Shown: positions 1 through 34,845 of the stretch, one piece after another | Numbering within the stretch: the stretch's first letter is position 1 | Layout: every line of letters starts with the position of its first letter | Assembly: GCA_031279495.1 (NCBI GenBank) | Contig: JAITIJ010000067.1 | Span: 1-34,845, forward strand | Reading direction: 5' to 3' | DNA: 34,845 bases | Source: Holosporales bacterium | GTDB lineage: Bacteria; Pseudomonadota; Alphaproteobacteria; UBA3830; JAIRMZ01 | The notes under the pieces: model-generated | What the model was told of the DNA's origin: nothing | Databases searched by the model: none | Seen by the model: the letters and a program-made list of their open reading frames with translations, nothing else | Made by a program: the position numbers and the translations under genes

Positions 1-1
1 T

Positions 2-190
2 CGCGCCGAAGCGCTGCGGAAGTTCGTCAGCCTGCCGCCGAGCCCGCTGGAAAAATCGGAAAAACTGGAACAGCTTCGGGCAATAGAGAACGGAATGACC
101 GTCGGAGTTACTGTAGTCGACGCGGATCCTCCCGTAAGCGTAGATGTCGAAGAAGACTTGGAACAGGCTCGACATTTGTTCGAAATTTAG
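2..190 (+). CDS. kdsB: 3-deoxy-manno-octulosonate cytidylyltransferase, C-terminal end (partial)
   Basis: The window opens inside an ORF; only the last 62 codons are seen, in the frame starting at base 2. The tail reads [20 protein letters not shown], then QLRAIENGM and [11 protein letters not shown]. This is the usual C-terminus of KdsB, where the L-P-P-S-P-LE-x-x-E-x-LEQLR-x-x-E block precedes a V-D-x-x-EDLE end. KdsB activates Kdo as CMP-Kdo for lipid A/inner-core assembly in the cytoplasm, so the organism probably makes LPS or at least a Kdo core. The N-terminal catalytic part is outside the window. The first ~60 bases look more GC-rich than the rest. The gene ends only 54 bp before tRNA-Glu. 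Confidence 0.8.
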
Positions 191-195
191 GGCGA

Positions 196-225
196 TTGTA
201 TTGACTTTGACGGGTAATATATACT
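196..225 (+). promoter_or_regulatory. candidate promoter of tRNA-Glu
   Basis: Between kdsB and the tRNA lies TTGTAT (196-201), an 18-bp spacer and TATACT (220-225). An overlapping TTGACT at 201-206 is the better -35 box but is poorly spaced for that -10. The -10 lies ~20 bp before the mature tRNA. The choice of -35 is uncertain. Confidence 0.4.
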
Positions 226-244
226 ACAAAATGTGAGACTTGCG

Positions 245-320
245 GTCCCCATCGTCTAGAGGCCCAGGACATCGCCCTCTCACGGCGACAACAGGGGTTC
301 GAATCCCCTAGGGGACGCCA
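245..320 (+). tRNA. tRNA-Glu (anticodon CTC)
   Basis: This 76-nt cloverleaf starts GTCCCC and ends with GGGGAC plus an encoded GCCA tail. The anticodon arm is TCGCC-CTCTCAC-GGCGA, so the anticodon is CTC (reads GAG). The T arm AGGGGTTCGAATCCCCT is canonical. Apart from the anticodon and small stem changes it follows the standard bacterial tRNA-Glu closely. Confidence 0.96.
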
Positions 321-336
321 GTACGTTCCTTTTTAA

Positions 337-352
337 ACAAGGAGCCTTATTA
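337..352 (+). repeat. left arm of a 16-bp perfect inverted repeat around the thioesterase gene
   Basis: ACAAGGAGCCTTATTA here is the exact reverse complement of 824-839. The similarity continues imperfectly outward: both arms carry a CTTTTTAA-type stretch outside the perfect core. The two arms enclose only the yciA-like gene. Function is unknown; a mobile-cassette end, a bidirectional terminator or a transcript-processing structure are all possible. Confidence 0.7.
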
Positions 353-417
353 GAGCGACGCGATTCTTGTTAGTTGACGCCTTATCCTCACCACTACTTG
401 CGCAATTCTGTTGTCGA

Positions 418-816
418 TCATGATTTAGAGATATCACAGCGATCTATTCGCCGAGGACGTCTGTTTTCATCAAGGGCGACCATGACAAAAGTTCCTCGAA
501 CTGCCGGAAGTTCCTCTTCTAAGCCACTGCGTTGAACGGTGACGTCGACTTCGAATGTAAGGGATGTGTTTCCGACGGTGGTCAGTTTGACATAGACAGA
601 AAGCTCGTCCCCCACGAAAACAGGTCGATCAAAAAGGACATTGCGAATAGCGCGCGTTGCCGTTAATCCACGCGCAAATCGTGATGACATAGCTGCTACG
701 GAAATATCCATCAGAGATACAATCCAACCGCCAAAAATGTCTCCGCGCGGATTTGTATCCGCCGGCATCGCTAGTGTACGGGTTACAAGCAGCCTTTGCG
801 TCCAATCCATTTTCAT
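418..816 (-). CDS. yciA: acyl-CoA thioesterase, YciA-type hotdog fold
   Basis: A 132-aa single-hotdog protein, the usual length for YciA. The N-terminal part reads RTLAMPADTNPRGDIFGGWI followed by VSLMDISVAA. The PADTNxxGDIFGGW block, with the catalytic Asp, is the hallmark of YciA/BACH-like acyl-CoA thioesterases. VLFDRPVFVGDELSVYVKL and GNTSLTFEVDV are the following strands. It should hydrolyse acyl-CoA in the cytoplasm, controlling CoA/fatty-acid pools. The ATG at 816 is preceded by AAGAAAG and, 15 nt upstream, by AAGGAG, which lies inside the inverted-repeat arm 824-839. It is transcribed away from the sensor kinase. The gene sits alone between two repeat arms. Confidence 0.9.
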   Translation of the reverse strand: MKMDWTQRLLVTRTLAMPADTNPRGDIFGGWIVSLMDISVAAMSSRFARGLTATRAIRNVLFDRPVFVGDELSVYVKLTTVGNTSLTFEVDVTVQRSGLEEELPAVRGTFVMVALDENRRPRRIDRCDISKS

Positions 817-823
817 TCTTTCT

Positions 824-839
824 TAATAAGGCTCCTTGT
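824..839 (-). repeat. right arm of the 16-bp perfect inverted repeat
   Basis: TAATAAGGCTCCTTGT is the exact reverse complement of 337-352. On the minus strand it supplies the AAGGAG stretch in the yciA leader. It is followed outward by GAAGGC, giving a small CCTT-GTG-AAGG hairpin. A shorter related core, AATAAGGCTC, also occurs at 14377-14386. Confidence 0.7.
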
Positions 840-1016
840 GAAGGCTTAAAAAGTGATGCTTTCTCGCACGCGGGTTCAGCAAGAATAGAGCAAAAAATCT
901 TGTGAAGATCCTAGACATTTCTTTTGGCCAAAGCAATCCTTTACGCCCACTGTTACGCGCCTTGCCCTCTTAATAACCACTCTATAGGCTAGCAAAGAGA
1001 AAGCAAGACGCAGAAG

Positions 1017-2351
1017 ATGCTGCTTACACAGTTTCTAAAGAAACGACTTCCGCAAACGCTGTACAGGCGTTCGTTGCTAATCGTTGTGATGCCGATTATC
1101 CTCATTCAAGCAATTTCAGCGTTTGTCTTTTTCGATCGTCATTTGGAATCTGTCATGCGACAGGTCGCCAATTCTAAGGCCGAGGCAATTAGCGTGATTG
1201 TATCGTTGAGTCAGCACCTGCCGCACGCTATGGATGTTGTTAGGCAAGAAGCGGCGCGTTTCGAATTAACGCTTGAGGTTTTTCCTTCAAACACACAACT
1301 CCCAAAAAAATCTACGCCTTTCCCTTATATGGCAGGGTATATGTTTGAAGAAGCATTACAGGGACATCTCAAAGAAACCTATACTCTGACAGAGTCCAGC
1401 ACCTGTTTCATTGTTCATGTTCCTACCAGTCCTCAGCAGACATTGAAATTGTCTGTACCAAAGAGGCGCTTTGTAAGCCGCACAAGCGACATCTTCATCA
1501 TGTGGTCATTAGGAACATCGGTTTTGTTCACGTTGATCGCGTGGCTCTTTATGCGCAATCAGATTCGTCCTATTAAACAGCTGGCACAAGCAGCAGATCA
1601 GTTCGGCAGGAATAACACGTTCGACACGTTAACGCCCAGTGGCGCCTTAGAAGTGCGTAAAGCAGGAGAAGCGTTTAACGCAATGCAAGCGCGCATTAAA
1701 AGCTACATTGAACAACGCACCGAGATGCTTGCTGGCGTTTCACATGATTTGCGCACACCATTGACGCGCATGCGGCTGCATCTAGAGCTAATGCCAGAAA
1801 GCACCAACGTCTTAGCTCTTAAGCATGATTTGTCGGAGATGGACGCGATGGTAAACCATTTCCTGGAATATGTCCGTGGGGAGCGCTTAGAGAGACTGGA
1901 GCGACTGGCGTTGGCTCCTGTCATTCGAGAGGTTGCGCAGCGATATTTTATGCCAGCGCTAAGTTGTACGTTTTCTTTGGATGATCGTATTGTAACCACC
2001 GTAAGGCCGCAAGCGTTTCGACGGCTTTTGTCTAACATTCTCTCTAATTGTCAGCGCTATGCACATAATGTGCGTCTTCTTCTTATGCAAGAAGGAGATA
2101 TCTCTTTAATGATCGAAGATGATGGTCCTGGTATTCCAGAACAGCACAGGCAGGACGTTTTCGAGCCTTTTTTTCGTTTGGACGCATCGCGTACGCCAGG
2201 AAAAGGGGGAAGCGGATTGGGGTTGCCTATCGTAAAGGACTTGGTTACGTCTATGGGGGGCACCATCACGCTGACATCATCTTCTTTGGGTGGCTTAGGA
2301 GTCCTTATTCGTCTCCCGAGTAATACCGGGATTCCTTTAAATACATCTTAA
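1017..2351 (+). CDS. envZ: EnvZ-like membrane sensor histidine kinase
   Basis: A 444-aa protein with the EnvZ layout. TM1 is ~19-39 (LLIVVMPIILIQAISAFVFF), a periplasmic loop spans ~40-157, TM2 is ~158-179 and a HAMP segment is ~180-232. The dimerisation/His box is VSHDLRTPLTRMRLHLEL with phospho-acceptor His243. The N box is LSNILSNCQRYAHN, the G1 box EDDGPGIP, the F box EPFFRLD and the G2 box GSGLGLPIVKDL. It should autophosphorylate and transfer phosphate to an OmpR-type regulator in response to an envelope or osmotic signal. No response regulator gene adjoins it: upstream is a thioesterase on the other strand, downstream the glycosyltransferase gene. The kinase is therefore orphaned or its partner was separated. 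The start ATG has only a weak AGAAG. Its 3' end overlaps the convergent glycosyltransferase gene by 47 bp. Confidence 0.88.
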   Translation: MLLTQFLKKRLPQTLYRRSLLIVVMPIILIQAISAFVFFDRHLESVMRQVANSKAEAISVIVSLSQHLPHAMDVVRQEAARFELTLEVFPSNTQLPKKSTPFPYMAGYMFEEALQGHLKETYTLTESSTCFIVHVPTSPQQTLKLSVPKRRFVSRTSDIFIMWSLGTSVLFTLIAWLFMRNQIRPIKQLAQAADQFGRNNTFDTLTPSGALEVRKAGEAFNAMQARIKSYIEQRTEMLAGVSHDLRTPLTRMRLHLELMPESTNVLALKHDLSEMDAMVNHFLEYVRGERLERLERLALAPVIREVAQRYFMPALSCTFSLDDRIVTTVRPQAFRRLLSNILSNCQRYAHNVRLLLMQEGDISLMIEDDGPGIPEQHRQDVFEPFFRLDASRTPGKGGSGLGLPIVKDLVTSMGGTITLTSSSLGGLGVLIRLPSNTGIPLNTS

Positions 2352-3228
2352 GGTTATAGAAGAAGCGCATAACATGAGTCTTTATCTTATACGACATTTT
2401 TCTGAGATAAAAAGTGAGTGAGATCGGGGCGTTTTCTTGCTTTAGTAAAGTTGTTCTTTGAATGTCAGAATTTCCAAAAGTTTGGTGCGCAAGATGCGGT
2501 TCTATGATGGTGAACTTAATGTCAAATTCCCACCCTCGTGTAAACATAACGTCCACTGGCATCTTTATAGGAAATGCGTGCGTTAACAACCGAGCGGCAG
2601 CTTGTCGATTGATCAAATAAGCACCTGCGCACGAAAAGGCTTTCAGATATACGACAAGTTTGCCGTAGCTTTTTAAGGAACGCAATGTTAAGGGTGTGGC
2701 GCTGCGAGACAAGTTAAAATTGACAACATCCCAGTCGTTGGAGGAATCCATCAGCTCTGTCACAACTGCTTTAAGCGTTTCTGGAGGAAATGTGATGTCA
2801 TCTTCAACAATAAGGGCATAGCGATACGAAGACTGTAGAAACTTTTCCCATGCTTTAAAATGGCTGAGGCTGCATCCAATTTCCCCTCGTTTAGGAGGAT
2901 ATCCCTGGAACACACGAAAGGAATCTGTATCAACGTACTGATCGAGATCGCTTTCTGAAAGGCGCTGACCATCAATAGCCGAGATTCGCTCTGTCGGAAA
3001 ACGCATTTGCAACACTCGAGGAAGGACGAAGCGCAACCGATCGGGAGAACGATCGAGATTGATGACATACACGACAATTCCTCGCGTCTTCATAGAAGTT
3101 TCTTTTACGGATATAGGGCGTGTGCCGCACACAAAAGCACCCTCGAAGAGCGTCAACACAACAAGAAACCCCAGAAGAGCGCCGGCACTTATATAGCAAA
3201 AAGATCTGCACAACACAGATCGGATCAT
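2305..3228 (-). CDS. glycosyltransferase family 25 (LPS/LOS sugar transferase)
   Basis: A 307-aa protein. After an N-terminal hydrophobic segment (~13-34) comes VVYVINLDRSPDRL, the GT25 start. It is followed by ISAIDG, GEIGCSLSHFKAWE and the acidic LIVEDDITF (Asp143/Asp144), which binds the metal and nucleotide sugar. SCAGAYLINRQAAARLL and PVDVMF follow, as in LOS biosynthesis beta-galactosyltransferases. The role is likely transfer of a sugar, possibly galactose, to the LPS core at the inner membrane; the exact substrate cannot be read. The ATG at 3228 has a strong GAGGAGAAG ribosome site, so the hydrophobic N-terminus is probably real even though the family domain begins only near residue 50. 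It is 61 bp downstream of thiamine pyrophosphokinase on the same strand and may be its operon tail. Confidence 0.85.
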   Translation of the reverse strand: MIRSVLCRSFCYISAGALLGFLVVLTLFEGAFVCGTRPISVKETSMKTRGIVVYVINLDRSPDRLRFVLPRVLQMRFPTERISAIDGQRLSESDLDQYVDTDSFRVFQGYPPKRGEIGCSLSHFKAWEKFLQSSYRYALIVEDDITFPPETLKAVVTELMDSSNDWDVVNFNLSRSATPLTLRSLKSYGKLVVYLKAFSCAGAYLINRQAAARLLTHAFPIKMPVDVMFTRGWEFDIKFTIIEPHLAHQTFGNSDIQRTTLLKQENAPISLTFYLRKMSYKIKTHVMRFFYNLKMYLKESRYYSGDE

Positions 3229-3289
3229 AACTTCTCCTCTTATCTACGGCGCCTTACTCTATTTCTCTTTGAAGCTATTGTCGTTCTTG

Positions 3290-3946
3290 TTAAGGGGAAA
3301 ATGCTGAAGAATTCGTCTCTGCAGAACAGGACAGATGAAAGACGAAGATCCTTCCTGTATGCACGATCACCTGCGCAGATGGCTCTGTAATGATATTGCT
3401 CATCCCATGTGTCACGTATCTTAGAGGAGTGTTTTCCAACGTGTATTGACATCCACGAATGGTGATGCGTGAAGGCTCTGCTCCAGAGGACAAGAGAGAA
3501 AGCGTATCGCCTATGGCATCATGCAGGACGATTTCTGAACGCACGCAACAAAGACGTGTTGTGTTGTGGACAAAGGCTAATTGGCATGTAGAGAACCGAT
3601 CATCTGCTAATAGGGTCATGTTTGCCATCGATTGATCGACGCGTCCACCTAAAGCGCCATAGATCACTCCTTCTGTCATGCCGTGCTCTTTTGCCCACAA
3701 TAAAGCAATCTCGAGGTCTGTTTGATCCTTGTCTTTTTGGAAAAGGCAAAAGGGTACTTCTCGGTCTTGCCACTTTTGTTGGACAGAAGACGCAAGAGAA
3801 TCCCCATCGCCAATGACAATATGAGGTATTATGCCAGCAAGATCAGCGTAGTTTCCACCACCATCAACAGCTATAACGCAATCAAAATATGCAGGGTCTG
3901 GAAGTGCGACGTTGCATTGCCCATTCGCAATAAGCAAAACCTTCAT
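3290..3946 (-). CDS. thiamine pyrophosphokinase
   Basis: A 218-aa protein from the ATG at 3946. The ORF-track start at 4096 would run back through the upstream gene. The start is fixed by an ATGA overlap with the SemiSWEET stop. Motifs: AVDGGGNYA (26-34), GDGDS (46-50), KDKDQTDLEIAL (71-82), GALGGRVDQSMANM (97-110) and late GMSN (181-184). These are the acidic substrate/Mg sites and the GGR-x-D-Q block of the TPK catalytic domain plus its C-terminal B1-binding domain. It converts imported thiamine and ATP to TPP in one step. It is the second gene behind a TPP riboswitch, so it should be shut off when TPP is plentiful. No thiamine biosynthesis genes are seen here, in line with salvage. Bacterial TPKs of this fold are often labelled thiN. 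Confidence 0.93.
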   Translation of the reverse strand: MKVLLIANGQCNVALPDPAYFDCVIAVDGGGNYADLAGIIPHIVIGDGDSLASSVQQKWQDREVPFCLFQKDKDQTDLEIALLWAKEHGMTEGVIYGALGGRVDQSMANMTLLADDRFSTCQLAFVHNTTRLCCVRSEIVLHDAIGDTLSLLSSGAEPSRITIRGCQYTLENTPLRYVTHGMSNIITEPSAQVIVHTGRIFVFHLSCSAETNSSAFSP

Positions 3947-4212
3947 GTGTGGTGCTGTTTTTTCCCGAACATTCTCAGTATGCACAAGCCACCCCAGAGA
4001 AGCAGCATAGTGGCGTTGACTATGAAGACAGAAGGCGCTTCTGCAAGTACACCGTAAAAGGTCCACAAAAGCATACCACTGAAATTCAGGATGCACATAC
4101 CAAAAGACAAACCCTTTGCTTGAGGATCTCTATAGGTCTCACGCAATTGGGGGAAAAGAGCAACAATAGATACCAGGCCAGCCACTAAACCGACCCATTC
4201 ACTTATGGGCAC
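3943..4212 (-). CDS. SemiSWEET/PQ-loop small transporter, candidate thiamine transporter
   Basis: An 89-aa protein with three predicted membrane helices (~5-22, ~36-56, ~60-78). It has the SemiSWEET signature ALFPQLRETYRDPQAKGLSF (PQ loop between TM1 and TM2) and GMLLWTFYGV. SemiSWEETs work as dimers in the inner membrane, classically on sugars. The ORF-track start at 4236 is a TTG inside the riboswitch. The better start is the GTG at 4212, preceded by GGAGGGAGGA, which is the 3' edge of the TPP aptamer. The stop overlaps the thiamine pyrophosphokinase start (ATGA), so translation is probably coupled. The riboswitch control and the kinase partner argue for thiamine, or a thiamine precursor, as substrate. 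That is inference from context; the sequence alone supports only the transporter family. Confidence 0.85.
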   Translation of the reverse strand: MPISEWVGLVAGLVSIVALFPQLRETYRDPQAKGLSFGMCILNFSGMLLWTFYGVLAEAPSVFIVNATMLLLWGGLCILRMFGKKQHHT

Positions 4213-4312
4213 AAGATCCTCCCTCCGCTGGTACAAACCAGATCAGGTTCAAAGGGTCGAGTCCTTAAGACTCCTCTCAGCTCTTGCAAGCTCCCCCGCA
4301 GAAAGCATCTTT
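4213..4312 (-). promoter_or_regulatory. TPP riboswitch (THI element)
   Basis: On the minus strand the leader contains the conserved TPP aptamer strings: GGGGAGC, then GAGCTGAGAGGA, then GACCCTTTGAACCTGATC and TGGTTTGTACCAGCGGAGGG. P1 can form between AAGAT-GCTTTCT at the 5' edge and GGGAGGATCTT at the 3' edge. The 3' strand of P1 is also the Shine-Dalgarno region of the SemiSWEET gene (GGAGGGAGGA). TPP binding would thus sequester the ribosome site directly, a translational off-switch. No terminator hairpin with a U-run follows the aptamer. Confidence 0.95.
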
Positions 4313-4376
4313 GCAAAAATCTGCTGAAACGTCAATCCATTAAGAAGAACATTCATTTGGAGCAACTAGAAACAAA

Positions 4377-4408
4377 AAGAGCCAGAAAGGTGATTCTCTC
4401 TGGCTCTT
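4377..4408 (-). terminator. Rho-independent terminator of the XRE regulator gene
   Basis: A perfect 10-bp stem, AAGAGCCAGA / TCTGGCTCTT, with a 12-nt loop. Read on the minus strand the descending arm runs into TTTGTTTC. It lies 12 bp beyond the stop of the minus-strand regulator gene and upstream of the riboswitch leader, separating the two units. Confidence 0.85.
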
Positions 4409-4420
4409 AAAGCGCTGTTT

Positions 4421-5281
4421 TTAAAAAGCACTGAGATCGATAGATCCAACAACACGATAAACAGCATGTAAAGCACTACGATCAAGCTCGATAAGGGCGT
4501 CTTCTTTAGAAAGAGAAACAATCTTGCTGTCAGGTTCGCTTTTGCCACCTTTTAATGCCTCGAAATGCTCGATAGAACATACTTGCAAGCTTGTTGGCGT
4601 TACGCTCCAGATCTTCTTTAGAAGAGCTTCTCCAGCTTCTGTAACAATCAGTACTGTTGCTTCTGGTGCCACCTGTGGAGAAGGATTTAGCCATAACAGT
4701 GAAGAGTCACTGTAGTAAGGCCGGAAATGCGTTCCAGCCTTAAGAGCAAAAGCTTCTCTCTTCCCAGCAAGTTCTGCTGGACGATGACGCATCTCGATGG
4801 CCGTATCCATCTTTAACTCCACTCTTCCTTCTTGAGAGCCTTGTTGCAAAACGTACACGGGAAGGTCGCAAAATACTTCTGACGCACGATTAGCAGAGCC
4901 ATCGTGGCGCTGCCCAAACATCTCACTTCTTCTTAACCGAATCTCCGCGGGAAGAAGGGCTGATTCTTCATGAATCTTATCCACCAACAACTCAGCTGGG
5001 TCGCAATTAAACGCTCCAGAAAGGCGGCGGATAAGATCCGTATTCAATCGTCGAGATCCTGATTCGAGACGCGACAAATAAGAAACGGAAATTCCCGTCA
5101 GCTCTGAGAGAATTTCCAGTGTGAGTCCTGTACGTTTCCTAAGAAATTTCAGGTGCGTCATAGCACTGCCTCTCCTTCTTCGCCCGCGTTTGCCCGGGGT
5201 TGTAAGTGAAATAGGTGAAGACGATGAAGCTCCAAATCCTTGGTCTTCTGCTGGTATTGGATTCAAACTGTGTCTAGCCAT
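4421..5281 (-). CDS. XRE-family transcriptional regulator with degenerate S24/LexA-like C-terminal domain
   Basis: 286 aa from the ATG at 5281 (GGAG seven bases upstream); the track start at 5332 is less likely. A basic linker, KRGRRRRG (31-38), precedes a clear helix-turn-helix at ~42-100: LKFLRKRTGLTLEILSELTG, then ISVSYLSRLESGSR and AELLVDKI. The C-terminal part contains RPAELAGKREAFALKAG followed by THFRPYYSDSSLLWLNPSP. This resembles alphaproteobacterial XRE regulators with an S24-type domain (…VxGDSMEPRYxxGE…). Here the GDSM nucleophile segment reads GTHF, so the usual serine is absent and self-cleavage is unlikely; that alignment is by eye. It is divergent from an unknown gene across a 249-bp intergenic region with GCGCT repeats, suggesting auto- and cross-regulation. 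The target is unknown. Confidence 0.8.
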   Translation of the reverse strand: MARHSLNPIPAEDQGFGASSSSPISLTTPGKRGRRRRGSAMTHLKFLRKRTGLTLEILSELTGISVSYLSRLESGSRRLNTDLIRRLSGAFNCDPAELLVDKIHEESALLPAEIRLRRSEMFGQRHDGSANRASEVFCDLPVYVLQQGSQEGRVELKMDTAIEMRHRPAELAGKREAFALKAGTHFRPYYSDSSLLWLNPSPQVAPEATVLIVTEAGEALLKKIWSVTPTSLQVCSIEHFEALKGGKSEPDSKIVSLSKEDALIELDRSALHAVYRVVGSIDLSAF

Positions 5282-5308
5282 TATTTTCTCCATTTTTATG
5301 ATGAAGGC

Positions 5309-5337
5309 AAAATACAACATGTTAAAGCACAATGCAA
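5309..5337 (-). promoter_or_regulatory. candidate promoter of the XRE regulator
   Basis: On the minus strand TTGCAT (5337-5332), a 17-bp spacer and TATTTT (5314-5309) lie 28 bp before the chosen start codon. Spacing is ideal and box quality fair. Confidence 0.45.
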
Positions 5338-5429
5338 GCGTAACAAAAATTCTGTTAATTTTTACGCTTATAAGCGCTCTATAAATATCAAGAAATACTC
5401 TTCTTAACTTCTATTTGTTCTGCGCTACA

Positions 5430-5459
5430 TTGACAAATGTGTGTCCTAATTTCTACAAT
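5430..5459 (+). promoter_or_regulatory. strong sigma70-like promoter of the divergent hypothetical gene
   Basis: TTGACA (5430-5435), an 18-bp spacer and TACAAT (5454-5459). The -35 overlaps GCGCTACA (5423-5430), and the same octamer recurs just downstream of the -10 at 5461-5468. Another GCGCT lies at 5374-5378. These repeats are possible operator half-sites for the neighbouring XRE regulator. Confidence 0.7.
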
Positions 5460-5530
5460 AGCGCTACAAAGCAATGACGTTTAATTTAAGCTTTTGGTCA
5501 TAATTCTTTAAAAATAGGAAAATAAGCACT

Positions 5531-5983
5531 GTGGCTACAAATTCGAAAAAGAAATCTATCTCAGGAAAAGACAAGAAAATGTTTCTTTTCCGCAATGCTT
5601 CTGCTCTTTTGATGTGTCGAAAGCTATTTCCTAAAAAGCGCTGCCTTTTCCGTTACGGAGAAAATCCTTCCATCCCTTATAAACCGCACAACGCAAATGC
5701 TTCCTCTTGTCTCAGTCCGGATTCCTCTTCAAAAATATGCGACACCATCGAGCACACAAGAAGGCGTTCTGCTTTACCTGTTCTGACAAAAATGGAATGC
5801 ATCCTTTACTGGTTACACAAAGAGGGGACTGACATTAAAAGTCAACAGAACGCACAAGGCGAAACTTTTTACCTTCTCGAAAGGCGTGTTCTTTCGCCTT
5901 GTCAAGTTATCATGATTGCAAACCGTCTTCGCCTTTCTAAAGGGCTAGCTTTGTTCTTCGTAGAAACCATTACTCAGTATTAG
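5531..5983 (+). CDS. hypothetical protein, small C-terminal ANRLR-type domain
   Basis: 150 aa, function not recognised. The first half is basic and rich in Lys, Ser and Cys (KKKSISGKDKK, CRKLFPKKRCLF) and looks disordered. From ~residue 85 it looks folded: MECILYWLHKEGTDIKSQQ, then FYLLERRVLSPCQVIMIANR and LRLSKGLALFF. The last part resembles, from memory, a short tail seen in uncharacterised alphaproteobacterial proteins (ANRLR-x-x-x-GL); I cannot verify this. The GTG start has a weak AGGA 13 bases upstream; an in-frame ATG at 5579 is the alternative. A good promoter lies ~70 bp upstream, and the divergent XRE regulator is the obvious candidate controller. No signal peptide or membrane helix is seen. 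Confidence 0.55.
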   Translation: MATNSKKKSISGKDKKMFLFRNASALLMCRKLFPKKRCLFRYGENPSIPYKPHNANASSCLSPDSSSKICDTIEHTRRRSALPVLTKMECILYWLHKEGTDIKSQQNAQGETFYLLERRVLSPCQVIMIANRLRLSKGLALFFVETITQY

Positions 5984-6011
5984 TCTCTCCTCAGCTCTGA
6001 TGAAAAAATGA

Positions 6012-6039
6012 TTGAAGTGCTATAGATGCGCTTTATAAT
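6012..6039 (+). promoter_or_regulatory. promoter of tRNA-Met
   Basis: TTGAAG (6012-6017), a 16-bp spacer and a consensus TATAAT (6034-6039), with the mature tRNA starting 14 bp later. Confidence 0.65.
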
Positions 6040-6052
6040 CCCTCCTGTTCCT

Positions 6053-6129
6053 GGCGGAGTAGCTCAGTTGGTTAGAGCAGCGGAATCATAATCCGCGTGT
6101 CGGGGGTTCAAGTCCCTCCTCCGCTACCA
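6053..6129 (+). tRNA. tRNA-Met (anticodon CAT, probably elongator)
   Basis: A 77-nt cloverleaf with acceptor GGCGGAG / CTCCGCT and encoded ACCA. The anticodon arm is GCGGA-ATCATAA-TCCGC, giving CAT. The paired 1-72 position (G-C) and lack of three G-C pairs in the anticodon stem exclude an initiator. CAT is shared with tRNA-Ile2 (lysidine-modified), which cannot be wholly excluded by eye, but the overall body fits alphaproteobacterial elongator tRNA-Met. Confidence 0.9.
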
Positions 6130-6186
6130 TTTTCTCTTTAAGAAAAAGCTCCATATCGCTATAGTAGCTATGATGGCGGAGGGGGA

Positions 6187-7974
6187 ATGTACCGAACGCA
6201 TACGTGTGGTGCATTGCGAATAGCCCACACCGGAAAACAAGTGCAGTTAGCGGGATGGGTGTATCGCAAGCGAGACCATGGGAATCTTCTGTTCATCGAC
6301 TTACGCGATCATTACGGCGTTACTCAGTGCGTTGTTGAAAAAGAGCGTCCGTCCTTTGAGTTGCTATCAACCGTTCGCTTGGAAAGCGTTGTTACCCTTT
6401 CTGGGCATGTAGCACAACGCGCACAACATGTTGTAAATACCAAGATTCCCACTGGCGAGATAGAGTTAGTAATCGCAAATGCGGCGGTTCTGTCTGCCGC
6501 AGAGACATTGCCATTTCCTATAACAGAGGAAGGGGCTACGTACCCGGAAGAAACACGACTAAAATACCGCTTTTTGGATTTGCGGCGTGAGGAGGTGCAT
6601 CAAAACTTAGTTCTGCGCGCGGAAGTCATCAAATTTTTGCGTGATGAAATGCAGCGTGCGGGATTCTTAGAGGTGCAGACGCCGATTCTTGCCGCCAGCT
6701 CTCCAGAGGGTGCTCGCGATTTTCTGGTTCCTAGTCGGCTGCATCCGGGCAAGTTCTATGCCCTTCCTCAAGCGCCGCAACAGTTCAAACAATTATTGAT
6801 GGTTTCAGGCGTTGATAGATATTTCCAAATTGCACCATGTTTTCGAGACGAAGATAGCCGTGCAGACCGTTCTCCTGGTGAGTTCTACCAATTGGACATG
6901 GAGATGGCTTTTGTTTCGCAAGAAGATGTCTTGGCAACGCTTGAACCTATTTTGAGGCGTACTTTCGAAACATTTGGCCAGGGCCGCTCTGTGACTGATA
7001 CTCCATTCCCACGTTTAACATTCGAAGAAGCGATGCGCACTTATGGATCAGACAAGCCAGATCTGCGAAACCCTTTGAAACTTACCGATGTGACTGAACT
7101 ATTTAAGGGCGGAGCTTTCACGCTATTCGCGCGAGCCGTTGAAACCGGAGCGCGTGTACAAGCCATCGCTGTTTCATGTTATTTAGATCGCTATCCACGC
7201 AGCTTTTTTGATTCTTTAAATAACTGGGCGCGTGCAGAAGGTATGGGCGGTTTAGCATACATCCTCTTTTCAGAAATCGAAGCTAAGGGGCCCATTTCGA
7301 AGTTTCTTTCTTCCGCCGATCAGGCGCGCCTGCGCGAGCAAACAGGTCTTCCCGGAGCTGGTGTTGTGTTTTTTGTGTGCGCTCCGGAGAAGTGTTCTTT
7401 AAAAAACGCTGGGATTGTACGCAAAAGACTCGGAGAAGCTTTTGGTCTCGTAGAAAAAGATACCTTTCGCTTTTGCTGGATCGTAGATTTTCCGATGTAC
7501 GAACTAGACGAACTCACTGGAAAGATTGTCTTCAGCCACAACCCCTTTTCGATGCCGCAGGGTGGGCTAGAGGATCTTGAGAAGCAAGATCCTCTCGCTA
7601 TTAAGGCGTATCAATACGATATTGTTTGCAATGGGGTGGAGCTTTCAAGTGGGGCTATTCGCAATCACTTGCCCGAGGTGATGTTCAAAGCGTTTGCAAT
7701 TGCCGGATATGAACGCGAGGAGGTAGAGACGCGTTTTGGCGGTATGTTGCGCGCGTTTCGGTATGGAGCGCCGCCGCATGGAGGGTGCGCACCCGGCATT
7801 GACCGCATGATAATGCTTTTACGCGATGCAGCAAACCTGCGAGAAGTTGTTGCTTTTCCACTAAATCAACAAGCAGAAGATGTCATGATGGGGGCGCCAA
7901 CCAAGATTCCTGAAACTCACTTGAAAGAACTCAATATTGCTATCAGACTGCCCGTTGTTAGTGGTGGGAAATAG
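6187..7974 (+). CDS. aspS: aspartyl-tRNA synthetase, probably non-discriminating
   Basis: 595 aa, the normal bacterial AspRS length. An N-terminal OB-fold anticodon domain ([20 protein letters not shown]) precedes the class II core: motif 1 around FLEVQTPIL, motif 2 [20 protein letters not shown], the GAD insertion, and motif 3 [14 protein letters not shown]. Residue 31 is His, within RKRDHGN. His at this site marks non-discriminating AspRS, which also charges tRNA-Asn, leaving GatCAB to amidate it; discriminating enzymes have Leu. The second reported determinant, Gly82, does not seem conserved here, so the call rests mainly on His31. The ATG overlaps a purine-rich GGAGGGGGA. The binding-protein gene begins 7 bp after the stop, so aspS may lead the transporter operon. 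Confidence 0.97.
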
Positions 7975-7981
7975 AAGAAAT

Positions 7982-9256
7982 ATGCGACAGGTATACAAAG
8001 TTTTTGCTGTTCTCCTCAGTTTGAGTTGTGTGGTTTTCGCAACAAATGCGGCAGCAGCTACCATAAGAATAACCTGCCGAGCAAAAGGGCAGGAATTAGA
8101 ACTCTGCAAAAAGGCTGTACAGGAATGGGAGAAAAGGACAGGGAACGTCGTTGAAATTATCCCACTTCCGCAAAGTAGTAGCGAGGCATTTGTAGTAACG
8201 CAGCAACAACTTAGTGCTCAGACGTCAGATGTGGACATCTTCCAAGTCGATACGACATGGGTCTCTTTTCTTGCCGCGCATGTTGTGTCTTTAAAGTTGT
8301 ATTTTTCGCAACAAGAATTAGCTGCGCATTTCCCCGCCATTCTTCAGAACAATACGATTAACGGGGAGCTGATCGTGGCGCCATGGTATGCGGATGTCGA
8401 CTTGCTCTTTTACCGTAAAGATCTGTTGGAAAAATACGGGAAGCTTCCGCCTACTTCTTGGGAGGACCTTTTCCTTATCGCGCAGGAGATCCAAGAGTCC
8501 GAACGTGCTGCTGGAAACGGGCGTCTGTGGGGCTATGTATTCCGCGGCAAAGCTTATGAAGGCTTGATGTGTCATGTTGTTGAATGGATCGGAGCGTTCG
8601 GTGGAACGCTATACCCACCAGATATTGCGTGTATTATTGAGGTTTTTACGTTTATTGCGCAATTTATTCCAAAGATCTCTCCTGCTGGTACTTTGAATTA
8701 TGCTGAAGAGGATGTGCGAGGCGTCTTTCAATCAGGAAATGCTATATTTGCGAGCAATTGGCCCTATACGTGGGCGTTGACACAAACAGAAAACTCACCG
8801 GTCAAGGGAAAGGTGGGGATTTGTGTGTTGCCCAAGGGAGGCCAGCACGGAAAGTGCACAAGTGTGCTCGGCGGATGGGGATTGTGTGTGTCGCGCTATT
8901 CTCGCAATCAAGAGGCTGCCATTGATCTAGTCCGATGGCTGACACGTCCAGAAGAACAGCGTCGACGTGCTCTGCACGCCTCCTACTGCCCCACAATACG
9001 GCTTCTTTACCAAGATCCAGAGCTGCTTACAGCTAATCCTTTCTTCAGACAAGCAGGACAAGCGCTGGAAACGGTGATTCTGCGCCCATCGAGTTCCCTT
9101 GGCAGGTTCTACGCACAAGCGAGTGCTAGCATTGTGAATTTGGTGCAGAGAGTCCTTCTTTGCAGGATTGCGCCCGACATGGCGGCGCAAAGGTTGGAAA
9201 AGGATATTATAGGCTTTCATAAACGTGCTTCAGAAATGGCAACTACGAAAAACTGA
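7982..9256 (+). CDS. ABC sugar transporter, periplasmic solute-binding protein (family 1, maltose/trehalose type)
   Basis: 424 aa from the ATG at 7982; the track start at 7937 would overlap aspS and spoil the signal peptide. The N-terminal YKVFAVLLSLSCVVFA with a cut near NAAAA is a classic Sec signal. The mature part shows the family-1 pattern: QEWEKRTGNVVEIIPLP, DVDIFQVDTTWVSFLA, LIVAPWYADVDLLFYRKDLL, PPTSWEDLF, WGYVFRGKAYEGL, FASNWPYTWAL and VLGGWGLCVS. It would capture an oligosaccharide such as trehalose or maltose and hand it to the two permeases downstream. Substrate identity is inferred from family resemblance to ThuE/MalE. It is 7 bp after aspS, and the DAACS gene follows after 16 bp. 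AGAAGAAAT serves as the ribosome site. Confidence 0.9.
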   Translation: MRQVYKVFAVLLSLSCVVFATNAAAATIRITCRAKGQELELCKKAVQEWEKRTGNVVEIIPLPQSSSEAFVVTQQQLSAQTSDVDIFQVDTTWVSFLAAHVVSLKLYFSQQELAAHFPAILQNNTINGELIVAPWYADVDLLFYRKDLLEKYGKLPPTSWEDLFLIAQEIQESERAAGNGRLWGYVFRGKAYEGLMCHVVEWIGAFGGTLYPPDIACIIEVFTFIAQFIPKISPAGTLNYAEEDVRGVFQSGNAIFASNWPYTWALTQTENSPVKGKVGICVLPKGGQHGKCTSVLGGWGLCVSRYSRNQEAAIDLVRWLTRPEEQRRRALHASYCPTIRLLYQDPELLTANPFFRQAGQALETVILRPSSSLGRFYAQASASIVNLVQRVLLCRIAPDMAAQRLEKDIIGFHKRASEMATTKN

Positions 9257-9272
9257 AGAAGGAATTTAAAAA

Positions 9273-10532
9273 ATGAGAAAGATGGTTATGCCTGCCGTTT
9301 TTTTGTGCACATTATTGTTGGCAATCTTGTGCGGAAACCTGCTGCCAGATTCCGTTGCTTCCTTTTTCTATGCCGTCAGCCTTGCCATCAAAGAAGTTCT
9401 GATCTTTACACTGCCCTTTGTCGTTTTCGCTTTGATTTACACATCTTTCAGCAAAATTGGCGTTGGATCTATAAAATTTTTGCTGTTTATTCTTTTGTTG
9501 ATATGCCTTTCAAACTTTATCAACACTTTTATTTCCTATCTGTTAGGCTGTGTTTGTGTAAGAAACAATTTGGTGTCGTCCATTCAGCAGACAGCGCAGC
9601 AAGTGGTTCCTTCTTTGATTCCCGCGTTTTCATTTACTCTTCCTTCCCTCATATCTAATGATAGAGCTCTGTTGATTGGCGCTATTTTCGGAATTCTCAG
9701 CGCATTTTCCAAAAAGATTATAAGAGAAAAAGGGATACACGCTAACAATCAAAAGCTTCCTAATAATATTGTTTTCCGTCTTCTCAATAAGAAATATCCA
9801 TGCAATATTGTCTTGTGTTTCCTTGATACATTGACGGGCATTTTCTTCAAGGCATTGCTGCCGATCATGCCATTGTTCATATTCGGCACAACGTTAAAAT
9901 TAGAACGCGAAGGGATAATCTCCTCTGTTCTCTCTGAATATTTCGCTGTAGGAGGAATTTTTATCATCTCTGCATATGGTTATGTTGCTCTACAGCTGTT
10001 TATTGCTTCCAATTTCTGTATTGAACGGTGGCTGCAATATTTGAGGAATCTATTGCCGGCTATCATAACAGGATTTGGCTCTATGTCGAGCGCTGCAGCC
10101 CTGCCATTGTCTGTTAAAGCTGCGGAAGCCAACCTAAAGAATAAAAGCACTGCAGCTATAATCGTGCCTTGTTCTGTAAATGTGCATCTTGTAGGAGACT
10201 GCTTTTTCATTCCTCTTGTTGCATTGATTGTTTCTTTTTTATTCGGAAAAGGGCTTCCAGAGCTTTCAACATATTTAATGTTTGCCATGCATTTTGTTGT
10301 TGCAAAATTTGCTGTTGCCGCGGTACCAGGAGGCGGCATTCTTGTTATGCTGCCCATTCTAGAAAAATACCTTGATTTTAACGGGGACATGCTAGGGTTA
10401 ATTACAGGCTTGTATATTATGTTCGATTCTGTGATTACAGCGTGCAATGTCGCGGGGAATGGTGCATTCGCGATCATCTTTGATCGGCTTGCGGAAATGT
10501 TCTTATCCAAAGAACAAGCCACGCAAAGCTAA
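9273..10532 (+). CDS. dicarboxylate/amino acid:cation symporter (DAACS family)
   Basis: A 419-aa membrane protein with about eight helices plus re-entrant loops. Family landmarks are the serine-rich HP1 loop GFGSMSSAAALPLS (267-280), TM7 VNVHLVGDCFF in place of the usual NMDGT (302-312), the HP2 loop AAVPGGGILVM (349-359) and TM8 DSVITACNVAGNG (385-397). It should import an amino acid or C4-dicarboxylate with Na+ or H+. The altered NMDGT site makes the coupling ion and substrate uncertain. It sits inside the sugar ABC operon, between binding protein and permease, which is not the usual ThuEFGK/MalEFGK order. Sampled lines are ~40-42% GC against ~57% in a sampled permease line, suggesting insertion or separate acquisition. 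AAGGAATT provides the ribosome site. Confidence 0.88.
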   Translation: MRKMVMPAVFLCTLLLAILCGNLLPDSVASFFYAVSLAIKEVLIFTLPFVVFALIYTSFSKIGVGSIKFLLFILLLICLSNFINTFISYLLGCVCVRNNLVSSIQQTAQQVVPSLIPAFSFTLPSLISNDRALLIGAIFGILSAFSKKIIREKGIHANNQKLPNNIVFRLLNKKYPCNIVLCFLDTLTGIFFKALLPIMPLFIFGTTLKLEREGIISSVLSEYFAVGGIFIISAYGYVALQLFIASNFCIERWLQYLRNLLPAIITGFGSMSSAAALPLSVKAAEANLKNKSTAAIIVPCSVNVHLVGDCFFIPLVALIVSFLFGKGLPELSTYLMFAMHFVVAKFAVAAVPGGGILVMLPILEKYLDFNGDMLGLITGLYIMFDSVITACNVAGNGAFAIIFDRLAEMFLSKEQATQS

Positions 10533-10540
10533 GTGTTCAA

Positions 10541-11449
10541 ATGAAAAAGTTTTCTTCTGCTAACCGTTCGATAACGCATCAGCGTTGTAGGACAGCATGG
10601 CTCTTCATGACACCCTGTCTTTTCGTATTGCTTTCGGTGGCAGCATGGCCTCTATTTCGAACATTTCTGTTTAGTCTGACAGATGCCCAACTCGGAGATA
10701 TTCCACATGCACAGTTTGTGGGATTTGCAAATTTTGCTGAGCTTTTCGCGGATGATAATTGGTGGAGTGCGGTTAAAAACACATTGCTGTTTGCAACGTT
10801 CTCAGTACCATGTGAGGCAATTCTTGGCCTTATGATCGCATTAGTTCTGCATAAAACCTTTATGGGTCGTGGTCTATTGCGTGCGGCGGTTCTGGTGCCA
10901 TGGGCAATCCCAACTATCGTTTCTGCCAGAATGTGGAGCTGGATGTTGCACGATGTGTATGGCGTTATAAACGAGCTTCTTGTTTGGATTGGGGCAATTG
11001 CAGCGCCGCTTCCGTGGACGGCAGCTCCCGAACTGAGCCTTATAACCATTGTACTTGTTGATGTGTGGAAAACAACACCGTTCATGGCCTTATTGTTACT
11101 TGCTGGTTTACAAGCTCTGCCGCAGGATTGTTTCGAAGCAGCTCTTGTTGATGGCGTTTCACGCAAGCGAATTTTTTTCCGGATTACTCTGCCACTGCTT
11201 AGGCCAACGCTTATTGTCGCACTGATCTTTCGAACGCTCGATGCGCTACGCATTTTTGACTTAGTATATATATTAAGCAGCGGAGATGCAGACACAGACA
11301 CGATGTCTGTCTACGCACGCCGACATTTTGTAGATTATGCCAATGTTGGACACGGATCAGCCGCGGCAGTGTGCCTATTTTTTATAGTGGCCTTGGTAAC
11401 GGTACTCTACATCAACATAGGACGGCACAATATCTTAGGAGAAGTATGA
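10541..11449 (+). CDS. ABC sugar transporter permease, MalF/ThuF type
   Basis: 302 aa, six predicted membrane helices; the first follows a basic N-terminus (LFMTPCLFVLLSVAAWPLFR). The cytoplasmic EAA loop EAALVDGVSRKRIFFRITLP (~199-218) contacts the ATPase. WAIPTIVSARMWSWML and DVWKTTPFMALLLLAGLQAL are typical of the MalF-like branch. No clear Shine-Dalgarno sequence precedes the ATG, 9 bp after the DAACS stop, so translation may depend on coupling. The stop overlaps the next permease start (ATGA). It forms the channel with the next gene's product. Confidence 0.92.
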   Translation: MKKFSSANRSITHQRCRTAWLFMTPCLFVLLSVAAWPLFRTFLFSLTDAQLGDIPHAQFVGFANFAELFADDNWWSAVKNTLLFATFSVPCEAILGLMIALVLHKTFMGRGLLRAAVLVPWAIPTIVSARMWSWMLHDVYGVINELLVWIGAIAAPLPWTAAPELSLITIVLVDVWKTTPFMALLLLAGLQALPQDCFEAALVDGVSRKRIFFRITLPLLRPTLIVALIFRTLDALRIFDLVYILSSGDADTDTMSVYARRHFVDYANVGHGSAAAVCLFFIVALVTVLYINIGRHNILGEV

Positions 11450-12294
11450 GCCACATAGTCTTAAAACTACAACAGAGAGCGCGCCATTTGTTTTTTTGTC
11501 TCTTTTGTGTGTTGATTGCATTGCTGTGTTTATTCCCCTTTTACTGGGCAATCGTTTCCTCCTTAAAAAGCGGAGCCGATATTTTTGCAACAGATCTTGT
11601 GCCAAAATGCATCACATTTCAAAATTACTACACTATTTTTCAGGATAGGACTTTTAGCTGCGCGCTTTTAAATTCAACGATCGTATCCTTTGTAACTGTG
11701 TGTATAGCTCTCGCATTGGCAGCTTTAGCCTCTTTTGCTCTTGCGCGCATTTCTTTTCGCGGTCGTAAACGGATTTTGATCGCGATTCTCAGTGTCACTA
11801 TGTTTCCTCAAGTGGCGGTTCTTTCGGGTATGTTTGAGCTTATCCGTACCTTAGGGCTGTACAACCAGCGTTCGGCGCTTATCTTGTCGTATATGACGGT
11901 GACGGTGCCGTTTACAGCATGGACGCTAACGAGTTTTATGCGTGAAGTTCCTAAAGAGCTAGAGGAAGCTGCTATTATAGACGGCGCAGGACACTTCACG
12001 ATCTTGACGAAGATCTTTCTTCCGATTGTATCTCCAGCCCTTGTGACGACAGGATTGCTCGCCTTTGTTGCCGCTTGGAACGAATTCCTGTTCGCGTTGA
12101 CATTTACGCTGACTAACGAGGTGAGGACAGTTCCTGTTGCTATCGCCATGTTGAGTGGTGCAAGCCAGCATGAGCTACCTTGGGGAAATATCATGGCAGC
12201 AAGCGTTCTTGTTACCCTGCCACTTGTTGCGCTTGTGCTGATTTTCCAACGTCGTATCATCTCTGGCTTAACTGCAGGCGCTGTCAAAGGATAG
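11446..12294 (+). CDS. ABC sugar transporter permease, MalG/ThuG type
   Basis: 282 aa from the ATG at 11446, which overlaps the previous stop and has AGGAGAAG six bases upstream; the track start at 11371 lies inside the upstream gene. Features: TM1 LFFCLFCVLIALLCLFPFYW, then AIVSSLKSGADIF, the MalG-like MFPQVAVLSGMFELIRTLGL, and the EAA loop EEAAIIDGAGHFTILTKIFL. The C-terminal GLTAGAVKG is the usual MalG-family ending that contacts the ATPase. It partners the preceding permease. Confidence 0.93.
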   Translation: MSHIVLKLQQRARHLFFCLFCVLIALLCLFPFYWAIVSSLKSGADIFATDLVPKCITFQNYYTIFQDRTFSCALLNSTIVSFVTVCIALALAALASFALARISFRGRKRILIAILSVTMFPQVAVLSGMFELIRTLGLYNQRSALILSYMTVTVPFTAWTLTSFMREVPKELEEAAIIDGAGHFTILTKIFLPIVSPALVTTGLLAFVAAWNEFLFALTFTLTNEVRTVPVAIAMLSGASQHELPWGNIMAASVLVTLPLVALVLIFQRRIISGLTAGAVKG

Positions 12295-12300
12295 GCAGAT

Positions 12301-13443
12301 ATGACGACGATCACGCTTAAAAATGTTACAAAAAGCGTCAAGGATCACATCATCATCGACGGTATTGGTTTGGTGATCACAGGAAATTCTTGCACAGCTT
12401 TGGTTGGTCCGTCTGGCTGCGGCAAATCTACACTTTTGCGTTTGATCTGTGGTCTTGAAGAGCCGACCACAGGAGAAATCTATATCGATGGCCAATGCGT
12501 GAATATGCGGCCCCCTGTAGAACGCGGCATCGCCATGGTGTTCCAATCCTATGCCCTGTACCCTCACATGACTGTATTTGACAATATGGCGTTCGCATTG
12601 AAGATTGCAGGATGTAGTAAGACCGACATTGCTCAACGAGTTCAACAGACCGCAAAAACTTTAAAAGTCGAGCACCTTCTGGATCGCAAACCTAAACAGC
12701 TTTCCGGAGGTCAGCGTCAACGCGTGGCGATAGGTCGCGCGATTGTACGACATCCTAAGGCCTTTCTTTTCGACGAGCCACTTTCTAATTTAGATGCCGC
12801 CCTAAGATCTGAAATGCGTTATGAACTCGCACGTCTTAAAGCTGATCTCAATACAACGATGGTGTATGTAACTCATGATCAAGAAGAAGCCATGACCCTA
12901 GCCGACACGATTGTGGTTATGCGTGATGGACGTGTTGAGCAGCAGGGTACACCTCTCGAGCTCTATCATCGTCCGAAAAATCTGTTTGTGGCGAGTTTTA
13001 TCGGCTCACCAACGATGAATTTTCTGCAGGCAACAGTTGATGCGTGGCAAGAAGACCACTGCCTACGCATTCGGTTTCGTTCTGATGAAACTCTTCTGGT
13101 GAAAGTGCCATTTGATGCCTTAGAAGGTAAGGAAGAGCTGTTTTCTGAAGGAAGCTCTCTTACAATTGGAGTTCGGCCGGAAAGTCTTGAAGAAGACGTA
13201 TCCTGCACTGATCAAGAAGGCGTCCGTTTGAACGGAACAGTATCCTTGGTTGAAAACTTCGGCAATGAAGCGTATGTGTACGTTACGTTGCAAAAAGGGG
13301 GGCACGTTAAAGTGCGTTTGGCTGGGAATTGTACTTATGAAGTTGGTCGTCGTATATCCCTCTTTCTTCCTCAATCAGATTGCCATATTTTTGACGCGAA
13401 CGGAGAAGCGGTGAGGCGTTTTAAAGAGGAATCTCTGTGTTAA
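12301..13443 (+). CDS. ABC sugar transporter ATPase, MalK/UgpC/ThuK type
   Basis: 380 aa. Nucleotide-binding domain: Walker A GPSGCGKST (36-44), Q-loop VFQSYALYPHM, signature LSGGQRQR (134-141), Walker B AFLFDEP (154-160), D-loop SNLDA and H-loop THDQEEAMTLAD. A C-terminal TOBE/OB region follows (~235-375), with GVRPE and VSLVENFGNEAYVYV as in MalK-like subunits that drive CUT1 sugar importers. It energises the two permeases. The stop overlaps the dut start by 7 bp. In compact genomes one such ATPase can serve several importers; no second system is seen here. Confidence 0.94.
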   Translation: MTTITLKNVTKSVKDHIIIDGIGLVITGNSCTALVGPSGCGKSTLLRLICGLEEPTTGEIYIDGQCVNMRPPVERGIAMVFQSYALYPHMTVFDNMAFALKIAGCSKTDIAQRVQQTAKTLKVEHLLDRKPKQLSGGQRQRVAIGRAIVRHPKAFLFDEPLSNLDAALRSEMRYELARLKADLNTTMVYVTHDQEEAMTLADTIVVMRDGRVEQQGTPLELYHRPKNLFVASFIGSPTMNFLQATVDAWQEDHCLRIRFRSDETLLVKVPFDALEGKEELFSEGSSLTIGVRPESLEEDVSCTDQEGVRLNGTVSLVENFGNEAYVYVTLQKGGHVKVRLAGNCTYEVGRRISLFLPQSDCHIFDANGEAVRRFKEESLC

Positions 13444-13880
13444 CTGTAAAAATCCTAAAAGCGGTGCCTGATACAACATATTTTCCAACCTGTGCAACGA
13501 GTGGAAGTGCAGGTATGGATCTTTATGCAGCTATAAACCAGCCTATCGACATTCCGTCGCAGGAGCGCCGTTTGGTGGGAAGTGGCATCGCGATTGCGCT
13601 TCCTGTTGGATTCGAAGCCCAGATTCGATCACGCTCTGGCCTGGCGAGCAATCATGGCGTCGTCGTTTTAAATGCGCCAGGCACTATCGATAGCGATTAT
13701 CGAGGAGAGATCAAGGTCATTCTCGCCAATTTTGGTGATAAAACTTTTACTATAGAGCCTGGCATGCGCATTGCCCAGATGGTTGTTGCGCGTTACGAAC
13801 AGGTGTTGTGGGATTTGGTATCCGATTTGCCAGATACGGAACGTGGGGCAAGCGGTATAGGATCCTCAGGTGGATTCTGA
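13437..13880 (+). CDS. dut: deoxyuridine 5'-triphosphate nucleotidohydrolase (dUTPase)
   Basis: 147 aa, the trimeric dUTPase length. All five motifs are present: I AGMDLYAA (25-32), II RSRSGLASNHG (64-74), III GTIDSDYRGEIKV (82-94), IV GMRIAQMVV (109-117) and V RGASGIGSSGGF at the C-terminus. It hydrolyses dUTP to dUMP and PPi, keeping uracil out of DNA and feeding dTMP synthesis. The start is GTG, overlapping the ATPase stop by 7 bp, with AGAGGA upstream. The stop overlaps the next gene by one base (TGATG). Confidence 0.97.
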   Translation: MLTVKILKAVPDTTYFPTCATSGSAGMDLYAAINQPIDIPSQERRLVGSGIAIALPVGFEAQIRSRSGLASNHGVVVLNAPGTIDSDYRGEIKVILANFGDKTFTIEPGMRIAQMVVARYEQVLWDLVSDLPDTERGASGIGSSGGF

Positions 13881-14359
13881 TGCGCATGCAGAAGTTCTTT
13901 TATGCGTGTTTTTGTTTCTGGATAAGCTCTTCTTCTTTTGCAACAAACGTGGATCCATATAGCGTCACCCTAAAAGCACGCGAAGCGAATGTGCGTGTGG
14001 GGCCCGGCAGTCGTTATCCTTTAGCTTGGAAATTTATACGTCCTGGCCTTCCATTGATGGTTCTTGCTGAAGTCGGCACCTGGCGAAAGATTCGTGATGT
14101 TGAAGGAGCAGAAGGCTGGATCCAGCAAAACATGATCACTGGACGCAGAACAGTTATGGTAATAGGGCAAAAGCGGGCGTTGCTGAAAAAGCCCGATCCA
14201 AATGCGGATGTCTTGGCGCATGTCGAGCCAGACGTTTGTGCACGCTTGCTCGAGATTCGTGGCAATTGGGTGCGCATCAGAATCGAACGCCTTAGCGGCT
14301 GGCTTCCTCGTGCACATGTATGGGGGATATCTAAAGAGGAAAAAGAGGGAAGGTTCTAA
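13880..14359 (+). CDS. secreted bacterial SH3-domain protein
   Basis: 159 aa from the ATG at 13880 (TGATG overlap with dut, AGGTGG upstream); the longer track ORF begins inside dut. A short signal peptide, FFYACFCFWISSSSFA, is followed by two SH3-like units. One is ~34-90 (REANVRVGPGSRYPLAWKF, GTWRKIRDVEGAEGWI). The other is ~97-150 (KRALLKKPDPNADVLAHVE, GNWVRIRIERLSGWLPRAHV). Such alphaproteobacterial periplasmic SH3 proteins are thought to bind cell-wall peptides. The specific role is not known. Confidence 0.82.
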   Translation: MRMQKFFYACFCFWISSSSFATNVDPYSVTLKAREANVRVGPGSRYPLAWKFIRPGLPLMVLAEVGTWRKIRDVEGAEGWIQQNMITGRRTVMVIGQKRALLKKPDPNADVLAHVEPDVCARLLEIRGNWVRIRIERLSGWLPRAHVWGISKEEKEGRF

Positions 14360-14448
14360 GACGATTGCGTGATGAAATAAGGCTCTCTGCGCAAATAAAG
14401 CAGAAGACAGCAGCAAGTCGACAGACCAACTCTTTATGTTCCCTTTCC

Positions 14449-14464
14449 TTGTGAACTATCACAA
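14449..14464 (+). promoter_or_regulatory. palindromic candidate operator upstream of rplK
   Basis: TTGTGA-ACTA-TCACAA is a perfect 6-bp-arm palindrome 27 bp before a TATAAT box. It resembles a CRP/FNR-family site but has a 4-base spacer instead of the CRP 6. A binding protein cannot be named. Confidence 0.35.
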
Positions 14465-14490
14465 AATGTCCGGGGCGGGCCCCTTGCCAT

Positions 14491-14496
14491 TATAAT
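14491..14496 (+). promoter_or_regulatory. candidate -10 box of the ribosomal protein/RNA polymerase operon
   Basis: A consensus TATAAT lies 46 bp before rplK. The region 17 bp upstream is GC-rich (GGGGCGGGCCCC) and has no good -35 box. TTGCCA at 14484-14489 directly abuts the TATAAT, too close to act as its -35. Confidence 0.4.
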
Positions 14497-14541
14497 AAAG
14501 CTGTGATAGAGAAAACTGTTGTTAAGCTATAGGAATAGGGC

Positions 14542-14973
14542 ATGGCGAAAAAAGTTGCAGGGTATATTAAGCTCCAGGTGCCAGCGGGAAAGGCAAATCC
14601 TTCGCCGCCTATCGGGCCGGCTTTGGGACAACGCGGGCTGAATATCATGGATTTTTGCAAAGCTTTTAATGCTCAGACGCAGAATTTTGAGCCGGGAACA
14701 CCTCTTCCCGTTGTCATTTCGGCATACGTAGACCGTACATTCTCGTTTATTGTCAAAACGCCACCGGTAAGCTTTTTCTTGAAGAAGGCCGCAGGTATCG
14801 AGAAAGGTTCAAAGACAGCAGGTCGCGGAGGATTTATTGGAAAAGTAACGATGGCACAAGTTCGAGAAATTGCAGAAAAGAAAAAACAGGATCTGAATGC
14901 GTGGGACACCGAAGCTGCAGCGCAGATGGTCAAAGGCTCTGCGCGCTCTATGGGTCTTGAGGTTGTGGGGTAA
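14542..14973 (+). CDS. rplK: 50S ribosomal protein L11
   Basis: 143 aa, full length. The N-terminal domain has [20 protein letters not shown] and [17 protein letters not shown]. The RNA-binding C-terminal domain has [20 protein letters not shown] and ends [18 protein letters not shown]11 binds the 23S GTPase-associated centre and is needed for stringent-response RelA activation. AGGAATAGGG precedes the ATG. rplA begins one base after the stop. In most bacteria secE-nusG stand directly upstream; here an SH3-domain protein gene does. Confidence 0.98.
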
Positions 14974-14974
14974 C

Positions 14975-15664
14975 ATGATCGGGAAGCGCCTTCGAAATAT
15001 CCTCAAGGACTTCGATCAAGAAAAATGCTATGCGTTGAAGGAAGCAGTGTCTTTCTTAAAGAAAGTATCTTCGGTGCACTTTGACGAAACGCTGGAAGTG
15101 GCAATTAATCTAAATATCGATTCTCGTAAAGCCGACCAGAATGTGCGAGGCATGGTTTCTATGCCTCATGGAACTGGTAAGATGGTACGTGTTGCAGTAT
15201 TTTGCAAGGGGCCAAAGATCGAAGAAGCGCTTGTGGCAGGAGCAGATCTCGCGGGTGCCGAAGATCTAGCCGAGAAAATTCAAGAAAGCATAGACTTCGA
15301 TGTGTGCATTGCAACACCAGATATGATGGGTGTTGTTGGACGCCTTGGAAAGATTCTCGGTCCGAAGGGGCTAATGCCGAATCCAAAGCTAGGGACCGTG
15401 ACAGTGGATGTCGCAACAGCTGTGAAGAACGCCAAAAGCGGTCAGGTTGAGTTCCGTACAGAAAAAGCTGGTATAGTGCATGCTGGACTATGTAAACTCA
15501 GCTTCTCTCCCGAGAAAATCGAAGAAACTGTCAAAGCTTTCGTTGGCGCGGTTGTGCGTGCCCGTCCTTCTGGGATAAAAGGGAGCTATATAAGAAAGGT
15601 CTCGTTATCGACAACAATGGGGCCTGGTATAAAGCTAGATTTAGGAGAAGTGAACAGCTTTTAG
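14975..15664 (+). CDS. rplA: 50S ribosomal protein L1
   Basis: 229 aa from the ATG at 14975, one base after the rplK stop; the track start at 14897 lies inside rplK. It shows [60 protein letters not shown] and [12 protein letters not shown], then the C-terminal [21 protein letters not shown]1 binds the 23S L1 stalk and, in many bacteria, represses its own operon by binding an mRNA mimic. It ends 450 bp before rplJ. Confidence 0.98.
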
Positions 15665-15957
15665 TGGTTTTAAAGGGCATCTGTCAAAGACCGTCGGAGG
15701 AAAAACTTAAATGAGTTTCCTTCCTGAGGGATTCTGTACGAGGGAGCGCCGGAACAAAGTGGCAGGAAAGGTGTTTTGGGAAGCTTTCCCATCATCCTAA
15801 GGCTAAATTAGACTGAATGTTATTCAGTAGCCGCAACCCTCGAGTAGAGAAAAACCTGGAAGAAAGCTTGTCCGGCGCAGACGGAGCGAGTAGCGCTCTG
15901 CACAATTGTTCTGCGTCTTTTTCGTATCCGGCAGGTTCTTTTAAAAAGGAGCATTAG
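15665..15957 (+). promoter_or_regulatory. rplJ upstream leader, probable L10(L12) autoregulatory region
   Basis: This gene-free stretch is rich in foldable RNA. One hairpin is GGAGG-AA-AAACT / AGTTT-CCTTCC at ~15697-15724. Another, ACTGAAT-GTT-ATTCAGT, is flanked by AGA and AGCCGCAA, around 15811-15835. Long structured leaders before rplJ are the known binding site of L10(L12)4, which represses its own translation. The assignment comes from position and structure; the L10 site itself is not identified. A 29-codon ORF (15711-15800) with GGAGGAAAA upstream lies inside, but its start is in the first hairpin loop and it looks incidental. Confidence 0.5.
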
Positions 15958-16006
15958 GATATGTTATGGATCGTGAAGAAAGAGAGAAATTTGTTGAGAA
16001 ACTCGT
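15888..16006 (+). repeat. tandem repeat unit 1: duplicated rplJ leader and start
   Basis: This unit matches 16034-16155 at an offset of about 148-149 bp. Shared strings include AGTAGCG, TGCGTCTTTT, ATCCGG and TTAGGA. Across the start-codon region 36 of 40 bases match (15961-16000 against 16110-16149). The middle carries small indels. Unit 1 contains the decoy start, unit 2 the true rplJ start. Confidence 0.75.
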
Positions 16007-16040
16007 GCCAGAAGGACAAAGGTGGCTTGCTACAAAGTAG
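15966..16040 (+). CDS. 24-codon upstream ORF, truncated duplicate of the rplJ start
   Basis: It reads MDREEREKFVEKL, then LVPEGQRWLATK and TAG. The first 13 residues nearly repeat the true L10 start (MDREEKKKFVEKI), after which the match stops. TAGGAT lies seven bases upstream and AAAAAGGAG further out, so it could be translated. It ends 74 bp before rplJ. It may be a dead remnant of a tandem duplication, or a leader ORF that tunes rplJ translation by occupying ribosomes or mimicking the L10 start. Too short for the ORF track. Expression is not established. Confidence 0.5.
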   Translation: MDREEREKFVEKLVPEGQRWLATK

Positions 16041-16155
16041 CGATCTCTTCTTGTGCAGTTGCGTCTTTTCCTCATACATTCATCAGATCCGGTTAGGAAA
16101 AGCTAAGGCATATTATGGATCGTGAAGAGAAAAAGAAATTTGTTGAGAAGATCCA
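16034..16155 (+). repeat. tandem repeat unit 2: true rplJ leader and start
   Basis: This is the partner of the 15888-16006 unit, ~149 bp downstream, and includes the functional rplJ start. Divergence between copies is concentrated around the Shine-Dalgarno region: TTAGGAT-ATGTT in copy 1, CTAAGGC-ATATT in copy 2. Confidence 0.75.
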
Positions 16156-16627
16156 ACGCCAATTAGTGAATGGCGATTTGTTGGTCGTTTTGCATCAGAA
16201 AGGCCTCACGGTCGCAGAGGTGACTGATCTGCGCGCGCAGATGCGAGCTGAAGGGGCCTCTTATCTTGTTTCGAAAAACACACTTGCGCGTTTGGCGGTG
16301 AAAGATACGGCATTCTCTGGCGTTACAGACTTTCTGGAGGGGCCAACAGCGCTGGCGTTTTCTCCTTCGCCGGTTTCCATGGCAAAAGTGCTTTTTAATT
16401 ACGCAAAAACGCAAGGAGGGAAATTAGCAATCGTTGGGGGAAGCTATGAAGGGCGTACTCTCTCTTGTGCAGAGCTGGAAATGCTGTCACGCCTGCCCTC
16501 CATGGAAGCCTTGCGCGCAAAAATTATTGCTGTTATTCAAACGCCGATGCAGCGTGTGGCAGCAATACTCCAGGCTCCCGCTGAGCAACTTGCTCGCGTG
16601 ATGAATGCCTATGCCCAAAAAACATAA
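16115..16627 (+). CDS. rplJ: 50S ribosomal protein L10
   Basis: 170 aa, full length. DREEKKKFVEKIQRQL, then LTVAEVTDLRAQMRAEGA, YLVSKNTLARLA and FLEGPTALAFS are the conserved L10 N-terminal domain that binds 23S rRNA. The C-terminal helix, ending ILQAPAEQLARVMNAYAQK, carries the L7/L12 dimers. TAAGGC is the ribosome site. A truncated copy of the gene's first codons lies 149 bp upstream. Confidence 0.98.
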   Translation: MDREEKKKFVEKIQRQLVNGDLLVVLHQKGLTVAEVTDLRAQMRAEGASYLVSKNTLARLAVKDTAFSGVTDFLEGPTALAFSPSPVSMAKVLFNYAKTQGGKLAIVGGSYEGRTLSCAELEMLSRLPSMEALRAKIIAVIQTPMQRVAAILQAPAEQLARVMNAYAQKT

Positions 16628-16674
16628 AGGAGATGTTCGTGTTTAGAGTGGTTATTGGATAAGGGAAAAAGAAA

Positions 16675-17061
16675 ATGAGTGAAAATCTGCAAAAAATTGT
16701 TGATACGCTTTCGAAATTGACGGTAATGGAAGCTGCCGAACTTAGTAAAATGTTGGAAGAGACTTGGGGCGTTTCTGCTGCTGCTCCCGTTGCAGTTGCG
16801 GCGGTGGCAGCACCTGGTGATAACGCTGCGGCTCCTGCAGTTGAAGAAAAGACATCGTTCGACGTTGTCCTGACGGATGCAGGTGCTACGAAAATCAACG
16901 TTATCAAAGCTGTTCGCGAGATTACAGGGTTAGCCTTAACTGAGTCCAAGGCTCTTGTCGAATCGCCGCCAAAACCCGTTAAGGAGGGTGTCGCGAAAGA
17001 CGAGGCGGAGAAGATAAAGGCAAAGCTTGAAGCTGCTGGGGCAAAAGTTGAGCTTAAGTAA
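16675..17061 (+). CDS. rplL: 50S ribosomal protein L7/L12
   Basis: 128 aa. N-terminal dimerisation helices ([20 protein letters not shown]), an Ala-rich hinge ([20 protein letters not shown]) and the factor-binding C-terminal domain ([40 protein letters not shown]). It recruits translation GTPases to the ribosome. The usual EGAPKPVKEG stretch reads [10 protein letters not shown], a mild variation. An AAGGAGATG sits 47 bp upstream right after rplJ, but the site before the ATG is only AAAGAAA. Confidence 0.98.
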
Positions 17062-17090
17062 GCTGTAACTGTAAGGACTTGCTTTTGGGT

Positions 17091-17126
17091 GAGAGATTCT
17101 TTAGATTTCTCTTCGTTGGTTTTTTA
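17091..17126 (+). terminator. possible attenuator after rplL
   Basis: GAGAGATT / GATTTCTC can form an 8-bp stem with two G-U pairs and a 5-base loop. A six-T run follows eight bases later. It is too weak for a full terminator; partial termination between rplL and rpoB is known in other bacteria and would fit. Confidence 0.35.
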
Positions 17127-17304
17127 TTGGGTGCGTTTGCAGCAGGATAGCGTGCGGACCTTTGGTTTGCCTGTTCTGAAATTGTGTTGTCTTAAATTTC
17201 GCTGAATAGTAAAGCGATGAGGGAAGTGGTTGGGGGTGCTGCGTTTTATTGCTTGCATGCTTCTTAATGAGCGCATGAAATTTGGAGCGACGGAGGAAAG
17301 AAGC

Positions 17305-17907
17305 GTGACAAAGCACCATCTAAAGTGCATGGATAGTTCTGTTTGCAAGGGTAGGCCTTGTGCTTTCGATTCTATCAACGGTCGGCGTCGTGTTGGCGAG
17401 ATGGCTATACACGTGACTCCGCATGTTTTTCGCTTTATAGGCTCTACGCATAGCAACATTAAAGAGATAGGCTCGCGTGTTGGTCCTTGCTATAGAGAAA
17501 ATGCGCTCCTCACTTCTCGTCGTCTATTCCTTACCTCTGGCAAGCAGCTTCGTGTTGACAGGGTGACGCTCTTTGTTCGTCCTTGTTGCAAAGGGAACAT
17601 ATCTCACGTTTCCTACTCTGCACCTTTTGCGTCCAATAAGCAGCACGGTCATGAAAAAACGATCTTGCGCGATGATCATTATCGCCACAGAAGTATATTC
17701 CATATTCTTCGCCATAGGTCGTCTACATCTGACAGCCGGCGTTGTATTAGAGAAACAATCCCGCGCAAGGCCTTCTGTAGCACGCTTCTTTCTCATCTAG
17801 CGCTTGCACCTAAAAGTCAGCACCGCGATTTTAGAAAGACAGCTTCACGTGTTGGTCTTTGCAAGACGGAAGGCGTCTACTATTTTCTCTTGTGCACGAG
17901 ATGTTAA
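17305..17907 (+). CDS. unrecognised Cys/His/Arg-rich ORF in the rplL-rpoB gap
   Basis: A 200-codon open frame (225 in the track, from a TTG at 17230). The start chosen here is the GTG at 17305, with GGAGGAAAG eight bases upstream, the best ribosome site in the gap. The product is basic and rich in Cys, His, Arg and Ser. It repeats a V-x-x-C pattern: VCKGRPC, SRVGPCYREN, FVRPCCKGN, SRVGLCKTEG. At DNA level the string CGTGTTGG or near variants recurs at ~17390, ~17476, ~17551 and ~17852. I do not recognise a family; there is no signal peptide and little hydrophobic core. The alternatives are a structured noncoding spacer, a decayed gene or an antisense shadow. An open frame this long in a non-coding gap is unexpected by chance, but codon use does not look typical of neighbours. 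Confidence 0.3.
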   Translation: MTKHHLKCMDSSVCKGRPCAFDSINGRRRVGEMAIHVTPHVFRFIGSTHSNIKEIGSRVGPCYRENALLTSRRLFLTSGKQLRVDRVTLFVRPCCKGNISHVSYSAPFASNKQHGHEKTILRDDHYRHRSIFHILRHRSSTSDSRRCIRETIPRKAFCSTLLSHLALAPKSQHRDFRKTASRVGLCKTEGVYYFLLCTRC

Positions 17908-17937
17908 AAGAAAATCTAGAGAATTAAGGAGGTGAAG

Positions 17938-20900
17938 TTGGCTGAGCGATCATTCACAGAGAGGAAGCGGTTTCGGAAAAGTTTCGGCAAAATAACCGAA
18001 ACCCTTGCACTTCCTGATCTTATAGAGTTGCAGCGTTCGTCTTATGAGGCTTTTTTGCAGCTCAAAGTTTTGCCTGCAGAACGCACCTCATCTGGATTGC
18101 AAGGAGTCTTTGCAGCAGCATTTCCAGTTAAGGATTTCTCAGGACATGCGCAAGTTGACTTCTGCTATTACGAATTCGATGAGACTAAATACGACGAGGA
18201 GGAATGCCGTCAGAAAGGCCTTACGTATGCAGCTCCTCTGCGCACTACTTTTCGCCTAATCGTTTGGGATGTCGACGACGATACAGGAGCAAAAACAATC
18301 CGCGACATCAAAGAACAAGCGGTCTACATGGGTGATATGCCACTTATGACACGCAGCGGAACGTTTATTGTCAATGGCATTGAACGCGTCGTCGTCTCGC
18401 AGATGCAGCGCTCCCCCGGTGTTTCTTTTGATCACGACAAAGGTAAAACACATTCCTCAGGAAAATTACTCTTTTCAGCTCATATTGTGCCGTACCGAGG
18501 CTCATGGCTCGATTTTGAGTTCGACGCCAAAGATCACCTTTATGTTCGCATAGATCGCAAGCGCAAAGTTTTGGCAACGACATTCCTCATGGCTCTTGAT
18601 AGTGCGCAAACAGAAGCACTCCGTATTGAGCGCGAAAAAGACGGTAAAGCTGTTAAATATTCTGAGGTCACAGGCATGTCACGCGAAGAGATTTTGCGTG
18701 CTTTCTATAATGTCGTGATTTACTCTAAGACAAAAAAAGGAGATTGGCAGCGCGCTTACACGCCTGCGGAATGGCAATCAGTTAAGATCTCGCGAGATTT
18801 GGTCGATGCAAGCTCTGGACAGGTTATCGCGAAAGCGGGAACAAAATTCACGAGCCGTTTGGCCCAAAAATTATACGACGAAGGGCTTCGCAAGGTTCGC
18901 ATTCTACCAGAAGAACTGGTCGGCGCGTATGTCGCTGATGATTTTATCGACGAATCCAACGGCCTTGTGCTTATTGATGCGGGAGCGGAACTGACAGAAG
19001 AGCTTCTCCATGTTTTCGAAGAAAATGGAGGGAAAGAGCTTGCAACCCTTGCAATTGATCGCCTTAACACAGGTGCGTATATACGCGATACGCTTAATAT
19101 AGATAAAAATAATTCTCGCGAAGAAGCTTTGTTCGAAATATATCGTGTACTCCGTCCGGGAGAGCCACCCACTGTTGATGGTGCGGCCGAACTCTTTCGC
19201 AGTCTTTTTTTTGATCAAGAGCGTTATGATCTGTCTGCGGTTGGACGTGTAAAGCTAAATGTTCGCCTTGAGAAAGACACGCAAGATGATTTGCGGACCC
19301 TTACAAAAGACGACGTCTTGAGGATTCTTAAAATACTGCATGAGTTAAAAGACGGGCGTGGAGAAATCGATGATATCGACAACTTGGGCAATCGTCGTGT
19401 TCGTTCAGTCGGGGAACTACTTGAAAATCAGTTCCGGATAGGGCTCTCTCGAATGGAACGTTCTATTCGAGAGCGCATGGGGTCTCCTGATGTTGGAAAC
19501 GCGATGCCTAACGATATTATCAACGCGAAACCTGTCAGCGTTGCCATCCGCGAGTTTTTTACTTCTTCGCAGTTGTCTCAATTTATGGATCAGACTAATC
19601 CATTAGCTGAGATTACTCACAAACGACGATTGTCTGCGTTAGGGTCCGGAGGACTAACTCGCGAGCGAGCTGGGTTCGAGGTGCGCGATGTGCACCCCAC
19701 GCACTACGGCCGTATTTGCCCGATTGAGACACCAGAAGGTCCTAACATCGGTTTGATCAACTCTTTGGCAACTTTCGCACGCGTTAATAAATATGGGTTC
19801 ATTGAGTCTCCGTATCGCAAAGTTGTCAATGGTCGCGTTACAGATGAGATCATATATCTTTCTGCTATGGAGGAAGCGCGACATACCATTGCGCAAGCTA
19901 ATGCTGCACAAGATGCTAAGGGCTGTTTTACTGATGAATTCGTCATTTGTCGCCAGAAGGGAGAAACGATTAATGCGCCGCGCGATGCGATCACTCTAGT
20001 CGATGTTTCTACTAAGCAAGTTGTTTCTGTTGCCGCCTCTCTCATTCCATTTCTTGAAAACGATGACACAAGCCGAGCTTTAATGGGGTCCAACATGCAG
20101 CGCCAATCTGTCTCGCTGTTGCGCACAGAGGCACCATTAGTTGGTACCGGCATGGAGAGTGTTGTTGCGCGTGATTCTGGGGTTGTTGTGGTTGCTAAAC
20201 GCGATGGTGTGGTGGACCAAGTAGATGCGCAACGCATCGTGGTCCGCACCTTTGAGGAATCGGATGACACAACTGTCGGTGTTGATATCTATAATCTGCG
20301 GAAATTCGAGCGTTCGAATCAAAGTACGTGTATTAACCAAAAGCCGCTTGTGCGTTGCGGAGATACCGTCAAGGCGGGTGACATTATTGCCGATGGTCCT
20401 TCTACACAACTTGGAGAGCTTGCTCTTGGACAAAATATGTTAGTTGCATTCATGTTGTGGAACGGCTACGGCTTTGAAGATGCGATTCTTCTCTCAGAGC
20501 GTGTTGTGCGCGATGACCTATTTACTTCTATCCACATTGAGGAATTCGAAGTCATGGCACGTGACACGAAGCTCGGCAACGAAGAGATTACACGTGATGT
20601 GCCCAATGTTGGCGATGAAGGGCTGCGTCATCTTGATGAAGCCGGGATTGTGCATGTCGGTGCCGAGGTTCAAGCTGGAGATATCCTGGTCGGCAAAGTA
20701 ACTCCCAAAGGCGAGTCACCGATGACCCCGGAAGAAAAGCTTCTTCGCGCAATTTTTGGTGAACGTGCTTCAGATGTACGCGATTCCTCGCTGCGTATCC
20801 CGCCAGGAGTCTATGGCACCGTTGTCGATGTGAAGGTCTTCACACGTCGCGGAGTTGAAAAGGACGAGCGCGCTTTAGCAGTCGAGAAAGCAGAAATCGA

Positions 20901-22188
20901 TGCACTGACAAAAGATTGTGATGCTGAGCGCAGTATTCTAGAACGCAGTTTTTATGCACAAATGGAAAAGTTGTTAATCGGCCAAATCGTTGCCAATGGT
21001 CCGAAAGGAGTTACTGCTGGTAGTAAAATAAACGCCAGTGTCCTAGCAGGGCTCTCAAAAGGTCAATGGCGTCAAATCGTCGTTGAAGATGCTAAAGTTA
21101 TGCTTAGAATAGAGGATCTGCAAAAACGGTTTGATAAAGGTGTGGAGCATCTGCGCAGGTGGTTTGACAACAAGGTCGAGAAGGTCCGGCGTGGAGATGA
21201 TTTGATGCCCGGCGTTCTTAAAATGGTCAAGGTCTTTGTCGCAGTGAAGCGAAAGATTCAACCGGGGGACAAAGTTGCGGGTCGACACGGAAACAAGGGT
21301 GTTGTTTCGCGCATCTTGCCAATTGAAGATATGCCGCATCTCGAAGATGGTACTCCTGTGGACATAGTGCTGAATCCGTTAGGCGTGCCCTCTCGTATGA
21401 ACATCGGGCAAATTCTGGAGACGCATCTTGGATGGGCCTCACATGCCCTTGGAGAGCGCGTACGCTCAATTCTATCCAATATGGGCAGTGCCAAAAAAGA
21501 TATAGGAGCCTTACGTCAAGAGCTTAAAGAGATTTTTGGCTCATCTGAAGATTGTACAGATATCGATGCATTGGGTGATTACGAAATGGTCGAGCTTGCT
21601 ACGCATCTAACGCGTGGCATTCCTATGGCAACCCCTGTGTTTGATGGCGCGCATGAGGACGACATCGTCGAGCATCTTAAAAAAGCTGGGCTGGATCCCT
21701 CTGGCCAAGTTACACTCTACGACGGTCGAACTGGAGAACCCTTCGATCGCAAGGTGACTGTGGGCTATATTTATATGTTAAAACTCGATCATATGATCGA
21801 TGATAAATTGCACGCGCGTTCTATCGGTCCTTACAGCCTTGTGACGCAACAACCATTGGGGGGCAAGGCGCAGTTTGGTGGTCAACGATTCGGAGAGATG
21901 GAAGTTTGGGCGCTGCAGGCTTATGGTGCTTCTTACACATTGCAGGAAATGTTGACAGTGAAGTCTGACGATATCACAGGTCGCATCAAGGCTTATGAAG
22001 CTATTGTACGGGGGGATGAGAATATTGAGTGTGGTATTCCGGAATCTTTTCGGGTTCTTGTCAAGGAACTGCATTCTCTAGCACTAAATGTCGAGTTCCA
22101 TCAACATACATTGCCAGAAGCGGAAAAATCCTCGGAACCAACCCCTGAATCTGTTTTTGGAAACGCACCAGCAGAGCAGCACATTTAG
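17938..22188 (+). CDS. rpoB: RNA polymerase beta subunit
   Basis: 1416 aa from the TTG at 17938. The track start is GTG at 17932, but that codon overlaps AAGGAGG, which is the ribosome site for the TTG. From there the protein starts [19 protein letters not shown], like other alphaproteobacterial RpoB. The rifampicin region reads [20 protein letters not shown], then [20 protein letters not shown]. Residues equivalent to Q513, D516, H526, R529, S531 and L533 are all present. Pro at the 535 position is Ser, the effect of which is unknown. Further on come [35 protein letters not shown] (catalytic Lys region) and the C-terminal [20 protein letters not shown]. rpoC follows 15 bp later. The upstream gap of ~870 bp is unusually long. 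Confidence 0.98.
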
Positions 22189-22203
22189 GAAAGGAGCACA
22201 GAA

Positions 22204-25200
22204 ATGGTAGATCGATTCCAGCGGATTTTTGGTCAAGCAGCCAATCCTGATGATTTTGATGCCATTCGGATTTCTCTCGCAAGTCCAGAGAGAATTCGCT
22301 CTTGGTCTTTCGGTGAAGTGAAAAAACCAGAAACGATTAACTACCGTACGTTCAAACCCGAACGTGACGGATTGTTTTGTGCGCGCATTTTTGGCCCGAC
22401 GAAGGACTACGAGTGCCTTTGTGGCAAATATAAACGCATGAAATATCGTGGTGTGGTATGCGAAAAATGTGGCGTTGAGGTGACGCTTTCAAAGGTTAGG
22501 CGCGAACGTATGGGGCATATCGAACTCGCTGCTCCTGTTGCCCATATTTGGTTCACGAAATCTGTACCCAGCCGAGTTGCTCTGCTGCTTGATATGCCTA
22601 TGCAAGATATGGAGCGTGTCCTGTATTTCGAGAACTTCGTCGTAACCGAGCCAGGTTTAACACCATTTAGTCTTTATCAGCTTCTGACAGAAGATGAATA
22701 CTTACGAGCGCAAGATGAATACGGTGAAGACGCTTTCAGCGCCAGCATCGGTGCAGAGGCGCTACGAACGATGCTGCTTTCTTTGGATCTTAACGAAACT
22801 GCTGCTCACCTACGCACAGAGCTGGTGGAAACTAATTCCGAAATGCGACGTCGGCGCATTGTTAAGCGCTTGAAACTCGTTGAGTCGTTTTTGCAGTCGC
22901 ATTCTCGTCCGGAATGGATGATTCTCAGCTGTATTCCTGTTATTCCACCAGAATTACGACCTCTTGTACCTCTTGATGGTGGGCGATTTGCCACGTCTGA
23001 TCTTAACGATTTGTACCGACGTGTTATTAACCGCAATAACCGTCTTAAGCGTTTGATCGAGCTCCGTGCTCCCGATATCATCGTTCGCAACGAGAAGAGA
23101 ATGTTGCAAGAATCCGTCGATGCTCTGTTCGACAATGGACGCCGCGGCAGGGTTATCACAGGAACCAATCGACGGCCACTTAAGTCTTTATCGGATATGC
23201 TCAAAGGGAAGCAAGGGCGATTCCGCCAGAACCTACTCGGAAAGCGCGTCGACTATTCCGGCCGCAGTGTCATCGTTGTAGGCCCGAAACTTAAATTACA
23301 TCAATGCGGTTTGCCGAAGCGCATGGCGTTGGAGCTTTTTAAGCCTTTTGTTTATTCGCGCTTAGAACGCTACGGACTTGCGAGCACGCTAAAAGCTGCT
23401 AAGCGTATGGTAGAAAAAGAGCATCCTGGTGTTTGGGATGTCTTAGAAGAAGTTATTCGCGAGCATCCGGTCTTATTGAACCGCGCTCCGACTCTACATA
23501 GGCTGGGCATCCAAGCTTTTGAGCCGATGCTTATCGAGGGGAAAGCCATTCAGCTCCATCCGCTGGTTTGTACTGCTTTCGGTGCTGACTTTGATGGCGA
23601 CCAAATGGCAGTTCACGTACCACTTTCGTTAGAAGCGCAGCTAGAAGCGCGCGTCCTGATGATGTCGACGAATAATATTCTTAGTCCTGCAAACGGTCGA
23701 CCGATTATTGTGCCAACCAAAGATGTTGTGTTGGGTCTCTATTACCTTACTAGCGAACGTGAGAAAGCGCTGGGAGAAGGCATGGTGTTCAGTTCCATTG
23801 GCGAAATTGAGCACGCCTTGCATGAAAGAGCCGTCAGTTTGCAAGCGCGCATCGCAGCTCGTTGCGAGGAGTATCAGCCAGATGGCTCAATTAAACGTGT
23901 GCGCGTTCAGACGACTCCTGGTCGCATGCTGTTGTCCACAATTATGCCGAAAGGGCCGCATATTCCATTCCGCGCCATCAATAGGCAACTCACCAGCAAG
24001 GACGTAATAGGGCTCGTTGGACAGGTCTATCAGCATTATGGTCAGAAAGAGACCGTTCTTTTTGCTGATCATATGGTTCAACTTAGCTTTAAGGCCGTGA
24101 CAGAGTCTGGAATCTCATTCGGCAAAGATGACCTAGTCATTCCGCAAGAAAAGCAGAAGATCATCGCTAAAACGCGCGCAAAAGTAGCCGAATATGAGCA
24201 GCAATATCTAGATGGTCTAATTACACAAGGCGAAAAATACAACAAAGTGGTTGATGCATGGACACAATGCAACGAGGCGGTGTCAGAAGTTATGATGAAG
24301 CGCATTTCTACGGTTAAGCCAGGGGAATACGAGAACGCGATCTACACGATGGCACACTCTGGAGCCCGTGGTTCAGCTACTCAAATGCGGCAAATCATCG
24401 GTATGCGTGGTTTGATGGCTAAATCCTCAGGTCAGATCGTTGAAACTCCAATTACCTCTAATTTCAAAGAGGGATTAACGGTGCTTGAATACTTCACCTC
24501 TGCCCACGGTGCTCGTAAAGGTCTTGCAGATACAGCGCTAAAAACAGCGAATTCTGGATATTTGACACGGCGCTTGGTTGATGTGGCGCTGGATTGTGTC
24601 GTTTCCATCGAAGATTGCGGAACATCGCATGGCATTACCTTGAAAGAGGTAATGGAAGACGGAGAAATCACCGTTCCTTTGTCGGTGCGGGCTTTGGGCC
24701 GTACGGTTGCAGAGGATATCGTGGACAGAACCACAGAAAAAGTGATCATCACGCGAGACACCATGATCGACGAGGCATTATTGCCAGTTCTTGAGGCTGC
24801 TGGAATCACTGAGATCAAGGTCCGATCTGCTTTAACCTGCGAAGCCAAGATTGGGGTCTGCGCTAAATGTTATGGACGTGATTTGGCCAAAAGCCGTCCG
24901 GTTAATGTCGGAGAAGCTGTTGGCGTTATTGCGGCACAGTCGATTGGTGAGCCTGGAACGCAGTTGACTCTACACACTTTCCACGTCGGAGGTGCGGCGC
25001 AAGGTAGCTCAAAACAATCCTCTACTGAAGCTTCTCTAGATGCGACTGTCTCTATTCGCAATCGGAATGTGGTAGAAGACACCTCCGGTCGCAAGATTGT
25101 AATGGGACGTCATGTGGAGGTTGTCTTGAAAGATGCCCGCGGACGTGAACGCGCGAGCTATAAACCGCCATATGGCGCCACCTTGCGCGTGGATGATGAC

Positions 25201-26340
25201 GACAAGGTGACTAAGGGGCAATGCTTAGCAGAATGGGATCCGTATACGCTACCGCTTATTGCAGAGCGCGGTGGACGTGCGCAGTTTCTAGACCTCATTG
25301 AAGGAGTTTCTTTACGCGAGGCGACAGATGAAACGACAGGTATCACCACGCGCGTTGTAATGGATTGGCGTCAGCAAGCACATACCGCAGATCTTAGACC
25401 GCGTATTGTGTTGTGTGATGAAAGCGGAGCACCGCTTACTCTCGCGAATGGTCAAGAGATCCGGTATTTCTTGGCGGCGGATGCGACACTAAATGTCAAC
25501 AATGGAGACGAGATTCATGTTGGTGATGTTCTTGCACGCATTCCACAAGAGGCTAGCAAAACACGCGATATCACAGGCGGTTTGCCACGTGTCTCTGAGC
25601 TTTTTGAGGCGCGGAAACCAAAAGATTGTGCGGTGATCAGCGAATATGATGGTCATATTGAGTTCGGCAAAGACTATAAAGGCAAGCGCCGTATTATCCT
25701 ACGGCCACATGACGAATCTTTGCCTCCGGTCGAATATCTTGCCCCCAAATGGCGCTATGTTGCGGTGCAGGAAGGCGATGTTGTGAGCAAAGGAGAAGTC
25801 TTGATTGATGGCAATCCTGTTCCGCATGATATTTTGCAAGTTCTTGGCGTAGAAGCGCTTGCAGATCACTTGGTCAACGAGATCCAAGCCGTCTATCGGC
25901 TTCAGGGTGTTAAAATCGACGACAAACACATCGAGATCATCGTATGCCAGATGCTGCAAAAAGTTGAGGTCACCGACCCAGGTGACACGATGCTGCTAAA
26001 TGGCGAAACGGTTGATCATGATGAATTCGAGGAGATGAACGAGCATATTCGTCAACGCGGTGGCAAATTGGCGAAAGCAAAACCCATCTTGCAAGGAATT
26101 ACCAAGGCGTCCTTGCAGACTAAGTCCTTCCTTTCTGCAGCTGCGTTCCAAGAAACAACGCGTGTGCTGGCCGAAGTGGCTGTTAGCAGCAAATCAGATC
26201 ATTTGGCCGGCCTCAAGGAGAACGTTATCGTTGGCCGCTTGATTCCTGTTGGAACAGGGGCTTCTATCGCGCGGTACAAGTCTATGGCTGCCCTTCGAGA
26301 CACGGAATCTCTCAGCAAAGAAAGGGCAGCTGTTGCTTAA
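22204..26340 (+). CDS. rpoC: RNA polymerase beta' subunit
   Basis: 1378 aa; AAAGGAG nine bases before the ATG. The N-terminal zinc site is [20 protein letters not shown]. The rudder/clamp region is [20 protein letters not shown]. The active-site loop reads [20 protein letters not shown]. The bridge helix/trigger loop region includes [20 protein letters not shown] and [20 protein letters not shown]. The second zinc site is [13 protein letters not shown], followed by [20 protein letters not shown]. The three catalytic Asp residues are intact, but the Asn that normally begins NADFDGD, which contacts the NTP ribose, is Gly here (GGT in the DNA). Otherwise ordinary. It ends the operon. Confidence 0.98.
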
Positions 26341-26413
26341 GAAGAGGCAGCAGTCGAGAGAATGAGAAAAAATGGAAAGAAGTGCGCAAAGGGTGTGTGG
26401 TGGAATTCTCAAT

Positions 26414-26438
26414 GACCCGTTCTTTGGTCGGTTTTTTT
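26414..26438 (+). terminator. possible rpoC terminator, short stem
   Basis: GACC-CGTTCTTT-GGTC is followed by GG and seven Ts, 74 bp after the rpoC stop. The stem is only 4 bp, so its strength is doubtful. Confidence 0.4.
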
Positions 26439-26660
26439 ACTTGGGAAGCGTGAGCACATCTGAGGTGCAATCTGAAACATAACTTCGGTTAGACGAGAAG
26501 AACTTTCGTAATAATATCAAGACTATTTGGAATCGCGTTGCAGACCCTGTTTCAGAGCACGCAATGTCATCTAGTCGGCTAACAAAATTCCTGAGAATGA
26601 AAGCGGATTGCTATTTAATTGTACATTTAGCAAACAATGGGTAGGAGCATCGCACACATT

Positions 26661-26685
26661 AAAGGGAATGAGTCTCCTTTTTTTT
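26661..26685 (+). terminator. Rho-independent terminator, 320 bp after rpoC
   Basis: AAAGGGA-ATGAG-TCTCCTTT forms a seven-pair stem with one bulge, followed by a run of eight Ts that partly belongs to the stem. It could be the main operon terminator or end a small transcript from the intergenic region. Confidence 0.5.
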
Positions 26686-26903
26686 CACTGCAACTCTCTT
26701 GCCTCATTTGACATGCGGTCTAGCGTTATTTCCTTTTAGATGAGGCGCGAAAGATGTCTCATAAGACTTGGCTATGACAAGTTAGAGTCTACAGTTTTTC
26801 TAGTTTCTGCACGAGCTTTTAAAGAAAAGACGAAATACGGAAAGCTCGTTTCTGTATAGAGAATGGGGCCTCTGTGAAGGCAATGGCCCATTGTTTAGAA
26901 GGT

Positions 26904-27113
26904 TTATAGAGCTGCTTGAACCTGGCGCGTCAGCTCGACCAATTCTGGATCTTGGATGCCATGCTCGATCACAACCTTTGCTGCGGTTTGACGTGTTTCA
27001 GGATCTGGATTCTCTAATTGTTCTCGCAAAACATCCGTCGGTGGATGCATCGCTTCTGCATAAAAAGTTGCCAGTGCGGCGATTGATGTTAGTAGTTTAC
27101 AAGTGTTGTTCAT
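26904..27113 (-). CDS. small secreted HEAT-like protein
   Basis: 69 aa from the ATG at 27113, with GGAG eight bases upstream. The track start at 27137 falls at the expected transcription start and is unlikely. A signal peptide (CKLLTSIAALATFYAEA) precedes ~46 residues: VLREQLENPDPETRQTAAKV, then EHGIQDPELVELTRQVQAA. The pattern of two amphipathic helices, with R-x-x-A-A after D-P-E, resembles a single HEAT/ARM-like repeat. The function is unknown; it is probably exported to the periplasm or beyond. Its promoter carries a nine-base homopolymer in the spacer, so expression may switch on and off. Confidence 0.65.
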   Translation of the reverse strand: MNNTCKLLTSIAALATFYAEAMHPPTDVLREQLENPDPETRQTAAKVVIEHGIQDPELVELTRQVQAAL

Positions 27114-27143
27114 TTTCACTCTCCATTTTTTGAACATGAGGGA

Positions 27144-27174
27144 AGTATATCACGTCCCCCCCCCTATTTGTCAA
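27144..27174 (-). promoter_or_regulatory. promoter with a G9/C9 tract in the -35/-10 spacer
   Basis: On the minus strand: TTGACA (27174-27169), a 19-bp spacer and TATACT (27149-27144). The spacer includes nine consecutive G (C on the plus strand, 27156-27164). Both boxes are near consensus; only the spacing is off the 17-18 optimum. Loss of one or two G would give 18 or 17. Such tracts slip during replication, and this arrangement controls several phase-variable genes in other bacteria. The start codon at 27113 fits a leader of ~24 nt. Confidence 0.75.
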
Positions 27175-27482
27175 GTTTCTGGAGAAGGTTTTTGCAATCT
27201 TATTGCCTCTTCTTGAAGTTGTTGCACAACCGACCTGCTGCACAGAAACAAGTAAGGCAAGAAAAGAAGGGAGGGGGTGAGCTTTGATTTTGTTTTGCTT
27301 GCAACGTAATTGAACGAATGGGAAGAGCATACGAGTCTTTCTGAATGGAATAGAGAATCTTCTTACTCCGTCCATTCACCTCTCACAACAAGTCCAATCT
27401 CATACAAATCCCCACTCCCCAGTATACCCAGTTCTCTTGCAGGAATTGACACCAAGGAGATCACTCGATACAACCGACGCCA
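27175..27482. other. intergenic stretch before tRNA-Ser
   Basis: It contains purine- and pyrimidine-rich runs (GGGAGGGGG near 27270) and no convincing gene. ORFs overlapping it on either strand extend through the tRNA and are artefacts. No clear tRNA promoter is visible; ATTGACACC at ~27445 may supply a -35. Confidence 0.4.
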
Positions 27483-27573
27483 GGATGGGTGGCCGAGCGG
27501 TCGAAGGCGCACGCCTGGAAAGTGTGTATGCGGTTCTCCCGCATCGTGGGTTCGAATCCCACCCCATCCGCCA
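27483..27573 (+). tRNA. tRNA-Ser (anticodon GGA)
   Basis: A 91-nt class II tRNA: acceptor GGATGGG / CCCATCC with encoded GCCA. The anticodon arm is CACGC-CTGGAAA-GTGTG, giving GGA (reads UCC/UCU). The long variable arm is ATGCGGTTCTCCCGCAT, and the T arm is GTGGGTTCGAATCCCAC. Confidence 0.95.
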
Positions 27574-27933
27574 GAAAACGCTTTTCTAAGCAGATTCTTA
27601 TCAAAAAATCGCAACCTCTATCCTTTGAGGATTATCAGAAATGTTTTCATCTATGGTGGTTTCAGAAAAACAAAGACCAACGATCCTGCAGAGTTCTTAT
27701 GGCGCGTCATGACCTTTTAAAAGACTCGTTCCATTCTCTTCAGTATTAAGTCCTCCGCAAAAGTAGAGGAGAAAGAGAATATAAAGGAATTGCTTGTCTT
27801 CTCAGCAAGGCCCTATCAGTCTTCTTTTGTTGGTAAAACTCTACATGTGCTACTTTAATTGATGGACCAACTTCGCTGCCTTGTTGTATCCTTTGTTTAT
27901 TCAGTAAAGGCTCACTATTCTTCGCAGCAAACA
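27574..27933. other. 360-bp region between tRNA-Ser and dnaQ
   Basis: An AGAAAA-CGC-TTTTCT hairpin follows the tRNA directly (27573-27587), without a U-run. A TCCTC/GAGGA hairpin lies near 27750-27772, downstream of dnaQ on its strand, also without a U-run. No gene or known RNA was recognised. Confidence 0.4.
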
Positions 27934-28617
27934 CTACAGATTCCACAGAGATTCTTTCATGCCTGCGCAAAAAGCTTTGTGCGCAACGATTTCTTCTTGA
28001 GTTGGTGCAAATACCCGGTGTGGATATTTCTTAACAAAAGCAGTACCAGCAACTTTTTGCTGATTTGAGCTTTCAAGAGCAAGCCCTGCTTGTTTGCCAC
28101 CCATAAGATACAGGTACACTTCGGCTAGCAACGTGCAGTCTAACAAAGCCCCGTGTAAGGTGCGCTGCGAGCTATCCACGTTAAAACGCCGACACAACGC
28201 ATCTAGACTCGCAGGTGCTCCAGGAAACAGGCGGCGCGCCAAAGAAAGCGTATCGATAACACGATCGGTTCTTAACGGCGGCTTATCAAGACGTGCGAGC
28301 TCTGCATTTAAAAATCTTATATCGAATGAAGCGTTGTGAATAACCAGTTGATCTTCAGCAATAAAATCCAGAAAATCCTCAGCAATCTGCTCAAATAAAG
28401 GAAAGTCCTTCAGAAAAGCGTACGTCAAACCTGTGACAGCCGAGGCCTCAGGATGCACTTCTCGCTGTGGATTAATGTATGTATGGAACGTTCTTCCTGT
28501 TGGCACAAAGTTATAAATCTCCACACAGCCGATTTCTACAACGCGATCCCCGTTCTTTGAGTCTAAGCCTGTTGTTTCTGTATCTAAAACAATTTTCCTA
28601 TGCACATTAACACTCAC
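27934..28617 (-). CDS. dnaQ: DNA polymerase III epsilon subunit, 3'-5' proofreading exonuclease
   Basis: 227 aa, DEDDh family. ExoI is VLDTETTGLD (Asp12, Glu14), ExoII is VIHNASFDIRFLNAEL (Asp99), and ExoIIIepsilon is HGALLDCTLLAEVYL (His155, Asp160). The C-terminal tail (~185-227) is where epsilon normally binds the polymerase alpha subunit; it also holds VFAPTQEEIVAHKAF. It edits misincorporated bases during chromosome replication. The GTG at 28617 has AGAAGAG upstream; GTG at codon 5 (VHRKIV) is an alternative. It is divergent from the regulator-phosphatase gene with only 44 bp between start codons. Confidence 0.95.
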   Translation of the reverse strand: MSVNVHRKIVLDTETTGLDSKNGDRVVEIGCVEIYNFVPTGRTFHTYINPQREVHPEASAVTGLTYAFLKDFPLFEQIAEDFLDFIAEDQLVIHNASFDIRFLNAELARLDKPPLRTDRVIDTLSLARRLFPGAPASLDALCRRFNVDSSQRTLHGALLDCTLLAEVYLYLMGGKQAGLALESSNQQKVAGTAFVKKYPHRVFAPTQEEIVAHKAFCAGMKESLWNL

Positions 28618-28661
28618 GCAACACTCTTCTTATAATCTAATAGCAGATATAAGGAGAAACA

Positions 28662-29822
28662 ATGACCAGCGCACGTGTACTAATCGTAGACGATGAGTCT
28701 GATACAGAACTGCTGTTCACTCAAAAATTTCACCGTCAGGTGGCAGAACAGCAATATACGCTATTTTTTGCTACTAATGGCGTAGAAGCTTTAAAGATCC
28801 TAGAAGAAACTCCTGATATGGATATTGTGATCACGGAAACACATCTACCTATCATGGATGGCCTGACGCTGATTGGGCATGTTACGGAAAAATATCCTCT
28901 TATACGCCCAATCGTTATCTCTGCCTATAGTGATCTAGCAAACCTGCGAGCCGCAATGAACAAAGGCGCGCATGATTTTGTTCTAAAGCCGGTGGACTTT
29001 GAGGATCTGCAAGCAACGATCGATAAAACATTTGATCTTGTATCCAATCTAAAAAAAGCACAAAAATCGCAGCAACGGCTTAATAGCCTAACAGATGAAC
29101 TTGATGTTTCCGCGCATTTGCAGCGCAGTATTTTGCCTGGGAATATTATGAAGAAACCTCCTTTCGAAGTCTACGCTGACACACATCCAGCAGCCGAAGT
29201 TGGAGGAGACTTTTACGACTTTTTCTGGTTAGACGACACGCATCTGGGTGTTGTTATTGCTGACGTATCTGGGAAAAACATCTCTGCAGCTCTTTTCATG
29301 ACGATGACGCGCACGTTATTAAAGTGTTTCTCGAGGACAACTCTCAGTCCAGCCGCTTGCTTAACAAGCGTGAACGAAGCTCTTGTTTCTGAGAACCCCA
29401 CGTTTATGTTCGTAACGGCTTTCTATGGAATAATCGATGCGACAACAGGAATATTAACGTACGCGAATGCCGGCCATTTGCCACCTGTCTTATTCGGGCC
29501 AACAAAGGAGCCTACATTACTCAAAGAAGACCCGAGTTTAGCTCTTGGAATCGATGCCACATTTACCTTTACGGATTATCAATGCCCATGTGCCTTAGGA
29601 GGCGGATTTTTTCTGTATACCGATGGTGTTGTCGAGGCCAATAATATAGCTGAAGAAGAATATGGGTTCGATCGCTTCCTCGCCTGTTTGCGCATCTGCA
29701 AAAAAGATGCCTCTCCGCAAGAAATCACAGAATCTATTATAGAGTCTGTTCGCGCTTTTGCTGCAGATGCTGTGCAATCGGACGATATCACAACATTGTG
29801 TCTGCGTTATGAGAAATCGTAA
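28662..29822 (+). CDS. receiver-PP2C phosphatase (RsbU/SpoIIE-type) response regulator
   Basis: 386 aa with a perfect AAGGAG site. A receiver domain (~4-125) shows RVLIVDDESD (acid pair Asp10/11), SAYSD (Ser88) and VLKPVD (Lys109). The phospho-acceptor position, in VITETHLPIMDG, is Glu59 instead of Asp. A coiled linker (~125-150) leads into a PPM/SpoIIE phosphatase domain (~151-386). Its metal residues are in AAEVGGDFYDFFW, IADVSGKNISAALFMTM, YANAGHLPPVL, FFLYTDGVVEA and SDDITTLCL. The family dephosphorylates an anti-anti-sigma STAS protein and so frees a sigma factor. Glu at the acceptor site suggests a receiver that cannot be phosphorylated normally and may mimic the active state. The stop overlaps the next gene by one base. 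Confidence 0.92.
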   Translation: MTSARVLIVDDESDTELLFTQKFHRQVAEQQYTLFFATNGVEALKILEETPDMDIVITETHLPIMDGLTLIGHVTEKYPLIRPIVISAYSDLANLRAAMNKGAHDFVLKPVDFEDLQATIDKTFDLVSNLKKAQKSQQRLNSLTDELDVSAHLQRSILPGNIMKKPPFEVYADTHPAAEVGGDFYDFFWLDDTHLGVVIADVSGKNISAALFMTMTRTLLKCFSRTTLSPAACLTSVNEALVSENPTFMFVTAFYGIIDATTGILTYANAGHLPPVLFGPTKEPTLLKEDPSLALGIDATFTFTDYQCPCALGGGFFLYTDGVVEANNIAEEEYGFDRFLACLRICKKDASPQEITESIIESVRAFAADAVQSDDITTLCLRYEKS

Positions 29823-30226
29823 TGGAATTAACGCTAGAGAATTCCATTGCCGAAATTTCGCGTCTTTGCGATGCAATAGAGCTGTTTTGCGACCAAGAGC
29901 AGCTTTCTCCAAGAGTGCGTCATGACATGCTGCTCGTTTTGGATGAGCTAGTAACAAATGTCATTACTCATGGCTTTTCTACAGGTGTTGGGGAATGTGT
30001 TCGTGTCTGTCTCGAAAAAACAGAAAAGGGAATATACGTTGCGATAATAGATGACGCTCCGGCGTTTAATCCCCTTGCGGTGAAAGAACCTGACGTGAAC
30101 GCTTCGATCGAAGATCGCCCTATCGGCGGTTTAGGAATCCATCTGATGAAGCAGTTTTCGCAGCACCTAGCATACCAACGTAAGGAGGAGCATAATGTTC
30201 TAACATTTTACCTTAAAGCACAGTGA
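29822..30226 (+). CDS. anti-sigma factor serine kinase, RsbW/SpoIIAB-like
   Basis: 134 aa, a stand-alone GHKL ATPase (HATPase_c_2). The N box is LLVLDELVTNVITHGF (Glu42, Asn46), G1 is DDAPAFNPL and G2 is IGGLGIHLMK. It should bind and inhibit a sigma factor and phosphorylate a STAS antagonist, which the upstream PP2C phosphatase would dephosphorylate. The TAATG overlap with that gene indicates coupled production. The STAS protein and the sigma factor are not in the window, so the module is incomplete here. Confidence 0.9.
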   Translation: MELTLENSIAEISRLCDAIELFCDQEQLSPRVRHDMLLVLDELVTNVITHGFSTGVGECVRVCLEKTEKGIYVAIIDDAPAFNPLAVKEPDVNASIEDRPIGGLGIHLMKQFSQHLAYQRKEEHNVLTFYLKAQ

Positions 30227-30276
30227 AGAGGTGCTAAAACAATCGATGTTATAGAGGATGCAGAAAGAGACTTGCC

Positions 30277-31053
30277 GTGGCGTTGATATGTGATTTTCTG
30301 TGCGATGGTGCAATTGCGTGGCTAACACTAAGTGAGCCCACTAAACGTAATGCTCTGAATCAATCCACTATCACTGCTTTAGCTAAGCAATTAGACATCC
30401 TCCAAGAGCGTCAACAGACGCATATTGTGGTCCTATCGGGTGCAGGAGGGACCTTCGCGGCAGGGGTAGACCTGACAGAAGTTGCTCCTATGACGCCGGA
30501 GCAAGCCCTTAGCCAAGATTATCTGGGTTCTCTTTGGCACCGACTGGCGCGTTTCCCGCTTCCTACGATCGCCGCTATTGAAGGATATGCGCTTGGAGGG
30601 GGATTCGAATTAGCTCTTATGTGTGATCTATTGATTGCTACCGATACCGCTCAATTTGGATTTCCAGAAGTATCGCACGGCCTGCTTCCGGGGTTGGGTG
30701 GCACCCAAAAGTTAACGCGGCTGATAGGACGCTATCGTACAGCGGAACTATGTTTCACCGGACGCTTTATATCGGCTCAAGAAGCGTTAACTATGGGTCT
30801 TCTTAATCGTGTTGTGCCGCAAACAACGTTAAAAGATGCTGCCATAGACCTTGCCCAAACGATTATCCGACAACCACAAAGCAGCTTATACCTGATCAAA
30901 AAGGCTATTAATTATAGTACCGAAGCTCCTCTTGCCGCTAGCCTTGAACTAGAGCGTCAGTTGTTCTTTACAGCGCTTGCAACACACGAAAAAAGAGATC
31001 GCACGAAACGTTTTCTTCATAAACAAGACAAAAAGGACGTGACAAGAAAATAA
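30277..31053 (+). CDS. enoyl-CoA hydratase/isomerase (crotonase family)
   Basis: 258 aa. Oxyanion-hole segments are GAGGTFAAGVDLTEV (55-69) and AIEGYALGGGFELALMCDLL (100-119). Both catalytic glutamates of true hydratases are present: Glu111 (GGGFE) and Glu131 (FPEVSHGLLPGLGGTQKLTR). It would hydrate 2-enoyl-CoA in fatty-acid or amino-acid breakdown. Start GTG at 30277 with AAAGAG upstream. It lies between the partner-switching pair and acpP on the same strand. No other beta-oxidation gene is in view, so its pathway role is uncertain. Confidence 0.9.
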   Translation: MALICDFLCDGAIAWLTLSEPTKRNALNQSTITALAKQLDILQERQQTHIVVLSGAGGTFAAGVDLTEVAPMTPEQALSQDYLGSLWHRLARFPLPTIAAIEGYALGGGFELALMCDLLIATDTAQFGFPEVSHGLLPGLGGTQKLTRLIGRYRTAELCFTGRFISAQEALTMGLLNRVVPQTTLKDAAIDLAQTIIRQPQSSLYLIKKAINYSTEAPLAASLELERQLFFTALATHEKRDRTKRFLHKQDKKDVTRK

Positions 31054-31108
31054 CTTTTGGTTAGTCTCCTTTCAGTTCTTTTAATTGATGAATAGGGAGC
31101 TTCTACAC

Positions 31109-31348
31109 ATGTCAGCTACGGCGGATAAAGTTCGCAAGATTATTATCGAGAAACTGAAAGTTGATGCGGAAAAGGTTATAGATAACGCGCGATTCATAGA
31201 CGATCTCGGGGCAGATAGTCTTGATACTGTCGAGCTAGTTATGCAGTTCGAAGAAGAATTCGGCATTGTTATTTCTGATGACGATCAAACGAAGATCATC
31301 ACAGTAGGGGATGCGATTTCTTTCATTGAAGCGCACGTTGCCAAGTAA
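31109..31348 (+). CDS. acpP: acyl carrier protein
   Basis: 79 aa from the ATG at 31109 (GGGAG ten bases upstream); the track adds eight residues upstream that lack support. It is acidic, with the phosphopantetheine site [20 protein letters not shown] (Ser37). It carries growing acyl chains in type II fatty-acid synthesis and for lipid A. fabF starts 18 bp after the stop. Confidence 0.97.
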
Positions 31349-31366
31349 TTTGTTTAGATACTTACT

Positions 31367-32647
31367 GTGCGCCGTGTCGTCGTTACTGGATTGGGGTGCG
31401 TAAGCCCTTTGGCGTGTTCCGTAGAGAAGACGTGGAAAGCTCTTATCAACGGAAAATCTGGAATTCGGTTAATCGACACATTTGATACAACAGATTTGCC
31501 ATCGAAAATTGCTGGACTTGTTCCATGGAAAAAAGAAGATGGCAGTTCTCCTGATGATGAGACATTTGATCCGTCCACGGTTGTTCCTGCTAAGGATCAA
31601 CATAAAATGGATCGCTTCATTCTGTATGGATTGGCAGCTGCGATAGAATCTGTGCGAGATGCTGGATGGGAGGCGCCTTCTGATGAAGAAAAAGGGCGAA
31701 CAGGCGTTGTCATAGGGTCTGGCGTAGGCGGTTTAGAGACCATATATAACACTTCAGTAACGCTTTATGACGGTGGAGCACGTCGTGTCAGTCCGTTTTT
31801 TATTCCCTCTTGCCTTGTAAATCTTGCTGCTGGTCATGTTTCGATTCGATATGGTTTTACAGGCCCAAATTATGCAACTGCAACGGCATGTTCTGCAGGC
31901 GCACACGCTATTGGAGAAGCTTTCCACCTGATTCGTCATAATCTGGCCGATGTTATGGTGGCAGGAGGAGCAGAAGGTGCCGTATGCCGGCTTGCAGTTG
32001 CTGGATTCTCAGCAGCGCGCGCCTTGTCTACCCATTTCAACGATCGGCCTACAGAGGCCTCGCGACCATGGGACAAAGATCGAGATGGTTTTATCATCGG
32101 CGAGGGAGCGGGTGCTCTTGTTCTGGAAGAATACGAGCATGCACGACGACGTGGAGCAAAGATCTATGCTGAAATAGTGGGATATGGATTGTCTGGGGAT
32201 GCTTATCACATGACTGCTCCTCCGCCAGATGGTGCAGGAGCTTATCGCGCAATGAAAACGGCCCTCATGTCAGCAGGGATGAACCCGCAGGATGTCGATT
32301 ATATTAATGCACACGGCACATCCACCCCGATAGGAGATCAGGCCGAGCTCTCTAGTGTGCAACGTTTGTTTGGAGCTCAAACGCGCGCCTGGATGTCTTC
32401 TACGAAGTCTTCTATCGGGCATCTTTTGGGAGGGTCTGGCGCTATCGAGGCAGTGTTTGCCGTAAAAACACTGTGTACTCATATCGTTCCACCAACGCTG
32501 AACTTGCACGTTCCTCCACCAGATGCTGCAATAGATCTTGTGCCACGTGTCGCAAAAGAGCGGAAGATAACAGTCGTCATGAGTAATTCTTTTGGCTTCG
32601 GCGGTACAAACGCCAGCCTGATCTTTAAGGCGGCACACGATGCCTGA
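31367..32647 (+). CDS. fabF: 3-oxoacyl-[acyl-carrier-protein] synthase II
   Basis: 426 aa, thiolase fold. The nucleophile is Cys175 (TATACSAGAHAIGEA), the histidines are His316 (INAHGTSTPIGD) and His352 (STKSSIGHLLGGSGAIEA), and the C-terminal loop is NSFGFGGTNASL. It elongates acyl-ACP by condensation with malonyl-ACP. It uses GTG as start with no clear ribosome site, so coupling with acpP is likely. A somewhat acidic insert (KKEDGSSPDDETFDPSTV) lies at ~55-73. The stop overlaps accB by 8 bp, a fusion of the usual acpP-fabF and accB-accC pairs into one run. Confidence 0.96.
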   Translation: MRRVVVTGLGCVSPLACSVEKTWKALINGKSGIRLIDTFDTTDLPSKIAGLVPWKKEDGSSPDDETFDPSTVVPAKDQHKMDRFILYGLAAAIESVRDAGWEAPSDEEKGRTGVVIGSGVGGLETIYNTSVTLYDGGARRVSPFFIPSCLVNLAAGHVSIRYGFTGPNYATATACSAGAHAIGEAFHLIRHNLADVMVAGGAEGAVCRLAVAGFSAARALSTHFNDRPTEASRPWDKDRDGFIIGEGAGALVLEEYEHARRRGAKIYAEIVGYGLSGDAYHMTAPPPDGAGAYRAMKTALMSAGMNPQDVDYINAHGTSTPIGDQAELSSVQRLFGAQTRAWMSSTKSSIGHLLGGSGAIEAVFAVKTLCTHIVPPTLNLHVPPPDAAIDLVPRVAKERKITVVMSNSFGFGGTNASLIFKAAHDA

Positions 32648-33086
32648 GATCGACGCCGATGCTATCCGCACTCTTGCAAAACTGCTTGACGAAACGGCAC
32701 TTAACGAAATCGAATACCAGACAGAAGCACTTCGGATTAGAGTTGCTAAAACGTCCCAGACCATAGGAGCTCCTTTTCCTCTCACCGTTGGGCCTAGTAC
32801 TTCCGAGTTTCCTGTATCAGCTTCTGTTGCGTCTTCTGCACAAGAAAATGAGGAAGAGATCATTACAGCTCCCATGGTTGGTACGGTTTATCTTGCTTCT
32901 AAGGTGGGGGCACTTCCGATGATCCGAGTGGGGGATACTGTAAAAAAAGACCAGGCACTCCTTGTTGTAGAAGCTATGAAGGTCATGAATACTATTCGTG
33001 CGCCACATGACGGGGTTATCAAGCGCATCTGCGTTACGGATGGTCAACCCGTGGAGTTCGGAGAGCCGCTTGTGGTTCTCGCTTAA
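32640..33086 (+). CDS. accB: biotin carboxyl carrier protein of acetyl-CoA carboxylase
   Basis: 148 aa. The N-terminal helix (LAKLLDETALNEIEYQTEAL) contacts biotin carboxylase, a Pro/Ser/Ala linker (~43-70) follows, and the C-terminal biotinyl domain holds VVEAMKVMNTI with Lys114 as the biotin site and the thumb region YLASKVGALPMIRVG. It carries CO2 on biotin for malonyl-CoA formation. The ATG lies within the end of fabF (8-bp overlap), and TAATG joins it to accC. Confidence 0.96.
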   Translation: MPEIDADAIRTLAKLLDETALNEIEYQTEALRIRVAKTSQTIGAPFPLTVGPSTSEFPVSASVASSAQENEEEIITAPMVGTVYLASKVGALPMIRVGDTVKKDQALLVVEAMKVMNTIRAPHDGVIKRICVTDGQPVEFGEPLVVLA

Positions 33087-34447
33087 TGTTTAAAAAAATA
33101 CTGATCGCCAATCGCGGCGAAGTGGCGTTGCGCATCTTGCGGGCGTGTCGCGATTTAGGAATACAGACGGTTGCGGTCCATTCAACAGCGGATGCTGAGG
33201 CTATGCATGTTCGACTTGCGGACGAAAGCGTGTGCATTGGACCTGCTCCCGCAGCAAAGAGCTACCTTAATGCTCAAGAGATTTTGTCGGCGGCTACAAT
33301 TACGGGCGCAGATGCTGTGCATCCTGGTTTTGGGTTCCTCAGCGAAAACGCTAACTTTGCACAAATGGTTGAGGAACACGGTTTTCGCTTCATCGGTCCT
33401 TCTCCACAACATATTGCAATGATGGGCGACAAAATCACCGCGAAAAAAACGGCTGTTTCTTTGGGCTTACCGATTGTTCCTGGTTCAGAAGAGGGTGTCC
33501 GTGATGTGGAAACAGCACACAGTATTGCGCAGAGCATTGGTTATCCTGTCCTGATTAAGGCTTCTGGTGGTGGTGGTGGCCGTGGCATGCAGGTGGTTCC
33601 AGATATGTCGTTGCTAGAAGAAAACTATCATGCGGCACGCACAGAAGCGCAGATGGCGTTTGGTAATCCAGAGGTTTATATCGAGAAGTACCTGGATTTT
33701 CCTCGTCACATCGAAGTGCAGATTATCGCTGACAGTTCTGGCAATGTTATAACGCTTGGAGAACGCGATTGCTCTCTGCAGCGCCGGCATCAGAAGATTT
33801 GGGAAGAGGCTCCGTCTCCTGCTATTGATGAGACCACGCGTGCGGCTTTATGCGATCAGGTGCGTACGGCCATACAAAAGTTAGGATATCAGGGATTAGG
33901 CACGCTGGAGTTTCTCTATCAAGACGACCAATTCTACTTTATTGAGATGAACACGCGCCTACAAGTCGAGCATCCTATCACCGAGATGGTAACTGGTATC
34001 GATCTTGTTTGCGCCCAGATTCGTGTGGCAGCGGGTGAGGCGCTATCGTTCACCCAAGATAGCATCCGATTGCGTGGACATGCTATTGAGTGTCGCATCA
34101 ATGCTGAGTCTCCGCTGGATTTTCTGCCATCTCCAGGCACGATCACCATTTATCACGCTCCTGGCGGACCTGGCATTCGGGTTGATAGCGCGCTGTATCC
34201 GGGGGCCATTATCTCTCCGCATTATGATAGTTTGGCTGCGAAGCTAATCGTGTATGGGCACACACGCGCGGAGTGTTTAGCGCGTCTTGATCGCGCTCTT
34301 TCGGAGTATGTCATTGATGGCATCCAGACACTTATTCCCTTTCATCGTGCACTTGTGCGTCACCCGAAAATTATTGCAGGCACTTACCACGTCAAATTTT
34401 TAGAGCAGCATGCCGATGACCTACGCCACAAGGAAATGGGTTTCTGA
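33086..34447 (+). CDS. accC: biotin carboxylase subunit of acetyl-CoA carboxylase
   Basis: 453 aa. KILIANRGEVALRILRACRD, Lys116 (MGDKITAK), the ATP-grasp Gly-rich loop KASGGGGGRGMQVV (158-171), RHIEVQIIAD, GERDCSLQRRHQKIWEEAPS, Glu275 (GTLEF) and IEMNTRLQVEHPITEMVTG (Glu287, Asn289, Arg291) form the active site. It carboxylates AccB-bound biotin with ATP and bicarbonate. Overlaps accB by one base. In many alphaproteobacteria aat follows; here the next 400 bp carry only decayed remnants. Confidence 0.97.
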   Translation: MFKKILIANRGEVALRILRACRDLGIQTVAVHSTADAEAMHVRLADESVCIGPAPAAKSYLNAQEILSAATITGADAVHPGFGFLSENANFAQMVEEHGFRFIGPSPQHIAMMGDKITAKKTAVSLGLPIVPGSEEGVRDVETAHSIAQSIGYPVLIKASGGGGGRGMQVVPDMSLLEENYHAARTEAQMAFGNPEVYIEKYLDFPRHIEVQIIADSSGNVITLGERDCSLQRRHQKIWEEAPSPAIDETTRAALCDQVRTAIQKLGYQGLGTLEFLYQDDQFYFIEMNTRLQVEHPITEMVTGIDLVCAQIRVAAGEALSFTQDSIRLRGHAIECRINAESPLDFLPSPGTITIYHAPGGPGIRVDSALYPGAIISPHYDSLAAKLIVYGHTRAECLARLDRALSEYVIDGIQTLIPFHRALVRHPKIIAGTYHVKFLEQHADDLRHKEMGF

Positions 34448-34525
34448 AGCTATAAGAATTAGGTGGGAGTGGAGCAAGCCCGTAACTTTATTTGATAAAT
34501 TATCGCTTTTTGATATGAAATATAG

Positions 34526-34687
34526 GCGCTGAGAAATACACAAGCGCTTTTGAAACGTTTTCCGGGTGCCCGATTCACAGGATGCGATATTTCTGAGAAA
34601 GCCTGTGCAGATTATCTGGCCAAAACAGGATGCCCTTCTTTTCAGGCGGATTTAATTCCCTCCAGCGAAAGCTGCTCTGTCTATTGA
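34526..34687 (+). pseudogene. remnant of a SAM-dependent methyltransferase-like gene
   Basis: A 53-codon open stretch between stops reads ALLKRFPGARFTGCDISEKA and then YLAKTGCPSFQADLIP before TGA. The RFPGARFTGCDIS string is typical of a class I methyltransferase around motif I/post-I (the strand ending in the acidic ribose-binding residue). No start codon with a ribosome site, no upstream glycine-rich motif, and stops in all frames soon after. It looks like a fragment of a decayed gene. Methyltransferase identity is moderately supported only. Confidence 0.45.
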
Positions 34688-34845
34688 ATAAGATGAAGAT
34701 CTCTTTAGAAGATTGGCCAGTAAAATAGCAAAATGATCTCATCAACAATTTCGTGCGAGAGTGATAGAGCAAGACATTTATCTAGCACTGCAAGAAGCGC
34801 TCTGCAAAAGCATTCCACCGGTAGTTAGTCTTCTTCTTGCTGGGC
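34688..34845. other. window end, further possible coding remnant
   Basis: A frame open from 34737 to the window edge reads RVIEQDIYLALQEALCKS, then IPPVVSLLLAG. It may be the start of another gene, or a frame-shifted continuation of the methyltransferase remnant. Too little is visible to call. Confidence 0.25.

Follow-up and report, generated by a model that had tools for sequence, protein, structure and literature searches.

Phase variation has been well studied in human pathogens. In the Neisseria genes porA, fetA and opc, unstable homopolymers lie between the -10 and -35 elements (PMC2791445). Expression of opc is high with a tract of C12 and lower with C11; across 89 colonies of a meningococcus that was MutS+, the poly-C tract yielded no variants (PMC3447861). 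In M. hyorhinis, a poly-A tract lies in the promoter region of each vlp gene, and insertions and deletions in this tract switch the gene, according to PMC10502178, which cites Citti and Wise 1995. In the library that we searched, phase variation and Holosporales occurred together in no paper.

The window, that is, the whole stretch of 34,845 nucleotides analysed here, is contig C43 of a 0.96-Mb, 95-contig Holosporales MAG that is 90% complete. Its nearest named relatives, reached through the neighbouring SpoIIE-type protein, are the Holosporales MAGs Cd354_bin124 (78%) and Gx481_bin16 (74%); the latter, designated G002, represents a sister genus within the same family. Bin names of the relatives suggest a gut-metagenome series. 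The host association that the preliminary description had entertained as a possibility suits this lineage, Holosporales being obligate associates of eukaryotes according to PMC11909080. The promoter and gene under study comprise the following elements, of which those from the -35 box to the TG were read directly.

27169 to 27174, minus strand: -35 box, TTGACA
27150 to 27168, minus strand: spacer of 19 bp, AATAGGGGGGGGGACGTGA
27156 to 27164, minus strand: G9 tract within the spacer
27144 to 27149, minus strand: -10 box, TATACT
27151 to 27152, minus strand: TG of an extended -10 (TGATATACT, TG-A-TATACT)
27135 to 27137, minus strand: in-frame ATG ahead of the start at 27113 and 6 nt past the -10 box, which would give a product of 77 aa (MFKKWRVKMNN...)
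27120 to 27124, minus strand: Shine-Dalgarno-like GGAGA, 7 nt (from GGAG) upstream of the ATG at 27113
26904 to 27113, minus strand: 69-aa reading frame from the ATG at 27113, with a signal peptide and one HEAT-like repeat

The near-perfect boxes, the 19-bp spacing and the nine Gs had been described exactly as they are, and the start codon and ribosome site fit the promoter, as claimed; GGAGA or GGAG is common ahead of start codons in the sister genus as well. Both the extended -10 and the in-frame ATG at 27137 had been overlooked. This ATG occupies the same position in the five best-preserved copies of the promoter in the genome and is not kept in most sister-genus promoters; it is a possible leaderless start. 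The G9 tract is the sole G/C run longer than six in the window, where only 0.03 runs of nine or more would be expected in 34.8 kb from the window's own G-after-G frequency. Paralogous promoters have the tract in the same place, which excludes a chance origin. A standard promoter scan allowing spacings of 16-18 bp did not report the promoter, as expected for a 19-bp spacer. With G9 in a spacer of 19, the locus has the run of about nine or more G/C between -35 and -10 that marks opc/porA-type loci, and like opc, porA and fetA it carries this run upstream of a gene for an exported protein. Each of the Neisseria cases concerns one gene, for which a relation between tract length and expression is proven, whereas here a perfect -35 box and an extended -10 are found in a family of paralogues.

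The preliminary description had treated a single promoter. That promoter is real, but it is actually one member of a multi-copy family: ten copies were read in the same genome, and the signal-peptide region recurs too. The copies are given below by contig.

C43: spacer AATA-G9-ACGTGA, 19 bp; apparently readable gene, 69 aa
C47: spacer AATA-G10-CGTGA, 19 bp; apparently readable gene, cut by the contig end
C55: spacer AATA-G10-TGA, 17 bp; apparently readable gene, 199 aa
C88: spacer AATA-G7TG6-CGTGA, 23 bp; gene looks frameshifted
C77: spacer AATA-G5TG3-CGTAA, 18 bp; weak -10, TACACC; apparently readable gene, 188 aa
C9: tract GGAG6, spacer 20 bp; degraded
C53: tract G5, spacer 12 bp; degraded
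C67: GAAGG in place of the tract, spacer 15 bp; degraded
C94: GGGTACC in place of the tract, spacer 17 bp; start codon ACG; degraded
C38: tract G6TG8, -10 lost; degraded

Spacers across the ten copies thus measure 12, 15, 17, 17, 18, 19, 19, 20 and 23 bp, or are broken, and at least six of the ten look decayed; in the C55 gene, a 164-bp tandem duplication shifts the frame. Among the copies read, TTGACA is found in eight besides C43 and TTGACG in a tenth. The TG of the extended -10 is retained in C43, C47, C55, C88, C9, C53 and C67, and the -10 region TGATATACTTCCCTCATG has exact matches at four places in the genome. Flanks are near-identical across copies (TTGACAAATA ... TGATATACTTCCCTCATGTTCAAAAAATGGAGA), the segment from the -35 box to the ATG being almost invariant. 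When C43, C47, C88 and C77 are aligned, every difference in the length of this segment falls in the tract. Between C43 (G9 plus A) and C47 (G10) the difference is a substitution and the spacing stays at 19 bp; slippage by whole Gs therefore does not account for every tract difference. A multi-copy cassette is a better description of the element than a single switch.

In intracellular bacteria, secreted HEAT/LRR-repeat proteins carry short helical or leucine-rich repeats behind a signal peptide. The 69-aa protein has the same layout but only one repeat: residues 1-21 form the predicted signal peptide, with AEA ahead of M22, and the HEAT-like repeat follows. Its match to HEAT_2 (E=0.005; 17.5 versus 27.7 bits) is below the Pfam gathering cut-off, the threshold used for both HEAT families tested (PF02985/PF13646). 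A homologue in the sister genus (G002:C20), with several repeats of roughly 45 aa, is over the Pfam HEAT cut-off at 60.8 versus 23.5 bits. Together with a signal-peptide pattern conserved throughout the family, this bears out the exported HEAT-like product proposed earlier, and the 69-aa protein is a one-repeat member of a predicted secreted HEAT-like family. Signal peptides were assigned by visual inspection and a rule on hydrophobicity rather than with SignalP. In the family alignment the leader, MNNTCKLLTS..., ends with a small residue before M22, and there is no lipobox cysteine. The family numbers a dozen or more genes in G002, with leaders such as MNNFGKLLLLTATCVTLSARGM; one of them (G002:C3:5640) has an in-frame TGA soon after the leader, beyond which the repeat region is open. 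A search for sequence relation of the family to a named effector found none.

Like Vlp genes, the ten copies share the promoter tract and the leader but differ in their bodies. Going by the source cited above, both systems are multigene exported families with a homopolymer in the promoter region and repeat-containing bodies, and it is on the Vlp side only that tract indels are established as setting transcription. The vlp tracts are poly-A and the genes clustered, whereas here the tracts are poly-G and the copies scattered over contigs of an alphaproteobacterium; the signal peptides lack a lipobox and many copies are decayed.

In twelve homologous promoters of G002 the spacer never contains more than GG (TTGACAAATGGCAATATATAGAG-CATAAT and similar). 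Most of these spacers were called at 17-18 bp, single -10 assignments being approximate since they were called by a simple scoring rule. The G002 genome has 97 tracts of G8 or longer and yet none in the twelve homologues, which argues that background poly-G alone does not place a tract there. By comparison with these tractless homologues, the tract is a derived state of the lineage studied here. The orthologous locus itself was not found in the Gx481_bin16 contig, where other genes adjoin dnaQ, and the Cd354_bin124 contig ends before it. No copy of the promoter was found in the same-genus genome G001 (59% complete).

A strict TTGACA-G7-TAWAMT pattern occurred in one of 385 alphaproteobacterial genomes, the present one, with three matches that all belong to this family; the reversed control gave 0 matches. 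With a looser pattern applied to 60 relatives, about 10 matches were obtained outside the genome studied, against 6 in the reversed control. Three of the looser matches come from other Holosporales; each of them has a good -10 (TATACT or TATATT) and lies directly upstream of a gene for an unrelated signal-peptide protein.

G028: poly-G spacer 15; predicted exported protein, 480 aa
G038: poly-G spacer 18; predicted exported LRR protein, 416 aa
G011: poly-G spacer 15; predicted exported protein, 244 aa

These three promoters belong to another Holosporales family. The recurrence of poly-G spacers is suggestive rather than statistical evidence; the 7 biased sites obtained do not provide a usable background rate of exported genes behind non-poly-G TTGACA promoters.

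We give a probability of about 0.5 to the reading in which a dispersed promoter-leader cassette, with a G tract of variable length, undergoes slippage and so causes stochastic expression of an exported helical-repeat family. The C43 promoter would be one copy of this scattered cassette, which would drive small exported, mostly helical-repeat proteins. The GG step of the ancestral spacer would have become a G tract in this lineage, its length now differing by copy. Slipped-strand mispairing at the tract would alter the distance and angle between -35 and -10, and the altered geometry would raise or lower transcription. As a result, the set of family members expressed would vary stochastically, and probably by degrees. 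We infer that slippage would take place within the population, that it would affect transcription and that it may benefit the interaction with the host.

The phase-variable switch originally proposed is plausible, and the proposal is supported in part. In its favour, the geometry is real, the tract differs among paralogues (spacers of 12-23 bp) and it is absent from the sister genus; the proposal is weakened by the extended -10, an intact MutS, a genome-wide excess of poly-G and the decay of family members. An extended -10 may make a promoter tolerant of spacing changes, and in the strong copies it may blunt the effect of spacing on transcription. MutS is present and intact in the genome, which rules out mismatch-repair loss as the cause of poly-G and, given that the opc tract was invariant in the 89 MutS+ colonies, counts against active switching. 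A wider generalization, that poly-G promoter spacers serve Holosporales endosymbionts as contingency switches for repeat proteins that are exported and face the host, would join the dispersed Vlp-like family described here to independent cases in another family of the order, ahead of LRR and other secreted proteins; we regard it as rather doubtful. If true, a multi-copy family with poly-G spacers would offer uncultured endosymbionts a ready way to vary their encounter with the host, an idea testable from existing metagenome reads.

The tract could also be a neutral by-product, mutational bias piling up poly-G in a spacer that tolerates it as the extended -10 carries the promoter, with no switching involved; we take this seriously, at somewhat under even odds. 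The genome has about 20 tracts of G9 or longer (up to G14) versus 0.8 expected, mostly outside long reading frames. The relatives G002-G005 and G008 likewise have many tracts of G8 or longer, and 46 poly-G tracts sampled in G002 and G004 were almost never in promoters of exported genes. Given the genome-wide excess, mutational bias alone could have created the tract in an ancestor that was later duplicated, and selection would not be needed to explain why the tract recurs at one position if a single ancestor that carried it gave rise to the copies. The decay of several copies and the extended -10 of the strong ones are likewise consistent with neutrality. It accounts less well for a tract at the same place in several copies of one promoter when poly-G-rich G002 has 0 of 12, and for the recurrence of poly-G spacers ahead of unrelated exported proteins in other Holosporales.

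Differences in the tract might instead record copying rather than slippage, if the promoter-leader segment were a recombination unit transferred between loci onto different bodies. Over ~90-150 bp at the 5' end, copies with unrelated bodies are 82-91% identical; C88, C77 and C38 share T-interrupted tracts; and in C38 the -35 box and tract continue, from the G run onwards, into a sequence that in C77 lies behind another G13 tract. Much of this is accounted for, however, by plain duplication and fast divergence of the bodies, and the C38/C77 junction may be an artefact of chimaeric assembly; we consider copying improbable. Very improbable is an assembly or sequencing error in the G run: homopolymer lengths can be miscalled in a 95-contig draft, and at one contig end (C55:1-31) a G11 run passes into CCCCCCGCGCGGGCGGCCGC, a GC-rich tail that resembles an adapter, but three separate loci each have a run of 9-10 G between conserved flanks. 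The slippage reading and its competitors apart, C38:10713-10911 and C77:6153-6270 have 104 identical bases after the G tract and differ upstream of it, either because recombination took place at the G run or because the assembly is chimaeric there.

The idea that poly-G tracts act as switches throughout the genome was rejected: among tracts of G7 or longer, only this promoter family has good boxes on both sides. Use of the G002 and G004 tracts as exported-gene promoters was not seen among those sampled. Contig C54 (37 kb) carries three G12 tracts.
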